Assembly (NCBI GenBank): GCA_013389015.1
Contig: JACAEE010000156.1
Location: 1-64,000 of the forward strand
Reading direction: 5' to 3'
DNA length: 64,000 nt
DNA from: Hydrogenophilaceae bacterium
Lineage (GTDB): Bacteria > Pseudomonadota > Alphaproteobacteria > Caulobacterales > Aquidulcibacteraceae
Of the stretch, positions 1-64,000 are shown in pieces (within the stretch, counting starts at the first letter, position 1; each line of letters opens with the position of its first letter). The position numbers and the translations under genes are program-made. The notes beneath the pieces are model-generated. The model was given only the letters and a program-made list of their open reading frames with translations. It did no database searches and was not told the DNA's origin.

Positions 1-182
1 CGGAAGGGAGCGCGCATGAGCACCAGCCACGTTTGCATATGGCCCTTGATCCAGCGCGTGCGCTGCTTGCGCCATGCGGTGAAGCTGATCGGCGCCTCTT
101 CCCACGTCGGCGGATCGATAACGTCGATCCGCCAACCGGCGCGCGCGAGGCGGTAGCCCAGATCGATGTCCTCGGTGACGTT
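1..182 (-). pseudogene. GT2-family glycosyltransferase, 3' fragment cut at the island junction
   Basis: Reading the minus strand from about base 182 to base 1 gives NVTEDIDLGYRLARAGWR followed by QRTRWIKGHMQT. These are the TED and Q(R)xRW motifs of processive membrane GT2 glycosyltransferases of the cellulose-synthase/BcsA-like superfamily. The reading frame leaves the family pattern just upstream of NVTED, where the island leader and integrase begin, so the N-terminal two thirds, with its nucleotide-sugar binding and DxD motifs, is absent here. The other side runs off the window, so the C-terminus is also unseen. I infer that the gene was split by integration; the missing half may lie at the far end of the island. 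Confidence 0.6.
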
Positions 183-361
183 GAGTAATTTTCGGGGTTT
201 TTGCCGCGCTTTGCCGTTTTTCCGCGCGCGCGGCGCATGCTCTTGTCGCGCTTGCGTTTTTCCAACTAGCTCAACCCTACCGAGCCCTACCGGTCCCTAT
301 CACTCCCTCTGCAGCGAATGGGACAGGAACGGGATTTGCGGGACCCGGTGGAGCGTATCAG
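183..361. other. island left-end leader between split gene and integrase
   Basis: This non-coding stretch separates the glycosyltransferase fragment from the integrase. It carries T-rich and CG-rich runs and then four phased CCCTA-type repeats. No tRNA fragment is visible, so the attachment core would lie at the junction near bases 175-190. The 119-aa plus-strand ORF that crosses it (166-525) has no recognisable protein content and overlaps the integrase in another frame. Confidence 0.4.
274..313 (+). repeat. four helically phased 10-bp direct repeats
   Basis: The units are ACCCTACCGA, GCCCTACCGG, TCCCTATCAC and TCCCTCTGCA, each exactly 10 bp from the next, with a shared NCCCTA core that decays rightwards. 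Position just upstream of an integrase and one-helical-turn spacing fit arm-type integrase sites or binding sites for a recombination directionality factor or an autoregulator. That role is inference. Confidence 0.5.
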
Positions 362-1618
362 TTGCCAAGACCATCAAATCACAAACTCAAATTGACGCGT
401 CGCGCGATCGAAGACTTGCAGCCCGAAGCGCGGCGCTATCGCGTTCTCGATACCGAGATCGCCGGACTTTCTATCATGGTCATGCCGTCGGGCAGAAAGA
501 CCTGGTCGGTGCGCTACACGCCTGAAGGCTCGTCTCCAACTGAAGTCGTACTGGGTGACTATCCGGGCGTGCTTCCCGAGACCGCTCGCGACTACGCAGG
601 CAAGGTTCGCTCAGGGGCGCGCCTGGAAGGGCGTGACCTCGCCAAGGAGCGCAAGGAGGCGAGGCGGACAAACGCCATTCGGCGCGAGCGCACGGTCGAC
701 AAGGTGCTAGAAACCTACATGGCCGACGCGCAGCGGCGGATGCGGGACTGCACGATCGTCCGGCTGCAGTCGACCATCAGGCTCTATGTGACCCCGAAGT
801 TCGGCAAGAAGAGCATTGGGCTGGTGACCCTGGAAGAGGTCCGCCGCTACGTCGAAGAGATCGAGGATTCCGGCCGGCCGGGTGCGGCAAGAAGCGCCTG
901 CTCGGCCCTGAAGGGCCTGATGGCGTTCGCGCTTCAGCGAGGCCTGATCGAGCGCAACGTGCTGGCGGGCTATCCGGGCCCCAGCATCGCTAGCCGCGAG
1001 CGTGTCGCCACCCAGGACGAACTAAAGCTCGTTTGGTGGGGGCTTGTGGATATGGCCAAGAACCCGCATGGCCGGTCGACCGCGCAGGCATTGCAGCTGG
1101 CGCTTTTGACCCTTCAGCGGCGCGGGGAGGTGGCCGGGCTTTCGAAGTCGGAAGTCGATCTCAGCGCCAAGCGCTGGACCATCCCAGGCAGCAGAACAAA
1201 GAATATGTCGCCGCAGGTCGTCCCACTTGCGCCTCTCGCGCTGAAGATCGTGCAAGAGGGATTTGAGCACACGGGAACCGACCAGGCCTTCGCCGGAAGG
1301 AAGCGTCAGATTGCGTCGACCGGCCACGCTCTTACTCGCGGCTTCATTCGTTTGCGCGAAGATGTTGGGGCGGGTGACCTCACCGTACACGACCTTCGCC
1401 GTACCGGTGCGACGATGATGGCGGAGATAGGAATTTCGGGCGATGTCATCAGCCGCATCCTAAACCACACGCCGCCCGGTCCGCAGGTGACGAAGATCTA
1501 CAACCGCTTCGATTACGAGCCGCAAAAGCGCGAGGCGTTGGAACGGTGGGAGAACCACCTGATGAACATCGTTCGCAAGCAACCAAAACGGGGCAACCTC
1601 GATGCCGAAGTTCGCTGA
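362..1618 (+). CDS. int: Tyrosine recombinase/integrase (DUF4102 type)
   Basis: Site-specific recombinase of the phage/island integrase family that cuts and rejoins attachment sites through a 3'-phosphotyrosine. The N-terminal ~100 residues form a DUF4102-like arm-binding domain (LTRRAIEDLQPEARRYRVLD, then SVRYTPEGS and VLGDYPGV). A SAM-like core-binding region spans roughly residues 110-205. The catalytic domain shows R253/R254 (LQRRGEV), H343-x-x-R346 (VHDLRR), H369 (ILNHTPPGP) and the nucleophile Y380 (KIYNRFDY), so the full set is intact. Length (418 aa) is normal. The start is TTG because the next in-frame ATG lies inside the N-terminal domain. It adjoins a broken glycosyltransferase, which marks an island edge. 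Confidence 0.93.
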   Translation: MPRPSNHKLKLTRRAIEDLQPEARRYRVLDTEIAGLSIMVMPSGRKTWSVRYTPEGSSPTEVVLGDYPGVLPETARDYAGKVRSGARLEGRDLAKERKEARRTNAIRRERTVDKVLETYMADAQRRMRDCTIVRLQSTIRLYVTPKFGKKSIGLVTLEEVRRYVEEIEDSGRPGAARSACSALKGLMAFALQRGLIERNVLAGYPGPSIASRERVATQDELKLVWWGLVDMAKNPHGRSTAQALQLALLTLQRRGEVAGLSKSEVDLSAKRWTIPGSRTKNMSPQVVPLAPLALKIVQEGFEHTGTDQAFAGRKRQIASTGHALTRGFIRLREDVGAGDLTVHDLRRTGATMMAEIGISGDVISRILNHTPPGPQVTKIYNRFDYEPQKREALERWENHLMNIVRKQPKRGNLDAEVR

Positions 1619-1633
1619 GGAGGCACAAATCCA

Positions 1634-1673
1634 CGCGCCAGAGGCGCGGGACCATCCGCAGCCTCCGTGGTCC
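1634..1673. terminator. terminator-like hairpins between convergent genes
   Basis: CGCGCC-AGA-GGCGCG (1634-1648) is a 6-bp stem with a 3-base loop. It is followed by GGACCA ... TGGTCC (1649-1673). Both lie between the ends of the convergent integrase and PepSY genes. There is no T-run, so intrinsic termination is uncertain. Confidence 0.35.
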
Positions 1674-1725
1674 AACCGATGGGCGCCGAGCTGTTCCGGA
1701 TAGCAGCGCTGGGCCCGTTGGCGTC

Positions 1726-2424
1726 TCAGGCGGCTTTGGAGTTCTTGAACCAGCGGAAGCGATAAGGGATGAGGGCGATCCCGGCGATCACCGAGAAGAG
1801 CGTCAGCCACGCGACGATGACGATCAGCGGGTGGTTGAAGTCTTCGTGGTTCTCCCAGTCCATGATGTGCAGCGCCCACAGCGTGTCGTAGATGCGCCAG
1901 AGATCGGAGCGCCGTCCGGTCACCGCGCCAGTATTGTCGGCGACATAAACTGCCATGCCGTGCTCGGCAAAACGCACGCGCCAGGCCGGCAGCAGGCCGT
2001 GATATTCCGGCACGTGTTCCGTGATGCGTTCGACCGCGGTCGGTTCAGAATCGAGCGCGATATGGCCGCGTGCAATCTCAACTGCGCGCTCGCGTGAGAT
2101 TGGCGAGATCGGCTGCAGCGTGGCCGCGTCGTAGAGGACTGGGTCGCCGTCAGCGAATTCGGCCAGCACCACTTGGCCGTAAGGCCGGTTCTCGATTGTG
2201 AGCTTGACGGGCGCGGCGCCAGCGCTGTTGCGCAAGCCTGAGAAGTCGAGCGAGCCGGTTTCGATGTGCCGAGGCTCAGCGGGCCGGATCAGATGCTCGC
2301 TGCGGATCTGTTCGATTGGATAAAGGGTGAAAAAGAGTCCGCTGACGACCCAGAACACGATCTGGATGCCGATCAGTAGCGCCAGCCATTTGTGCACCAA
2401 GGATGCGATGCGCGCGATATTCAT
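1726..2424 (-). CDS. PepSY domain-containing membrane protein
   Basis: A 232-aa protein with an N-terminal membrane segment (WLALLIGIQIVFWVVSGLFF), a periplasmic region with PepSY-like sequence (SRERAVEIARGHIAL) and a C-terminal membrane segment (LIVIVAWLTLFSVIAGIALI). It belongs to the PepSY-associated TM family that often accompanies metal and iron uptake or reductase genes. The short DWENHEDFNHP stretch before the last helix is typical of that family. It is the last gene of the minus-strand copper run, 18 bp after copD. Its exact role in copper handling is not known; a part in redox or metal trafficking at the inner membrane is inference. Confidence 0.8.
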   Translation of the reverse strand: MNIARIASLVHKWLALLIGIQIVFWVVSGLFFTLYPIEQIRSEHLIRPAEPRHIETGSLDFSGLRNSAGAAPVKLTIENRPYGQVVLAEFADGDPVLYDAATLQPISPISRERAVEIARGHIALDSEPTAVERITEHVPEYHGLLPAWRVRFAEHGMAVYVADNTGAVTGRRSDLWRIYDTLWALHIMDWENHEDFNHPLIVIVAWLTLFSVIAGIALIPYRFRWFKNSKAA

Positions 2425-2442
2425 TCTGTTCCCCCGTACGCC

Positions 2443-3300
2443 CTAAAGATCGGGCGGCCCCGTCAGCGTCGTCGCCCAGCCTATCAGCAAGAGAGCGGTC
2501 AAAAACAAGAGCGCGTCGGCTGCCAGCGTGCGCTTGAGCCAGGCGCGTCCGCGCTCGGGCGCCTTCACGATGAGTACGGTGACGAACTGCTTGTTGAGGG
2601 CGCCGAGACCCAGAGCCAAGCTCGCTGCCGCGAGCTTGGCGAGCAGCAAGCGCCCGTAACCGCTTTCAAGAAGCGGCGTCCAGCCGCCGGCGATGCGCCA
2701 GGCGAGCCAAAGACCCGCAAGAAACAAGACCGGCATGGCGAAAACGGCGCCGGCGCTGAAACGCTCCAGCCGTCGGTGCAGCGCCTCGTCGGCAAGTGCG
2801 GTGCGCGGCCACAACGAGAGCGGCGCCGCGAGCCAGAAAGAAGCTATCAGCACATGCAGGCCGACGGCCAAAGGCGCGAGGCCCGGCGCCGCCAAGGCCT
2901 GCGTGTGTCCAGTGAGCGCGAAGCTTGCGCTGAAGCCAAGCGCTGTGAAGAGCGCAAGCCAGTGACGCTGAAAGATCCATGCGGCGAATGCCGCGAGGCA
3001 GGCCGTAGCGAGCGCAAGTGAGGGCTCAGCCTGCATGGCCCAAGTCCAGCTGAAGCTCTCGGCATCGAAAGCGCGGGGCAGGCCTCCGGCGAGTTGAGCA
3101 TTGAGCAGGAGAAGCTTGAGCGCGCCGAGTACGAGGGCGCACGCGGCGACGAGCGCGGAGAATCGAATCCACGCGGCTCTTGCGCTGCGTTCAACCACGC
3201 CAAGCGCGCCATGCAGCGCCAAGCCCGAGGACAGCAAAGCCGCTGCATAGAGCGCGAGCTTGAGCGCCAGCATCAAAGGCGCGAGCGCATCCCCCGCCAT
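2443..3300 (-). CDS. copD: Copper resistance protein CopD, inner-membrane
   Basis: A 285-aa polytopic membrane protein with about eight hydrophobic segments, starting LALKLALYAAALLSSGLALHG. CopD family members work with CopC in moving copper across the inner membrane. Histidines inside or next to helices (LTGHTQAL, VGLHVLIASFW) fit the family. It begins 6 bp downstream of copC and is followed by the PepSY gene, the usual copCD order. A large antisense ORF (2392-3021 +) is a shadow. Confidence 0.88.
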   Translation of the reverse strand: MAGDALAPLMLALKLALYAAALLSSGLALHGALGVVERSARAAWIRFSALVAACALVLGALKLLLLNAQLAGGLPRAFDAESFSWTWAMQAEPSLALATACLAAFAAWIFQRHWLALFTALGFSASFALTGHTQALAAPGLAPLAVGLHVLIASFWLAAPLSLWPRTALADEALHRRLERFSAGAVFAMPVLFLAGLWLAWRIAGGWTPLLESGYGRLLLAKLAAASLALGLGALNKQFVTVLIVKAPERGRAWLKRTLAADALLFLTALLLIGWATTLTGPPDL

Positions 3301-3306
3301 AGTGCG

Positions 3307-3657
3307 CTAGCCGGTGATTGTGAAGCGAACTTGGCCCGGCATGGCGTGGCCGTCCCGGGCGATGGTGCGCCAGGAGAGCGTGTAGGCGCCTGGCGCGAGG
3401 CGCGGCAGCGGGATCGTATAGGAGGCCGCCATCTGGCGTGGCGGCGTGTAATCGAGCGCGACCGCCTGTCCCGCCGCATTGGTGAGCGCTACATTCGCGA
3501 GCCCGGTCGGGGCTGAGAATGTCACCGTGAACTCCGATGGCGCTGAAGTGAGCGCAGCGTTCTCGGCGATGCTCATGGCGGTGACGCTGGTGTGCGCGAG
3601 AGCGGGCGCGGCGATGGCAGCAAGCGCTATGAACGCGGCAATAGCGATGCGTTTCAT
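3307..3657 (-). CDS. copC: Copper resistance protein CopC, periplasmic
   Basis: A 116-aa protein with a signal peptide (AAFIALAAIAAPALA, then HTSVTAM). The mature N-terminal His and the C-terminal RDGHAMPGQVRF are the CopC copper-binding signatures. CopC is a small beta-barrel periplasmic copper carrier. Its usual Met-rich Cu(I) loop is largely absent, so this looks like the Cu(II)-only type. It lies directly upstream of copD and downstream of the NTF2-fold gene. Confidence 0.9.
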   Translation of the reverse strand: MKRIAIAAFIALAAIAAPALAHTSVTAMSIAENAALTSAPSEFTVTFSAPTGLANVALTNAAGQAVALDYTPPRQMAASYTIPLPRLAPGAYTLSWRTIARDGHAMPGQVRFTITG

Positions 3658-3675
3658 GCAAAGTCTCCTTGTGAC

Positions 3676-4152
3676 TTACTGGGGTGGGCGCGGCGCGCGC
3701 GAGGATGAGTGATAGCGAACGATGCGCCACCCGCCTTCGGTGCGGCGCAAGGCGCTGGTGGCGACACCCTGCCGCTCGATGGTGCGGCCATCATCAAGGT
3801 CGAGGCGATAGAGATAGGTCTCAGTGGCGAGGGCGATGTCGCCTTCAACGCTTATTGTCACCTCATAATCGTTGAAAACGAAACTGGTGATGTGTCCGAG
3901 TTCGGGCCCGATGTGATGCTCGACATAGTCGGCGTAGCTGCCCTCGACCTTGCCCTGCTCCACGACTTGCGAATCCGGGGCGAAGAGTTCTGGCGTGCCG
4001 TGGAGATTGCGGGCGGACAGTGCGTCACGATAGCTCGCCAGCACCGCCGCAACGGCGGCTTCCTCACCGGTCTGCGCCGCTGCTGGCGCCTCCGAAATTG
4101 TAAGCACTAGAGCGGTGGCCGCCGCTAGCGCGAGAGTCTTTAAAGCTTGCAC
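3676..4152 (-). CDS. Secreted NTF2/SnoaL-like (DUF4440-type) protein
   Basis: A 158-aa protein with a signal peptide (ALAAATALVLTISEAPAAAQ) and a ketosteroid-isomerase/NTF2-like fold: AVLASYRDALSARNL, SYADYVEHHIGPELG, then GGWRIVRYHSSSR. The start is GTG, with a GGGGG purine run upstream. It sits between two CopC-type genes, so a periplasmic copper role is likely by context. The HH pair and the final H-S-S-S could bind metal, but this is inference. A related domain occurs fused to DUF2231 at 9499-10410 with the same YxxHH and GxWRIxxxHxSS pattern, which suggests a paired or duplicated function. Confidence 0.8.
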   Translation of the reverse strand: MQALKTLALAAATALVLTISEAPAAAQTGEEAAVAAVLASYRDALSARNLHGTPELFAPDSQVVEQGKVEGSYADYVEHHIGPELGHITSFVFNDYEVTISVEGDIALATETYLYRLDLDDGRTIERQGVATSALRRTEGGWRIVRYHSSSRAPRPPQ

Positions 4153-4166
4153 GACCGCCCCCTTGC

Positions 4167-4547
4167 TTAGTGCACCATGTAGCGGACGGTTCCGCTCATC
4201 GTGTGACCGTCCGCGCCCGAAGCCGCCCAGGCGAACACGTAATTGCCGACGCTGAGCGCGGGCAGGGCGGCGCTCACATTTGTCGAGGCGGTGGCGTTGG
4301 CGGGAAGTTCAACCGTCATTGCCTCGCCGCCCTGGCGCGTAACCGTGAGGCTGCTCAGCACCATGGGGTGAGGAAAGTTTGCGGTGAAGCGCGCCGGGGC
4401 CGCGCCCATCGCGCCATCGGCGGGCGTGGTCTGCACCTGAACGGCATGATCGGCGCCGTGCGCGCTGTGATCGTGGTTCTGCGCGGCTGCCGGAAGCGCA
4501 AACCCAAGCGCGGCCAAGGCGATCGATGCGAGGACAAAGTTTCTCAT
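4167..4547 (-). CDS. Second CopC-domain copper-binding protein
   Basis: A 126-aa protein with signal peptide (LASIALAALGFALPAAAQ) followed by NHDHSAHGADHAV, a His-rich mature N-terminus. The core TTPADGAMGAAPARFTANF and the end GADGHTMSGTVRYMVH match CopC. It differs from the other copy in having a HxHxxHxxxH copper-site-like N-terminus. It sits 21 bp after copB and before the NTF2-fold gene in the same run. Confidence 0.85.
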   Translation of the reverse strand: MRNFVLASIALAALGFALPAAAQNHDHSAHGADHAVQVQTTPADGAMGAAPARFTANFPHPMVLSSLTVTRQGGEAMTVELPANATASTNVSAALPALSVGNYVFAWAASGADGHTMSGTVRYMVH

Positions 4548-4568
4548 TTCGTGTTCTCTCCGTTGAAC

Positions 4569-5783
4569 TTAGAACCAGGCTCTGACGCCAACGAGGAACC
4601 TGGTTTCCTCGGCGTCGCCGCCTGCGGTTTGAATGATATCGCGAGTGTCGCCGGTGGCGGCGCTCCACTCGACGCCGACGTACGGAGCGAAACGCCGCGT
4701 GAATTCGTAGCGAAGCCGCGCGCCGAGCTCGATATTGGTGACGCCTGCGCCGATTTCCATTTCCGGGATGTCCTCGGCGGACAGATTGACCTCGACGCTC
4801 GGCTGCAGGATGAGTCGCTGCGTCAGGCGCAGATCGTATTCCGCTTCTGCGCGCGCGCGCAGCTCGCCTTCGGTGGAGAGAAACGCCGCTGCATTTACTT
4901 CGAACCAGTAGGGCGCCAGACCTTGCACGCCGACGACGAGATCGGTGCGATCCGCGTCCGGCGTGTACACTTGGCGAACGCCCGTCTGCACGTCCCAGTA
5001 GGGCGCCACCGCGCGGCTATAGAGCAGCTGTAACTCGGCGTCCTCGATTTCCTCATCGATGACGCCTTCGCCTTCAGTCTTGATCCACACGCGATTGATA
5101 TCGCCGCCGTACCAGGCCTGCGCGTTCCACGCATAGCCGTCGTGGTCGTCGGTGAAAGCGGCTTCGAGTTGGTCGATCATGATGGCGCCGGTTCGCATCG
5201 CCCCATTCTCAGCGCGCAATTGTTGGCGCGCGGCCGCCATCACCGCCGGGTCGAAATAAAGATCGGCGGCATGGACCGGCGCGCCTTCGGCTGCTGGCGG
5301 AGGCGGGTCCTCCGGCGGACGGCCGGGATTGTCGGCGCTGGTTTGAACGTCGGGCATCGCCATTGCCGGCATGTCGTGACCCGCATGCGGGTCGGCCTGC
5401 ATGGCGGACATGACATGTCCGGCATGGGGATCGGCCTGCTGCGTTCCGGACATGTCGTGCCCAGCGTGCGGATCGGCCTGCTGCGCGCCGGACATATCGT
5501 GCCCTGCATGCGGGTCTGCCTGCGGGATGCCTGGCATGTCGTGTCCGGCGTGGGGATCGGCGTCCTGCATGCCTGGCATGTCGTGCCCGGCATGCGGGTC
5601 GGCGGCTTCTTCACCGGGCTGATGGGCGCCTTGCGCCGGCGGCGTCGGTGTGTGGGCGCGCGGTTGCTGCGGGTCGCCCTGTTGTTCCTCCTGCTGGTGC
5701 GCGGAATGATCGGGCGCCTGCGCCAGCGCGGGGCTGGCGAAGGCGATGAAGAACGGCGTCAACGCGGCGGCGAACACCCTCAC
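4569..5783 (-). CDS. copB: Copper resistance protein CopB, outer membrane
   Basis: A 404-aa protein: signal peptide (AALTPFFIAFASPALA), a His/Met/Asp-rich N-terminal region to about residue 145, then the CopB beta-barrel domain (AWYGGDINRVWIKTEGEG, ending in the aromatic terminal residue of RAWF, typical of outer-membrane barrels). CopB acts with CopA to bind or export copper at the outer membrane. The GTG start overlaps the copA stop (GTGA), so the two are translationally coupled. The N-terminal region carries six DPHAGHDM-type repeats. Confidence 0.93.
   Translation of the reverse strand: MRVFAAALTPFFIAFASPALAQAPDHSAHQQEEQQGDPQQPRAHTPTPPAQGAHQPGEEAADPHAGHDMPGMQDADPHAGHDMPGIPQADPHAGHDMSGAQQADPHAGHDMSGTQQADPHAGHVMSAMQADPHAGHDMPAMAMPDVQTSADNPGRPPEDPPPPAAEGAPVHAADLYFDPAVMAAARQQLRAENGAMRTGAIMIDQLEAAFTDDHDGYAWNAQAWYGGDINRVWIKTEGEGVIDEEIEDAELQLLYSRAVAPYWDVQTGVRQVYTPDADRTDLVVGVQGLAPYWFEVNAAAFLSTEGELRARAEAEYDLRLTQRLILQPSVEVNLSAEDIPEMEIGAGVTNIELGARLRYEFTRRFAPYVGVEWSAATGDTRDIIQTAGGDAEETRFLVGVRAWF
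5358..5603 (-). repeat. in-frame metal-binding repeats in copB
   Basis: Six copies of DPHAGHDM (one DPHAGHVM), mostly at a 14-residue (42-bp) period and separated by short PGMQDA/SGAQQA-type spacers, cover about residues 61-142 of CopB. Each unit offers two His, one Asp and one Met. Copy number is likely to vary between strains. Confidence 0.85.
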
Positions 5784-7549
5784 GATGCAACTCCGTCAAG
5801 CGGACGCACCGTGACGACGTTGAACATGCCTGCATGCATGTGCATCAGCAGATGGCAGTGGAACGCCCAATCGCCGGGATTGTCGGCGGTGACGTCGAAC
5901 GTCACCTGGCCGCCGGGCGCAACATTGACCGTGTGCTTGAGCGGCTGATGGCCGGGATGGCCGTTGACCAGTTCGAAGAAGTGGCCGTGCAAATGAATCG
6001 GATGCGCCATCATGGTGTCGTTGACGAGCGTCACGCGCACGCGTTCGCCACGCTCGAAGCGGATCGGTTCCACGAGTTCGCTAAAGCGGCGCCCGTCGAA
6101 GCCCCACATGAAGCGCTCCATGTTGCCGGTGAGATGGATTTCCATCTCGCGCGAAGGGGCTCGTTGATCCGCGTTGGGACGAAGCGAAACCAAGTCGGTG
6201 TAGACCAGTACGCGGTGGTCGACGTCTTCCAGTCCTTGCGGGCGTTCGCCCAGGCGGTTCTGCGGCATCGGCGAAATCGTCTGCACGCCGACGCCCCCCG
6301 CCATGTCCGGGGGCGCATTTTCAGGATCGCGCATATTCATGGCGCCGTGATCCATGGCGCCGCTGCCATGATCCATGCCAGAATGGTCCATCCCCGCCAT
6401 GGCGCCATGATCCATGCCAGCCATTGCGCCGCCGCTCATGTCCATGCCCATGTCGCGCATGGTGAGATTGGGCACGCGGCGCAATGGCGGGACTTCAGCG
6501 CGCATGCCCAGACGCGGCGCCAGCGTCGCGACGCCCATACCCGAGCGGTCAATAGCTTCGGAGACAATCGTGTAGGCGCGGTCCTGCGGCGTGACGATGA
6601 CATCGTAGGTTTCCGCGACCGAGATTTGAAACTCGTCTACTTGGACCGGGCGCACGTTTTCGCCGTCGGCCTGTACAACGGTCATCGGCAGGCCGGGAAT
6701 GCGCACGTTGAAGATGGACATCGCGGACGCGTTGATGATGCGCAGGCGCACGCGCTCGCCGGGTTGGAAGATGCCGGTCCAGTTCTCCTGCGGCCCGTGG
6801 CCGTTGATGAGGTAGGTGTAGACCGAGCCCGAGACGTCGAGCACGTCGCGCGGGTCCATGCGCATTTGCCCCCACATGGCGCGCTCTTCGAGCGGCATGC
6901 GGTCTTCGCCGGAAAGCAGCCCGGCGACAGTCGTGCGCTGGAAGTTGAAGCCGCCGGGCTGAACTTTCAGCCGGCGCATGATTTCGTGCGGATGGATGAA
7001 GCTCCAATCCGAAAGCACGAGCACGTGCTCGCGATCGTAGGCGACGGGATCGGCGTCCGCGGGATCGATGATGATGGGACCATAATGGCCCATCGCCTCC
7101 TGCAAGTCGGAATGGCTGTGGTACCAAAACGTCCCGGCTTGCCGCACCGGAAATTCGTAGTGGAAGGTTTCGCCCGGACGAATGCCGGGAAAGCTGATGC
7201 CCGGCACGCCGTCCATGGTGAAGGGCACCAAGAGGCCGTGCCAGTGGATCGACGTGTCAGCTTCAAGCGTATTGCGTACCGACAAGCGAACGTTCTGGCC
7301 CTCGCGCAAACGCAATAGCGGCGCCGGCAGCGTGCCGTTGATAGTGATAGCGTGCCCCGTGCGCCCGCCGACCGTGAACGGCGTATGTCCGACGCTCAGA
7401 TCAATCTGTGTCCCGTCCAATGTCGGCATGCTCGGCGCCGTGACGCCATGCGATCCGTGCTGCGCCCACGCCGGCAGCAGCGCTTGCAAGCCCAGCATGC
7501 CGCCGCCGGCGGCGGCGCCACGCAGCAGGCGGCGGCGGTCTATCGGCAT
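5780..7549 (-). CDS. copA: CopA multicopper oxidase, periplasmic
   Basis: A 589-aa multicopper oxidase with a twin-arginine signal (DRRRLLRGAAAGGG), so it is folded and loaded before Tat export. Copper-site motifs are SIHWHG (near residue 100), FWYHSHSD, HPIHLHGHFFEL and the type 1/3 motif HCHLLMHMHAGM at the C-terminus. A Met/His/Gly-rich insert (AMAGMDHGAMAGMDHSGMD) near residues 375-400 is typical of PcoA/CopA and can bind Cu(I). The family oxidises Cu(I) to the less toxic Cu(II). It is 80 bp downstream of the ECF sigma gene and coupled to copB. Large ORFs antisense to it are shadows. Confidence 0.95.
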   Translation of the reverse strand: MPIDRRRLLRGAAAGGGMLGLQALLPAWAQHGSHGVTAPSMPTLDGTQIDLSVGHTPFTVGGRTGHAITINGTLPAPLLRLREGQNVRLSVRNTLEADTSIHWHGLLVPFTMDGVPGISFPGIRPGETFHYEFPVRQAGTFWYHSHSDLQEAMGHYGPIIIDPADADPVAYDREHVLVLSDWSFIHPHEIMRRLKVQPGGFNFQRTTVAGLLSGEDRMPLEERAMWGQMRMDPRDVLDVSGSVYTYLINGHGPQENWTGIFQPGERVRLRIINASAMSIFNVRIPGLPMTVVQADGENVRPVQVDEFQISVAETYDVIVTPQDRAYTIVSEAIDRSGMGVATLAPRLGMRAEVPPLRRVPNLTMRDMGMDMSGGAMAGMDHGAMAGMDHSGMDHGSGAMDHGAMNMRDPENAPPDMAGGVGVQTISPMPQNRLGERPQGLEDVDHRVLVYTDLVSLRPNADQRAPSREMEIHLTGNMERFMWGFDGRRFSELVEPIRFERGERVRVTLVNDTMMAHPIHLHGHFFELVNGHPGHQPLKHTVNVAPGGQVTFDVTADNPGDWAFHCHLLMHMHAGMFNVVTVRPLDGVAS

Positions 7550-7629
7550 TCTTGATCCCTCGCGTACTGGCTCTCGGCGACATTCTGCACGGATGCCTTA
7601 ATGTGATACGCGCGAGGGAGCCGAAGCCC

Positions 7630-8211
7630 TCAGATTTTTGAGCTGTCCGGGTCGGGCGCGGCCGCGCCGCTCGCTTCAAGCGCCTTCCGCGCACGATAGA
7701 CCCTGACTTCGACGGCCTTGGCGCTTAGCCCGAGCAGGGCGCCCGCCTCGGCGTGGGAAAGCCCGTCAAGGGCGGTGAGGATCAGCGGTTCCTTCAATCC
7801 GGAAGGCAGCGCTGCGATGGCGGTTTCGAGCCGCGCCAGTCTGGGTTCGAGATCGTTCGCTTCTGGCTCCGACTGCCGCACCGCGCGCGCGCCGGGATCA
7901 TCCAGACTGGCCGCGCCAAAAAAGAACTGACGCACACGCCGTTTGCGCGCCCAATCGCGACACTTGTTGAGCGCTATTCTGCGCAGCCAGGCGCCGAACG
8001 GACGCTTGGCGTCGTAACTGGCGAGCCCAGCCCAGGCGGCGACGAAGGCGTCTTGAAGCAGATCATGGGCTTCATGAGCGTCGCCGAGATTGGCGCGGAT
8101 GAAGCGATAGAGCGGTCCTTTGTGGCGGCGCATCAGCTCGGTGAAAGCGCGGTCCTCGCCCCGCCGCGCGGCCAGGGCGAGCGCGGCGTCGTCGCGGCCC
8201 TCCGCGATCAT
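7630..8211 (-). CDS. ECF sigma factor, CnrH-like (copper operon)
   Basis: A 193-aa ECF sigma factor. Region 2 shows LMRRHKGPLYRFIRANLGD, DLLQDAFVAAW and RIALNKCRDWARKRR. Region 4 shows ALPSGLKEPLILTALDGLSH followed by AGALLGLSAKAVEVRVYRAR. It directs RNA polymerase to stress promoters when released from its anti-sigma factor. The gene overlaps the CnrX-like gene by ATGA, and sizes and order (89, 146 and 193 aa) match the CnrY-CnrX-CnrH system of Cupriavidus. The copper genes downstream suggest copper as the inducer. Confidence 0.92.
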   Translation of the reverse strand: MIAEGRDDAALALAARRGEDRAFTELMRRHKGPLYRFIRANLGDAHEAHDLLQDAFVAAWAGLASYDAKRPFGAWLRRIALNKCRDWARKRRVRQFFFGAASLDDPGARAVRQSEPEANDLEPRLARLETAIAALPSGLKEPLILTALDGLSHAEAGALLGLSAKAVEVRVYRARKALEASGAAAPDPDSSKI

Positions 8212-8648
8212 TCGGGATCGGAGGTCAGCGCCGCGACGACGGTATCGTCAAAAATCGCCTTCTGCTCATCGTCGAGCACATCGCGCATGGCGAAGATGTG
8301 GGCGATCGTCTCGGTCTGGAGGCGTCCCATGGCGTCGTGAAAGTGCTCGACGGCGACGCGGACGCGCGGACCGTAGCCCTGCTCGGCGCGGATCGCCGCT
8401 GCGAGCTCAGCGTTCGCCGACTGCATTTCCAGTTCCAGCGCCCGGCGCCGCGCGGCGAATTCGTCTTCCAGCGTCTCGATGCGCGTACGCTGTTCAGCCG
8501 TGAGGTTCAGACGTTCATGCACGACCTCGTGGACGGACGGCGGCGCGTGCGGCCGCGCCAACACGTTCATGCCGAGCCACACGCCGGCGAAGCCCGCGAT
8601 CAGAGCGATCGCGGCGGTCGCAATCAGTCCGCGCGGGGTTAGGCTCAC
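8208..8648 (-). CDS. CnrX-like periplasmic heavy-metal sensor
   Basis: A 146-aa protein with an N-terminal membrane anchor (GLIATAAIALIAGFAGVWLG) and a helical periplasmic domain of the CnrX/metal-resistance (Spy-CpxP-like) family. HEVVHERLNLTAEQRTRIETL, VEHFHDAMGR and ETIAHIFAMRDVLDDEQ contain the His/Glu/Met set used for metal in that family. CnrX holds the anti-sigma factor until metal binds. The gene starts with GTG overlapping the anti-sigma stop (GTGA) and overlaps the sigma start by ATGA. Confidence 0.85.
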   Translation of the reverse strand: MSLTPRGLIATAAIALIAGFAGVWLGMNVLARPHAPPSVHEVVHERLNLTAEQRTRIETLEDEFAARRRALELEMQSANAELAAAIRAEQGYGPRVRVAVEHFHDAMGRLQTETIAHIFAMRDVLDDEQKAIFDDTVVAALTSDPE

Positions 8649-8914
8649 CGGCCGGTCTCAAGCAAGGTGGAGGGCGCCAGTGCGCTATGCACGGCAAATG
8701 GAGAGAGATCAGCGCGCGCGCTGGCGGCCGCGCCGCCGCCGGCGACCACGCCAATGGAGAGGACGACGGCCGCCATGGCGGTGCGCCATGCCCAGGCGCC
8801 GCGCTCTGGCTCGCGCATCGCCTCGATGCGCCGCCACACCTCGGCTTCCAATTGCCCGAGGCGAACGCCGTCCGTTCGTGTCCTCAGCGCTTCGAACAAC
8901 GTGTCCAAATTCAT
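8645..8914 (-). CDS. CnrY-like anti-sigma factor
   Basis: An 89-aa protein with a cytoplasmic N-terminal half (LGQLEAEVWRRIEAM), a single membrane helix (AMAAVVLSIGVVAGGG) and a short periplasmic tail (FAVHSALAPSTLLETG). This is the layout of CnrY, which binds its sigma factor in the cytoplasm and CnrX in the periplasm. It is the first gene of the long minus-strand copper run. A second homologue at 21737-22003 shares LEA(E/D)VW(R/S)R and the tail pattern, which supports both calls. Confidence 0.75.
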   Translation of the reverse strand: MNLDTLFEALRTRTDGVRLGQLEAEVWRRIEAMREPERGAWAWRTAMAAVVLSIGVVAGGGAAASARADLSPFAVHSALAPSTLLETGR

Positions 8915-9010
8915 GTCTCACCGCCGCCTTGTGCGCCCTCGCGATAGAATTACGCGCGCGCTTTGGGAACCCCTCATGAGGGATCGCCGCTGTCCCTGCG
9001 TAGGACACAT
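8915..9010. promoter_or_regulatory. divergent control region with 12-bp palindrome
   Basis: This gap lies between the minus-strand anti-sigma/sensor/sigma/cop run and the plus-strand DUF411 gene. It contains the perfect palindrome CCCTCATGAGGG at 8971-8982, immediately after TTTGGGAAC. GGGAAC resembles the -35 element of many ECF-dependent promoters (GGAAC-type), but I could not fit a convincing -10. Control of both directions from here is inference. Confidence 0.4.
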
Positions 9011-9481
9011 ATGCAGATTATGCTCTCGCGCCGGAGCGCGCTCTTCGTAGGGCTTGCCTCGGTCCTCGCCGCTTGCGCAGCGCCAGCCGCGGCTGTCCAT
9101 CAGATGCACGTTCGCCGCGATGCCGGTTGCGGCTGTTGCCATGTTTGGACCGAGCAGCTTGCGGCGAGCGGCCGCTTCGCTCCGCGCATGACCGACGAAG
9201 CGGATATGCCGGCGCTGAAGCAGCGCCTGGGCGTACCGAACGACTTGGCCTCCTGCCACACCGCCACGGTGGGCGGCTATGTGGTCGAGGGCCACGTGCC
9301 CGCCGCCGACATCCTGCGCTTGCTAGAAGAACGGCCCGCCGACATCGCCGGGCTCGCGGTACCCGGCATGCCGCTGGGCTCGCCCGGCATGGAACAACCC
9401 AATGGCGCCAATGAACCGTTCGAGGTGATCGCATTCGGGCGCAACGGCGAGCGCCGCGTCTACGCGCGCCACGGCGGCTGA
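9011..9481 (+). CDS. DUF411 domain protein (copper-associated)
   Basis: A 156-aa exported protein. The N-terminus SALFVGLASVLAACAAP looks like a signal peptide with a lipobox-type LAAC. The DUF411 core follows: RDAGCGCCHVW, LGVPNDLASCHTATVGGYVV, EGHVPAADI and GLAVPGMPLGSPGME. The CGCC and SCH residues are conserved and could bind copper. DUF411 proteins recur beside cop/cus genes; their biochemical role is unsettled. I prefer the ATG at 9011 to the TTG of the track (8963), because the latter would put the promoter palindrome inside the gene. Confidence 0.88.
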   Translation: MQIMLSRRSALFVGLASVLAACAAPAAAVHQMHVRRDAGCGCCHVWTEQLAASGRFAPRMTDEADMPALKQRLGVPNDLASCHTATVGGYVVEGHVPAADILRLLEERPADIAGLAVPGMPLGSPGMEQPNGANEPFEVIAFGRNGERRVYARHGG

Positions 9482-9498
9482 GACAGAGGAGGTAAGTA

Positions 9499-10410
9499 AT
9501 GGGCGGATTGATCGAACCGAACATTCATCCGGTGTTTGTTCATTTCGCCTTTGCGCTCGTCGTCACCTCTGCGGCGGCATACCTGTTTGCGCTAGCGTTG
9601 CCGCGCCGGCGCGAGACGTTGCTCGTCGCCGCCGATTGGATGTTGGCGTTTGGCGCGCTCGCAATCCTGGCGACCGTCGCGGCGGGCTTTCAGGCTTATT
9701 ATTCGGTTGCTCACGACACGCCATCCCACGAGGCGATGACGACGCATCGCAATTGGGCCGTGCCGACGGCGCTCTTTGTACTTGCGTTGGCGGCATGGCG
9801 TTGGCGCGCGCGCGCCAAGCCGCCGTCCGCGCTATTCTCGGCTTTCGTGGCCGTCGCCGCTGTTCTGATGACGACAACCGCCTGGTGGGGCGGGCGGCTC
9901 GTTTTCGGTTATGGATTAGGCGTCGCGAGCCTCCCGCAAGCGGCAGGCGAAGGTCATGATCATGCGGGCGCCGCCGAGCATGCCCATGACGGGGAGGGGA
10001 CGCAAACCGCATCGGCTGCGCCCGGCTCGCCAGAGGCGGCGGTCGAAGCGTTCAGTGCAGCCCTGCTGGCTGGCGATGAAAGCGCGCTCCGCCAGCTCCT
10101 TGCGCCCAATGTGGTGATAGCCGAAGGCGGCGGCGTGGAGCGATCGTTCGAGGAATATCGCGGACATCACATGCCCGCGGACATGGCGTTCACGCAAGCG
10201 GTGTCGTTCACGCTTGAGCAACGCGACGTCGTCAGCAGCGGCGACCAGGCGACGGTCATCTCCCGGTCGCGCGCCGAAGGCGCGTTTCGCGGCCAAGCCG
10301 TGCATTCGCGCATGATGGAGACCATGGTGCTGGTGCGCGAAGACGGCGCCTGGCGCATCCAGCACATTCACTGGTCGTCAGCGCCGATCAGCGGCGAGCA
10401 TGAGCACTAG
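9499..10410 (+). CDS. DUF2231-like membrane protein fused to NTF2/SnoaL domain
   Basis: A 303-aa protein. Residues 1-145 resemble DUF2231 membrane proteins: NIHPVFVHFAFALVVTSAAA, a second helix, then LMTTTAWWGGRLVFGYGLGV. A His-rich linker (GEGHDHAGAAEHAHDGEG) follows. Residues ~170-303 form a SnoaL/DUF4440-like domain (AAVEAFSAALLAGD, SFEEYRGHHMPADM, GAWRIQHIHWSS) ending GEHEH. The second domain mirrors the free-standing protein at 3676-4152. It lies 17 bp after the DUF411 gene, with AGAGGAGG before its ATG. Its stop shares CTAG with the stop of the convergent csoR-like gene. The function is unknown; metal binding at the linker is likely. Confidence 0.8.
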   Translation: MGGLIEPNIHPVFVHFAFALVVTSAAAYLFALALPRRRETLLVAADWMLAFGALAILATVAAGFQAYYSVAHDTPSHEAMTTHRNWAVPTALFVLALAAWRWRARAKPPSALFSAFVAVAAVLMTTTAWWGGRLVFGYGLGVASLPQAAGEGHDHAGAAEHAHDGEGTQTASAAPGSPEAAVEAFSAALLAGDESALRQLLAPNVVIAEGGGVERSFEEYRGHHMPADMAFTQAVSFTLEQRDVVSSGDQATVISRSRAEGAFRGQAVHSRMMETMVLVREDGAWRIQHIHWSSAPISGEHEH

Positions 10411-10673
10411 CGGCGGAAGAGCCCCACCAGCTCTTCGACGACGCGCTCGCGCGCGGCCTCGTCCTTGGAGCTCATCGCTTCATGCACGCAATGCTGAAGA
10501 TGCGCGCGCAGAAGGTCCGCCTCGACCCGGGCCAGCGCCGCCCGCACGGCCTCGATCTGGGTCACGATGTCGATGCAATAACGATCCTCCTCGATCATTT
10601 TTGCTACCCCGCGCACCTGGCCCTCGATCCGTTTCAGGGCGGTGGACGTTCTCTTGCTGCCGGCTGACTGCAC
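10407..10673 (-). CDS. csoR: CsoR/RcnR-family copper-sensing repressor
   Basis: An 88-aa all-helical metalloregulator without a classical DNA-binding domain. The Cys-His-x3-Cys set is visible: YCIDIVTQ, then HLQHCV. ALKRIEGQVRGVAKMIEEDR is the family N-terminus. Cu(I) binding releases it from G-tract inverted repeats. It uses a GTG start, and the GGGGGT run in the upstream operator sits at ribosome-binding distance. It faces the copper ATPase gene, so it probably represses both directions. Confidence 0.9.
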   Translation of the reverse strand: MQSAGSKRTSTALKRIEGQVRGVAKMIEEDRYCIDIVTQIEAVRAALARVEADLLRAHLQHCVHEAMSSKDEAARERVVEELVGLFRR

Positions 10674-10676
10674 TCA

Positions 10677-10754
10677 TACCCCCATAGGGTAGTTGACTAA
10701 TACCCCGCTAGGGTATACATGCCCGCCCAGATTGGCAAGCGCCAGGAGAGGGAA
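10677..10754 (+). promoter_or_regulatory. tandem CsoR operators and copA-ATPase promoter
   Basis: TACCCCCATAGGGTA (10677-10691) and ATACCCCGCTAGGGTAT (10700-10716) are two inverted repeats of the CsoR G-tract class, 23 bp apart in phase. TTGACT at 10693-10698 lies between them and fits a -35. TATACA (10714) or TACATG (10716) could serve as a -10, at 15 or 17 bp spacing. A bound repressor would cover the promoter. AGGAGAGGG precedes the ATG at 10755. Confidence 0.8.
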
Positions 10755-13156
<2,402 letters not shown>

Positions 13157-13160
<4 letters not shown>

Positions 13161-13837
13161 ACGCCTCGGGCGCGCAGCCGGATGGGACCCGCCCGGGCTT
13201 CACGCCGGCGCTGGGCTATCGGGCGCTCACGCCGCTCTACGACACGATGATCGCTGCACTCACGCGCGAACGCGCATGGCGGAGGCACGTGGTCACGGCG
13301 CTCGATCTCCGCGCCGGCGAGCGCGTGCTCGATGTCGGCTGCGGCACTGGATCGCTGCTGCTCGCGCTCAGCGCGGCCGCGCCCACGGCATCGCTGATGG
13401 GGATCGATCCGGATAGTGACGTGCTGAATCGCGCTCGCGCGAAGGCGCACGCCGCGTCGGCCGACATCGCATTCGCACAGGGCTTTCTCGACCAGGACTT
13501 CATAGCGCGCGAGGGCCCGTTCGACGCCGTGGTGTCCTCGCTGGTCTTGCATCAGACGCCGATCGAAACCAAAGCCGGCCTGCTGGCCGGAATGCGACGG
13601 GCCTTGAAGGATGGCGGCCGGTTTTGCTTGGCCGATTATGGATTGCAGAGCGGCCTGATGCGCGTGCTGTTTCGGGCAAGCGTGCAGGCGCTGGATGGCG
13701 TCCATGACACGCAACCCAATGCCGATGGCGTGCTGCCTCGGCTCATGCGTGAGGCGGGTTTCACCACTGTGGTCGAGGTAAAGCAGGTTCGGACCGCGAC
13801 AGGGTCGATCTGCATCTGGATCGCGCGCCCCGGCTAG
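13157..13837 (+). CDS. Class I SAM-dependent methyltransferase
   Basis: A 226-aa Rossmann-fold methyltransferase. VLDVGCGTGSLLLAL is motif I and LMGIDPDSDVLNRAR is the acidic SAM-contact motif; VVSSLVLHQTP and GGRFCLADYG follow. GYRALTPLYDTMIA at the N-terminus resembles the UbiE/MenG-like small-molecule group. GTG starts inside the ATPase stop (GTGA), so it is translationally coupled to copper export. The substrate is unknown. Confidence 0.85.
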
Positions 13838-13915
13838 GGCGCGCCGCGGCGGAACACATGCGCGGCCGCATCGTTGAGAGTGAAGTTCCTTCGCCCTCAA
13901 AGAGAACGTCTAGAA

Positions 13916-14362
13916 ATGTCCTACAAACGCTTCTTTGCGATGATCGCCACATCGACGGTGGTGATGTTCGTCTTGATGTACCTCAACACCTACGCCTTCG
14001 ATCACGTCCATTTCAGCCAGACACGATTTTGGATGGCGTTCGTCATGGGTGCGGCGATGGCGATCGTCATGCTGAGCTTCATGCTCAATATGTACAAGGA
14101 CAAGCGCCTGAACATAGGCATTTTCGCCGGCAGCGCCTTGCTGTTTGTCGCTGCGCTCTGGCTGGTGCGCAGTCAGCAGACGGTGGACGACGCCGCTTAT
14201 ATGCGTGCGATGATCCCGCACCACTCCATCGCCATCCTGACCAGCGAGCGCGCGCAGATTCGCGATCCTCGCGTACGCCAATTGGCCGACGAGATCATCG
14301 AGGCGCAACGGCGCGAGATCGCCGAAATGAAAGAACTGATCGCCGACCTGGAACGTGAATGA
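13916..14362 (+). CDS. DUF305 domain membrane protein
   Basis: A 148-aa protein with three N-terminal membrane helices (MIATSTVVMFVLMYLNTYAF; FVMGAAMAIVMLSFMLNMY; IGIFAGSALLFVAALWLV) and a C-terminal DUF305 helical-bundle part: DDAAYMRAMIPHHSIAILTS ... ADEIIEAQRREIAEM. The conserved M-IPHH motif is a likely metal ligand set. DUF305 proteins are frequent in copper islands. ATG 13916 is preferred over the tracked upstream GTG because MSYKRFF starts the family-like region and AGAGAA lies upstream. Confidence 0.87.
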   Translation: MSYKRFFAMIATSTVVMFVLMYLNTYAFDHVHFSQTRFWMAFVMGAAMAIVMLSFMLNMYKDKRLNIGIFAGSALLFVAALWLVRSQQTVDDAAYMRAMIPHHSIAILTSERAQIRDPRVRQLADEIIEAQRREIAEMKELIADLERE

Positions 14363-14378
14363 GAGCGCGGATGGTCAC

Positions 14379-14407
14379 GGGAGCGCGGGATCGCGCTCCG
14401 CGCTCCC
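14379..14407. terminator. 10-bp perfect hairpin between convergent DUF305 and cusF
   Basis: GGGAGCGCGG and CCGCGCTCCC form a perfect 10-bp stem with a 9-base loop, midway between two convergent stop codons. It could terminate in both directions. No T-run follows on either side. Confidence 0.5.
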
Positions 14408-14419
14408 TAACACCTGCGT

Positions 14420-14767
14420 TCAGTTTTCGCGAATAGCGCTCAGGACTTGCGATTCTTCGGCGCTCTTGATCTCAAACGTGACCGCATCGCCGACCTCCAC
14501 GCCCTGCAGCATGGCGGGATCTGCAGCAGTGAACTGCATTGTCATCGCCGGCCATTCGATTGCAGCGATCGGCCCGTGATTGAGCGTGACCGTGCCGGCT
14601 GCGGCGTCGACGGCGGTGACGGTTCCCGAACCTTCGATCGGGCCGGCGGCCGCAGGTGCGTTCATGTCCATGTCGGCCATGTCGCCTGGCGCGGGCTCTT
14701 CGGTTGCGGGCGGCGTACACGCGGCGGCGAGCAGGGTGGCGGAAGCGGCGAGCAGCATTCTCAGCAT
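14420..14767 (-). CDS. cusF: CusF-type periplasmic copper chaperone, lipoprotein
   Basis: A 115-aa protein with a lipoprotein-type signal (LLAASATLLAAAC). The CusF OB-fold core is clear: VTLNHGPIAAIEWPAMTMQF carries the His, Trp and two Met that bind Cu(I)/Ag(I) in CusF. The linker DMADMDMNAP adds Met/Asp. It is 3 bp downstream of cusA. It probably delivers Cu(I) to the CusCBA pump from a membrane-anchored position. Confidence 0.9.
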   Translation of the reverse strand: MLRMLLAASATLLAAACTPPATEEPAPGDMADMDMNAPAAAGPIEGSGTVTAVDAAAGTVTLNHGPIAAIEWPAMTMQFTAADPAMLQGVEVGDAVTFEIKSAEESQVLSAIREN

Positions 14768-14770
14768 GGA

Positions 14771-17700
14771 TTAGTCTCCGGTTTGTGGTGCGATCCGGCC
14801 TTGGAAGGACGTGCGCTCGGCGCGTACGAGGCCGCGGCGCCGGATCATGAGATAGGCCGCGGGAATGACAAACAAAGAAAGAAGCGGCGCTGAGATCATC
14901 CCGCCCACCAAGGGCGCGGCGATGCGGCGCATCACTTCAGCGCCGGCGCCGCCGGTGAAGAGGATCGGCAAGAGGCCCGCCATAATGACGGCCACCGTCA
15001 TGGCCTTGGGGCGAAGCCGCATGAGAGCGCCTTCGCGCACCGCCTCGCCGATCACTTGCGGCGTCAGCGTATCGCCGCGCGCTTCGCGCTCGGCGATGGC
15101 GTTCTTCAGATAAATCAGCATGACGACGCCGAACTCGGCTGCGAGCCCGGCGAGCGCGATGAGGCCGACGGCCACGGCGACGGAGAAGTCGTAGCCCAGC
15201 AAGTAGACGAGCCAGACCCCGCCAGTGAGCGCGAACGGCAGGCTCGCCATGACGATGAGCGCCTCGTCGAAGCGGCGGAAGGTGAGATAGAGCAAAAGAA
15301 AGATAATGAGGATGGTGGCGGGGCCGACCAGCGCTAGCCGCTCGGCGGCGCGGGCGAGATATTCGAATTGGCCAGAATAAGCGACGCTGACGCCGGCGGG
15401 CAACTCGACGGTCTCAGTAATCGTGCTGCGCAGATCGCGCACGACGGAAGCCAGATCGCGCCCGCGCACGTCGACATAGACATAAGCAGACAAGCGCCCG
15501 TTCTCGCTGCGGATCATGGCGGGACCATCGGCGATTTCGACGCGCGCGACCTCGCCGAGCGTGAGCCGCAATCCGGTCTCGGTGACGATCGGCAGCGCCA
15601 CCAGCCGGTCGAGCGTGTCACGCACTTCGCGCGGATAGCGCAGATTGATCGGGTAGCGGGCGCGTCCCTCGATCACTTGGCCGATGGTTTCCCCGCCAAT
15701 GGCGCCGGCGACGACCGCCTGCACGTCGGCGATGTTGAGGCCGTACCGTGCGGCGGCGAAGCGGTCGATGTCGACATTGACATAACGCCCGCCGGCGATG
15801 CGCTCGGCTACGGCGGAAGAGACGCCGCCGACACCGCGCGCGGCGCGCTCGATGGCGCGCGCCGCGGCGTCTATCGTCGCCAGATCCGGTCCGCTCACCT
15901 TGACGCCGATGGCGCTTTTGACGCCCGTCGCCAGCATGTCGATGCGATTACGGATCGGCGGCACCCACACATTGGTGAGGCCGGGGACCTGCACGGCGCG
16001 GTCTAGTTCTTCGATAATGCGCTCAGGCGTCATGCCGGGACGCCATTCCGAGCGCGGGCGCAGGCGAATGGTGGTCTCGAACATTTCGAGCGGCGCGGGA
16101 TCGGTGGCGGTCTCCGCGCGCCCGGCCTTGCCGAATACACTCTCAACCTCGGGCACGGTCATGATCATGCGGTCGGTGAGCTGCAAGAGTTCGGAGGCTT
16201 CGGCGGCCGACAGGCCGGGCAGAGCGGTCGGCATGTAGAGCAGATCGCCCTCATCCATCATCGGCATGAACTCGCCGCCGATGCGTGAAAGCGGCCAGGC
16301 CACGGTGGCGAAGGCGATGAGCGCACCGATCAGGATGAGGTGCGGCTTGGCTAGCGTGAAATCGATCGCCGGCTGATAGAGCCGCGCGAGGAAGCGGTTG
16401 ATCGGGTTTGCGTCCTCGCGCGGAATGCGACCGCGAATCCAGTAGCCCATCAGAACCGGTGTTAGCGTGACCGCAAGGGCGGCGGACGCAGCCATGGCGT
16501 AGGTCTTGGTGAAGGCGAGCGGCGCGAACAAGCGCCCCTCCTGCGCCTGCAGGGTGAACACCGGCAGGAACGAGAGCGTGATGATCAGCAGGCTGAAGAA
16601 AAGGGCGGGGCCGACTTCGACCGAAGCTTGCGTGATGACGCGCCAGTGTTCGGCGCCTTGGGGCATCTCGCCATCATGCGCATCGCGCCATTGTTCGAGT
16701 CGTTTGTGCGCGTTCTCGATCATGACGATGGCCGCATCCACCATGGCGCCAACGGCGATGGCGATGCCGGCCAGCGACATGATGTTGGCGTCGACGCCCT
16801 GAATGCGCATGATCAGAAAAGCCATCAACACGCCCAGCGGCAAGGTTATGATGGCGACGAACGCCGAGCGCAGGTGAAAGAGAAAGAGCGCACACACCAG
16901 CGCGACGACGATGAATTCCTCGATCAGCTTGTGGGTGAGGTTTTCGATGGCGCGGTCGATCAGGTGCGAGCGGTCGTAGGTGGTCACCACTTCGACGCCT
17001 TCCGGCAGGCTGCGCTCTAGTTCGGCGAGCCGCGTGCGCACCGCCTCGATCACCTCGCGCGCATTTTCGCCGGCGCGGATGACGACCACGCCGCCTGCCA
17101 CTTCGCCTTCGCCGTCGAGTTCGGCGATGCCGCGGCGCATTTCCGGGCCGATCTGCACCCAGGCGACATCGCTCAAGCGCACCGGCACGCCATTGGCGCC
17201 CAGACCAAGCGGAATCGCATCGAAGTCTTCCAACGTGCGTAAATAGCCGCTGGCGCGCACCATGTGCTCGGCCTCGGCCATTTCAACGACGCCGCCGCCC
17301 GTTTCACCGTTGGCCGCCTGCACCGCCTCGGCGATACGCTGCTGCGAGACGCCGTACGCGGCCATGCGTTCAGGATCGAGGACGATCTGGTATTGGCGCA
17401 CCATGCCGCCGACGGATGCTACTTCGGCGACGCCCGGCACGCTCTTCAGTTCGAACTGCAGGAGCCAATCCTGAAGGCTGCGCAGCTGGCTGATGTCGTG
17501 ACGGCCGCTTCTGTCCACGAGCGCGTACTGGAACACCCAGCCGACGCCGGTCGCGTCCGGGCCCAAAGACGAGCGCGCCGTGGGCGGCAGGCGCGATTGC
17601 ACCTGATTGAGATATTCGAGCACGCGCGAGCGCGCCCAGTAGAGGTCCGTGCCGTCCTCGAAAATGATGTAGACGAAGCTGTCGCCGAAATAGGAATAGC

Positions 17701-17950
17701 CGCGCACCGTGCGCGCGCCTGGAACCGACAGCATCGTCGTGGTGAGCGGATAGGTAACCTGATCTTCGACGATCTGCGGCGCTTGGCCCGGATAGGTGGT
17801 GCGGATCACCACCTGCACGTCGGAGAGATCGGGGAGCGCATCGACCGGCGTGGCGCGCACCGCAAGCGCGCCGGCGATGGCGAGCGCCAGCGTCGCCAGC
17901 ACAACCAGGAAACGGTTGGCGACCGACCAGCGGATGAGGGCGGCGATCAT
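14771..17950 (-). CDS. cusA: CusA, heavy-metal efflux RND transporter
   Basis: A 1059-aa inner-membrane proton-driven RND pump of the HME subfamily (E. coli CusA has 1047 aa). The N-terminal helix [20 protein letters not shown] is followed by [19 protein letters not shown]. The relay helix reads [38 protein letters not shown] lies in the periplasmic porter region that binds metal in CusA. C-terminal helices include [18 protein letters not shown]. It overlaps cusB by ATGA and is followed by cusF. Strong match to Cu(I)/Ag(I) efflux; Co/Zn/Cd-type CzcA is less likely given the neighbours. Confidence 0.95.
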
Positions 17951-19428
17951 CGCCGCGTCTCCGTCTTGGCGATCGCTTCGATGAGATAGCCTTGCTCCAC
18001 CTCGCGGAAACGGAAGCGCACCTCGTCGCCCACACGCAGACCACGCGCCATGTCAGGGCGTTGCAATTGGAACGCCATCGTCATCCCCGGCCATTGAATG
18101 CTGGCCACGGGGCCGTGGGCGATGGTGATCGTGTTGTCTCCGATCGCGGTGACGCGCCCGCTGGCCTGATGCGAGCCGTCGCCGCTCTGCTGCGGCGCCT
18201 GTGCGCCTTGCAGCCGCTCGAGCGCGCCGGTGAGGCTCGCCTCGGAATCGATCAGGAACTGGCCAGATGCGACCACGCGCTGACCTTCGCTCAAGCCCTG
18301 GCGCACCTCGATCCGGTTGCCGGCGCGGCGGCCGAGTTCGACTTCGGTAGGGACGTAGCGGCCGTTCTCGTCGGCGACGATCACTACCGTGCGGCGTCCA
18401 GTTTGGATTGCCGCTTCGGCGGGGATGATGAGCGCGGCATCCGAGCCAGAATCGGCAATCTCGGCGTCGGCTGTCATGCCGGGACGCAATCGTCCATCGC
18501 TGTTTGCCAGCGCGATCCGCACCTCGACGGTGCGCGTTGCGGGATCGGCGGCCGGCAGGACGCTCTCAATGCGTCCCGCGAACCGCTCGCCGGGATAGGC
18601 CGTTGTGCGCGCAACAACACGCGCTCCCGGACGCACTGCGCCCGCGTCCGCCTGTGCGAGCGAAACCACGAGCCAAACCGGCGAAATGCCGTTGATCGAC
18701 GCGAGCGGCGCGCCCTGCATAACGGTCATGCCGGCGCGGATGTCGAGCTGGGTGATGGCGCCGGCGATGGGCGCCGTCACCGTCGTGATGGGACGCGGGG
18801 CGCCGTCGCGCTCCACGCGCGCCACCAGCGCTTCCGGCATGCCCAGCATCAACAGGCGCCGGCGCGCCGCCGCGGCGAGATCGCCGCCGGCGCTGCGCAA
18901 TGCCAGATACTCCGCCTGCGCCGCGGTCCATTCCGGCACGCGGATGTCGACGATCGGCGTTCCCGCTGCGACCACATCGCCGATGGCGCGCCCATACGAA
19001 CGCTCGACGAAGCCGCTCGCGCGCGCTTGCACGATGGCGACCTGGCGATCGTTGAAGGCGATCACGCCCGCCGCCGTCACCGAACGCGACAGCGGCGCCC
19101 GCTCGACCGTCGCCAAGCGAACGCCCAAATTCTGCGCCACACTGGCATCGATGCGCACGCCGGCCTGGCCGCCGTCTTCGTCGGCGTAGCGCGGCACGAG
19201 ATCCATATCCATGAACGGCGAGCGGCCCGGCGCATCGAAGTGCTGATCGGGAACCATCGGGTCGTACCAGTAGAGCACCTCGCGCTCACCGGTGCTTTGC
19301 CTTACGCCGGCGTTGTCCTGATTAGCGCCAAGCCAATAGCCGCCAATACCGATGAGAGCTGCGGCGGTGAACGCGCCAGCAATCGCAAGCCCGACGCGGA
19401 CGCGCTTTTGTTTGAGATGATCCATCAT
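17947..19428 (-). CDS. cusB: CusB periplasmic adaptor with C-terminal CusF-like domain
   Basis: A 493-aa membrane-fusion protein linking CusA and CusC. The N-terminal helix ([20 protein letters not shown]) is followed by a metal-binding motif ([16 protein letters not shown], then [10 protein letters not shown]). The barrel-sandwich and beta-barrel domains follow ([36 protein letters not shown]). Residues ~415-490 are a fused CusF domain: [19 protein letters not shown]. The fusion plus a separate CusF gives the operon two chaperone modules. Overlaps cusC and cusA by four bases each. Confidence 0.94.
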
Positions 19429-20675
19429 GGCGCGCTCCGTCCGTATTGCAGCGTCAGCGCGGCGCCCAGCATGGCCAGGCGCTGTTCGAGTTGGAGCACG
19501 TCGAGTTCGGCTTCGAGCGCGTCGCGGCGCGCCAGGATGAGTTGCTCGGCGCTTGCAGCGCCGCCGGCGAAGGCGCCGCTCGCAGCTTCAGCGCGCTGGC
19601 GCGCCAGCGGCAGGCGCATGTCGCGCGCGCGCGAAAGGTTGGCCAAGGTCGCGCGGCGCTCGGCGAGCAGGCGCTCGAGCATGGCCGACACTTGACGCTC
19701 GGCGGCGGTGCGTTGGGCCTCGACACCTTGCACCTCGGCGCGCCGGGCCTCGATCAGCGGACCCTGCCTGCCGCTCTGAAACAGCGGCAGGCCAATGCGC
19801 ACCTCGACCGATGCCATATCGGAAAATTGCGGCGCGCGGCGCTGATACATGACCGACCACGACCAGTCGGGGGCGCGCTCGGCGCGCGCGAACCGCAGAT
19901 TGGCGTCAGCCACGGCCGCTTCCGCCCCGTACGCCGCCAGATTGGGGTGGGCGTCGAGATTGGCCCGCAACTGCGCTTCATCGATCGGGAATTGCGGCGC
20001 CGCAGGCTCAAGTTCGATGGCCGTATCGCCGACCCAGCGCTGCAATTGCGCGCGTGCGGCGGTGGCCTGTGCGGCGAGGTCGGCGCGTCTGTCGTCAATG
20101 CGCGCGGCCTCGATCTCAGCGGCGATGGCGCCGTCGACGCTTCCCGCGCCGCCGGCGAGGCGTCCGCGAGCGGCCACGGCAAGCGCGCGCGCCTCTTCGC
20201 CAAGGCGATCGATCACCGTAAGGCGCCGTTCGGCGAAATAGAGTTCGATCCAGGCTTCAGCGGCGCCCAGTTCGGCTTCCAGGCGCGCGATGTCGAGCGC
20301 GGCGCCGGCGCGGTCCACCTCAGCCGCGGCGATGGCGCGCCGAGCGCGCCGCTCCGCGCCGTTGGGCATGTCCTGCATGATCCCGACGGATTGCATGGTC
20401 ATGAAGTCGCGATCGAGCCGGTAGGCGTCGGGGCCGTCGGCGGGGACGTTCTGCAAGCCCAGCACCAATTGCGGATCGGGTAGGGCGCCAGCGGGACGCA
20501 CGGACCGTTCGGCGGCGGTGACGCTCGCCCGCTGGGCGGCGACGCTCGGTCCTTCGAGGCGCGCGCGTTCAATCGCGTCGGCGAAACTTAGAGGTTCGGC
20601 GTGAGCGCCGCCGGCGATGGCGGCAAACGCAGCGCAGCTCAACAGCCACGCTTTGGTCGCCCGAATTGAGGGCAT
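19425..20675 (-). CDS. cusC: TolC-family outer-membrane efflux protein (CusC/CzcC-like)
   Basis: A 416-aa protein with a signal peptide (SCAAFAAIAGGAHA) and two coiled-coil-rich OEP repeats: LSFADAIERARLEGPSVAAQ and the later SVEVRIGLPLFQSGRQGPLI. It forms the outer-membrane channel for CusBA. It is first in the cusCBAF overlaps, after the small Cys-rich gene. The large plus-strand ORF over it (19446-20483) is a shadow. Confidence 0.9.
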   Translation of the reverse strand: MPSIRATKAWLLSCAAFAAIAGGAHAEPLSFADAIERARLEGPSVAAQRASVTAAERSVRPAGALPDPQLVLGLQNVPADGPDAYRLDRDFMTMQSVGIMQDMPNGAERRARRAIAAAEVDRAGAALDIARLEAELGAAEAWIELYFAERRLTVIDRLGEEARALAVAARGRLAGGAGSVDGAIAAEIEAARIDDRRADLAAQATAARAQLQRWVGDTAIELEPAAPQFPIDEAQLRANLDAHPNLAAYGAEAAVADANLRFARAERAPDWSWSVMYQRRAPQFSDMASVEVRIGLPLFQSGRQGPLIEARRAEVQGVEAQRTAAERQVSAMLERLLAERRATLANLSRARDMRLPLARQRAEAASGAFAGGAASAEQLILARRDALEAELDVLQLEQRLAMLGAALTLQYGRSAP

Positions 20676-20749
20676 GGATCGGCTCCTGACATGCTGAGAC
20701 AGGACGCATCACCTGCGCGCACGCGCGCTCGGCTTGCGTCAGTTCAGAG

Positions 20750-21097
20750 TCAGATCGCTCGTGGAGGCCGGAAGAGGTCGTGTAGCGGCCCGCTTGGCGG
20801 CGGGTGCTGGCCCAGTTCCAGGTAGCTCGCAGAAATGGCGGAGAACAGGAGCGCGCTGGGCGACGGCAGAGGCGCGATCGCGGTTGCCGTGCGGCAGGAC
20901 ATGCCGACGGCGCAGCTGGTCATCTTGCCGCCATCGTCATCCTGAACGGGCGCGCCGTCTTCATCGTCGCAGCAATCGTGCATGCCGCCCGCCGATTGGC
21001 CCTGTTGCATCGGGCAATCCTGGGCCGCGGCGGCGTTCGTCACGCCCCCGAGACCCAAGGCAAGAGCCGCAAACAGGGTAAACAGAACCCGGCGCAT
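20750..21097 (-). CDS. Small exported Cys-rich protein, function unknown
   Basis: A 115-aa protein with a signal peptide (FTLFAALALGLGGVTNAAAA) and a Cys/Asp-rich middle: QDCPMQQGQ, MHDCCDDEDG, SCAVGMSC. A weak hydrophobic stretch (SALLFSAISASYLELG) follows and the protein ends in a Pro/Arg tail. Such small DUF2946-like proteins often head cusCBA operons, but I cannot assign a family. I take ATG 21097 (MRRVLFTLF) instead of the upstream GTG because it gives a proper signal peptide. The DCC/SC pattern suggests metal binding. Confidence 0.65.
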   Translation of the reverse strand: MRRVLFTLFAALALGLGGVTNAAAAQDCPMQQGQSAGGMHDCCDDEDGAPVQDDDGGKMTSCAVGMSCRTATAIAPLPSPSALLFSAISASYLELGQHPPPSGPLHDLFRPPRAI

Positions 21098-21288
21098 ATA
21101 GACGAAACTAGACCTCAGCGTTTGATACTTCGTCAACACACGTCCACCGCGCGAATACGAAAGCTTCTAAGCGCAACTACGCACCGAGACGGGGCGATCC
21201 CTTGCGGCGCGGATGCGTCGCACCGTCGCGGGGGCACAGACCCCTGTTCCTGCCCGATGGTCGTGGCTGCTGCCACGGCGTCTTCAGG

Positions 21289-21735
21289 TTAACGCTCCTC
21301 AGCGGCGCGGAGCAATTCGGCGCGCACAATGTCGTCGAAACGCGCTTGCTGGCGCTCGTCCAACACGGCCCGCATTTCGAACACGTGCCGCACCGCCTCC
21401 TGCTGCGTCTGGCCCATGGCTTCGTGAAATCGCGCAATGGCGCGATCGAGTCGCTCGGAAGGTTCATGATCTTCATGGATCGCCGCTGCGATCTCGCGCG
21501 CTGCGGCGCGCATCTCCGCATCAAGCGCTGTCCGCCGCTCGGCATGGCGCGCCTCAATTTCTTCCAGCGCGCGATTCTGCGCTTCGCTGAGATCGAGTTC
21601 GCGATGGACCGCTGCGTCAAGCGAGAACCTGGCGCTGGCGCGCTCGGCAAGCTTCAAACCAACCGCGACGCCGGCGGCCCCAGAGGCGAAGCCAACGAAG
21701 GCGGCGATCGCGAGCGTCCTCCAGATCGAGCGCAT
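21289..21735 (-). CDS. Second CnrX-like periplasmic metal sensor
   Basis: A 148-aa protein with an N-terminal helix (LAIAAFVGFASGAAGVAVGL) and a periplasmic helical domain: AAVHRELDLSEAQNRALEEI, ARFHEAMGQTQQEAVRHVFE, MRAVLDERQQARFDDIV. It parallels the sensor at 8208-8648 (H-E-L-DLS/NLT, FHEAMG/FHDAMG, MR(A/D)VLD). ATG 21735 follows the anti-sigma stop (TAG-C-ATG); the track used an upstream TTG. It would pair with the CTG-start anti-sigma gene and, across the divergent gap, with the sigma factor at 22194. Confidence 0.82.
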   Translation of the reverse strand: MRSIWRTLAIAAFVGFASGAAGVAVGLKLAERASARFSLDAAVHRELDLSEAQNRALEEIEARHAERRTALDAEMRAAAREIAAAIHEDHEPSERLDRAIARFHEAMGQTQQEAVRHVFEMRAVLDERQQARFDDIVRAELLRAAEER

Positions 21736-21736
21736 G

Positions 21737-22003
21737 CTAGCCGCCAAGTACGGTGGCCGGCGCCATGGGCTGGGTCAACGCGAAGGGACTGGGCTCGTGG
21801 GCTACAACCGCGCCCGTGGCGAAGGCGCCCATGGCGCCGGTTCCAAGCGCGACTATGGCCAGTAAGGAGAAGACCGCCGACTGCGATGGGTGCGTCGAGC
21901 GGCGCGCATCAACGCGGGACCAAACGTCGGCCTCAAGATTGGATAAGTCGCTGTCGATCTCGGCGCGGCCGAGTGAAGCTAGGTGTCGGTCGAGTTCGCT
22001 CAG
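21737..22003 (-). CDS. CnrY-like anti-sigma factor with apparent CTG start (absent from ORF track)
   Basis: An open frame on the minus strand gives an 88-residue product. It starts at CTG 22003 (LSELDRHLASLGRAEIDS), then SNLEADVWSRVDA, a membrane helix (VFSLLAIVALGTGAMGAFA) and a tail FALTQPMAPATVLGG. It aligns by eye with the first anti-sigma factor (LEAEVWRRIEA; helix; FAVHSALAPSTLLETG). No ATG, GTG or TTG exists in this frame between the upstream stop and the conserved region. AGGGAGG lies 7 bases before the CTG, which supports CTG initiation. A sequencing error upstream is the alternative. It sits one base before the CnrX-like ATG. Confidence 0.72.
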   Translation of the reverse strand: MSELDRHLASLGRAEIDSDLSNLEADVWSRVDARRSTHPSQSAVFSLLAIVALGTGAMGAFATGAVVAHEPSPFALTQPMAPATVLGG

Positions 22004-22193
22004 CTTCGCCTCCCTGCGGCGCGTGTATGTATGGATACGCGCCGACGCCGCCGTCCCCTGGTCAAGCTATTGGATACGGGAGGGCATGGGCAAGGGCGGG
22101 AATTTTCGCTGCTGTTGATCGAGCGCAACGCCGGACCCAGAAGCCCCCGCCAAAAGGGATGTGAGCACTACCCAATCCTTGGGGAGGGACCCC

Positions 22194-22838
22194 ATGACGC
22201 AAGGCCTAGCCAGTGTGCGATTGGATGCAGTCAGCAGCCCAAGACGCGCCCCGCCTGCCCGCGCCGATGGCGAGGCCGACCTCATTGCGCGCGCGCAGAA
22301 AGGCGATCGGCGCGCCTTTGCGGCGTTGATGGGCGCCCACAAGCACGATCTTTATCGTTTTGTTCGCCGTCGCGAACGGGATGCTGATGAAGCCTACGAC
22401 GTTGTGCAGGAGGCGTTCGTTTCGGCCTGGAGCGCAATCGCCAGCGTCGATCCCGAGCGCCCGTTTCGGGCGTGGCTGCGGACCATCGCACTCAACAAAT
22501 GCCGCGACCGAGGCCGCCGCGCCGGCGCGCGGCGCGCAGTCTGGAACCTGTGCGCCGCGGAAGAAGACCTCAAGCTGGCTGACGAGCGGCCGAGCCCGGA
22601 AGAGGAGACGGCCGATCGCAATGAACTCGCACTCTTGCGCCGAGCGCTCGAAGCCCTGCCGAACCATCTGCGCGATGCGCTCATGCTAACGGCGGTCGAC
22701 GGGCTCTCACAGGCGGCCGCCAGCGCCACGCTCAAATGCACGATCAAGGCGCTTGAGTATCGTGTGTTCCGTGCGCGCGAATTGTTGGCGATCGAGATGC
22801 AGCGCCTCGGCGTGAGGCGGGGAGCTGCTCAGGAATAA
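22194..22838 (+). CDS. ECF sigma factor, CnrH-like, divergent from its sensor genes
   Basis: A 214-aa ECF sigma factor. Region 2: FAALMGAHKHDLYRFVRRR, YDVVQEAFVSAW, TIALNKCRDRGRR. Region 4: ALPNHLRDALMLTAVDGLSQ and SATLKCTIKALEYRVFRAR. ATG 22194 has GGGGAGGGA just upstream and is preferred over GTG 22161. Its probable anti-sigma/sensor partners are transcribed the other way from a ~190-bp shared gap, unlike the first set where all three are in line. It may control the cus operon beyond them. Confidence 0.9.
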   Translation: MTQGLASVRLDAVSSPRRAPPARADGEADLIARAQKGDRRAFAALMGAHKHDLYRFVRRRERDADEAYDVVQEAFVSAWSAIASVDPERPFRAWLRTIALNKCRDRGRRAGARRAVWNLCAAEEDLKLADERPSPEEETADRNELALLRRALEALPNHLRDALMLTAVDGLSQAAASATLKCTIKALEYRVFRARELLAIEMQRLGVRRGAAQE

Positions 22839-22893
22839 GATCCGTAGAGATGCCCGGCAGCCCGCACGCGAGTTCGCCTCCTGGTTCCGCGCG

Positions 22894-24210
22894 TCAGTGT
22901 GACGGGGTGGAGCGTCTTGCGTCCTCCGCCCCATCTGCAACCAAAACTGGCGCAAAGCCGCCGCCGGGCGTGCGAAAATTCGTGGTCTGACCTTGGTAGA
23001 GCCGGGCCGCCGTCAGCAACAATTGGCCCTGATACGTATAAAGCCGGATGTCGAGCTTACGTTCGTGGGCGAGGCCGTCGACCTTCACCATTCGCGCACT
23101 GGGCGGAGTCAGGACTTGAGCGACATAGTCGCCTTCGACAATCGATTTCCAGACGCGATGGGTGAGCTTGTCGCCGCGGTAAACCGCTTTGCCGCCATAC
23201 CCATTTGCGGGCTTGAAGAAATACCCTTTCCGCCCGGTCCATAACTCGCCGGCGTTCTCGCCGGTAACCCGACGCACGCGCGGCAGAGCGACCGAAAGCG
23301 CCGCGATCGCCGAGGGCGCGGCGCCCCAGCGGCGCAGCGCAACCGGATCGGATAAGAGAACGAGATTGCGTTTGTCGGCATAGAGCGCGTGATGACGAGG
23401 GCCGGGCGTGACGACAACCGCTCTGTCTTGATACGCAGCGCGTAGTGGGGCGTGTTCGTCTTCGACCAGGGCAAAATCGACAAGGCGGTTATAGACAAGG
23501 TCGATGACTTGGCCGTCGGCGCTGAGCACGCCATCGCGATAAGCCAGATGTGTTGCGTCGACGATGCGTGCATCGTAGCCTTGTGTTCGCAGCATGCGCT
23601 GGGCGATGAGAAAATCGGGATAGAGATATTGCAGCGCGGGATTGTCGTCGACGATGGCTATGGTGCGAAGTGGTCGAGGACCCTGTTGGACGCGCCATTC
23701 CGCCTCGAACATGCGTCCAATCTCGTTCGCAAATTCGGTTGCGGAAGGACCCGCAGCGCGCGCGTCGCTACAACACGCGCGCAGCGCTTCAGCCATTACG
23801 GCGTTTAAGAAGGCGCCGCCCGCGTTGGTGTTGACCTCGATCAAGGCTGGTCCGGACGCGGTTAAGTGATAATCGTAGCCCATAAAGGCGCCACGCGTGG
23901 GAGTGTTCGTGCGTGCGATGGCTGGCGCCCACGCAAGCGCGGCCTCCTGATAGGTTGGCAGCGCGATTACGCTCTCGATCGCCCGGGCCACCTCCAGCAT
24001 GGCGGCGATCTCGCGCGCCGATACAAACACGGCAACGGGCGCTAGGAGGTGGGGATGTGTTTGCCCGAGCGCCGCCGCGATTGCCGGATCCTGCAGCGCG
24101 CGCCCGAGCGCCGCCTCGAGCGCGCAGCGGTCTACGGAAACGCAAAAGCAGTGCTGATTGAGCGCGGCTGCGGCGCTCTGCGGGGCGCGGGGCTGGGACG
24201 CTTGGTTCAC
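22894..24210 (-). CDS. Circularly permuted ATP-grasp-like protein, substrate unknown
   Basis: A 438-aa protein. GYDYHLTASGPALIEVNTNA near residues 110-130 is the Mg-binding end of an ATP-grasp fold, yet the lysine/glycine-loop part (GYFFKPANGYGGKAVYRGD) lies later, near residue 330. The order is therefore permuted, as in circularly permuted ATP-grasp peptide ligases. The end reads LYQGQTTNFRTPGGGFAPV. The middle holds TIAIVDDNPALQYLYPDF. The GTG start overlaps the upstream lipoprotein stop (GTGA). ATP-grasp enzymes usually join a carboxylate to an amine; the acceptor here cannot be read from sequence. Confidence 0.7.
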   Translation of the reverse strand: MNQASQPRAPQSAAAALNQHCFCVSVDRCALEAALGRALQDPAIAAALGQTHPHLLAPVAVFVSAREIAAMLEVARAIESVIALPTYQEAALAWAPAIARTNTPTRGAFMGYDYHLTASGPALIEVNTNAGGAFLNAVMAEALRACCSDARAAGPSATEFANEIGRMFEAEWRVQQGPRPLRTIAIVDDNPALQYLYPDFLIAQRMLRTQGYDARIVDATHLAYRDGVLSADGQVIDLVYNRLVDFALVEDEHAPLRAAYQDRAVVVTPGPRHHALYADKRNLVLLSDPVALRRWGAAPSAIAALSVALPRVRRVTGENAGELWTGRKGYFFKPANGYGGKAVYRGDKLTHRVWKSIVEGDYVAQVLTPPSARMVKVDGLAHERKLDIRLYTYQGQLLLTAARLYQGQTTNFRTPGGGFAPVLVADGAEDARRSTPSH

Positions 24211-24686
24211 TGGGCCTCCGCTTGAGGCGCTCTGAGTGCAAAGCGCAAGCGTGACGCCGCCGTTTCACCCGGTCTGCGGATGCTGACATCGACGTGATAG
24301 AGACCGTCAGTCAGCGAAACAAAGCCGCCATAAGTCACAGCGTCGTTGATGCGCATGGGGTCAAGGCGGAGCCTGCGCGCGCCGCCGTGGCGCGCGCTGC
24401 GAACCTCCGCTTCCACAGCGGCGTCTTCGATTCGGTTTCCGGCGGAGTCGAAAAGGGCCACCATGATATGCGTATTGCCGCGCGGCGCGCCGGCGTGCAT
24501 GCGCTGCTCGACGTGGCCCGGCGCATGGGCTGCGGTGACGACGCTTGAGACGACGCCGAGATAGCCTCTGACGCCGTCCTCGCTCTCGGCGACGAGCGCA
24601 TCGTGTGGCGGCGGGGGAGAACATGCGCTCAGAGCCAGCGCCGCAGCAATCAAAGCGGCGCGCGCGAACCAATGCTCTGTCCTCAT
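24207..24686 (-). CDS. Lipoprotein with FixH/YtkA-like domain
   Basis: A 159-aa protein with a lipobox (AALALSACS) and a beta-sandwich-like domain: NTHIMVALFDSAGNRIEDAA, TYGGFVSLTDGLYHVDVSI. This resembles YtkA/FixH-type domains by eye only. It overlaps HdeD (ATGA) upstream and the ATP-grasp gene (GTGA) downstream, so all three are translationally coupled. The tracked 422-aa ORF (24207-25475) joins this gene to a shadow of hdeD and is not real. Confidence 0.7.
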   Translation of the reverse strand: MRTEHWFARAALIAAALALSACSPPPPHDALVAESEDGVRGYLGVVSSVVTAAHAPGHVEQRMHAGAPRGNTHIMVALFDSAGNRIEDAAVEAEVRSARHGGARRLRLDPMRINDAVTYGGFVSLTDGLYHVDVSIRRPGETAASRLRFALRAPQAEAQ

Positions 24687-25258
24687 GACGTCCGCCTGAG
24701 ATCGGGCGCGACCGCGATCAGCGAGAAGCCGTAGCTGATGAGGTTGAACGCGAGGAAGACGCCTGGAACGATCATGCCGGCATGGGGCAACATCCAAATC
24801 AGAAGCGCTCCCAAGATTGCGCCGATGACGCCGGCAACCGCCATCCGACCCCAAGGGCAGGTCTTGCTCGTACGGTGTGCAAGCGCATGGCCAAATGCGA
24901 CTAATCCCTGCGCCATGAGTGCAACGCCCAGAATAAGGGTAAGCGCAAACGCGCCGGACCAGGGATGCAGCAACAAGCATAGGCCGCCAACGATCGCGAC
25001 AATCGACCAGATCAGACGCCAGATGAAGGCCTTGGCGCGCCAATCTGCGACCAACATGACAAGACCGATCACGCCGGAAGTCAGCATTAGCGCGCCAAAC
25101 GACAGGCTCGCGGCCAAGGTTGCGGTCAGCGGCGCAAAAATGGCGCCGACTCCGAGCGCGATAAAAATGAGGCCGCAGATGATGAACGCCGCTTTGCGCC
25201 ATGCAGGGACTGGCGGCGCCGAGGGAGAGGGGGTTGAGGGCGCTGCGGTGTCGGTCAT
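24683..25258 (-). CDS. HdeD-family (DUF308) membrane protein
   Basis: A 191-aa protein with six membrane helices in HdeD repeats: FIICGLIFIALGVGAIFAPL, FGALMLTSGVIGLVMLVADW, LIWSIVAIVGGLCLLLHPW. A CPWGRMAVAG turn precedes the last pair. HdeD proteins are linked to acid and envelope stress. ATG 25258 has GGGAG upstream and is preferred over the tracked upstream start. It is first of a coupled three-gene operon. A close paralogue is at 54920-55495. Confidence 0.87.
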   Translation of the reverse strand: MTDTAAPSTPSPSAPPVPAWRKAAFIICGLIFIALGVGAIFAPLTATLAASLSFGALMLTSGVIGLVMLVADWRAKAFIWRLIWSIVAIVGGLCLLLHPWSGAFALTLILGVALMAQGLVAFGHALAHRTSKTCPWGRMAVAGVIGAILGALLIWMLPHAGMIVPGVFLAFNLISYGFSLIAVAPDLRRTS

Positions 25259-25473
25259 GGCTTGCTCCCGCCAAAGCCGCCCCAAAGCGCCCGCGGTTAG
25301 GTCGCGTTGGAGCCGTGTTGCTTATACGCGCGGGCGCGGCCGATCCCTGAGCGCTGGCTCGATATCGGCTCCTTGCGGTGGAATAATTTCGCCGGCGTCC
25401 GCCTTGGCTTGACAAGAGCTGCCAGCACGCTTCGATGCCGCCGAGCGCCTCGTTTGGGCTAGGAGAGGGCGGC

Positions 25474-26157
25474 ATGTGTTTTTCGGCGGAAGCAAGCTAC
25501 ACGGCGGCGGCTTTGCTCATCCCGCTGGGGCTCGCCAGCGTCTCCCGGGCCGCCAAAGTCGAACCAAAATACGCACCCCTCTGTGCGCTGCCGCTCTTGT
25601 TCGGTTTGCAGCAATTGATGGAGGGAATGGTCTGGACCGCGGGCGGACAACCCGACGCGCTATGGGTGGAGCGATTCTCGCTCGCCTACATGTTCTTCTC
25701 ATGGATCGCTTGGCCCGTTTGGGTGCCTGTGTCTGTCTATTTTCTTGAGTCGCCGGAGCGTAGGCCGCTCTATCTCGCATTCGCAGTTGGCGGGGCGATG
25801 CTCGGCGGTGTGCAATATATCCCTTATTTCGTCCATCAAGGCTGGCTGACCACGACGTTTCTTGAACACGCGATCAGCTACAACGACACCCAATTGCTCG
25901 ATGCGTTGATGACGCGCGAAGCCACTAATCTGCTCTACCTGGTTTTCATCATCGCGCCGCTGCTGGTTTCAAGCGATCGTCACGCGCGCTTTTTTGGACT
26001 GCTGGTCACGCTGGCATTGGTGAACACTTACTTCTTCTTCGCCTACGCCTACATCTCGGTTTTCTGCATGGGCGGCGCGATCATGTCGTTCTATCTGGTT
26101 TGGATGATCTTCCAAAAAGGGCGGCGCTCCCCGGCGCCGGTCTCGCACCCGGCCTAG
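25474..26157 (+). CDS. DUF6629 family membrane protein
   Basis: A 227-aa polytopic membrane protein that starts MCFSAEASYTAAALLIPLGL, the typical DUF6629 beginning, then LPLLFGLQQLMEGMVW and a run of helices ending AIMSFYLVWMIFQKG. ATG 25474 has AGGAGAGGG at proper spacing. It is divergent from the hdeD operon and convergent with ppsA. The function is unknown. Confidence 0.85.
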   Translation: MCFSAEASYTAAALLIPLGLASVSRAAKVEPKYAPLCALPLLFGLQQLMEGMVWTAGGQPDALWVERFSLAYMFFSWIAWPVWVPVSVYFLESPERRPLYLAFAVGGAMLGGVQYIPYFVHQGWLTTTFLEHAISYNDTQLLDALMTREATNLLYLVFIIAPLLVSSDRHARFFGLLVTLALVNTYFFFAYAYISVFCMGGAIMSFYLVWMIFQKGRRSPAPVSHPA

Positions 26158-26275
26158 GACGCGGCGATCGGCTTCTTGAATACGCCGCGAGGGTCGGCGT
26201 CAGCATGCGGGGCGTGAGCGCTATCCAGCTGCGTGCGGCGCCCTGACAAGAGATGAGACGCCTCTTGATGTGAGC

Positions 26276-26299
26276 GCAAATGCAGCGGGCAGCATTTGC
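26276..26299. terminator. hairpin just after ppsA stop
   Basis: GCAAATGC and GCATTTGC form a perfect 8-bp stem with an 8-base loop, starting 2 bp past the ppsA stop on the minus strand, between convergent DUF6629 and ppsA. There is no clear U-tract. Confidence 0.45.
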
Positions 26300-26301
26300 C
26301 C

Positions 26302-28710
26302 TTATCGGTGCAGCCGCGCCAACGAGGCCGATTCAGCGCTCGCGACGGCGCGTTTTACGGCCACAAAGCTGTCAGGGCTCACTGAGATGGAATCGATGCC
26401 GGCTTCGACGAGAAACTGAGCAAACTCCGGATGATTGCTGGGCGCTTCGCCGCAAATGCCAACCTTCGCCCCTACGGCGTGCGCGGCGATGAGCACGTGC
26501 TCGATCATCCATTTGACCGCATCGTCCTGCTCGTCGAAGAGGCCGGCCAAATCTTCGCTGTCGCGATCAACTCCTAGGGTCAGCTGAGTAAGGTCGTTAC
26601 TGCCAATAGAAAAGCCGTCGAACCGTTCGGCGAAATCCTTGGCGAGAATCGCGTTCGAAGGAATTTCGCACATCACATAGATTTGGAGTCCATCTTTGCC
26701 GCGCTGCAGGCCGTTCTCGGCCATGACGCCGAGCACTTTGTCGGCCTCAGCCACGGAACGACAGAACGGGATCATGACCAGCACGTTGCGAAAGCCCAGG
26801 TTCTCGCGCAGACGCCGGATCGCCCGGCACTCGAGTGCAAATCCGTCCCGGTAGCGCGGCGCGTAGTAGCGGGAGGCGCCGCGAAAACCGAGCATCGGGT
26901 TCTCCTCCTTTGGTTCGAACTCGGCGCCGCCGATAAGGTTGGCGTACTCGTTGGTCTTGAAGTCGCTCATGCGCACGATCACGGGCTTAGGATGGAAGGC
27001 CGCAGCAATGCGCGACAGCCCGCGCGACAGCCGGTCGACAAAATACTCACTGCGATCGGCGTGGCCGGCGGTGAGGTCGGCAATAAGCCGCCGTGCGGTC
27101 TCGTCCCTGAGGCCCTCATAACGCGCCAGCGCCATGGGGTGGACCTTGACATGGTTGGAGATGACGAACTCCATGCGCGCGAGACCAACGCCGTCCGCGG
27201 GCAGGCGCCACCATCGAAAAGCGGTAGCCGGATTGGCAAGGTTGAGCATGATCTGCGTCCGCGTGGCGGGCAAATCCGAACTGTTGATCGGCTTTGCTTC
27301 AAACACTGCGCTTCCGGCGTAGACGAAGCCTTGGTCGCCCTCCGCGCAAGAGACGGTCACATCCTGTTCGTCGTGTAAAATGCGCGTCGCTTCGCCGGTC
27401 CCGACAATGGCGGGCAATCCCAGTTCGCGGCTGACAATCGCTGCATGCGAGGTTCGCCCGCCATGATCGGTGACGATCGCAGCCGCGCGCTTCATGACCG
27501 GCACCCAGTCCGGATCGGTAGAGGTGGTGACGAGCACGGCGCCGTCCACGAACTGGTTTATGTCGCGTGCGTCGCGGATCACGCATACACGCCCGGCGAC
27601 AATGGCATCGCCGATCGCCAGGCCGGTGGCGAGGGTGGGGCCCTTGGTCATGATCGTGTAGGTCATAAGCGCACCCGCGCCCCTGCGCGATTGAACGGTC
27701 TCAGGCCGGGCCTGGACGATGAACAAATCTCCGCTCTCGCCGTCCTTGGCCCATTCCATGTCCATCGGGCAGCCATAGTGCGCTTCGATCAAACCGGCCC
27801 AGCGCGCGAGATGCATAATTTCCTCATCGCTGAGCACCGCCGACGCTTGCTCGAGGCGAGACGTGGGAACCGTCCGTGTCGGACCTTCGCCTCCCACCGC
27901 ATAGATCATCTTCTGGGCCTTGGCGCCGATCCGCTTTTCAATGATCGGCGTAAGTCCGCTCTGACCCATCAAAGGTTTGAACACCTGGTATTCGTCTGGA
28001 TCGACGGCGCCTTGCACCACCGTTTCACCGAGGCCCCAGGCAGCGTTGATCAGCACGACCTTGTCGAAGCCCGTTTCGGTATCGATGGAAAACATTACGC
28101 CGGCGCAGGCGCGGTCCGACCGCACCATTTGCTGGACCCCGACCGACAGAGCGACCTTGAGATGGTCGAAGCCCTTGGCCTGCCGATAGCTGATGGCGCG
28201 GTCAGTGAAGAGCGAGGCGAAGCAGCGGCGGCACGCGTCAAGCACCGCGTCTTCGCCGCGGATATTGAGGTAGGTTTCCTGCTGACCTGCGAAGCTGGCG
28301 TCGGGCAGGTCCTCGGCGGTGGCGCTCGATCGAACCGCTACATCGGCGTTGTCGCGGCCGATGCGACGGCATAGGTTGCGGTAGGCGGCGATGATGGCGC
28401 CGGAGGCCTCGTCGGGCCAAGCGCCGCGAAGGATGGCGGTCCGAATCGCGCGGCCGGTTTCCGCCAATTGCGCGCGCCCCGCCGCCAGATCGGCGAGCGC
28501 ATCGCCGATCACACTCCGAAGCCTATTGGCGTCAATGAAACGCCAATAGGTTTCGGCCGTGGTGGCGTAACCTGGCGGCACGCGGACGCCGTCTCTGGCA
28601 AGCCGACGCACCATTTCGCCCAGCGAGGCGTTCTTGCCGCCAACCCGCGCAACGTCATCGCGGCCGAGTTCGTCGAATGGGACAGTCCAGGCTGAAGTGT
28701 TCGCGCTCAT
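26302..28710 (-). CDS. ppsA: Phosphoenolpyruvate synthase
   Basis: An 802-aa enzyme converting pyruvate, ATP and water to PEP, AMP and phosphate. The N-terminal ATP-grasp part has GGKNASLGEMVRRL and RSSATAEDLPDASFAGQQET. The phosphohistidine loop is GGRTSHAAIVSRELGLPAI. The C-terminal PEP/pyruvate barrel has FSIGSNDLTQLTLGVDRD and GICGEAPSNHPEFA with the catalytic Cys. ATG 28710 (MSANTS) with GGAG upstream is preferred to the tracked start. Gluconeogenic role; here it neighbours GAPDH, D-2-hydroxyacid dehydrogenase and phosphoketolase genes. Confidence 0.96.
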   Translation of the reverse strand: MSANTSAWTVPFDELGRDDVARVGGKNASLGEMVRRLARDGVRVPPGYATTAETYWRFIDANRLRSVIGDALADLAAGRAQLAETGRAIRTAILRGAWPDEASGAIIAAYRNLCRRIGRDNADVAVRSSATAEDLPDASFAGQQETYLNIRGEDAVLDACRRCFASLFTDRAISYRQAKGFDHLKVALSVGVQQMVRSDRACAGVMFSIDTETGFDKVVLINAAWGLGETVVQGAVDPDEYQVFKPLMGQSGLTPIIEKRIGAKAQKMIYAVGGEGPTRTVPTSRLEQASAVLSDEEIMHLARWAGLIEAHYGCPMDMEWAKDGESGDLFIVQARPETVQSRRGAGALMTYTIMTKGPTLATGLAIGDAIVAGRVCVIRDARDINQFVDGAVLVTTSTDPDWVPVMKRAAAIVTDHGGRTSHAAIVSRELGLPAIVGTGEATRILHDEQDVTVSCAEGDQGFVYAGSAVFEAKPINSSDLPATRTQIMLNLANPATAFRWWRLPADGVGLARMEFVISNHVKVHPMALARYEGLRDETARRLIADLTAGHADRSEYFVDRLSRGLSRIAAAFHPKPVIVRMSDFKTNEYANLIGGAEFEPKEENPMLGFRGASRYYAPRYRDGFALECRAIRRLRENLGFRNVLVMIPFCRSVAEADKVLGVMAENGLQRGKDGLQIYVMCEIPSNAILAKDFAERFDGFSIGSNDLTQLTLGVDRDSEDLAGLFDEQDDAVKWMIEHVLIAAHAVGAKVGICGEAPSNHPEFAQFLVEAGIDSISVSPDSFVAVKRAVASAESASLARLHR

Positions 28711-29056
28711 CGGCGGGCTCCCATGCAAAGCGCTACCTAGTGTGAGAGGTCAGCGGGTCGCGACGCCACGGTTTGGCAAGCGCCTGGCTCGAACCCGACA
28801 AGGAGTCGGCGGCGGCGCGGATCGCCAAAGCGCCAACACGGCGATCAGAACGGCGAACGTGGCCAGGCCAGCCCCACGCGTCAAACGCTGAATTCATGAT
28901 TGTGATCCTTGATACTGTGACACGATACGCATGCGTTGCCTCGCCCCCTGGGGCTGGCGCGATCGGCGCGGCGGCCTTGCTCAGCGCGCTTGGCCTTAAG
29001 GCGACCGTGACCGCGCGTGCTCGCCCTGCTTGGCGCGCCCGTCGACGGGGCATTGG
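28711..29056. other. intergenic region upstream of ppsA
   Basis: About 346 bases without a convincing gene. ORFs here (28733-29053 -, 28773-29153 +) have no recognisable content. A TTG-start 44-codon frame on the minus strand (membrane-like AGLATFAVLIAVLALW) exists but lacks a ribosome-binding site. The ppsA promoter should lie here; TTGATACTGTGACA near 28907 resembles half of an FNR/CRP-type site, without a matching second half. Confidence 0.4.
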
Positions 29057-30058
29057 TCAAGGTACGAGGTTTTGCGGCTCGCCGCGGGCGAACGCTTCAA
29101 TATTGTCCAAGGTGGCGTCAATGATGCGGACAATGGCTTCCTTGGTATTGTAGGCGTTATGCGGGGTCACGAGCACATTGGGAAAACGCAGCAGGACATG
29201 ATTGGCGACGAGCGCCCTCAGATCGCGCGTTGGTTTTCCCGCGCCGCGAAAAATTTCCGCTTCGTCGCGGAGTTCCGGTTCTTGCGGCAAGACATCAAGA
29301 CCGGCGCCGCCCAGATGTCCGTCAGCCAACGCACGCACCAGCGCCTCGACGTCAACGACAGCGCCTCGGGCAGTGTTGATCAGAATTGCGCCCGGTTTCA
29401 TCATCGTGAATTCGCGATCTGAAATGAGCTTGGCGGTTGTTTCGTCCGCGGGGACATGGAGCGTGACGATGTCCGCCGCAGCGAGGGCGGGCTCCAGGTC
29501 CATGTATCGAAAGCCAAGCTCGCGTGCGGCGTGCTGCTGTGGCCGCGCGTCGACCGCGTACACTCTCATGCCGAAGCCGCGCGCGATTGCGATGACACGC
29601 TGCCCAATGCGACCGGCGCCAACCACGGCGATGGTCTTGTCTTTGAGTTCAAAGCCGCGAAGATCCGCCTGATCAAAGCGCCCGCTGCGCGTGCGCTGAG
29701 CCGCATCAACCAGGTTTCGCGCCAGCCCCAAGAGCAGGGCGAAGACGTGCTCGGCGACCGTCGCATCGCCGTAGGCGGGGACGTTCGCTACCTTGATCCC
29801 GTGGCTGCGGCAATAGGCGAGATCGATGTGATCGACGCCGGTCGAGCGGGTGGCGATGAACTTCAGCTCCGGCAGCTTTGAAAGTACGCCAGCATCGAGG
29901 CGGGAATAGACAAACGGCGAAAGGATCTCCGCATCGGAGACGCGTCCCGCCGAGGCCTCAGTCAGGGCGCCGGCCGAACACGTGACTTGGTGCGCCCCCG
30001 CAAGGCGCAGGCACGCCTCGTGCTCCCATTGTTCCGCCTCGAGCACGGCGACCTTCAT
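29057..30058 (-). CDS. D-2-hydroxyacid dehydrogenase (D-lactate dehydrogenase-like)
   Basis: A 333-aa NAD-dependent enzyme. FIATRSTGVDHIDLAYC lies in the substrate domain; VVGAGRIGQRVIAIARGFGM is the NAD-binding GxGxxG. The catalytic Arg is in ILINTARGAVVD, Glu in DVLPQEPE and His in VTPHNAYNT. It fits the D-lactate dehydrogenase branch (pyruvate/lactate), but related acids are possible. The start is ATG 30058; the tracked 492-aa form extends into a shadow of the GAPDH gene. It is divergent from GAPDH. Confidence 0.9.
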   Translation of the reverse strand: MKVAVLEAEQWEHEACLRLAGAHQVTCSAGALTEASAGRVSDAEILSPFVYSRLDAGVLSKLPELKFIATRSTGVDHIDLAYCRSHGIKVANVPAYGDATVAEHVFALLLGLARNLVDAAQRTRSGRFDQADLRGFELKDKTIAVVGAGRIGQRVIAIARGFGMRVYAVDARPQQHAARELGFRYMDLEPALAAADIVTLHVPADETTAKLISDREFTMMKPGAILINTARGAVVDVEALVRALADGHLGGAGLDVLPQEPELRDEAEIFRGAGKPTRDLRALVANHVLLRFPNVLVTPHNAYNTKEAIVRIIDATLDNIEAFARGEPQNLVP

Positions 30059-30169
30059 CAGCGCTTCTCCATGCCAAATGATACGCAGCGTCCTCGCCTT
30101 GCCCTGCGCCAAGCCAGGGCAATGCGGTTCTCCTGCGTATTCCAAGCCGGTGAGCAGGAGCGAGGCGCC

Positions 30170-31207
30170 ATGGACGGATACAAGGTGCGCGTGGGCGTGA
30201 ATGGCTATGGCGTTATCGGCAAACGGATTGCCGACGCCGTCGCGGCGCAGGAAGACATGGAGCTTGCTGGCGTCGCCGATATTGTCGCCGATTGGCGCAT
30301 TCAACCGGCGCGCAGGCGCGGATTTGCGGTCTTTGCGGCCGCAGCCGACGCCGGGGCGGCAATGCGGGCGCAGGGCGTCGATATTGCCGGGGCGCTGGCG
30401 GACCTTGTCGCCCAAAGCGACGTTATCATCGACTGCACGCCGAAGAAGATCGCCGCGGCCAATATCGAAATCTACCGAGGCGCCGGTAAGAAGTTTATTG
30501 TCCAGGGCGGTGAAAAGCACGCCACCACCGGCCATTCGTTCGTGGCGGCGAGTTCTTACGCAAGCGCTTTGGACCGCCAGTCGACGCGTGTCGTGTCTTG
30601 CAACACGACCTCAATCGTGCGTACGCTTGGGGCGCTTAAGCGCGCGGGGCTTTTGCGGCGCGCGCGCGGCACATTGTTGCGGCGCGCCACCGATCCCTGG
30701 GAAAGCCATCTGGGCGGCGTCATGAATACGCTCGTCCCGGAAGCAAATATTCCAAGTCATCAAGGACCGGACGCGCAATCGGTCGATCCCGACCTCGATG
30801 TCGTGACCATGGCGGTAAAGACGCCTGAAACGCTCGCTCACGTGCATTATTGGACGGTGCAAATGACGCGGCCGGCCGGCAAGCAGGAGGTGCTGGAGGC
30901 GTTTGCGGTCTGTCCGCGCCTGCTGCCGATCCGCATGAGCGAGGGCCTGTCGGCAATCAACGCTGTCAAAGAATGGACCGCCGATGCTGGGCGCCTGCGC
31001 GGCGATCTTTATGAAGTTGCGTTCTGGGAGGATATGTTGACGGTCGAAGGCGATGAGCTCTTCTACGCCTACATGGTGGATAACCAGGCGATCGTCATTC
31101 CAGAAACCATTGACGCCATCCGCGCGCTTACCGGCGTGGAGCGCGAGGCCGATGCCTCCATGCGCAAGACCGATCGCGCGCTGGGCATCCCCCTCCGCAT
31201 TGGGTGA
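30170..31207 (+). CDS. Type II (archaeal-type) glyceraldehyde-3-phosphate dehydrogenase
   Basis: A 345-aa enzyme: VGVNGYGVIGKRIADAVAAQ is the nucleotide-binding start and VVSCNTTSIVRTLGAL holds the active-site Cys. IIDCTPKKIAAANIEIYRGA and VHYWTVQMTRPAG also match archaeal phosphorylating GAPDH rather than bacterial GapA, whose motif is SCTTN. It catalyses G3P + Pi + NAD(P) to 1,3-bisphosphoglycerate. ATG 30170 has AGGAG upstream. The archaeal type in a proteobacterium points to transfer or a special redox role alongside the phosphoketolase cluster. Confidence 0.9.
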   Translation: MDGYKVRVGVNGYGVIGKRIADAVAAQEDMELAGVADIVADWRIQPARRRGFAVFAAAADAGAAMRAQGVDIAGALADLVAQSDVIIDCTPKKIAAANIEIYRGAGKKFIVQGGEKHATTGHSFVAASSYASALDRQSTRVVSCNTTSIVRTLGALKRAGLLRRARGTLLRRATDPWESHLGGVMNTLVPEANIPSHQGPDAQSVDPDLDVVTMAVKTPETLAHVHYWTVQMTRPAGKQEVLEAFAVCPRLLPIRMSEGLSAINAVKEWTADAGRLRGDLYEVAFWEDMLTVEGDELFYAYMVDNQAIVIPETIDAIRALTGVEREADASMRKTDRALGIPLRIG

Positions 31208-31234
31208 GCGCGCGCCGTCCGGACGCATTCGTCT

Positions 31235-32149
31235 GTGAAGTTGAGCCTTGCCCTTAGACTCGTCGCGGTGATGGCGCTTTGGGCCTCGTGCTTTCCGTTG
31301 CTCGTTATCGGCATAGAGCTTGCGCCGCATCTGGCGTTTGCGGCCCTGCGCGCGGGAGTTTCAGGCGCGATTCTGCTTGCGGCAGCGCTCGTGCTCAGGC
31401 GCGCAATGCCGCGCGGTTTACGCGAATGGGGACAAATTGCGCTCCTGGGTTTTTCCGGCTCCAGCCTGGGCTTTCTCGGCATGTTTCATGGCGCTGAGTT
31501 TCTCTCGCCGGGCCTGGCGACGCTCATCTTCAACACCCAGCCGCTGGCGGCGGCCTTGCTGGCGCGCTGGGTTTTGGGAGAACGGCTCGGACGAGGCGGA
31601 ACGCTGGGGCTTGCCCTGGGTTTTGCCGGCGTCATTTTGGTCGCCTGGCCCGGATTGAGCGCGCAGGACGCGCCCTTCTTCCTGGCAGGATTGGGATATC
31701 TGGCGCTGGCCGCGCTCGGCACGGCGGCGGGTAATGTGGTGATGAAGGGCGCGTCGCCGCGCCTTGACGCCGCCGTCTTCTTAGGCCTCAGCCTACTGAT
31801 CGGCGCTTTGCCGCTGGCGCTCGCCTCGGCGCTGACCGAGGATCTGTCATTTGCGTGGACGGCCAAGTTCGTGGTGGTGCTCTTGGCGCTGGCCATCTTC
31901 GGCACCGCGCTCGCGTTCTGGCTCTGGTTCGAAGCGCTAAAGCAGACAGCGCTCAGCACAGCCAACGCCTTTACTTTCCTAACGCCGGTGTTCGCGATTG
32001 CGCTCGGCGTTCAATTCTTTGACGAGCGCGTAGGTCCCTTCGAGATCGGCGGGGGGGCGCTCATTCTCGTTGGCGTCTGGCTTGCAGGGCGCAGCGGTGT
32101 TCGCTCCACGCCTGGAGCATCAAGCGATGATCGTTATCGGAAGGCGTGA
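31235..32149 (+). CDS. EamA/DMT-family transporter
   Basis: A 304-aa protein with ten predicted helices and two EamA repeats: ALWASCFPLLVIGIELAPHL, LATLIFNTQPLAAALLARW, and in the second half LSTANAFTFLTPVFAIALG with FDERVGPFEIGGGALILVG. Exporter or exchanger of small metabolites; substrate unknown. The GTG start is 27 bp after GAPDH, probably the same transcript. Its end overlaps the convergent lipoprotein gene by 30 bp. Confidence 0.87.
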   Translation: MKLSLALRLVAVMALWASCFPLLVIGIELAPHLAFAALRAGVSGAILLAAALVLRRAMPRGLREWGQIALLGFSGSSLGFLGMFHGAEFLSPGLATLIFNTQPLAAALLARWVLGERLGRGGTLGLALGFAGVILVAWPGLSAQDAPFFLAGLGYLALAALGTAAGNVVMKGASPRLDAAVFLGLSLLIGALPLALASALTEDLSFAWTAKFVVVLLALAIFGTALAFWLWFEALKQTALSTANAFTFLTPVFAIALGVQFFDERVGPFEIGGGALILVGVWLAGRSGVRSTPGASSDDRYRKA

Positions 32150-32527
32150 TCGCAGTCGGTTCGATCTGCTGAAAGTACTTCGCTGGCGCGGCGGCGCTGG
32201 CGATTGATAGCTTTGCTCCTCCTCATACTCTTGCTCTTCATGGCGGTCATGCACATAGGCGGTGCAGCCTTCGAGGAAGCCGGGGTCTGGTCCCTGGCAC
32301 TGGTGGTAACCTTCTATGCGTTGGCTTTGCGCCCATGCGTAGCCCGCATCATGGCCTGAGCACTCGTCAGGACAGCCGCTGAGGTCGATGCGCGGCGGGG
32401 CGTCGCCTGCCGGTTGGACCACGCTTTCCGCCGGGGATTGCCGCGGCGCCGGCGCCTTGGGTGAGGGCGGGGCGCCGCACGCTGAGAGGAGGTTAAGGAG
32501 CGAAACAGCGGCCAACGTCTTCCACAT
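32120..32527 (-). CDS. Small Pro/Glu-rich lipoprotein, unknown
   Basis: A 135-aa protein with a lipobox (LLNLLSACG), a Pro-rich linker, then SGCPDECSGHDAGYAWAQ and YHQCQGPDPGFLEGCTAYVHD with four spaced Cys. The tail is Glu-rich. It is 12 bp downstream of the glucan synthase, possibly co-transcribed. No family recognised. Confidence 0.65.
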   Translation of the reverse strand: MWKTLAAVSLLNLLSACGAPPSPKAPAPRQSPAESVVQPAGDAPPRIDLSGCPDECSGHDAGYAWAQSQRIEGYHQCQGPDPGFLEGCTAYVHDRHEEQEYEEEQSYQSPAPPRQRSTFSRSNRLRSRLPITIIA

Positions 32528-32539
32528 GAAGCTGGTCTC

Positions 32540-35500
32540 CTATGCTCCAGCTGGCGGATGCGTGTGCGGCGCGATTGCGCCAAGTGTGAGTTCAATGTGG
32601 TGGTCGCCCGCCTCAATGGGAATGTCCGCGGGACCAGATCCAATCCCTGTCCCATCGAACACGGCGCATGCAACTCCGCTTGAGACGCCGTCGGGATTGT
32701 CGACGCTCACTTTGAAGCGCGCGTCACGGATGCGAAGGCTCAGTTGAAAACCAGGCCAGGTTGCTGGAATGCATGGATCAATGCGCAGCCGGGCGCCCTC
32801 GATGCGCACGCCTAGAATGCTCTCCAGCCCGGCCCGGAAGAGAACGCCTGCCGATCCCGTGTACCAGCTCCACCCGCCCCGGCCAGGATGATGCGGTCCG
32901 CCGTATATGTCTGCGGCTGTTGCGTAGGGCTCGACCTTGTAGCGATGTGCATCAGCGCGCGTGCGCGCATGATTGATCGGATTGAGCATCCAGAAGAGAG
33001 CGGCGGCCTTGTCGCCTTGGCCGAGGGCGGCGAACGCCATGACGGACCACGCCGCAGCATGCGTGTACTGGCCGCCGTTTTCACGCACGCCTGCCGGATA
33101 GCCCTTGATGTAGCCGGGGTCTTGCGGCCCGCTGTCGAAGGGCGGGGCGAACAACAGCGCAATGTTTTCCTGCGGACGAATGAGATCACGCTCGAGCGAA
33201 GCCATGGCCCGTTCAGCCCGATTTGGGTCGCCCGCACCCGACAGCACCGCCCAAGATTGCGCGATGGCATCGATGCGGCATTCTTCGCTGGCGGCGGAGC
33301 CGAGCGGGGCGCCGTCGTCGAACCATCCTCGCTTGTACCAGTCGCCATCCCACGCCTCTTGCTCAAGCGCGGCGCTGAGCGCGCAAGCATGGGCGCGCCA
33401 GCGCGCAGTGCGCGCCGCATCGCCGCGCGCCTCCGCGATTGGCGCGAACTGATCGAGCGCGGCGTAGAGAAACCAACCCAGCCAGACGCTCTCGCCCGCG
33501 CCAGCGAGGCCGACGCGGTTAAAGCCGTCGTTCCAGTCGCCGCCGCCGATCAACGGCAGCCCGTGCGACCCGACCGCGAGGCTCGCGTCGAGCGCGCGGG
33601 CGCAGTGTTCGTAGAGACTGGCCGTCCCGGACAACGTTTTGGGGCTGAAGAATGCTTCCGGCTGACCAGGCGCGAGCGCGGGGCCCTCCAGGAATGGAAT
33701 GTCTTCGTCGAGCAGCGCGCCGTCGCCAGTGACGTTAAGGAAGTGAACGACAGCGTGCGCAAGCCAGAGCCGATCGTCGGAGATGCGCGTGCGCACGCCT
33801 TGGCCGGTCTCGGGCAACCACCAATGCTGAACGTCGCCCTCTGGGAACTGGCGCGCCGCAGCGGCAATGATGTGGGCGCGCGCGATTTCGGGCTTGAACG
33901 CCGCAATCGCCATCACATCCTGCAATTGATCACGAAAACCGAAAGCGCCGCTTGCCTGGTAGAGGCCAGAGCGCGCCCACATGCGGCAGGCCAGAGTCTG
34001 GTATAGCAACCGCCCGTTCATCATAAGATCGAACGAACGATCCGGCGTCTTGACTTCCACTGCGCTCAGAAACTCGCGCCAGAATTCCCGCGCCTCCGCT
34101 AACACCGCGTCGAGATCGGCGCTGCGATAGCGCGCCACCAGATCGCTCGCCTGGCTCGCGCTATCGGCGTCGCCCGTTAAGAGGACGATTTCTTCGCTTC
34201 GGCCGGGAGCAAGTTCGATCGTGGCTTCGAGCGCGGCGCACGGGTCAAATGCGGCGCCCAGCCGCCCTGAAAGCGGCGCGCCGTTGACCACCGCCGCGGG
34301 ACTTGAGAGCGATCCGTTGCGGCCGATAAATTCGCGCCTGTCGCCGGTCCAGCTCTGTTGGCGTCCGCCGAGATCGGCGAAGGCGACGCGCTCCTTAAAC
34401 GCTGTGCGCCAGCGGTTGCTGGCGAGGATCGCTCCAGTATTAGGACAACGTTCGGTGACGGTGAAGGGTTGCGCGGCGCCGCGCGAGGCGCCCAGCACCC
34501 ACTCCAGGTAAGCAGTGATCGAAAGCGTACGTGGGCGATCAGTGGTGTTGGCGATGTGCAGCCGCGAAACTTTTACCGGATCGGACAACGGGACATATTC
34601 GGTGAGAGCGAGCTTGATCCCCCGCGATTGGTGCTCAAAGCGGCTATAGCCGTGGCCGTGGCGAATGACGTAGGCGGCGCCCTCATCGCGCATGGGCGCA
34701 GGCGTCGGGCTCCACAGCTCGCCCGTGTCGCGATCGCGAATGAAGATGGCTTGTCCCGCCGCATCGCCGATCGGATCGTTTGACCATGGCGTGATCTGGC
34801 GTTCGCGGCTGTTTTGCGACCAGGCAAAGCTGGCGCCCGCCTCGCTGACCAGGAAGCCGAAGCTTTGGTTGGCCACCACGTTGATCCATGGCGCGGGCGT
34901 TGCTTGGCCGGGGGCCAAGGCGATGACGTATTCGCCGTTCTCGGCGAATCCGCCAAAGCCGTTGAAATAGTCGAGGTCAGGGGCGCGCGCGGGCGCTGCG
35001 AGGGCGGCGGCGGGAGCGCCGGCGTGCGCGCACCGCACACCGTGATGCTCGGTCTCAATCCGGCGGCGCAATTGCTGCGCAAGCCTGCCGGCCTCGCCAC
35101 GAAAAACCACGCGCGCGGCCGCTTCGAGCGCCGCGCGCGCCTCAGGGGAGATGAGATCGGTGCGCAGCAAATAGACCTGTCCCGCCGGCGGATCGCCGCC
35201 GATCCGCGGTCGCGCTTGGCTTGTCCGCACCGCGTTCTCAATGGCGAACTGGAGATCCTGTTGATAAGAGGCGCCGCGCGCATTGATGATAACGAGGTCG
35301 AAGGCCAAGCGCTTGGTCTGCAGGTATTCGAAGGCTTGGAGTGCGTCTTCAACAAGTCCAATTTGCTGAGGTTCGGACATCTCGACGAGCATGATCGGCA
35401 GATCGCCTGAAAGCCCCAGGCTCCAAAGCACGGATTGCTCGGCGCGTCCCTCGGCGATGACCTCGGGACGCGCCCGCATGGCGGAATTGGCGTAAATGAG

Positions 35501-38500
35501 GTGTCCGGCGAGGCTCTGGTAAAGCCCAGCTGTGTGCCGGTCCAGGTTCAAATGATGGAGTTCCACTTGCGCCTGCGTCCACGCAAGCGCTGCTGCGCGC
35601 TCGTACGCGGCAGAGTCATTGAGCTTGTCGACGAGGTGAAGAATATGTTCGCGCGTGTCCGCCGCCATAGTCCAGAATTGAAGGCGGCGAATTTCGCCCG
35701 GTTCGATGCGCAAGCGTCGCCGCAAGGAGAAAATCGGGTCGAGCGTTGCGCCAGTTGCACCCGACAATGGGGCGCCGCTGACGGCGCCAAGCGGCGCACG
35801 GACATCGCGCAAGCGACCGATGAACTTGGCGCGGTCGGTCTCGAAGTCGTGACGCCCGAGGCATTGGCCTTCAACGACCGCGAGGTGTGCAGCCCAGATC
35901 TCGGCCTCGCTCGGATCGCGGCGGCGTCTTGTCGCCAGCAATGCGCCGCCGGGCAGGCGCTGGGTCTCGATGAAGAGCTTGGAGAAGGCCGGATGGGCGA
36001 TATCCGCCCCCGCCGGCGCCAGCGCCAACTCCATGAAGGAGGTGACTTCAATTTCGCGCGCCCGCGAGCCGCAATTGCAGATGCTCAGACGGCGTACTTC
36101 AGCGTCATCTTCTTCAGATGCGATCACTTCGAGTTCAGTGGTGAGCCCGTCCGCTTCGCAGACGTACTCGGCCTTCTCTTCGGTAAAGGCGGCGCGGTGA
36201 TTGTGCTCGCTATGGCAGGCGGGCTGCAGCGTTGGCGACCAAAAGGCGCCGGTCTCGACATCTCTGAGATAGAGATAGCTGCCCCAATCGTCTCGCGTGG
36301 CGTCTTCGCGCCATCGCGTGATCATTCGCCCGCCCCAAGCGCTGTAGCCCGAGCCGGCAGCGCTCAGCATCACCTGATAGCGCCCGTTGGAGAGAAGATG
36401 CGTGGCGGGAGAGGCGCTCCATGGGCTCGGAGAACGCCGGTGCGGGGGGGATTGGGCAAGAGCGACGGCGTCGTTGCTTTGGGCGAGACTGGCGAATGCG
36501 GGAGGCTCGTGCGCTTCCCGAGGCGCGCGCTCCTGTAGCAACAGATCGAAGGCTTGGATGAGCGGATCGGCGTGGAACCAGGTTCTGAGCGCGCCATTGC
36601 AGACGGTGTTTGCGAGAGCGGTAATGATCATGCCTTGATGGTGGGACATGTAGGCGCGAACGATCTCTGCTCTCCGCCCGGCCGGGACGCGCTCTGGCGC
36701 AAAGTCGATGGCTTCATAAAAACCGAACCGCCCCGACGCGCCGATGTCAGCCAAACGCTCCAGATTGCGCATCGCAGCGCGTGGCGCGAACATGGCCGCG
36801 AGCGCTGTCGAATAGGGCGACACGACAAAATTATCGCCAAGGCCGCGCTTGAGGCCCAAACCCGGCACGCCGAAATTTGAATATTGGTAGGTTAGATCGA
36901 GGTCTCTAGCGTTGTAGGCGGATTCCGAAACTCCCCAAGGCGCTCGCCGCGCACGGCCATAATCAATCTGACGCTTGACGATGCGCTGGCTGGTCCGCCC
37001 GATCAGGCTTTCCTCGGGCTCGGCCATCACGAGGGCGGGCATCAGGTACTCGAACATGGACCCAGACCACGACACGAGCACCGCGCCGAACCCTGTGGGC
37101 GTAAGGGCGTGACTGAGCCGGAACCAGTGCTTGCTCGGGACGTCCCCTTTTGCGATGGCCAAGAGGCTGGCAAGGCGCGCCTCGGAGGCAAGCAAATCGT
37201 AGCAGCTAGGGTCGAGCGCCCCGTCTTGCTCGCGATAGCCGATCGACAGCAGCATGCGGTTGCGATCGAGGAGAAAGGCGAAGTCCATGCCGAGCGCGAG
37301 CGCGCGCAGCCGATCCGCCAGCGCCTCAAGCCGTGCGGGCAACTCGTCATGCTTCGGCTCGGCAAGCTCTCGCAATTGCCGCTCGATGCCGGAGGCCGCG
37401 GCGTTCAACCAAAACAGAATCTCGTTGCCGCTATCATCGGCGGGTTCGAGTGAGCGCACCGCCTCGCGGGCGACGGCCACGCCCGCAAGCAATGCGCCAA
37501 GCCGGCTCACATCTCTTACGCCGGTGCTTTGAAGTGTCGCAAACTCAGCCTCCAGGCCTTGCAGGTCGGCATCGAGCTGCGATCCGCCAACTCCGGAGGC
37601 CCGCGCCTCACGTCGCGCAAGAGCGAGCGCCTCGACATCGAAGCCTGGGTCGACGGCGTCATGCTTCCAGTCGAGGCAGGCCTGGGCGACTGTCAGCAGG
37701 TGGCCCGCGAGATTGCCGCTATCGACCGTCGACACGTAACGCGGCTCAAGCGGCTGAAGATTGTGCGTGTCGTACCAATTGTAGAAGTGGCCGCGACAGC
37801 GCTTGAGCTTGTCGAGCGTTGCGAGCGTCGCCTCCAGACGATCGGCCGCCTCGCGCACGCTGATCCAGCCAAAACGGCGTACGGCCGCTGTCGAGAGCAG
37901 GTAGAGGCCGATGTTGGTCGGCGATGTGCGATGGGCGGCGGCGGGTTCGGGCGTTTCCTGAAAATTGTCCGGCGGGAGCAGGTTGTGCTCCGCCGTCACG
38001 AACGTTTCGAAGTAGCGCCAGGTTTTCCGCGCGATGAGTCGGAAGGCGGCCGCATCGGCCGCTGAGAGCAGCCGTGCCCTGGGCTCGGGTCGCGGCCGGC
38101 TGGCCCACAACGCGATGGCTGGCGAAGCGACCCACAGAAGCGCAAACGCGATCGGCATTACGCTGGGCGGAGAATCGCGACCGAGCACGGCGATTGCGGC
38201 GGCGACGAGGGCGACAACAAGGGCGCCGCTCATTGCCGCATAATAGCTCGCGAGGTTCGCACGCCCTCCGAATGAAGCCTGGGCTGCGGGGGTCCATTCG
38301 AGCAGCTTTCTGCGCGTCATCAGCCGCAGCAAGGTGCGCAAGACAGCGTCGCTCATGAGCCACGCTTGATGGGCGAGTAGCACAAGCGAAAGCAGCCATT
38401 GCGCGGATGCCATTTGGAGATCGGCGGCGAGCGAACGCAGGTGATGAGTAAACGAATTGCTGCGCCAATGCGGGGCTGCGGCAATGACGGGAAGGAAGGG

Positions 38501-41134
38501 CGGCACGGCCAGCGCTGCTAGGATGAACACTGTCCAGACGAAGGAGGCTTCACGCGGGAGCGCAAATCCGGCGAGGAGCGCAGCGACCGCCAAAGGCGCC
38601 GACATGGTGCGGCGCAGATTGTCGAGCATTTTGAAGCGGCCGGCGGGGGAGACGCCCAATTCGCCGTCGACGCCGGCTCTGGCGAGGCCTAGGATCCAGG
38701 GCGTAAGCTGCCAATCTCCGCGCGCCCAGCGATGGTGTCTTAACGCCGCCACTTCATAGCGCGCCGGGAATTCCTCGACGAATTCAACGTCGGACGCCAG
38801 GCCCGAGCGAGCAAAGTCACCTTCGAAAAGGTCGTGGCTTAGCAAAGCCCCCTCGGGAACGCGTCCCTTCAACGCCTTTCGGAAGGCGTCCACGTCGTAG
38901 ATGCCTTTGCCCGTGTAAGAGCCCTCGCCCAGGAGGTCCTGATAGACATCCGACGCGGCCGCCGCGTAAGGATCGATTCCGATAAAACTGGAAAAGATGG
39001 ACAGCAGCGGCGTCGCCCGCTCGCCAACAGGCATGGCCGGCGTGATCCGAGGCTGCAGGATCGCATAGCCCTCGACGACGCGCCGGCTGTTCTTGTCGAT
39101 ACGGGGCGCGTTCAAGGGATGGGCCATCTTGCCGATGAGACGCGCAATCGCTTCCGGCGCCAGGCGTGTGTCTGCATCGAGGGTTATGACATAGCGAACA
39201 TCTGGGGGCACGTGTGCCGTCTGGCCGGCGACGGCGACAAAGCTTGTGTCCTTTGCCCCGCGCAACAGCTCGTTGAGCTCAATGAGCTTGCCGCGCTTGC
39301 GCTCCCATCCCATCCATTTGCGCTCGCTGGCGCTCCACATCCGCCTGCGGTGCAGCAACAAGAACCGATCGCACTCGCTATCGCTCGGATGGCGCTTGTT
39401 AAGCGCGCCAATTGCGTCGGCCGCGCCATCGAGCAGTTTGTTGTCGCCTTCGGCGTGCGCGGCTCGCGCGTCGGTCCAGTCGGAAAGCAGGGCGAAGTAG
39501 ATCTCGCCCTTCGGGCTTGAGAGATAGTGAGCCTCAAGGCTTTCAATCTGCGCCTCGACCGCCGAAGGCGATGAAAGCATCATCGGCACGACCACCATTG
39601 TACGCAGCTCGGGAGGAACGGCGCCGGCTAGCTCCATGCTGGGCAAGAGGCTGGCTCGTAGGCCCCGCGTGATCAGGTGGTTGACGACGCAGACCGCGGC
39701 GTCGATGGCCGGAATGGCGCCTAAGAGGCCAAGCGCGACAAGCCAGCGCCAGTCTGCGCCCGCCGCCGCTAGGAGGCTTAGAGGGAGCGCCAGCAGGAGC
39801 GCGCTTAGGATCGAACCCGCGCCGACATAGCCGCCGATGCCGAGCGCTCTCACGATGCGCGCGGGCCAAGTGTCGATGGAGGGCTTAAAGCCTAGCGCGC
39901 GCTCAAATGGACGCCGGCCTCTGCCAATCAGATAATATCCCGGATCGGCGTAGCGCGCATCTTGCGGCGCAGCCGGTGCAGGCGCGTCTGCGGCTGCGGC
40001 GACAGCGCCAGCAGCAATTTCGATCTCACTGTGCTCAGCGCCTCTGGCGATTTCTTCGATCGCGGTGCGGTAGAGATTGCGCGTCGGGAAGTCCATGCGC
40101 GCATAGCCGGGCGAAGCCCTCAGGACGTCATCGACAAGACTCATGCGCTCGACGAGATCGCGCCAGTCCACATCACCGATGAAGCGCATGCTGGTGACAA
40201 TGTTGCGGACGAGAATCGTAGCGCTGATTTCGCGTTGCTGCTCGGCGCGGACGGCGTCATCGACGCTCGTCCTCTCGAACGCCATGCGCTCGTCCAGCCA
40301 GCTTAGGGCCGGTGCAACGCTTTGGCTCTGATCGCGCAAGCGCAGAGCAAGCTCGACGACGAAGCTGTCTTCGAGCCGTTGTGTCCGCAATCCGGCAAGC
40401 GCGTTCGTCAGCGCGTCAGGTCCTTGGGTCGCCGCGTGGAGCAGGCGCTCGGCGCTCGCCGCTGCGCGGGCGCGCGCCTCGCGCGCGGAAAGAAAGGAGG
40501 CCGCGCAACGGCGCATGTTCTCAACCAACAGAATGCGCAACGTAATTGGGATCGCCCAAAGTTCGCCGATAGTCAGCGGCCGGATCTGCTGATAGGCGCG
40601 GACAAAGCGGCAGAGCAGGTCCGGGTCGAAACGGCTGGCGCTATGCGCAATGTAGGTCCAGGCGACGGATAAGATGCGTGGATAGCCCTTAAGCGGGCCG
40701 TCGGCGAGTTTCGGCAGGCGGCGATAGAAACCCGCGGGCAAATCGACGCGAATATCCCGAATCTGACGCTCGACGATGTGATAATTGTCGATCAGCCATT
40801 CGCTCGCGGGTGAGACCGTCTCGCGCGCGGCGGCGGCGCGCGCAAGCAGGTCATAGGCTTGGCGCAACGCTGCTGCGTTGTCGTCGAGGCGCCTTGCCAG
40901 CGCCCGATGGCGGGGCGCACCCGAGACGACGGCATAGGCGCCTGCGGCGTTGCGCCCCTGCTGCTCCAGTTTTTCGGCGCTAAAGAGCTCGGCTTCGATT
41001 GGAGCTGCATCGGCCCATGGCGAGGCGCTGACGGCCATCGCCGCCACTGCGTCCGAGACGCTTCGCCGAATCGAGAAGAATTCGCTGGCGAGGAGTTCCT
41101 CTTTCGGTCGGCTCTCCACGCCGACCCGCTTCAT
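32540..41134 (-). CDS. ndvB: Cyclic beta-1,2-glucan synthase (NdvB/ChvB/Cgs)
   Basis: A 2864-aa inner-membrane enzyme, normal for the family. It makes cyclic beta-1,2-glucan from UDP-glucose for the periplasm (osmotic and envelope functions). The N-terminal ~430 residues are cytosolic. Membrane segments follow (ILSALLLALPLSLLAAAG). The GT84 domain has YVITLDADTRLAPEA, GEGSYTGKGIYDVDAF and HHRWARGDWQLTPW. More helices and a glycoamylase-like domain come next. Two GH94-type halves follow, with IGGGDWNDGFNRVG and YPAGVRENGGQYTHAAAW. ATG 41134 overlaps the upstream small ORF stop (ATGA), so I prefer it to TTG 41164. No frameshift seen over 8.6 kb. Confidence 0.95.
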   Translation of the reverse strand: MKRVGVESRPKEELLASEFFSIRRSVSDAVAAMAVSASPWADAAPIEAELFSAEKLEQQGRNAAGAYAVVSGAPRHRALARRLDDNAAALRQAYDLLARAAAARETVSPASEWLIDNYHIVERQIRDIRVDLPAGFYRRLPKLADGPLKGYPRILSVAWTYIAHSASRFDPDLLCRFVRAYQQIRPLTIGELWAIPITLRILLVENMRRCAASFLSAREARARAAASAERLLHAATQGPDALTNALAGLRTQRLEDSFVVELALRLRDQSQSVAPALSWLDERMAFERTSVDDAVRAEQQREISATILVRNIVTSMRFIGDVDWRDLVERMSLVDDVLRASPGYARMDFPTRNLYRTAIEEIARGAEHSEIEIAAGAVAAAADAPAPAAPQDARYADPGYYLIGRGRRPFERALGFKPSIDTWPARIVRALGIGGYVGAGSILSALLLALPLSLLAAAGADWRWLVALGLLGAIPAIDAAVCVVNHLITRGLRASLLPSMELAGAVPPELRTMVVVPMMLSSPSAVEAQIESLEAHYLSSPKGEIYFALLSDWTDARAAHAEGDNKLLDGAADAIGALNKRHPSDSECDRFLLLHRRRMWSASERKWMGWERKRGKLIELNELLRGAKDTSFVAVAGQTAHVPPDVRYVITLDADTRLAPEAIARLIGKMAHPLNAPRIDKNSRRVVEGYAILQPRITPAMPVGERATPLLSIFSSFIGIDPYAAAASDVYQDLLGEGSYTGKGIYDVDAFRKALKGRVPEGALLSHDLFEGDFARSGLASDVEFVEEFPARYEVAALRHHRWARGDWQLTPWILGLARAGVDGELGVSPAGRFKMLDNLRRTMSAPLAVAALLAGFALPREASFVWTVFILAALAVPPFLPVIAAAPHWRSNSFTHHLRSLAADLQMASAQWLLSLVLLAHQAWLMSDAVLRTLLRLMTRRKLLEWTPAAQASFGGRANLASYYAAMSGALVVALVAAAIAVLGRDSPPSVMPIAFALLWVASPAIALWASRPRPEPRARLLSAADAAAFRLIARKTWRYFETFVTAEHNLLPPDNFQETPEPAAAHRTSPTNIGLYLLSTAAVRRFGWISVREAADRLEATLATLDKLKRCRGHFYNWYDTHNLQPLEPRYVSTVDSGNLAGHLLTVAQACLDWKHDAVDPGFDVEALALARREARASGVGGSQLDADLQGLEAEFATLQSTGVRDVSRLGALLAGVAVAREAVRSLEPADDSGNEILFWLNAAASGIERQLRELAEPKHDELPARLEALADRLRALALGMDFAFLLDRNRMLLSIGYREQDGALDPSCYDLLASEARLASLLAIAKGDVPSKHWFRLSHALTPTGFGAVLVSWSGSMFEYLMPALVMAEPEESLIGRTSQRIVKRQIDYGRARRAPWGVSESAYNARDLDLTYQYSNFGVPGLGLKRGLGDNFVVSPYSTALAAMFAPRAAMRNLERLADIGASGRFGFYEAIDFAPERVPAGRRAEIVRAYMSHHQGMIITALANTVCNGALRTWFHADPLIQAFDLLLQERAPREAHEPPAFASLAQSNDAVALAQSPPHRRSPSPWSASPATHLLSNGRYQVMLSAAGSGYSAWGGRMITRWREDATRDDWGSYLYLRDVETGAFWSPTLQPACHSEHNHRAAFTEEKAEYVCEADGLTTELEVIASEEDDAEVRRLSICNCGSRAREIEVTSFMELALAPAGADIAHPAFSKLFIETQRLPGGALLATRRRRDPSEAEIWAAHLAVVEGQCLGRHDFETDRAKFIGRLRDVRAPLGAVSGAPLSGATGATLDPIFSLRRRLRIEPGEIRRLQFWTMAADTREHILHLVDKLNDSAAYERAAALAWTQAQVELHHLNLDRHTAGLYQSLAGHLIYANSAMRARPEVIAEGRAEQSVLWSLGLSGDLPIMLVEMSEPQQIGLVEDALQAFEYLQTKRLAFDLVIINARGASYQQDLQFAIENAVRTSQARPRIGGDPPAGQVYLLRTDLISPEARAALEAAARVVFRGEAGRLAQQLRRRIETEHHGVRCAHAGAPAAALAAPARAPDLDYFNGFGGFAENGEYVIALAPGQATPAPWINVVANQSFGFLVSEAGASFAWSQNSRERQITPWSNDPIGDAAGQAIFIRDRDTGELWSPTPAPMRDEGAAYVIRHGHGYSRFEHQSRGIKLALTEYVPLSDPVKVSRLHIANTTDRPRTLSITAYLEWVLGASRGAAQPFTVTERCPNTGAILASNRWRTAFKERVAFADLGGRQQSWTGDRREFIGRNGSLSSPAAVVNGAPLSGRLGAAFDPCAALEATIELAPGRSEEIVLLTGDADSASQASDLVARYRSADLDAVLAEAREFWREFLSAVEVKTPDRSFDLMMNGRLLYQTLACRMWARSGLYQASGAFGFRDQLQDVMAIAAFKPEIARAHIIAAAARQFPEGDVQHWWLPETGQGVRTRISDDRLWLAHAVVHFLNVTGDGALLDEDIPFLEGPALAPGQPEAFFSPKTLSGTASLYEHCARALDASLAVGSHGLPLIGGGDWNDGFNRVGLAGAGESVWLGWFLYAALDQFAPIAEARGDAARTARWRAHACALSAALEQEAWDGDWYKRGWFDDGAPLGSAASEECRIDAIAQSWAVLSGAGDPNRAERAMASLERDLIRPQENIALLFAPPFDSGPQDPGYIKGYPAGVRENGGQYTHAAAWSVMAFAALGQGDKAAALFWMLNPINHARTRADAHRYKVEPYATAADIYGGPHHPGRGGWSWYTGSAGVLFRAGLESILGVRIEGARLRIDPCIPATWPGFQLSLRIRDARFKVSVDNPDGVSSGVACAVFDGTGIGSGPADIPIEAGDHHIELTLGAIAPHTHPPAGA

Positions 41135-41376
41135 TGCGCCCGCAATTCGCGCCGCGAGGCCCAAACGTAACCTCGTGCCGCGATCGCGGGAGCCGCGAGG
41201 CGCTGGGCCTCTGGATCTTGCTCGATTATGATGGCGACCGCTTGGCCATTGCGCCGAAGAGCCTCAGCCATACGTTGGGCCTGCTCGACCGCTGCCAGCT
41301 GCGAGCGACATGGCGCGATGAGGGCGTCGCCGAGTTTGACCGTCCAGCCGTACTCGCCCTTGGCGACCTTGAACAT
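41131..41376 (-). CDS. Small DUF2188-like protein coupled to ndvB
   Basis: An 81-aa soluble protein: MFKVAKGEYGWTVKLGDALI, then AAVEQAQRMAEALRRNGQAV, reminiscent of DUF2188-type proteins that read a query-like 'W-x-V-K' strand then an alpha helix. Its stop overlaps the glucan synthase start (ATGA). The alternative GTG is two codons upstream. Function unknown; a regulatory partner of the synthase is speculation from coupling. Confidence 0.6.
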   Translation of the reverse strand: MFKVAKGEYGWTVKLGDALIAPCRSQLAAVEQAQRMAEALRRNGQAVAIIIEQDPEAQRLAAPAIAARGYVWASRRELRAQ

Positions 41377-41728
41377 ATGCACGTGCCCGTCTCCCCGGGA
41401 TCTGCGCCGCTACGGGCGCGTCCGCTGCCCGCCCCGGCGGGCAGGGCTCTCTTCTTCCCCACGCATATCTTCTTTTACGCATCCCAGCGGCGGCGCCCTG
41501 ATTGGCTCAAGCGGCGCTTGCCGCAAGCGGCTGCAAGCGCCGGCGTTGACAAGGGGAACGCCGCTGGGATGCGTAAAGGGGACGGAATAGCAGGGCGGTC
41601 GCCAGTGATCAGTTCGGCCAGGCGGCGCGTGCGCCGTCGTTGCAGGCGCCGAGGCCGCCGGGATATCGATACGCGCGCCGCGCGGGCGCTATGGGTCGAA
41701 GCTGAAGTGGCTTCAAGGAGCGTCCAGC
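41377..41728. other. divergent intergenic region with hairpins
   Basis: About 350 bases between the minus-strand ndvB operon and the plus-strand ATPase. It contains CTGCCCGCC-CC-GGCGGGCAG (41425-41444), the 104-bp inverted-repeat element listed separately, and a consensus TTGACA at 41546-41551 without a good -10 at 17 bp. CAAGGAGCG precedes the ATPase ATG. No protein gene is supported. Confidence 0.5.
41474..41577. repeat. 104-bp element with perfect 19-bp terminal inverted repeats
   Basis: TTTACGCATCCCAGCGGCG (41474-41492) is exactly complementary to CGCCGCTGGGATGCGTAAA (41559-41577). Inside lie further stems: GGCGCTTG/CAAGCGCC (41513-41541), CCGCAAGCGG, and GGCGTT/AACGCC (41542-41562), which would compete with the outer stem. 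No target-site duplication is obvious. It may be a MITE-like or REP-like element or a structured regulatory leader. Confidence 0.7.
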
Positions 41729-44083
41729 ATGAAAACGGAAACCCTGCTGCTCGACGATGTCGTGACGCCGCTCGATCCCCTCGTGATCGAAAAGCGCCTC
41801 AGCGGCGTCGCCGGCGTGACTGGCGCGCGCGCCCACTTCGGCGCTGGCACGGTGACCGTCGACTTCGATCCGAGCCAGACCAGCATTGACGCGTTACGTC
41901 GCGAGATCAGCGCCTGCGGCTTTCACTGCGACGGCCTCGCTATGCCCCAGCATCTATGTCCCCATGATAAGAGCGAGCATGCGCGCCATCGAGGCCACGC
42001 GCCAGTCAAAGCGGACGCTGCGGCGCACGATGAAATGGCTCACGAGATGGGGCATGGCGCGGGCATGGATATGGCGCAGATGGCCCGCGACATGCGCAAT
42101 CGTTTCCTCGTTGCGCTCGCTTTCTCAGTTCCGATCTTTCTGCTGGCGCCGATGGGGATGGACGCGATCCGGATCGATCCCCCCTTCGGTCTCGATCGCG
42201 ATTTGCTACTTTTCATCCTCGCTTCGGGCGCGATCATCTATCCAGGCTGGCCGTTTTTCACAGCGGCCGTCCGGGCGCTGCGGCGCGGCGTCTTCAACAT
42301 GGCCGTGCTGGTGCTCTTGAGCGTCGGCGCTGGTTATTTCTTCTCGCTCGGCTCCACGTTCGTTTGGGGCGGGGCGCAATTCTACGAAGCGGCTTCGGTT
42401 CTGTTGGTCTTCATCCTTTTGGGCCATTGGCTCGAAATGCGCGCCCGCGCCGGCGCCTCCGACGCCATCCGCAAACTGATGGATCTGGCCCCGCCGAAAG
42501 CGGTCGTCGTGCGCGACGGTCAGGAGCGGGAAGTGCCGACCGCTGAGGTTTTGGTCGGCGACATTGTCGTTGTCCGTCCGGGTGGCAAGGTTCCCGTTGA
42601 CGGCGTCGTCCTTGAAGGCCGATCGGACGTTGATGAGTCGATGCTGACGGGAGAGTCGCTTCCCGTCACCAAGGACGCTGGCGACGCCGTCATCGGCGGC
42701 ACGATCAACAAGGGGGGCATGATCCGCTATCGCGCCACCAAAGTCGGCGCCAACACCGCGCTCGCACAAATCGTCAAGCTCGTGCAAGAAGCGCAGAACT
42801 CAAAGGCGCCGGCGCAATTGCTGGCCGACCGCGCTTCGCAATGGCTCGTCATCGCCGCCATCCTCATCGGCCTTGCGACCTTTTCAGTTTGGTTCTTCGT
42901 GCTAGGCCAGCCTGTCTTGTTCGCGCTGACGCTGACGATAACGGTCTTGGTGATCGCGTGTCCGGATGCGCTTGGCTTGGCGACGCCTATGGCGATCATG
43001 GTGGGGACCGGCATCGGCGCCCGCCACGGCATCCTCATCAAGAACGCCGTGGCGCTTGAAGAATCCGCCAAGCTCGACGTCGTCATCTTCGACAAGACCG
43101 GCACGTTGACCATGGGCGAGCCCAAGGTGGTGGAAGTGGTGACGGCGCCCGGCCGCGAAGAGGGCGAGGTTTTGGCTGCCGCCGCCGCTGTGGAACGCGG
43201 TTCAGAGCATCATATTGCTGTGGCGGTGCTGGAGCGCGCAAAGGGCTTGAGCCAGCTGGAGGCGAGCGATTTCTCCGCCTTCGAGGGCAAAGGCGTGCGC
43301 GCCCGCGTCGGCGGACGCACCATCCTCGCCGGCAACGCCATGCTGATGCAGGACAACGCCGTGACGTTTGGAGCGCTGGCGGCAGAGACTGCCCGTCTGC
43401 AAGGGTCGGGCAGAACCGTCGCCTACATTGCCGAGGACGGCGAACTCATCGGCCTCATCGCCATCGCCGATGCGCCGCGGCCCACATCCGCGGCTGCAAT
43501 CGCGCGGCTCAAGAAACGCGGCGTCGAAGTGGCGATGATCACGGGCGACAACGAAGCTACGGCCACGCGCATCGCGCGCGAACTCGGCGTCGACACGGTG
43601 TTGGCCAACGTGCTGCCGGGCCAGAAGGCGAGCAAGGTTAAGGAATTGCAGGCGGGCGGACGCAAGGTCGCCATGGTCGGAGACGGGGTCAATGACGCGC
43701 CGGCGTTGACCCAAGCCGATGTCGGCTTCGCCATTGGCGCAGGCACCGATGTGGCGATGGAGAGCGCCGATGTCGTGCTTATGCGAGACGACCCGTACGA
43801 CGTTGTGCGCGCCATCGAATTGTCACGAGCGACATTGGCCAAGATGCACCAAAACCTCTGGTGGGCGGTGGGCTACAATGTCATCGCCTTTCCATTGGCG
43901 GCGGGACTTTTCTATCCCTTTACTTTGAGTCCGGAAATCGCCGCGCTTTCGATGTCTGGCAGCTCGGTTATCGTTGCGCTCAATGCGCTGTTGTTGAAGA
44001 CTGTACGGCTTGAGGCCGAGGCTCCTTCGGGGGCGCCGATGGAGCAGGCGAACGCGCATGCCCCGCGGACGGCGCCAGTTTGA
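41729..44083 (+). CDS. Heavy-metal P1B ATPase with CPD motif and degenerate HMA domain
   Basis: A 784-aa metal pump. The N-terminal HMA-like fold ([20 protein letters not shown]) lacks the CxxC. A His/Met-rich linker follows ([19 protein letters not shown]). TGES is in [12 protein letters not shown]. The transmembrane metal motif reads [20 protein letters not shown] near residue 410, a CPD instead of the CPC of Cu(I) pumps. DKTGT near 455 and GDGVNDAP near 650 are intact, as is SEHHIAV in place of SEHP. Metal specificity is uncertain: copper by family annotation habit, but the CPD site argues for caution. The downstream sigma factor gene may be its regulator. Confidence 0.9.
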
Positions 44084-44136
44084 ACCGCAGCCTGTCGCTG
44101 GGCCGGCGATCGCGCATCGTAGGTAAGGATGCGGGA

Positions 44137-44736
44137 ATGGCGCAGAACAAGCAGCGAAGCGCGCTCGATGATGCAGCGCGCCGGGTGATGGTGGAGGTGC
44201 AACGCGACTTGCTGCGCTTTCTTACCCGTCAGCTCCGCGACGCGGATGAGGCGCGCGACGTCTTGCACGACTTCTACACAAGGGTGCTGTCGCGCATCGA
44301 CGACGTTCGTGATAGCGAAAAGCTGAGAGGCTGGATGGGCCGGGTGCTTCATTCCGTTCTGGCCGACCATTTCAGGCGCCGTGCGCGACGTAGGCACGCC
44401 GAGGCCGAGCAGGCGCGTGAAGAGACCAGCGATGTCCCAGCGTGGGAAGAGGAGCTGGACGCAGCGGTCTGCAATTGTCTCTATAAGCTCTTGCCGACCT
44501 TGCGTCCCGCTTACGCAGACATTTTATGGCGCGCGGATCTGATCGGCCAAAGCCGCGCGGAAATTGCGGCCGCGCTGGGCATTGACGAGGCCAATGTGCG
44601 CGTGCGGCTGCATCGGGCGCGGCTGGCGCTAAAGCAACGTTTGATTGACACCTGCCACACCTGCCCCGAGCACGGCTTTCTCGATTGCGGCTGCGACCGC
44701 GCCGTCGAAATGCGCGCCGGCCTCCCCGACCGATAG
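44137..44736 (+). CDS. ECF-type sigma factor with cysteine-rich C-terminus
   Basis: A 199-aa sigma factor. Region 2: LLRFLTRQLRDADEARDVLH and GWMGRVLHSVLADHFRRRAR. Region 4: EIAAALGIDEANVRVRLHRA. It ends DTCHTCPEHGFLDCGCDRA, and CNC lies between the domains (DAAVCNCLYKLL), giving six cysteines. A Cys-rich end resembles the copper-sensing CorE sigma factors of Myxococcus, which sense metal without an anti-sigma factor; homology to CorE is not established here. ATG 44137 with AAGGA upstream is chosen; a TTG overlapping the ATPase stop (44080) is the alternative. It immediately follows the CPD ATPase. Confidence 0.82.
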   Translation: MAQNKQRSALDDAARRVMVEVQRDLLRFLTRQLRDADEARDVLHDFYTRVLSRIDDVRDSEKLRGWMGRVLHSVLADHFRRRARRRHAEAEQAREETSDVPAWEEELDAAVCNCLYKLLPTLRPAYADILWRADLIGQSRAEIAAALGIDEANVRVRLHRARLALKQRLIDTCHTCPEHGFLDCGCDRAVEMRAGLPDR

Positions 44737-44833
44737 AGCCCCGCTGTAACGCCGCGCCGCGCAAAGCGTCTCTTCATGAGCGCGGGGAGTTTCAGCCCGA
44801 TCCTGGCTTTCCGCTGCGTTCCTAGAGGCCAGG

Positions 44834-45502
44834 ATGGCGCAGCTGCCCAATGCCGCACGAGCTTTGTCGACAAGCCAAACGTCAAGTCTGGCCCGCGCCC
44901 AGCGCGCGGACGCCTGGCGCGCTCGGCCGCGTAGAAGCGAGACACTTGGCGTGAGCGGGGAGGAGGAACTGGCGCAACGCGCCAAAGCAGGCGATCGTTC
45001 GGCGTTTTCCGCCTTGATGGGGCTCCACAAGCACGGCCTCTATCGTTTCGTGCGGCGCCGGACCGCAAACCCCGAGGACGCCTATGACGTCTTGCAAGAG
45101 GCGTTTGTCTCAGCCTGGCTGGCGCTTGAGCGGTATGACCCGAAGCGTCCGTTGGAGGCGTGGCTTCGCGTAATCGCACTCAACAAATGTCGCGATCACG
45201 CACGCCGGCGCGCTGTACGCCGCGCAGTCTCGGGCGCCGCGCCGGGCGGGGGCGCGGCGGAGGCGCCGGACACCGCCCCATCGCCGGAAGAGGAAATCAT
45301 CGCGCGCTCCGAATTTGACCGGGCTCAACGCGCGCTCGAAGCGCTTCCGCATCATCTGCGTGAAGCGCTCGTCTTGACCGCAGTTGAGGGGTTTTCGCAA
45401 GCAGAAGCAGGTGAGGTGCTTGGCTGCACGGCCAAGGCGGTCGAGTATCGGGTGGCGCGCGCACGTTCTATGCTCGCGGCAAGAATGATGGACGAGGGCT
45501 GA
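44834..45502 (+). CDS. Third CnrH-like ECF sigma factor, no visible anti-sigma partner
   Basis: A 222-aa sigma factor closely like the one at 22194: FSALMGLHKHGLYRFVRRR, YDVLQEAFVSAWLALERYD, VIALNKCRDHARR, then ALPHHLREALVLTAVEGFSQ and AVEYRVARARSML. It has a ~40-residue extension before the sigma core. No CnrY- or CnrX-like gene lies beside it. It is 34 bp upstream of the acetate kinase operon and could control it. Alternatively it answers to one of the two CnrYX pairs in the copper region. Confidence 0.9.
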   Translation: MAQLPNAARALSTSQTSSLARAQRADAWRARPRRSETLGVSGEEELAQRAKAGDRSAFSALMGLHKHGLYRFVRRRTANPEDAYDVLQEAFVSAWLALERYDPKRPLEAWLRVIALNKCRDHARRRAVRRAVSGAAPGGGAAEAPDTAPSPEEEIIARSEFDRAQRALEALPHHLREALVLTAVEGFSQAEAGEVLGCTAKAVEYRVARARSMLAARMMDEG

Positions 45503-45536
45503 TGGCGCCGGGCGCGCGTCATAACGAGGCAGGCTG

Positions 45537-46703
45537 TTGACTGAGGTTGGCATACTTGTTTTCAACACTGGATCTTCGAGTATTCGCCTCGCTGTGTTCG
45601 ATAGCGCGGCTCGAACCCGATTGTGGTCAGCGCGCGCGGAAAGCGTTGGCCGGCAAGACGGGCGTATCGTGATCGAGGGCGCGGGGCTTTCCCTTCCATG
45701 CGAGATCGACACGTTTGATGCCGGGTTTGACCTGCTTCTCACACAGCTTGGGCAAACGTATGATGACGCGACCTGGCTCGGGGTCGGGCACCGCTTCGTA
45801 CATGGCGGCGAGGCGTTTTCGGCGCCGCAGATCATCACCGGCGAGATCGAACAACGCCTGCAGTCGCTTGCGCCGCTGGCGCCGCTGCACATGCCGCAGA
45901 GTCTTGCGGGCGTCGCGGCGGTGCGCAAACGATGGCCGCACGCTTCACAGGTTGCGAGTTTCGATACCGCGTTTCACGCAAGCTTGCCGGCGCGCGCGCG
46001 TGTCTTGGCGCTGCCCCAAGAATTGTTGGGCGCTGAAGTGCGCCGCTACGGCTTCCACGGACTTTCCTACCAATCAATCTTGCTCGCGCTGACAGAGGCG
46101 GGCGTCGAGGTTGAAGGTGAGCGCATCCTCATTGCCCATTTGGGTGCAGGCGCTTCGATGTGCGCGATTGCGGGCGGCCAAAGCGTCGAAACGACGATGG
46201 GATTCTCAACGCTCGCTGGCCTGCCTATGGCGACGCGCTGCGGCGATATCGATCCGGGCGCGCTTTTACATATCCTCGCTGACACGAGCCTCTCGCCAAA
46301 CGAGCTGCGCCGAGCGCTCTATCAAGATTCGGGGCTCAAGGCGCTTGCGGGACTTGATGGGGACATGAAGCAATTGCTGGCGCATAGGCTTGAACCCGCC
46401 GCAGCGCTCGCCATCGAAGTGTTCTGCTATGCGGCGCGGCGCTCGATCGCCAGCTTGGCGGCGGCGATGGGCGGCCTGGACAGGCTTGTGTTCACCGGCG
46501 GGATCGGCGAACGCGCCGACGCGATCCGCACAGAAATTTGCGCGGGGCTTGAGTTTCTCGGGGTTGAACTTGACGCCCGCGCCAATAGCGCGGGCCAAAC
46601 GAAGCTCTCGCCGGAAGGCGCACGCGTCCTCGTCGAAGCCCGCACGAGCAATGAGGAGGGTGTTATCGCCCGCCACGTCGCAGCGCTCACCGGCCAATCC
46701 TGA
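45537..46703 (+). CDS. ackA: Acetate kinase
   Basis: A 388-aa ASKHA-fold kinase: acetyl phosphate + ADP to acetate + ATP. Motifs: VFNTGSSSIRLAVF (usually N-SGSSSLK), GVGHRFVHGGEAF, SFDTAFHASLP, RRYGFHGLSYQSI, LIAHLGAGASM and VFTGGIGERADAIR. The start is TTG 45537 with AGGCAGG upstream. It is first of a five-gene run with the phosphoketolase-family enzyme, the standard pair for making ATP from sugar phosphates. Confidence 0.95.
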   Translation: MTEVGILVFNTGSSSIRLAVFDSAARTRLWSARAESVGRQDGRIVIEGAGLSLPCEIDTFDAGFDLLLTQLGQTYDDATWLGVGHRFVHGGEAFSAPQIITGEIEQRLQSLAPLAPLHMPQSLAGVAAVRKRWPHASQVASFDTAFHASLPARARVLALPQELLGAEVRRYGFHGLSYQSILLALTEAGVEVEGERILIAHLGAGASMCAIAGGQSVETTMGFSTLAGLPMATRCGDIDPGALLHILADTSLSPNELRRALYQDSGLKALAGLDGDMKQLLAHRLEPAAALAIEVFCYAARRSIASLAAAMGGLDRLVFTGGIGERADAIRTEICAGLEFLGVELDARANSAGQTKLSPEGARVLVEARTSNEEGVIARHVAALTGQS

Positions 46704-46814
46704 ATGCGCGTTTGGCGCCGGCCGTTCAGGGTGCGCGCCTCCTGATGCGTATGGGAACGAGACGCCGAGGTGCGGGGGCCCGTGTCCCTTGCGAGCCGCA
46801 AGAGGAGATGCCGC

Positions 46815-49196
46815 GTGGGAAAAGAGCAGGATTGGCGTGAGGGATATGGCGTCATCCGTCACGCCGCCGAGACAATAGAACGGGCGGAGAACCTAGTCGA
46901 GCGGCACTGGGCCGATGGCGCTCTCGCCGACCGCGGCCAAGCGCGCGCTCTATTCGCGGCGGCCGACCGGCTGGCGAGCGCGGCCATGTGGGTGGTCGCG
47001 CACATGACCTACGCCAGGCGCCTCGACCTCAGCGGGCGCCCATTGCCGGCGGAGGCCTTCAAGGAAACGCCGGAAGGCCATACCGGCGGCTCGCTCAATA
47101 TGGCGATTGCCTATGCCGGCTATCTGGCCGCCAATGCTCTCTCGGGCGTCACCCGCAGCTGGATCATGGGGCAAGGCCATTGCGTCGCCGCCGTCGAGGC
47201 GGTCAACGTGCTGGTCGGTGATGTCTCGCCCGGACAAGCTGGACGATACGATCGAAGCGAAGCGGGGCTCTCGCGTCTCGCGTCGGATTTCTATTCATAC
47301 GCCATGACGCCGCAGGGAAGGCCTGCCGCCCCGCTCGGCAGCCATGTTGGGCCGCACACGGCGGGCGGCGTTTCCGAGGGCGGCTATCTGGGCTTTGCCG
47401 AAGTCGAGTATGTGCACATGCCGCTCAAAGACGAGCGTCTGGTCGCCTTCTTGAGCGACGGGGCCTTCGAAGAGCAGCGTGGCGCTGATTGGTCGCCGCG
47501 CTGGTGGCGCGCCAGCGACAGCGGCTTGGTCGTGCCGGTGATGATCCTCAACGGCCGGCGCATCGAGCAGCGCACAGAAATCGACCAAGAGGGCGGCGCT
47601 CAATGGCTGAAGAACCACCTCAAGATGAGCGGCTTTGCCCCTATCGTCATCGACGGCCATGATCCGGTCGCCTATGCCTGGGCGATCCTCGAAGCGGAGG
47701 CGGGCCTTTCGCGGTTCCTTATGTCGGGCGGGACCTATCCCGCGCCGCTACCCTACATCATCGCCCGCTGCGTCAAGGGCTACGGGTTTCCTGGCGCGGG
47801 AACAAACCGCGCGCACAACTTGCCGCTCTCAGGCAATCCGCGCTTCGACGCCGCCGCGCGTGCGGAATTCAATGATGGTGCGCGCCGCCTGTTCGTGCCG
47901 GCGGCGGAGCTGGAGCAAGCGGTCAATGCCTTCGCTGCGCATGAGGCGCAGGGAAGGCCGCGCGAAAGCATGACAGCGCTCGCGAACAGGCAGGTTGAAC
48001 CGCCACGCTTGCCGGAAGCCAGCTGCTGCGACGAAGCGGAACAACCGCGTTGCGCGATGGAGGCGCTCGACCAGCACTTTGTCGAGATCGTGCGTGAGAA
48101 CCCGCATTTGCGCGTGCGCGTCGGCAATCCCGACGAACTCAAGAGCAACCATATGGGCCGCACGCTGGCCGAGCTCAAGCACCGGGTGAACGCGCCTGAA
48201 GAGGGAGCGCCGGAGGCGGTGGACGGCGCCGTCATCACCGCCCTCAATGAGGAGGCCGTGATCGGGGCCGCGCTGGGCAACAAGGGCGGGCTCAATCTTG
48301 CCGTGAGTTATGAAGCTTTCGCCATGAAAATGCTGGGCGCGCTCCGCCAAGAGATCATCTTCGCGCGCCGCCAGCGTGAAATCGGGCGTCCGCCAGGTTG
48401 GATCAGCGTGCCGCTCATCGCCACCTCGCATACGTGGGAGAACTCCAAGAACGAGCAATCGCACCAGGATCCCACGCTTGCTGAAGCTCTGCTCGGCGAA
48501 ATGTCGGACACCGCACGCGTCATCTTTCCGATCGATGCCGAGAGCGCGGTCGCTGCTCTGCGTTCAGTATATGCCACGCACGGCCAGATCGCCTGCTTGG
48601 TGACACCCAAACGGCCTGTGCCGGCTCTGCTATCCCGGGATGAGGCCGAGCGCGGGCTGTCTGACGCAGTGGTCACGCTCGCTGGCGCCGCGGACGGTGC
48701 GGCGGTCCAACTTTTTGCGATCGGCGCCTACCAGTCCCACGAGGCGCTGCTGGCGCATGAGCGGCTCAAGGAGCGCGGCGTCGCCGCCCACGTCGTGGCG
48801 ATCCTGGAGCCAGGCCGTTTGCGCATGCCCAGGGACGTACTGGAGGAACGCGCCGTCATCTCGCAAGCGGCGCTGGAGGCGCTGTTTCCGCCTGGCGCGG
48901 CGCGCGTCATCCTTTCTCACACTCGTCCAGAACCCATGCTGGGGGTTTTGCGCCGGCTCGATGGAGGTCCGAAACGGACACGTGCGCTTGGCTTCATCAA
49001 TCGCGGCGGCACGCTCGACGTTTTCGGCATGCTCTTCGCTAATCGCGCGACATGGGCTCACGCCGTCAAGGCCGCGGTGGAGCTCCTCGGTCTTCCGGCC
49101 AAGGATTTTCTATCGCGCGAGGAATTGGACGCTGTCGAAGAACGCGGCGATCCTGAGGTGTTGCGCCAGGGGTTCTCGCAAGGGGAAGCAAGATGA
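46815..49196 (+). CDS. Phosphoketolase-family (XFP-like) thiamine-diphosphate enzyme
   Basis: A 793-aa enzyme. KETPEGHTGGSLNMAIAYAG and GQGHCVAAVEAVN are the N-terminal phosphoketolase features. The ThDP-Mg motif reads LSDGAFEEQ followed by MILNGRRIEQR, with SDG for the usual GDG. SNHMGRTLAELKHRV, IPLIATSHTWENSKNEQSHQ-like text (PLIATSHTWENSKNEQSHQD) and RALGFINRGGTLDVFGMLFA complete the fold. It would split xylulose-5-P or fructose-6-P with phosphate to acetyl-P and an aldose phosphate. This branch differs from canonical XFP (no YEGGELG/GDGEAETG), and some relatives are annotated as pentulose epimerases, so the substrate is less certain. GTG 46815 has AGGAG upstream. Confidence 0.82.
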   Translation: MGKEQDWREGYGVIRHAAETIERAENLVERHWADGALADRGQARALFAAADRLASAAMWVVAHMTYARRLDLSGRPLPAEAFKETPEGHTGGSLNMAIAYAGYLAANALSGVTRSWIMGQGHCVAAVEAVNVLVGDVSPGQAGRYDRSEAGLSRLASDFYSYAMTPQGRPAAPLGSHVGPHTAGGVSEGGYLGFAEVEYVHMPLKDERLVAFLSDGAFEEQRGADWSPRWWRASDSGLVVPVMILNGRRIEQRTEIDQEGGAQWLKNHLKMSGFAPIVIDGHDPVAYAWAILEAEAGLSRFLMSGGTYPAPLPYIIARCVKGYGFPGAGTNRAHNLPLSGNPRFDAAARAEFNDGARRLFVPAAELEQAVNAFAAHEAQGRPRESMTALANRQVEPPRLPEASCCDEAEQPRCAMEALDQHFVEIVRENPHLRVRVGNPDELKSNHMGRTLAELKHRVNAPEEGAPEAVDGAVITALNEEAVIGAALGNKGGLNLAVSYEAFAMKMLGALRQEIIFARRQREIGRPPGWISVPLIATSHTWENSKNEQSHQDPTLAEALLGEMSDTARVIFPIDAESAVAALRSVYATHGQIACLVTPKRPVPALLSRDEAERGLSDAVVTLAGAADGAAVQLFAIGAYQSHEALLAHERLKERGVAAHVVAILEPGRLRMPRDVLEERAVISQAALEALFPPGAARVILSHTRPEPMLGVLRRLDGGPKRTRALGFINRGGTLDVFGMLFANRATWAHAVKAAVELLGLPAKDFLSREELDAVEERGDPEVLRQGFSQGEAR

Positions 49197-50557
49197 GCCT
49201 TAGCCTCACAAGCCTTGGCGGCGCCGGAACGGTCACGGGCTCGAAACATCTACTGGAGGCGGACGGCAGACGATTGCTGATCGATTGCGGTCTCTTCCAA
49301 GGGGTCAAAGTGCTGCGCGAACGCAATTGGGCGCCGTTCCCGGTCGATGCCGCTTCACTGGACGCGGTCGTACTGACCCACGCCCATCTCGATCACAGCG
49401 GTTACGTGCCCAAACTGGTGCGCGAGGGCTTCAACGGTCCAGTTCATTGTTCATCGGCCACGGCCGACCTCTGCGACATCCTGCTGAAGGATAGCGCCCA
49501 TATCGCCGAAAAGGACGCCGAATACGCCAACCGCAAAGGCCACACCAAACACAAACCGGCCTTGCCGCTTTACACGGTGCGCGACGCCGAACAGGCGCTT
49601 AAGCGGCTAAAGTCCGTCTCGTTCGAAGCGGACACGAACGTCGTTGAGGGCGCGACAATCCGGCTGCGCCGCGCTGGCCACATCCTTGGCGCCGCTACAG
49701 TTGAGGTGCGCTGGCGCAATCGCACTCTGCTTTTTTCAGGCGATCTCGGACGCTACGGCGATGTTTTCATGCCCGATCCCGAGCCGGTGGCCGAAGCGGA
49801 CTATATTGTCGTTGAATCGACCTATGGCGATCGCATCCACCCCAAGCACAATCCGATGGAGGCGTTGGGCGCCGTGATCGAGCGCACGGTGCGGCGCGGC
49901 GGCACTGTCGTCATCCCGGCATTCGCAGTCGGGCGCACTCAGGTACTCTTGTATCATTTGTGGATGCTGAAGCGCGCCGGCCGCATCGGTACGGTGCCGA
50001 TCTTTCTCGACAGTCCGATGGCGATCAACGCGACCGAACTCCTGTGCAGCCATCTCGACGACCACCGTTTTCCGCCGGACGTCTGCGAACAATCGTGCGA
50101 GATCGCCACCTACACACGCGATGTCGAAGGTTCAAAGGCGATCACCGCCAGCCCGATGCCGAAGGTTGTCATCGCTGGCAGCGGCATGGCAACCGGCGGG
50201 CGCGTGCTGCATCACATCAAAGCCTTTGGGCCAGATGAAAAAAACACGATCCTGTTTGCCGGCTACCAGGCCGCAGGCACGCGCGGGGCGCGGCTCCTCG
50301 CGGGCGATACGGAATTGAAGATGTTCGGCCAGTGGATCCCCATCCGCGCCGAGATCGATAATTTGCCCGAATTGTCTGCGCACGCCGACGCGGACGAAAT
50401 TTTGCGCTGGCTTGGCGGTTTCAAGAGGCCGCCGAAGCGCGTCTTCATCGTCCATGGCGAACCGGCGGCTTCCGATGCGCTGCGCATGCGCATTGAACGC
50501 AAGCTCGGTTGGGATGCGGTCGTGGTCGAGGACGCGCGCAGGTACGAGCTGTCATGA
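49193..50557 (+). CDS. MBL-fold beta-CASP ribonuclease-type hydrolase
   Basis: A 454-aa metallo-beta-lactamase/beta-CASP protein. Metal motifs: LTHAHLDHSGYVPKL, FSGDLGRYGDVF, LSAHADADEIL and the C-terminal VFIVHGEPAASDAL. The beta-CASP region includes VVESTYGDR, GSGMATGGRVLHHI and TILFAGYQAAGTRGARL. Close families (Thermus TTHA0252, CPSF-like archaeal proteins) cleave RNA. ATG overlaps the upstream stop (ATGA) and the next gene overlaps its stop in the same way. Its place between sugar-phosphate enzymes suggests RNA as a carbon source. Confidence 0.9.
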   Translation: MSLSLTSLGGAGTVTGSKHLLEADGRRLLIDCGLFQGVKVLRERNWAPFPVDAASLDAVVLTHAHLDHSGYVPKLVREGFNGPVHCSSATADLCDILLKDSAHIAEKDAEYANRKGHTKHKPALPLYTVRDAEQALKRLKSVSFEADTNVVEGATIRLRRAGHILGAATVEVRWRNRTLLFSGDLGRYGDVFMPDPEPVAEADYIVVESTYGDRIHPKHNPMEALGAVIERTVRRGGTVVIPAFAVGRTQVLLYHLWMLKRAGRIGTVPIFLDSPMAINATELLCSHLDDHRFPPDVCEQSCEIATYTRDVEGSKAITASPMPKVVIAGSGMATGGRVLHHIKAFGPDEKNTILFAGYQAAGTRGARLLAGDTELKMFGQWIPIRAEIDNLPELSAHADADEILRWLGGFKRPPKRVFIVHGEPAASDALRMRIERKLGWDAVVVEDARRYELS

Positions 50558-52083
50558 CAGGTTTTCACGAGCCCGCCGAGACAGGCCATGAACCCCAACT
50601 GCGGGCAAAGCGCCTGCAACTGATGACGCAGGACGAAGCCATCGTGCTCATGCGCACCGATTGCCATGTCTGCAAGTCCGAGGGGCTTTCGTCGCGCGCG
50701 CGCGTTTTGTTGCGCGCGGGCAAGCGCCACGTGATCGCCACGCTCTATCAGGTCGAGAACGATTGGTTGGCGCAAGACGAGGCGGGCTTGTCGGAGGCGG
50801 CCTGGGCGCGGCTTGCCCTCGCCGAAGGCGAGGTCATCACCGTCACGCACGCGCCGCCGCTTGAATCCCTGGCTGAAGTGCGCCGGCGCATGTATGGCGG
50901 TCGGCTCGATCAGAGCGCGTTTCGAGCGATCATCGGCGACATTGCCGGGGGCCATTACGCCGACATCCATCTCGCGACCTTCATTGCCGCCTGCTCGGCG
51001 TTTCCGCTCGATGTAAACGAAATCACTGCGCTCACAGGCGCCATGGTGGACGCCGGCGACAGACTGTCGTGGCCGGGCCTCAAAGTGATGGACAAGCATT
51101 GCGTGGGCGGACTGCCGGGCAATCGCACGACGCCGATCGTGGTCGCGATCGCCGCAAGCCTCGGCCTGGTGATGCCGAAGACCTCCTCGCGCGCCATCAC
51201 CTCGCCCTCGGGAACGGCCGACGCCATGGAGACGCTGGCGCCGGTCGATCTTAGTCTCAAGGCGATGCGCCGCGTTGTGGAAGCGGAAGGCGGGTGTATC
51301 GCATGGGGCGGCGCGGTCCGCCTCTCGCCGGCCGACGACATGCTCATCCGCATCGAGCGCGCGCTCGACATCGATACCGAGGGCCAGCTCATCGCCTCGG
51401 TGTTGTCGAAGAAGATCGCCGCCGGCGCGACCCACGTCGTGCTTGATCTCCCCGTTGGGGCCACGGCAAAGATTCGCAGCGAGCAAGCCGCTGCAGAATT
51501 AAGCGCGCATATCGACGCAGTGGCCGAAGCGTTCGGTCTGAAAACGCAATTCGTGCTGAGCGACGGCGCCCAGCCGGTCGGACGCGGCATCGGCCCCGCG
51601 CTCGAAGCCAAAGACGTCCTCGCGGTGCTGACCAATGCGCCTGATGCGCCCGCCGACCTGCGCGCGCGCGCGCTTGCGATTGCGGGCGCGGTGCTTGAAC
51701 TCGCGGGCAAGGCGGCCAAAGGGGCAGGCGCCGCGACGGCCGCAGCCGCGCTCGACGACGGGCGCGCCTGGGCCAAGTTTCAACGCATCTGCGAGGCCCA
51801 AGGCGGCATGCGTGAACCGCCAACAGCGCCGCTCACGCGCGCGTGGACCGCAACGCGCTCCGGCAGTCTCACCGCTATCAACAATCGCAAGATCTCGCGC
51901 CTGGCCAAGCTCGCCGGCGCGCCCGACGATCCAGCAGCAGGCGTTGTGCTGCACGCGCGGCTGGGCGCGGCTGTTTCTGCGGGTGCGCCGCTCCTTACCA
52001 TTCACGCCGAAGCGCCGGGCCAGCTTGAGTACGCGCTCGACTATGCGGGCGTGAACCTGGACATGTTTGAGATCGAGGCCTAA
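50554..52083 (+). CDS. Thymidine phosphorylase family, NMP (AMP) phosphorylase type
   Basis: A 509-aa enzyme with the long N-terminal domain (LRTKRL-like RAKRLQLMTQDEAIV; DCHVCKSEGLSSRARVLL) of the AMP phosphorylase/type 2 TYPH group. The catalytic core has VMDKHCVGGLPGNRTTPIVV, PKTSSRAITSPSGTADAMET and SKKIAAGATHVVLDLPVG. Archaeal members cleave NMP + Pi to base + ribose-1,5-bisphosphate; bacterial ones are often named putative thymidine phosphorylase. Both ends are tightly coupled: ATGA overlap upstream, 5-bp gap downstream to PRPP synthase. Confidence 0.88.
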   Translation: MTGFHEPAETGHEPQLRAKRLQLMTQDEAIVLMRTDCHVCKSEGLSSRARVLLRAGKRHVIATLYQVENDWLAQDEAGLSEAAWARLALAEGEVITVTHAPPLESLAEVRRRMYGGRLDQSAFRAIIGDIAGGHYADIHLATFIAACSAFPLDVNEITALTGAMVDAGDRLSWPGLKVMDKHCVGGLPGNRTTPIVVAIAASLGLVMPKTSSRAITSPSGTADAMETLAPVDLSLKAMRRVVEAEGGCIAWGGAVRLSPADDMLIRIERALDIDTEGQLIASVLSKKIAAGATHVVLDLPVGATAKIRSEQAAAELSAHIDAVAEAFGLKTQFVLSDGAQPVGRGIGPALEAKDVLAVLTNAPDAPADLRARALAIAGAVLELAGKAAKGAGAATAAAALDDGRAWAKFQRICEAQGGMREPPTAPLTRAWTATRSGSLTAINNRKISRLAKLAGAPDDPAAGVVLHARLGAAVSAGAPLLTIHAEAPGQLEYALDYAGVNLDMFEIEA

Positions 52084-52088
52084 CGCCC

Positions 52089-52970
52089 ATGACGCGGCTC
52101 TATCTGCCCATGCCCGGCAACGAAACAATGGCCGAGACGCTGGCGGCGCAAGCCGGCGACGCCCTTGGCGCGCTCGAGACGCGGCGCTTTCCTGACGAGG
52201 AATGCTATGTCCGGCTGTTGAACGATGTGTCCGGCATGGATGTGGACATCGTCTGCACGCTGGCCCGCCCAGACCCGCAATTCTTGAGCCTGATCTACGC
52301 AGCTGAAACTGCGCGCGAACTGGGCGCCAAGAGCGTGAGCCTGATCGCGCCCTATTTGGCCTATATGCGCCAGGACAAGCGCTTCAAGCAGGGCGAGGCC
52401 ATCTCATCGGTGCATTTCGCGCGCCTCATATCGCAGGCGTTCGACAGCTTGGTCACCGTCGATCCGCATCTTCACCGCCGGCGCGATCTCGGTGAGATCT
52501 TCTCGATCCCGACCCGCGTCGAGCACGCCGCTCCGCTCCTAGCGGATTGGATCCGTGACAATGTCGCCAACCCGCTGGTGATCGGTCCGGACGCTGAAAG
52601 CGAACAATGGGTCGCAGCGGTGGCGAAACGCGCGGGCGCTCCGCATATCGTCTCCAACAAGACGCGCCTGGGCGACCGTAGCGTTGTCATCGAGATCCCT
52701 GATTTCGCCCAATGGCGCGACAGGCGGCCCGTGCTCATCGACGATATCGCCTCGTCCGGACGCACTATGATCGAGACCGCGCGCAAGTTGGCGGAAAGCG
52801 GGATGCAAAAGCCGTATTGCCTTGCCGTGCATGCCCTTTTTGCTGAGAGCTCCTTTGCCGAGCTGAGCTCGCTCGCCGAGCAGGTGGTCTCGACCGATTG
52901 CGTGCCGCACGCTTCTAACGCCATCAGCGTAGCGCCGCTCTTGTGGGGGCCGGCGCAGGACGGCGGCTGA
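52089..52970 (+). CDS. prs: PRPP synthase (ribose-phosphate pyrophosphokinase), short class
   Basis: A 293-aa enzyme. APYLAYMRQDKRFKQGEAIS and VTVDPHLHRRRDLGEIFS contain the ATP/R5P contact residues; PVLIDDIASSGRTMIETARK is the PRPP loop. The length and YLAYMRQDKRF pattern are nearer archaeal-type (class III) than the ~315-aa bacterial housekeeping enzyme. Reaction: ribose-5-P + ATP to PRPP + AMP, reversible in principle. It is last of the coupled ackA-xfp-beta-CASP-phosphorylase run. Confidence 0.92.
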   Translation: MTRLYLPMPGNETMAETLAAQAGDALGALETRRFPDEECYVRLLNDVSGMDVDIVCTLARPDPQFLSLIYAAETARELGAKSVSLIAPYLAYMRQDKRFKQGEAISSVHFARLISQAFDSLVTVDPHLHRRRDLGEIFSIPTRVEHAAPLLADWIRDNVANPLVIGPDAESEQWVAAVAKRAGAPHIVSNKTRLGDRSVVIEIPDFAQWRDRRPVLIDDIASSGRTMIETARKLAESGMQKPYCLAVHALFAESSFAELSSLAEQVVSTDCVPHASNAISVAPLLWGPAQDGG

Positions 52971-53070
52971 TCGCCCGCATCTGGCGCCCAAGCGATCCGG
53001 GGGCGGCGCACGAGATGCGTATCTCACAGAAGAAGCGCCGCATGGGCGGCCCCATATACGGAGACTTGCG

Positions 53071-53406
53071 ATGAGATTTGCCGGTTTTGGCGGCGCGCTT
53101 GCAGGCGCGCTCGCCTTGGTCCTCGCGGGGTGCGCATCTGCTTCAGATCAGATGGGCCATAGGGAAGAGGGACATGACGGATCGATGATGGGCCAGGATC
53201 ACATGGATCAAGGCATGATGGGCCAGGGCATGATGGGCCAGGGCATGATGGGCGAGCACGGCGCTGGTGATTGTGTGCCGCAGGCGCAAGCTGGACATGA
53301 CGCCGCCGCTGCGCCGGCGGGTCACGAGCATGGCGAAGGCGCCCCAGAGTGTCCTCCTGACGGAGATCCACACCAGCATCAGGATGACGCCCCTGGGCCA
53401 AACTGA
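53071..53406 (+). CDS. Met/His-rich lipoprotein
   Basis: A 111-aa protein: lipobox LALVLAGCAS, then DQMGHREEGHDGSMMGQDHM, three GMMGQ-type repeats and a His-rich end (GHEHGEGAPECPPDGDPHQH). The Met and His clusters suggest Cu(I)/Cu(II) binding at the envelope. A purine-rich GGAGA precedes ATG 53071. No family is recognised. Confidence 0.75.
   Translation: MRFAGFGGALAGALALVLAGCASASDQMGHREEGHDGSMMGQDHMDQGMMGQGMMGQGMMGEHGAGDCVPQAQAGHDAAAAPAGHEHGEGAPECPPDGDPHQHQDDAPGPN
53212..53256 (+). repeat. three 15-bp in-frame repeats
   Basis: GGCATGATGGGCCAG occurs twice in tandem, then GGCATGATGGGCGAG. Each encodes GMMGQ/GMMGE inside the Met-rich lipoprotein. Confidence 0.9.
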
Positions 53407-53503
53407 GTGCGTCACGAGTGTGGGCCCAAGTCGGGCGCGACCCAGGCGGCTGCGCATTCGGCGGCACATGACGCGCCACAGGGCGCGCGATTAAGGGCGT
53501 CCT

Positions 53504-53890
53504 GTGGATGAGTTCATGCAAGTGCTGGTGAGATGGGCCATCCTGGGGCTTGAACTCGCCGCCGTCGCCGCCATTGCGGCGGGCTTTGTTTGGAGCGGCG
53601 CGCGGGCGCTTGTCGTTAATGCGCGCGACAAGGACCAACGACACGCGGTCTTCCGACGCGGCCTCGGCAGGAGCACGCTGATCGCGCTTGAGCTTCTCGT
53701 AGCGGCCGACATCCTGCGTTCGGTCGTGCTTGAACCGTCGCTCGCAAACATTGCCGTGCTTGCCGCCCTTGTCGCTATCCGCACCTTCTTGAGCTTCTCA
53801 ATCGATGTCGAGCTCGACGGTTGCTGGCCCTGGGAGCGCGCCAAATTGCGCCCACGAAACACCGGGCCGGGCGCGCCACGTGCGTCTTGA
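53504..53890 (+). CDS. DUF1622 family membrane protein
   Basis: A 128-aa protein with three helices: WAILGLELAAVAAIAAGFVW, STLIALELLVAADILRSVV and ANIAVLAALVAIRTFLSFSI, then DVELDGCWPWE. This is the DUF1622 pattern. Start GTG 53504. Its TGA abuts the TAG of the convergent ppk2. Function unknown. Confidence 0.88.
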   Translation: MDEFMQVLVRWAILGLELAAVAAIAAGFVWSGARALVVNARDKDQRHAVFRRGLGRSTLIALELLVAADILRSVVLEPSLANIAVLAALVAIRTFLSFSIDVELDGCWPWERAKLRPRNTGPGAPRAS

Positions 53891-54757
53891 CTAGGGTGCA
53901 ATCGCGCCGCTCTTTAGATGACGGGCGTGATAGCGAAAAACCACGTCCCTGTCTGGATTGGCTGCGTGCTCATCCCGATCCGGACAGTCCACGTTGGCGA
54001 GGATGTGGCGGATGACGTTGAGACGGGCGCGCTTCTTGTGGTCGGCCCGGACAACGTACCACGGTGTGATCTTGTTATCGGTGCGCTCAAGCATGGCGTT
54101 GCGCGCAGCGCTGTAGTCCTCCCAATGATCGAGCGCCACACTGTCAATCGGGCTTATTTTCCATTGCTTGAGCGGGTCTTGGCGTCGATCCTTGAGCCGT
54201 TGGCGCTGTTCGTCTTTAGAGATGTCGAGATAGTATTTCAGGATCTGAATCCCGGACTTTGCGAGCATGTGCTCGAACGGCACGACGGCATCCATGAACG
54301 CTTCGTATTCGGCGTCGGTGCAAAACCCCATGACCCGTTCGACGCCGGCACGGTTGTACCAGCTGCGGTTCATCAACACCATTTCTTGGCTTGACGGCAG
54401 ATGCGGCGCATAGCGCTGGAAATACCAGGATCGTGTATCGCGGTCCGAGGGCTTGCCGAGCGCGACAACGCGCGTTTCGCGAGGGCTCAAATGACGCACG
54501 ATGCGCTTGATGACGCCGTCCTTTCCGGCGCTGTCGCGGCCCTCGAAAATAACCAGCAGACGATGATCGAATTGGATGAGATGGCGCTGAAGGCGCACCA
54601 ACTCGAGCTGCAACATGCGCAAGCGGGCGCGATAGTCGCCGTCATGAGCGCTTGCGCCGGCGTCACGCCCGCGGCTCATGCTGGCCTCTGCGATCGCATC
54701 ACGATGACCCTCGGCCGGCGCAGTCTCACGACGCGGAGCCCTTGCCGCATCGCTCAT
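53891..54757 (-). CDS. ppk2: Polyphosphate kinase 2 (PPK2)
   Basis: A 288-aa P-loop enzyme. Walker A: VIFEGRDSAGKDGVIKRIV. SPRETRVVALGKPSDRDTRS and WYFQRYAPHLPSSQEMVLMN are the PPK2 core; FMDAVVPFEHMLAKSGIQIL and YLDISKDEQRQRLKDRRQDP form the later core and lid. It moves phosphate between polyphosphate and nucleotides, usually making ATP or GTP from polyP. It follows hdeD and a small coupled protein in one minus-strand run, opposite the starvation-type operon. Confidence 0.95.
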   Translation of the reverse strand: MSDAARAPRRETAPAEGHRDAIAEASMSRGRDAGASAHDGDYRARLRMLQLELVRLQRHLIQFDHRLLVIFEGRDSAGKDGVIKRIVRHLSPRETRVVALGKPSDRDTRSWYFQRYAPHLPSSQEMVLMNRSWYNRAGVERVMGFCTDAEYEAFMDAVVPFEHMLAKSGIQILKYYLDISKDEQRQRLKDRRQDPLKQWKISPIDSVALDHWEDYSAARNAMLERTDNKITPWYVVRADHKKRARLNVIRHILANVDCPDRDEHAANPDRDVVFRYHARHLKSGAIAP

Positions 54758-54923
54758 CGTCGAGGCTTGGCCCGTCGGCGCCGCGCGTCACGAGGGCCGG
54801 CGGGTCGCTGGCGGGAAACGTCTCATGCAAAGCTTCATCGATACTTGTCTCCCGGCGCGCGGTGCGCCGGCTGCAATGGGTTTGTCGCGCAGTCTTATCG
54901 GCGCGGAGGGATGCGCGCTTCAC
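54726..54923 (-). CDS. Small 'ETFPASDPPA' protein between hdeD and ppk2
   Basis: A 65-aa ORF not shown separately in the track (it is the tail of the shadow ORF 54726-55442). It starts with GTG 54923 overlapping the hdeD stop (GTGA) and reads KRASLRADKTARQTHCSR ... ETSIDEALHETFPASDPPAL. The DEAL-ETFPASDPPA motif recurs in small alphaproteobacterial proteins of unknown function. Its 3' end overlaps the ppk2 start by 32 bp. Confidence 0.65.
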   Translation of the reverse strand: MKRASLRADKTARQTHCSRRTARRETSIDEALHETFPASDPPALVTRGADGPSLDDERCGKGSAS

Positions 54924-55495
54924 GACGCGACGCCTCTCTTGGCGAAGGCCAGCGCAATGAGCGAGAGCCCGAAGGTGACGAGATTGAGCGCCAGAAACAC
55001 GCCCGGAACCACAATGCCGGCGTGCGGCAGCGCCCAAATCAGGAGCGCGCCAAGGAGTGCGCTGACAACGCCGGCGAAAGCCATCTGGCCCCAGGGGCAA
55101 TTCTTGTGGCCGCGATGTGCGAAGGCGTGCGTCACCGCTACGAGCCCCTGCGCAATCAGGCTCGCGCCGAGCACCAGGGTGAGGGCCAGGGCCCCCGGCC
55201 AGGGATGGATGACGATGCAAAGGCCGCCGATGATGGCGATAACTGACCAGACAGCCCGCCAGACGAAGGCTTCCGTGCGCCAATCGAGGATGAGCATCGC
55301 CGCCCCAAGCAAGCCGGACGCGAGCAGAACCGCCCCAAAGGTGACGCTCGCTGCGTAGGTCGCCAATAGCGGCGCCAGGAGAGCGACGACGCCGAACACG
55401 ATCATCAGCATCCCGTAGATGGTGATGGCGGTGCGCCACCAAAGCGCGCGGCGTGGCGCGGATACGGCGGTTGGAGAAAACGTTGCCTCAGTCAT
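54920..55495 (-). CDS. Second HdeD-family (DUF308) membrane protein
   Basis: A 191-aa six-helix protein closely like the one at 24683: ITIYGMLMIVFGVVALLAPL, FGAVLLASGLLGAAMLILDW, VIAIIGGLCIVIHPWPGALA, NCPWGQMAFAGVVSALLG. Both have the same length and the CPWG(R/Q)MA turn, so they are likely paralogues. It precedes the small coupled gene and ppk2. Confidence 0.87.
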   Translation of the reverse strand: MTEATFSPTAVSAPRRALWWRTAITIYGMLMIVFGVVALLAPLLATYAASVTFGAVLLASGLLGAAMLILDWRTEAFVWRAVWSVIAIIGGLCIVIHPWPGALALTLVLGASLIAQGLVAVTHAFAHRGHKNCPWGQMAFAGVVSALLGALLIWALPHAGIVVPGVFLALNLVTFGLSLIALAFAKRGVAS

Positions 55496-55605
55496 TTCGG
55501 GCGATCCTGCTCAGAAGCGAATACGCAGGTCAGCGGCGCGCCCCTGACTATACCGGGACAGCCGTGCGGAGAAGCCAGGCATGGAAAGGGGCGGGCGCTC
55601 GCCCT

Positions 55606-56709
55606 TCACCACTGCCGCTTGAAGAGGAGCCAGCTGGCGAGGAAGAGCGGCGCAGCAATGGAGGCGAGCGCGGCGGCGTGCGGCCACAGCTCGTCAAAGC
55701 CTGCGCCTTTCAGGAAGAGGCTCGACACGATCTCGATGCCATGGCGAAGGGGGCTGGCCTCGACGGCGGTCTGCAGCCAGTCTGGCATGCTCTCGAGCGG
55801 GGTGATGCTGCCGGAGAGAAACAGCAGCGGAAAGAGCCCGAAGAAGCTCGTCAGCAACGCCTGCTGCAGCGTTGCCGTGGTCGCGCCGATGAAGATGCCG
55901 ATCGAGACCGCGGCGACAAGCATGAGCAGATTGAGTACAAGAAAGGTCGCAAGATCTCCGTTCATCGGCACGCCGAGCAGGCGCACGATCAGAAGCGAGG
56001 GGAAAAGCGAGCCGGTGGCGACGATGATAGGCGGCAGTATCTTGCCTAAGAAGAGCTCGTGCGGCCGGATCGGCGTGACGCGGATTTGCTCAAGCGTGCC
56101 GTTTTGCTTCTCCCGCACCATGCCCGCAGCCGGCAATAGAATGGCCAGCATGAAGCCAGCCTGGGCGATCATGGAAAGCGCGACGAATCGCGTGTTGGTG
56201 AGATCAGGATTGTATTGCACCCGCACGGACGGCTCGACCCCGCCATGAGACGGCATGGCCCCCATCGTGCGGGCCTGGGCGAAGCGCGCGGTCATCTCAA
56301 TGACATAGGCGCGTGCGCGCGAGGCGACGTTTGCATCGGCGCCGTCAATGATCACGCCGACGCTCGCCCGACGGCCCGCTGCTATGCGCGCGCCGAAGTC
56401 GGGGGGAATCTCCACCATTGCGGCCAAGTCGCCGCGCCTCAGCATCGCTTCGGCCTCGCGCTCGGATCCGGGCGCGGCCGAGAGAACGAATGTGTCGGCT
56501 GATGTGAGTTCTTCGGCAAAGGCGCGGCTTGCTTCGCTGCGGTCATGATCAATGATCCCGAGCGGCAGGTTCTTGACATCCATGCCGACCGCCATTGCGC
56601 ACATGGCGACCTCGATGGTCGTGAGCCAGAAGATGAGAAACAGCACGACCGGGTCGCGCAGCATCTGCGCGAACTCTTTGCCGAGAAGGCCGAAGAGCCG
56701 GCCCCACAT
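55606..56709 (-). CDS. ABC-2 type permease (YhhJ/YbhR-like), second of pair
   Basis: A 367-aa protein: N-terminal helix (VVLFLIFWLTTIEVAMCAMA), a large periplasmic domain (IIDHDRSEASRAFAEELTSA), then five helices (AQAGFMLAILLPAAGMVREK; LLTSFFGLFPLLFLSGSITP). The track form at 56991 includes a shadow; ATG 56709 begins MWGRLFGLLGKEF. It lies 1 bp after the first permease. Together they form the channel for the fused ATPase. Confidence 0.9.
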   Translation of the reverse strand: MWGRLFGLLGKEFAQMLRDPVVLFLIFWLTTIEVAMCAMAVGMDVKNLPLGIIDHDRSEASRAFAEELTSADTFVLSAAPGSEREAEAMLRRGDLAAMVEIPPDFGARIAAGRRASVGVIIDGADANVASRARAYVIEMTARFAQARTMGAMPSHGGVEPSVRVQYNPDLTNTRFVALSMIAQAGFMLAILLPAAGMVREKQNGTLEQIRVTPIRPHELFLGKILPPIIVATGSLFPSLLIVRLLGVPMNGDLATFLVLNLLMLVAAVSIGIFIGATTATLQQALLTSFFGLFPLLFLSGSITPLESMPDWLQTAVEASPLRHGIEIVSSLFLKGAGFDELWPHAAALASIAAPLFLASWLLFKRQW

Positions 56710-56710
56710 A

Positions 56711-57808
56711 TCAGGCGATCCGCTTCTTAAAGAGCCATGCGGCGAGGAAGAGAACGACCGCCGTATAGACAATGAGCACGAGGGCGTTGCCCCACAATTC
56801 TTCGAGCCCCGCGCCGCGCATGACGACGCCGCGTGAGATATTGACGAAATACATTGTGGGGATGCGCGCCGAATAGCCCTGGAAGAATTCGGGCATAGTG
56901 AAGATCGGGTAGACAAAGCCGGAAAACAGAAAGGCTGGCATGAGCGTAATGATGATCGCAACCAGCATGGCTGCGACCTGCGTGCGCACAATCATCGAGA
57001 CGAGCAGGCCGATCGAAACCGTGCAAATGACATAGATAAGCCCGAGCCCCATGAGCAACGGAAAGCTGCCGCGCATCGGGATCTTGAACCAGAGAAACCC
57101 CGCCGCCAGCACCAGCGTGAGCTGCAACGCGGCAATCACGACGTACGGAAAGAGCTTGCCCAGGATGAACTCCCACCGCGTGAGAGGGGAGGCGTATATC
57201 TGGGCGATCGTGCCCAGCTCCTTTTCGCGCGCTACTGCAAGCGCCGTTAGGAGGGGTGAGAGGGCCATCAGGATGACAGCGAAAAGGCCGGGAATGATGA
57301 AGTTGCGGCTCTCAAGCTGCGGGTTGTGCCAGACCCGCACCTGCGGCTCGATCGGTAGTTCGAGCGCGCCGCTCGGAAACGCATAGATGATGGCGCGCCC
57401 ATAAGCGGAGACAATGGCCGCTGTTGCTCCATAAGTGCCGTCGACCACGAACTGAACCGGTGCGGTTTCGCCGCGCGCCAGCCGGCGGCCAAAGCCAGGC
57501 GGGATGGAGAGGATGGCGCGCGCACGGCCCTCCATCAGCGCATGCTCGGCGACGCGTTCGTCCTCGGGCGCGCCGGCGAACGCGAAATAACTTGTGTTGA
57601 GAAACTGGTTCGAGAGGGCCCGGCTTTGGGCGCTCCTGTCATGGTCAACGATCATCAGCGGGGCGTCCTTCACATCGAAAGAGAGCGCGAAGCCGAACAG
57701 GAACAGCATGACTAGCGGCATAGCGAGCGCGATCCAGACAGTGATCGGGTCGCGGACGATCTCCAACGTCTCCTTGTGCGCGAAGGCGGAGATGCGCGAG
57801 AGCTTCAC
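56711..57808 (-). CDS. ABC-2 type permease, first of pair
   Basis: A 365-aa protein of the same architecture: HKETLEIVRDPITVWIALAM, periplasmic IVDHDRSAQSRALSNQFLNT, then helices including GLIYVICTVSIGLLVSMIV and ending VVLFLAAWLFKKRIA. It overlaps the ATPase stop by ATGA. The DHDRS motif is shared with its partner. Confidence 0.91.
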   Translation of the reverse strand: MKLSRISAFAHKETLEIVRDPITVWIALAMPLVMLFLFGFALSFDVKDAPLMIVDHDRSAQSRALSNQFLNTSYFAFAGAPEDERVAEHALMEGRARAILSIPPGFGRRLARGETAPVQFVVDGTYGATAAIVSAYGRAIIYAFPSGALELPIEPQVRVWHNPQLESRNFIIPGLFAVILMALSPLLTALAVAREKELGTIAQIYASPLTRWEFILGKLFPYVVIAALQLTLVLAAGFLWFKIPMRGSFPLLMGLGLIYVICTVSIGLLVSMIVRTQVAAMLVAIIITLMPAFLFSGFVYPIFTMPEFFQGYSARIPTMYFVNISRGVVMRGAGLEELWGNALVLIVYTAVVLFLAAWLFKKRIA

Positions 57809-59490
57809 GCCGCACTCCGGGCGCGCTCGCGTTGAATAAAGCCCAGGAACACGTCTTCGACACTCGCGTCCTCAAGCCCCAGCTCTTTTTGAAGAACTGC
57901 AAGCGCGTCGAGCGCGATCATGCGCCCATCGAGCATGAGCCCCAGGCGGTCGCAATAAGTCGCCTCCTCGAGGTAGTGGGTCGAGACGATGACGGCGACC
58001 CCGCTCTGAGCCACGGCCGCGATTAGACGCCAGAAGCGGAAGCGGGAGATCGGATCGACGCCCGAGGTTGGCTCGTCAAGAAAGAGGACGCGCGGGCGGT
58101 GAACGATGGCGCAAGCGAGCGCAAGCCTCTGGCGAACGGCGCCGGACAGCGAGCGCACGAGCGCGCCGGCGTCCTCGCCGAGGCCCGCCCGCGCTGACGC
58201 CCAAGCGATGCGCTCGGTGATTTCGTCCTCAGGCACGCCATAAGCGCGGGCGAAGAACAGAAGGTTTTCCTTCGGCGTCAGATCCAGGAAGAGGGAGAAA
58301 CGCTGTGAGACGTAGCCAATGCGCGAGCGCACCTCTTCGCTTTGTCTTGCTGCGTCGAAGCCGGCGACAGCAGCGGTTCCGGCGCTGGGCGCCAACAGAC
58401 CGCAAAGGATGCGGATGAGCGTCGTCTTGCCGGCGCCATTGGGGCCGAGCAACCCCAGCACTTCCCCGGCTTTGACCTCAAGGCTCACATCGTCAACGGC
58501 GACGAAGGCGCCGAAGCGATGCGTCACCGCGCGCGCGGAGACCACGACGCCGCCAGGCTGCGTCGTGTTGGGCGGCGCCGGCGCCGGCGTCTCGCGGAGC
58601 TGATCTGGCGATATCAACGTGAACGCGTCCTCCATGGAGGGCTGCGCCGGCGCCAACGTCGCGTCTGTGATGGACGGAAGAACGTTCGATGCGAGCTGAA
58701 CCCTGAACTCTTCCGGCGATCGCTTCTGGAAGGTGAGCACGCGCGCATCCCGCGTCAGCGCGCGCTCGACGTCGTCAGCCCTGTTGGTGCGCAGACTGAA
58801 GACGCGGCCATGCGCTCGCTTCCGCAGTTCGGCAGGCGGGCCGAGTGCGAGCGGGCGCCCGTCCTTGAGCAGAAGGACACGGTCGCTGGCGTCAGCCTCG
58901 TCCATGTAGGAGGTGGCGAAGATGATCGAGCGGCCGGCGGCTTTGGCGGCCTCGAGCATGCGCCAAAGTTCGCGCCGCGACAGGGGATCGACGCCGAGAC
59001 TGGGTTCGTCGAGAACCAGAAGGGGCGGCTCGTGAATGAGGTTGGCGCAAAGCGCGAGCTTCTTGCGCATGCCGCCCGAGAGCGCGGCCTCGCGGCGGGC
59101 CTCGAACCGTTCGAGACCGGCCATGTCGAGCAAGCGCCGTTTGCGGATCGCATACGCGGAGGCAGGGACATCGCGGATCTTGGCCGCGAAGGCGATGTTC
59201 TCGGCCACACTCAGGCGATCGTAGAGCGAGAAGCCCTGGCTCATATAGCCGACCCTGGCCTGGATGCGCTCAGCGTGACGACGCACATCCTCGCCAAGCA
59301 CCCGGCACTCGCCAAAACTTGGCCGCAGGATGCCGGAGAGGATTTGCAGCAGCGTCGATTTGCCGGCGCCGTCGGGCCCAACCACGCCAAAGACCTCTCC
59401 AGGAAGGAGTTGAAATCCGACATCTGAGAGCACAGTGCGGCGCCCGAAACGCCGCCCAATGCCTTGCGCGTCAACCAGCGGGACGGTCAT
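57805..59490 (-). CDS. ABC transporter ATPase with two fused nucleotide-binding domains
   Basis: A 561-aa protein of the YbhF/RbbA-like group. First domain: Walker A GPDGAGKSTLLQIL, signature LSGGMRKKLAL, Walker B LLVLDEPSLGVDP. Second domain from ~residue 320: GPNGAGKTTLIRIL, a variant signature LSGAVRQRLAL, and VLFLDEPTSGVDP. GPDG for GPNG and LSGAV for LSGGQ are minor departures. It energises the two permeases and works with the HlyD-type protein 4 bp upstream. Substrate unknown. Confidence 0.94.
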   Translation of the reverse strand: MTVPLVDAQGIGRRFGRRTVLSDVGFQLLPGEVFGVVGPDGAGKSTLLQILSGILRPSFGECRVLGEDVRRHAERIQARVGYMSQGFSLYDRLSVAENIAFAAKIRDVPASAYAIRKRRLLDMAGLERFEARREAALSGGMRKKLALCANLIHEPPLLVLDEPSLGVDPLSRRELWRMLEAAKAAGRSIIFATSYMDEADASDRVLLLKDGRPLALGPPAELRKRAHGRVFSLRTNRADDVERALTRDARVLTFQKRSPEEFRVQLASNVLPSITDATLAPAQPSMEDAFTLISPDQLRETPAPAPPNTTQPGGVVVSARAVTHRFGAFVAVDDVSLEVKAGEVLGLLGPNGAGKTTLIRILCGLLAPSAGTAAVAGFDAARQSEEVRSRIGYVSQRFSLFLDLTPKENLLFFARAYGVPEDEITERIAWASARAGLGEDAGALVRSLSGAVRQRLALACAIVHRPRVLFLDEPTSGVDPISRFRFWRLIAAVAQSGVAVIVSTHYLEEATYCDRLGLMLDGRMIALDALAVLQKELGLEDASVEDVFLGFIQRERARSAA

Positions 59491-59494
59491 CCCA

Positions 59495-60547
59495 TCACCC
59501 TGGCGCCAGGAGGCGCGCAGGCCATCCGGCGTCAGCGTCCCAGAGGATCCAGGCGTCAGCGGGCATCCCGGGTTTCAAGAGCGTATCGGGATTGTCCGCT
59601 TCGAGCGTGACGCCATAGACGGTTCGGCTGCGCTCGTCCTGCGTGTGCACGTCGCGCGGCGTGAATTGCGCCTGGGCGTCGACCTGCGCCACGCGCGCCT
59701 CGAACAGGCGGTCGGGGAAGGCGTCGACGCCAATGCGCGCGGCCGCACCGAGCCGCACGCGTCCCAGATCTCCTTCGCTGATGAAGACGCGCAGCCGAAC
59801 CATCGACAGGTTCGCGATGATCGCAATCGGCTGGCCGGGCGCGACGATCTCGCCCGGCTCGGCTAGGCGCGCCAGCACGTGACCCGAGCGGGGCGCAGCT
59901 ACGCGCGTCTTGTCGATTTGCGAGCGCGCCAGCGCCGCCATCGCTGCGGCGGCGTCGGCTTCAGCGCGCGCGCGTGCGCGCTGATCGCGCAGCGCCGCTG
60001 CTCCGTCGGCGGCCTGGCGATAGGCATTGCGGGCCATGTCCAAGCGTTGCGCAGTGACGAAGCCCCGCTCAAAAAGGCTCTCATAGCGTTCGAGATCGGC
60101 GCGCGCCGTGCCTGTATGGTGGTCAGCGAGCGCGATCTGCCGGGTGATTTGCGACACCGCTTCTCTCGCTGCGCGTTGCTCGGCCAGAGCGCGGGCGCGC
60201 TGCAATTCATAGTCTGACGGCTCGATACGGGCGATCAAGGCGCCGGCTTCGATGTGTGCGCCTTCCCGCGCATTCACTTCCAGCAATCGACCGGCGACCT
60301 CGACGCCGACGCGTATTTCGTCGGCCTCGATACGGCCGCTGCCGTAAATGACCTGCTCGGCGAGCGCTGGAGGCCTGAGAGCCCAGAAAGCCAGCGCCGA
60401 GACCAAGACAATCGCGCCCAGCGCGGATGCGACAATAGCTGTCGCTGCGGCCGGCGAGGCTGGAAAACGGCGGCGCAACGATTGCAGGAACGGCGCCCGC
60501 TGCATGCGTTCTGCTAGCGTGCTCGCCTGTCGGCTGGGTTGATCCAT
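59495..60547 (-). CDS. HlyD-family membrane fusion protein (YbhG-like)
   Basis: A 350-aa periplasmic adaptor: N-terminal helix (ATAIVASALGAIVLVSALAF), YGSGRIEADEIRVGVEVAGR, lipoyl halves (NAREGAHIEAGALIARIEPS), a long coiled-coil hairpin and a C-terminal beta domain (VVAPGQPIAIIANLSMVRLR-like). ATG 60547 (MDQPSRQAS) replaces the longer tracked start, which enters the upstream gene. It leads the ABC exporter block. Confidence 0.9.
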   Translation of the reverse strand: MDQPSRQASTLAERMQRAPFLQSLRRRFPASPAAATAIVASALGAIVLVSALAFWALRPPALAEQVIYGSGRIEADEIRVGVEVAGRLLEVNAREGAHIEAGALIARIEPSDYELQRARALAEQRAAREAVSQITRQIALADHHTGTARADLERYESLFERGFVTAQRLDMARNAYRQAADGAAALRDQRARARAEADAAAAMAALARSQIDKTRVAAPRSGHVLARLAEPGEIVAPGQPIAIIANLSMVRLRVFISEGDLGRVRLGAAARIGVDAFPDRLFEARVAQVDAQAQFTPRDVHTQDERSRTVYGVTLEADNPDTLLKPGMPADAWILWDADAGWPARLLAPG

Positions 60548-60566
60548 CTCAAGGCGCTCAGCCGAT

Positions 60567-61238
60567 TCACTGAGACTGCGCGGTTGCGCGCGCGGGTTTT
60601 CGCCCAAGGCGCGGTATGAAACCGGGCGTGCGGGCCGCATAGGCGCGCCACTCTTCGCCGAAGCGCGCCTCCGCTTCGCGTTCCTCGAACTTGGCCAGGC
60701 GCACATACATTACGACGAGCACCGGAAACATGAGCGCCGTGATGATCGTCGGCCATTGCACCAGGAAACCAATCATCACCAGGATGAAGGCGACGTATTG
60801 AGGGTGACGCAGGATCTTGTAGGGCCCGCTGACGGCGAGCTTTCCTTGCGCCTGCGCGCGGTGCAGCACTATCCAGGACTCGCCCAGCAGCCACAAGCCC
60901 CCGATAATGAACCCGTCGCTGATCCAATGAATTGGCGTAAAGTGGGGATCACTGCGCCAGCCGAGCAGAGCCGGCCAGAAGTGGCCGGCATTGTGGGTCA
61001 TGATATCAACGCCTGGGATGAGATTCTGCAGCCATGGCGCTGCGAGATAGAGCGTCAGCGGAAAGCCGTACATCTCAGTGAACAAGGCGACGATGAAAGC
61101 GGAGAAGGCGCCGAGGCTGCGCCAGTCGCGCGACGATCGCGGCTTAGCGAAACTGAAAGCGAAGACGATGAAGAAGATCGAATTGACGATGACGAGGAGC
61201 CAGAGGCCATAGCCGGAAAAGGCGGAGTGCTCATCCAT
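60567..61238 (-). CDS. Isoprenylcysteine methyltransferase-like (ICMT/PEMT) membrane protein
   Basis: A 223-aa membrane protein: WLLVIVNSIFFIVFAFSFAK, FSAFIVALFTEMYGFPLTLY, then the ICMT/phospholipid methyltransferase C-terminus GPYKILRHPQYVAFILVMIG and EEREAEARFGEEWRAYAART. The HPQY and E-R-x-x-x-x-F-G-x-x-W-x-x-Y motifs bind SAM in this family. The substrate is unknown. ATG 61238 lies inside the end of the DUF2933 gene. Confidence 0.87.
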   Translation of the reverse strand: MDEHSAFSGYGLWLLVIVNSIFFIVFAFSFAKPRSSRDWRSLGAFSAFIVALFTEMYGFPLTLYLAAPWLQNLIPGVDIMTHNAGHFWPALLGWRSDPHFTPIHWISDGFIIGGLWLLGESWIVLHRAQAQGKLAVSGPYKILRHPQYVAFILVMIGFLVQWPTIITALMFPVLVVMYVRLAKFEEREAEARFGEEWRAYAARTPGFIPRLGRKPARATAQSQ

Positions 61239-61494
61239 TGCGGCCCTCCGTCGTATTGTCGTGCCGGCCATGACCGGAGTGGCCGCCGTGCCCGTGCAGC
61301 AGGTGCATGAACGGGCAGAGAAGCAGGATGAGAAGCGGCCACGCCGCGAGAAGGTGGGCGCCGTGCTCGGTGACGACGTAGTAGGCGCCGACGGCCAGTA
61401 GCGCCAACATGAGAAGGCGCACGATCCAGCGTGAGCCGCCGCTCTCGTCACGCCCTGCTGGCTCGCCGTGGCTTCCGTGATGATGATCGGTCAT
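61231..61494 (-). CDS. DUF2933 family small membrane protein
   Basis: An 87-aa protein with a His-rich start (MTDHHHGSHGEP), two helices (IVRLLMLALLAVGAYYVVTE; AWPLLILLLCPFMHLLHGHG) and a His-rich end (HGGHSGHGRHDN). The LLCPFMHLLHGHGGH motif is the DUF2933 hallmark, common beside copper genes. ATG 61494 replaces the longer tracked start. It overlaps the next gene by 8 bp. Confidence 0.87.
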   Translation of the reverse strand: MTDHHHGSHGEPAGRDESGGSRWIVRLLMLALLAVGAYYVVTEHGAHLLAAWPLLILLLCPFMHLLHGHGGHSGHGRHDNTTEGRNG

Positions 61495-61667
61495 GTCTGT
61501 GGTGATCCTCGCAAGCTCTTGAGCGGCGCGCCGCCGCTGAAACGACGGTTGCGGGGGGCGAGGGGTCGTTTCCTCCCGGCGGCGCGCGCTCAAAGATCAA
61601 TACGCGCCCGCCGTCCGCGCCCCTGGCCCGCGCGTCCCCGCCTGTGTGGACCCCCCACCATGGGCGT

Positions 61668-62789
61668 TCAGCGGGCCAGCGCCTGTCTAAACTGAAGATG
61701 GCTGGTGAGGTCCTTGAGGGTCAGAACGCCGGCCAGACGGCCTTCAACGGCGACAATGAGCCGGCTGGCGCACGCTCGCTGCATGCGGTCAAGCGCAGCT
61801 TCGATAGCGAGATCAGGTTCAGCCACGGGGAGGTGGTCGATCGGCGTCATCACTGCCGAGAGGGGTGTGGCGGGCCAGTCCGACCGCGGCGTCTGTTTGG
61901 CCTCGCGCAACCCCGCGGCGCCGATAACGCGCCCGTCGCCAAGCACCGGGACGAGATCGTGCGGATGGCGGGCGAGCACGGTCTGCACAAAATCCTCGAT
62001 GCTCATATCCGCCGGCGCGGAGACCGGAGTCGTGGTCATGAAGTCACCCACGCGCATGCCCGACAGCATCTGCCTGGCTTCAGCTTCTTTGCGGTGTGCG
62101 CTCGCCATCGATAGAATGAACCAGCCCAGAACGATCCACCAAAGCCCGTGCCCCATCGCCCCGCCGAGCGCGGACAGGAAGCCTGCGGCCATGAGGATGA
62201 TTGCGATGACCTCGCCAGAGCGCGCCGCGATCCGCGTCGCCTTGAGCGCATCCTTGGTGACGAGCCATACGATCGCGCGTAGCACGCGTCCGCCGTCGAG
62301 GGGAAAGGCCGGCGCCATGTTGAAGATTGCGAGCGTCAGGTTGAGCACGCCAAGATAGTGAAGCACCGCGTGGTACTCGGTAGGCGCGGCGGGCTCGGCC
62401 ACGCCGCCGAGATAGAAAAACGCAAGGCCGAGCGCCACGCTCACCAGGGGACCGGCGAGCGCCATCAGCAATTCAGCCACCGGCGCCTTGGGTTCTCCTT
62501 CCATCTCGGCCACGCCGCCAAACACAAAGAGCGTGATCGACTTGATCGGCAGGCCAAAGGCTCGCGCCACCAGAGTATGGCCGAGCTCGTGCAGGATGAT
62601 CGAGACGGCGACGCCGACGACGGTTGCGGCGGCCATGACCCAGTACGTCGACTGCGGCAAGCCGCCATAGAGCTCGGGAAAAACGCCGGCCGCAAGCGAC
62701 CAGGCGATCAAGAGCGCCAACAGCACCCAGCTTGCGTCAATCCTGATGTTTACGCCCAGCAGCGAAAAGGAGGCGATACGTTTGGCCAA
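61668..62789 (-). CDS. Site-2 protease family zinc metalloprotease with CBS domains
   Basis: A 373-aa intramembrane M50 protease: HELGH zinc motif in SIILHELGHTLVARAFGLPI, the second ligand in FNMAPAFPLDGGRVLRAIVW, and two C-terminal CBS domains (GDFMTTTPVSAPADMSIEDF; LSAVMTPIDHLPVAEPDLAI). Such proteins can cut membrane anti-sigma factors, though no target is shown. I favour TTG 62789, with GGAGG 8 bases upstream, over the tracked GTG 62819, which has no ribosome site. Confidence 0.9.
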   Translation of the reverse strand: MAKRIASFSLLGVNIRIDASWVLLALLIAWSLAAGVFPELYGGLPQSTYWVMAAATVVGVAVSIILHELGHTLVARAFGLPIKSITLFVFGGVAEMEGEPKAPVAELLMALAGPLVSVALGLAFFYLGGVAEPAAPTEYHAVLHYLGVLNLTLAIFNMAPAFPLDGGRVLRAIVWLVTKDALKATRIAARSGEVIAIILMAAGFLSALGGAMGHGLWWIVLGWFILSMASAHRKEAEARQMLSGMRVGDFMTTTPVSAPADMSIEDFVQTVLARHPHDLVPVLGDGRVIGAAGLREAKQTPRSDWPATPLSAVMTPIDHLPVAEPDLAIEAALDRMQRACASRLIVAVEGRLAGVLTLKDLTSHLQFRQALAR

Positions 62790-63049
62790 GACTGAAGACC
62801 TCCGACCTCTCAGCTGCACCGCGAGTACGCGGGGGCGTAGGGCTCGTTGTGTGGTTACGCGCCGCAGCGGTCGCGCCCTGACTGGCGCGCATTGACGCGG
62901 GGCCGCTGGGCAAAGGGCTCGGGCGACTCGGCGGGCCGGTCAGGGCGGCGGACTTGGGCTGCGTAAGATCAATGAGCGTGTCCGCCTGCGCGCTCGCAGT
63001 TCCCGGCGCGGACGAGCGCCAGCGCAGAGATGTATCGAGGAAAGCGCCA

Positions 63050-64000
63050 TGTCACTTCAACCGTCCGACGCGCCGAACGCAAGGAGCGGCGCGCTTGGCT
63101 TCAGTCCCTCTGAGCAGCTCTTGGCGGCGATGCTTGACCAGCTCATCGAGAAGGACGCGCTGGCGGTTGCTTTTCCAAGCGGGCGCGTGCGCCGTTTTGG
63201 CCAGGCGGACGCGGCGCCAGTGTCGGTCGCGCTCAAGGATGCGGGCGCTCTCAAACGCCTCATGGCGAACCCTGAGCTTGCATTGGGAGAACTCTATGTC
63301 GAGGGCCTCCTCGCGGTCGAAGGTGATAGAATCGACGCACTCCTTGCCGTTGTTCTGCAGAATCTGCGCGACAGGGGTTTCCGCGCCCGCACCGCGCCGG
63401 CGGGCCTACGCCTTATCGAAGGACCGCGGCGCGAAGTGAACAGCAGGGACCGCGCCGAGCGCAATGTCGCCCACCACTACGACATCTCGAACGAACTCTA
63501 TCGGCTCTTCCTCGATGACGACATGCAGTACTCCTGCGCTTATTTCGAGCAAGCTGGCGACACGCTGGAAGCGGCGCAAGCGGCCAAGAAGAAGCTGATC
63601 GCCAGAAAGCTTTGCTTGCGCCCTGGCCTTTCCGTGCTGGACATCGGTTGCGGCTGGGGCGGGCTAGCGCTCCACCTGGCACAGGTGCACGATGTGCGTG
63701 TGCGCGGCATCACCTTATCGCAGGCGCAATTGCCTGTGGCGCGCATGCGGGCGAATGCGCAAGGCCTGGCCGAGAGGGCGAAGTTCGCGCTTGAAGACTA
63801 TCGCGATACGAAGGGCAAGTTTGACCGCATCGTCTCGGTCGGTATGTTCGAGCATGTCGGGCGCGGGCATTACGACGCGTTCTTCCGCCAGGTCGCAGCG
63901 CTCCTCGCTGAAGACGGCGTTGCACTTCTGCACACGATAGGGCGCGCTGACGGGCCCGGCGCCACCAGTCCCTGGATCGACCGCTATGTCTTCCCTGGCG
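63050..64000 (+). CDS. cfa: Cyclopropane-fatty-acyl-phospholipid synthase (partial)
   Basis: The first 317 codons, open to the window end and so absent from the ORF track. ATG 63050 has GAGGAAA upstream. N-terminal domain FGQADAAPVSVALKDAGALK, then the SAM core: HHYDISNELYRLFLDDDMQY, VLDIGCGWGGLALHLAQ, GITLSQAQLPVARMRA and SVGMFEHVGRGHYDAFF. It adds a methylene group from SAM to membrane unsaturated fatty acids, which stiffens membranes under acid or stress. About 80-100 residues are probably missing. Confidence 0.93.

Follow-up and report, generated by a model that had tools for sequence, protein, structure and literature searches.

A gene for an 88-residue putative anti-sigma factor, here termed Y2, begins with CTG on the minus strand of the window, as we call the whole 64,000-nucleotide stretch of DNA analysed. 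By comparison across genomes, Y2 is a functional gene, since its counterparts in eight other genomes begin with the same CTG, and its CTG start is well supported. We consider it quite probable, taking the reading as a whole, that Y2 is functional and CTG-initiated and that it is the first gene of a promoter-driven Y2-X2 unit; that its weak start serves to limit the amount of Y2 is less certain. The features on which the argument turns are as follows.

21737..22003, minus strand: Y2, 88-residue putative anti-sigma factor, with CTG start at 22003-22001 and TAG stop at 21739-21737; based on orthologues, profile search, alignment and codon-position pattern.
22009..22015, minus strand: Shine-Dalgarno-like AGGGAGG, 5 nt ahead of the Y2 CTG; in the orthologues GGAGG is equally far from the CTG.
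22036..22061, minus strand: ECF-type promoter motif CCAGGG-N16-CGTA, 32 nt before the Y2 CTG; similar in type and distance at the orthologues and at ATG-starting relatives.
21289..21735, minus strand: X2, CnrX/NccX-like periplasmic metal sensor (Metal_resist PF13801, E 1.9e-10; NccX 4clv, E 4.4e-8; CnrX 3zg1, E 3.1e-7).
22194..22838, plus strand: H2, CnrH-like ECF sigma factor, divergent to Y2-X2 (among solved structures CnrH 4cxf matches best, E 4e-29).
8645..8914, minus strand: Y1, paralogous putative anti-sigma factor with ATG start, homologous to Y2 and first gene of a Y-X-H operon.
8208..8648, minus strand: X1, CnrX-like sensor (CnrX 4wwb, E 1.1e-17), its GTG start overlapping the Y1 stop.
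7630..8211, minus strand: H1, CnrH-like sigma factor in the same Y-X-H operon, 45% identical to H2.
8951..8976, minus strand: promoter motif TGAGGG-N16-CGTA of the Y1-X1-H1 operon.

The translation of Y2 (minus strand, 22003-21737; 88 residues) has LSELDRHLASLGRAEIDSDLSNLEADVWSRVDAR at its N-terminus and SPFALTQPMAPATVLGG at its C-terminus, directly followed by the stop; its opening residues are LSELDRHLASLG and its last are APATVLGG. The frame stays open for 21 codons 5' of the CTG, as far as a TAG, and contains no ATG, GTG or TTG upstream of the CTG and none before codon 58, its first in-frame ATG. The initial annotation had described just this, a frame lacking the three usual starts in which AGGGAGG precedes a CTG, and we find it confirmed, with a spacing of 5 nt. 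Common gene callers skip CTG-started genes owing to their start lists, and the expectation that Y2 would be missed holds for callers restricted to ATG/GTG/TTG. The ATG of X2 at 21735 lies one base past the Y2 stop codon; as Y2 is real with a CTG start, this sensor is orphaned in appearance only, as had been proposed, and X2 shows that an 'orphan' metal sensor can be an annotation artefact.

Homology of Y2 to the factor at 8645-8914, at first judged by eye, is substantiated by a search of the window's own genome, which matches Y1 (8914-8645) to Y2 with E 2.5e-6 and 34% over residues 19-86, and by a profile of the Y family, which recovers both; they are the only two Y matches in this genome at E <= 0.001. 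The common motif, helix and tail noted at that stage are all visible in the family alignment, as LEA(D/E)VW, a hydrophobic helix and SPFA...AP(A/S)T, respectively. Searches of Pfam and NCBIfam assigned the Y protein to no family. The predicted structure of Y2 comprises helices 3-13, 23-37 and 42-61, with a block pLDDT of just 42-60 past residue 40; the first helix starts at residue 3, directly after the CTG, and pLDDT is 88 over residues 1-10. Y2 is predicted to be a single-pass membrane anti-sigma factor and is a putative brake on a metal-stress switch.

What can be discerned from its relatives about the start? Our first search covered 101 genomes, comprising the window's own and its relatives, and found the Y protein family in 31. 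The orthologues of Y2 (E 1e-16 to 1e-18) stem from eight genomes of g11, another genus of the same family, which consist of MAGs named Hyphomonadaceae, Caulobacterales or Alphaproteobacteria; they are 45-51% identical to Y2 and match it from residue 1. In the homologue alignment that the initial annotation had called for, the starts of the relatives fall on the same column, with CTG at the identical position in all eight g11 orthologues and in the window, that is 9/9 of the clade, and with GGAGG 5 nt ahead in each of the eight. An upstream ATG combined with a frameshift in related genomes, which would have spoken against the CTG, was looked for and the opposite was found. Among the eight, variable sites are distributed 28/19/56 over the three codon positions, the pattern of a translated frame. 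In L009/L061 an in-frame TGA lies five codons 5' of the CTG, so that the CTG is the only NTG codon near the start there. The neighbouring sister clade (L019, L125, L145 and L146) has GTG at the same column, in more distant relatives an ATG lies no more than one or two codons away, and the conserved protein sequence (LDR.L..L) opens two or three residues past the start codon in CTG, GTG and ATG relatives alike. The start codon of Y2 is conserved between species, differs from ATG, GTG and TTG, and is the only plausible one. A plasmid search with the g11 Y protein returned zero matches.

Does this conserved codon carry a regulatory meaning? CTG could be the true start without any, if a strong Shine-Dalgarno sequence tolerates any NTG codon and the CTG drifted in once and stayed by chance, a serious contender that in our estimate falls somewhat short of probable. 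It accords with the single origin of CTG on the tree, with the membership of eight of the nine clade members in one genus, where they are 81-98% alike, and with the GTG of the sister clade, which shows that other NTG codons are tolerated; moreover, CTG is an ordinary leucine codon too, so that its retention alone is weak statistical evidence. However, CTG was kept from the window's genus to g11 while about half of the other shared-residue codons differ (identical just 42-51% of the time), so that recency alone does not account for the shared CTG, and none of the nine has reverted to ATG or GTG, which are far commoner starts.

A further argument against mere chance comes from gene layout. An order-wide search of 398 genomes retrieved 60 further loci. 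Where the sigma gene is divergent from Y-X, all 13 loci have a non-ATG start (nine CTG, four GTG), whereas same-strand Y-X-sigma operons have ATG in all 86 resolved cases (85 plus L143), although, with few evolutionary events behind the table, 13/13 versus 0/86 is not to be taken as a count of independent cases. L143 had been a candidate divergent locus with ATG and was dropped as such, being an operonic locus whose own sigma gene is cut by the contig end; L137 and L163, the latter with an ATG four codons upstream, are counted in neither group. In the sigma tree the divergent loci cluster together (96/86), with the CTG loci (99/98) and the GTG loci (94/93) as separate subgroups. As the CTG clade is one lineage, the association of layout and start may rest on a single historical event.

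That translation begins elsewhere, at an upstream non-NTG codon, by a frameshift from another frame, or at a downstream codon yielding a shorter protein, appears improbable. The g11 orthologues do offer an in-frame TTG at codon 11 and, in most cases, a GTG at codon 14, and most of them carry a short out-of-frame GTG leader, but the window has neither such a leader nor an alternative among its early codons, the leader frame is broken in L061, and protein conservation opens just past the CTG column in the ATG-starting relatives as well. Codons upstream of the CTG, in turn, sit in the promoter: CGTA and the start codon are 29-32 nt apart in CTG loci and mostly 25-36 nt apart in ATG loci, so that codons further 5' would fall in or before the -10 element and are unlikely to be transcribed, leaving no room for an upstream start. 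Even less credible is the loss of an ATG through gene decay or misassembly, since, fragmented as the window's assembly is (172 contigs, 83% complete), the same codon stands in eight separately assembled genomes and the frame is intact, with a coding-type substitution pattern. The leader itself, seven codons long, lies just 5' of Y in L060, L035 and L062-L066, its TGA overlapping the CTG start (CTGA); the idea that it serves as a coupling device in g11 was dropped, as it is absent from the window and from L061. L053 (G034 C16) has a second, truncated Y copy, consisting of the C-terminal half only and followed by an X2-like gene.

Nearly all relatives have TGAGGG-N16-CGTA upstream of Y, in place of which the CTG clade has (C/T)CAGGG-N16-CGTA (N17 in one). 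Within the window, AGGG-N16-CGTA occurs at 15 sites (in 7607-8977 and 22061-62965) versus 0.27 expected, and with spacers of 12-14 or 18-20 the counts are as expected by chance. The motif faces Y in 9/9 CTG loci, and a sigma-facing motif was found in none of the ten divergent loci first examined, that of H2 included; in the three later GTG loci, the motif of L125 faces Y, and L145 and L146 miss the pattern, although in both GCGTA stands where it would be expected. CTG loci also have slightly more secondary structure in their leader region (mean -16.3 versus -12.0 kcal/mol), a difference that base composition alone may explain. Three of the window's 15 sites are of the TGAGGG type and are grouped at Y1-X1-H1, at a gene for a multicopper-oxidase-like protein and at one for a small secreted protein; ten are of the (C/T)CAGGG type and are spread 5' of DUF308, PPDK-type, GAPDH-like, phosphoketolase, M50 peptidase and cyclopropane-synthase-like genes.

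Two further neighbourhoods deserve mention. Near 21202-21178 a site akin to those above, CAAGGG-N17-CGTA, stands ahead of a gene at 21097 and of the genes 20675-14771, whose sequences suggest a CusCBA-type efflux system. The first of these, 20750-21097 on the minus strand, sits behind this site between X2 and the efflux-like genes; its small product has several cysteines (HDCCDDEDG), a signal-like segment at the N-terminus and no Pfam family. A third CnrH-like sigma factor (44834-45502, plus strand) is 57% identical to H2 and groups next to the divergent clade on the sigma tree; no Y gene is recognisable adjoining it.

How might the Y2-X2 unit work? Y2 would be translated first, its CTG initiation aided by AGGGAGG. 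From gene position and by analogy with CnrY, we infer that Y2 binds H2 and most likely keeps it at the membrane, and metal on X2, relayed to Y2, would relieve this hold. Two sigma specificities likely exist within the one window, and free H2 would transcribe the genes behind (C/T)CAGGG-N16-CGTA, including Y2-X2 itself. The motif at 22036..22061, most likely read by H2, would drive Y2-X2 and not H2, so that induction would lift brake and sensor without lifting the sigma factor; with no such motif ahead of H2, activation would give negative feedback only. In Y-X-H operons, by comparison, the sigma factor would rise together with Y. The weak CTG most likely keeps Y2 low, so that a constant amount of H2 is not overwhelmed by the negative feedback, and would restore the balance. 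Such a dosage role is plausible given the link between start codon and layout, more likely relative to the sigma factor than to the sensor, for which the initial annotation had invoked it; that CTG was retained for this reason we hold to be nearly an even call. More tentatively, start-codon strength may be part of the circuit: once the sigma gene had moved out of the Y-X-H operon, and out of the loop by which it fed back on itself, Y would have acquired a weaker start, GTG or CTG, and retained it, an IF3-sensitive codon would set how strongly the brake acts, and one Y might also restrain the unpaired H2-like sigma factor at 44834-45502.

Of the known systems, CnrYXH and NccYXH of Cupriavidus metallidurans are among the closest, with a small single-helix Y followed by an X sensor; X2 matches CnrX and NccX by sequence, H2 is best matched by CnrH, and a similar AGGG...CGTA motif stands ahead of cnrY in C. 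metallidurans CH34. They differ in that their sigma gene lies downstream in one operon, whereas H2 is divergent and has no promoter motif ahead of it (the paralogue at 8914-7630 keeps the order Y, X, H), and in that Y2 starts with CTG instead of ATG. Y2 had been called CnrY-like, and this stands for position, size, layout and one predicted hydrophobic helix, but not for sequence: hhalign of the family profile against CnrY gave a probability of 8-10%, CnrY was also absent from the results of the PDB profile search, and the name is therefore one of analogy only. The Y-X-H operons with an ATG start in this order, 8914-7630 among them, share the Y, X and H families and the promoter type with the Y2 locus, and are distinguished from it by a sigma gene under the same operon promoter, by a -35 element TGAGGG instead of (C/T)CAGGG, and by the ATG of the 86 resolved loci.

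Of the start codons of bacteria about 0.024% are CUG, which is a poor initiator (PMC11497404). In the dnaA leader, a CUG with a Shine-Dalgarno sequence is bound in vitro and unused in vivo (PMC8443254), but that leader, unlike the Y2 start region, also offers an AUG. In the open-access literature we found no CTG-started anti-sigma gene. The nearest precedent is the SigR-RsrA pair of Streptomyces, likewise an ECF sigma/anti-sigma pair in which an unusual start codon is conserved: 32 of 34 species have GTC at the start of sigR, replacing it by a canonical start raises SigR above RsrA, and sigR is repressed by IF3 (PMC5472188). There the weak start is on the sigma factor and the pair is cotranscribed, whereas here it is on the anti-sigma factor, and ratio control and IF3 repression are results for sigR. 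That a regulatory gene has retained its CTG start in more than one genus argues that such starts are in use and that selection may favour them, and the Y2 locus, as the mirror image of Streptomyces sigR, provides a ready test of start-codon tuning of the sigma/anti-sigma balance.
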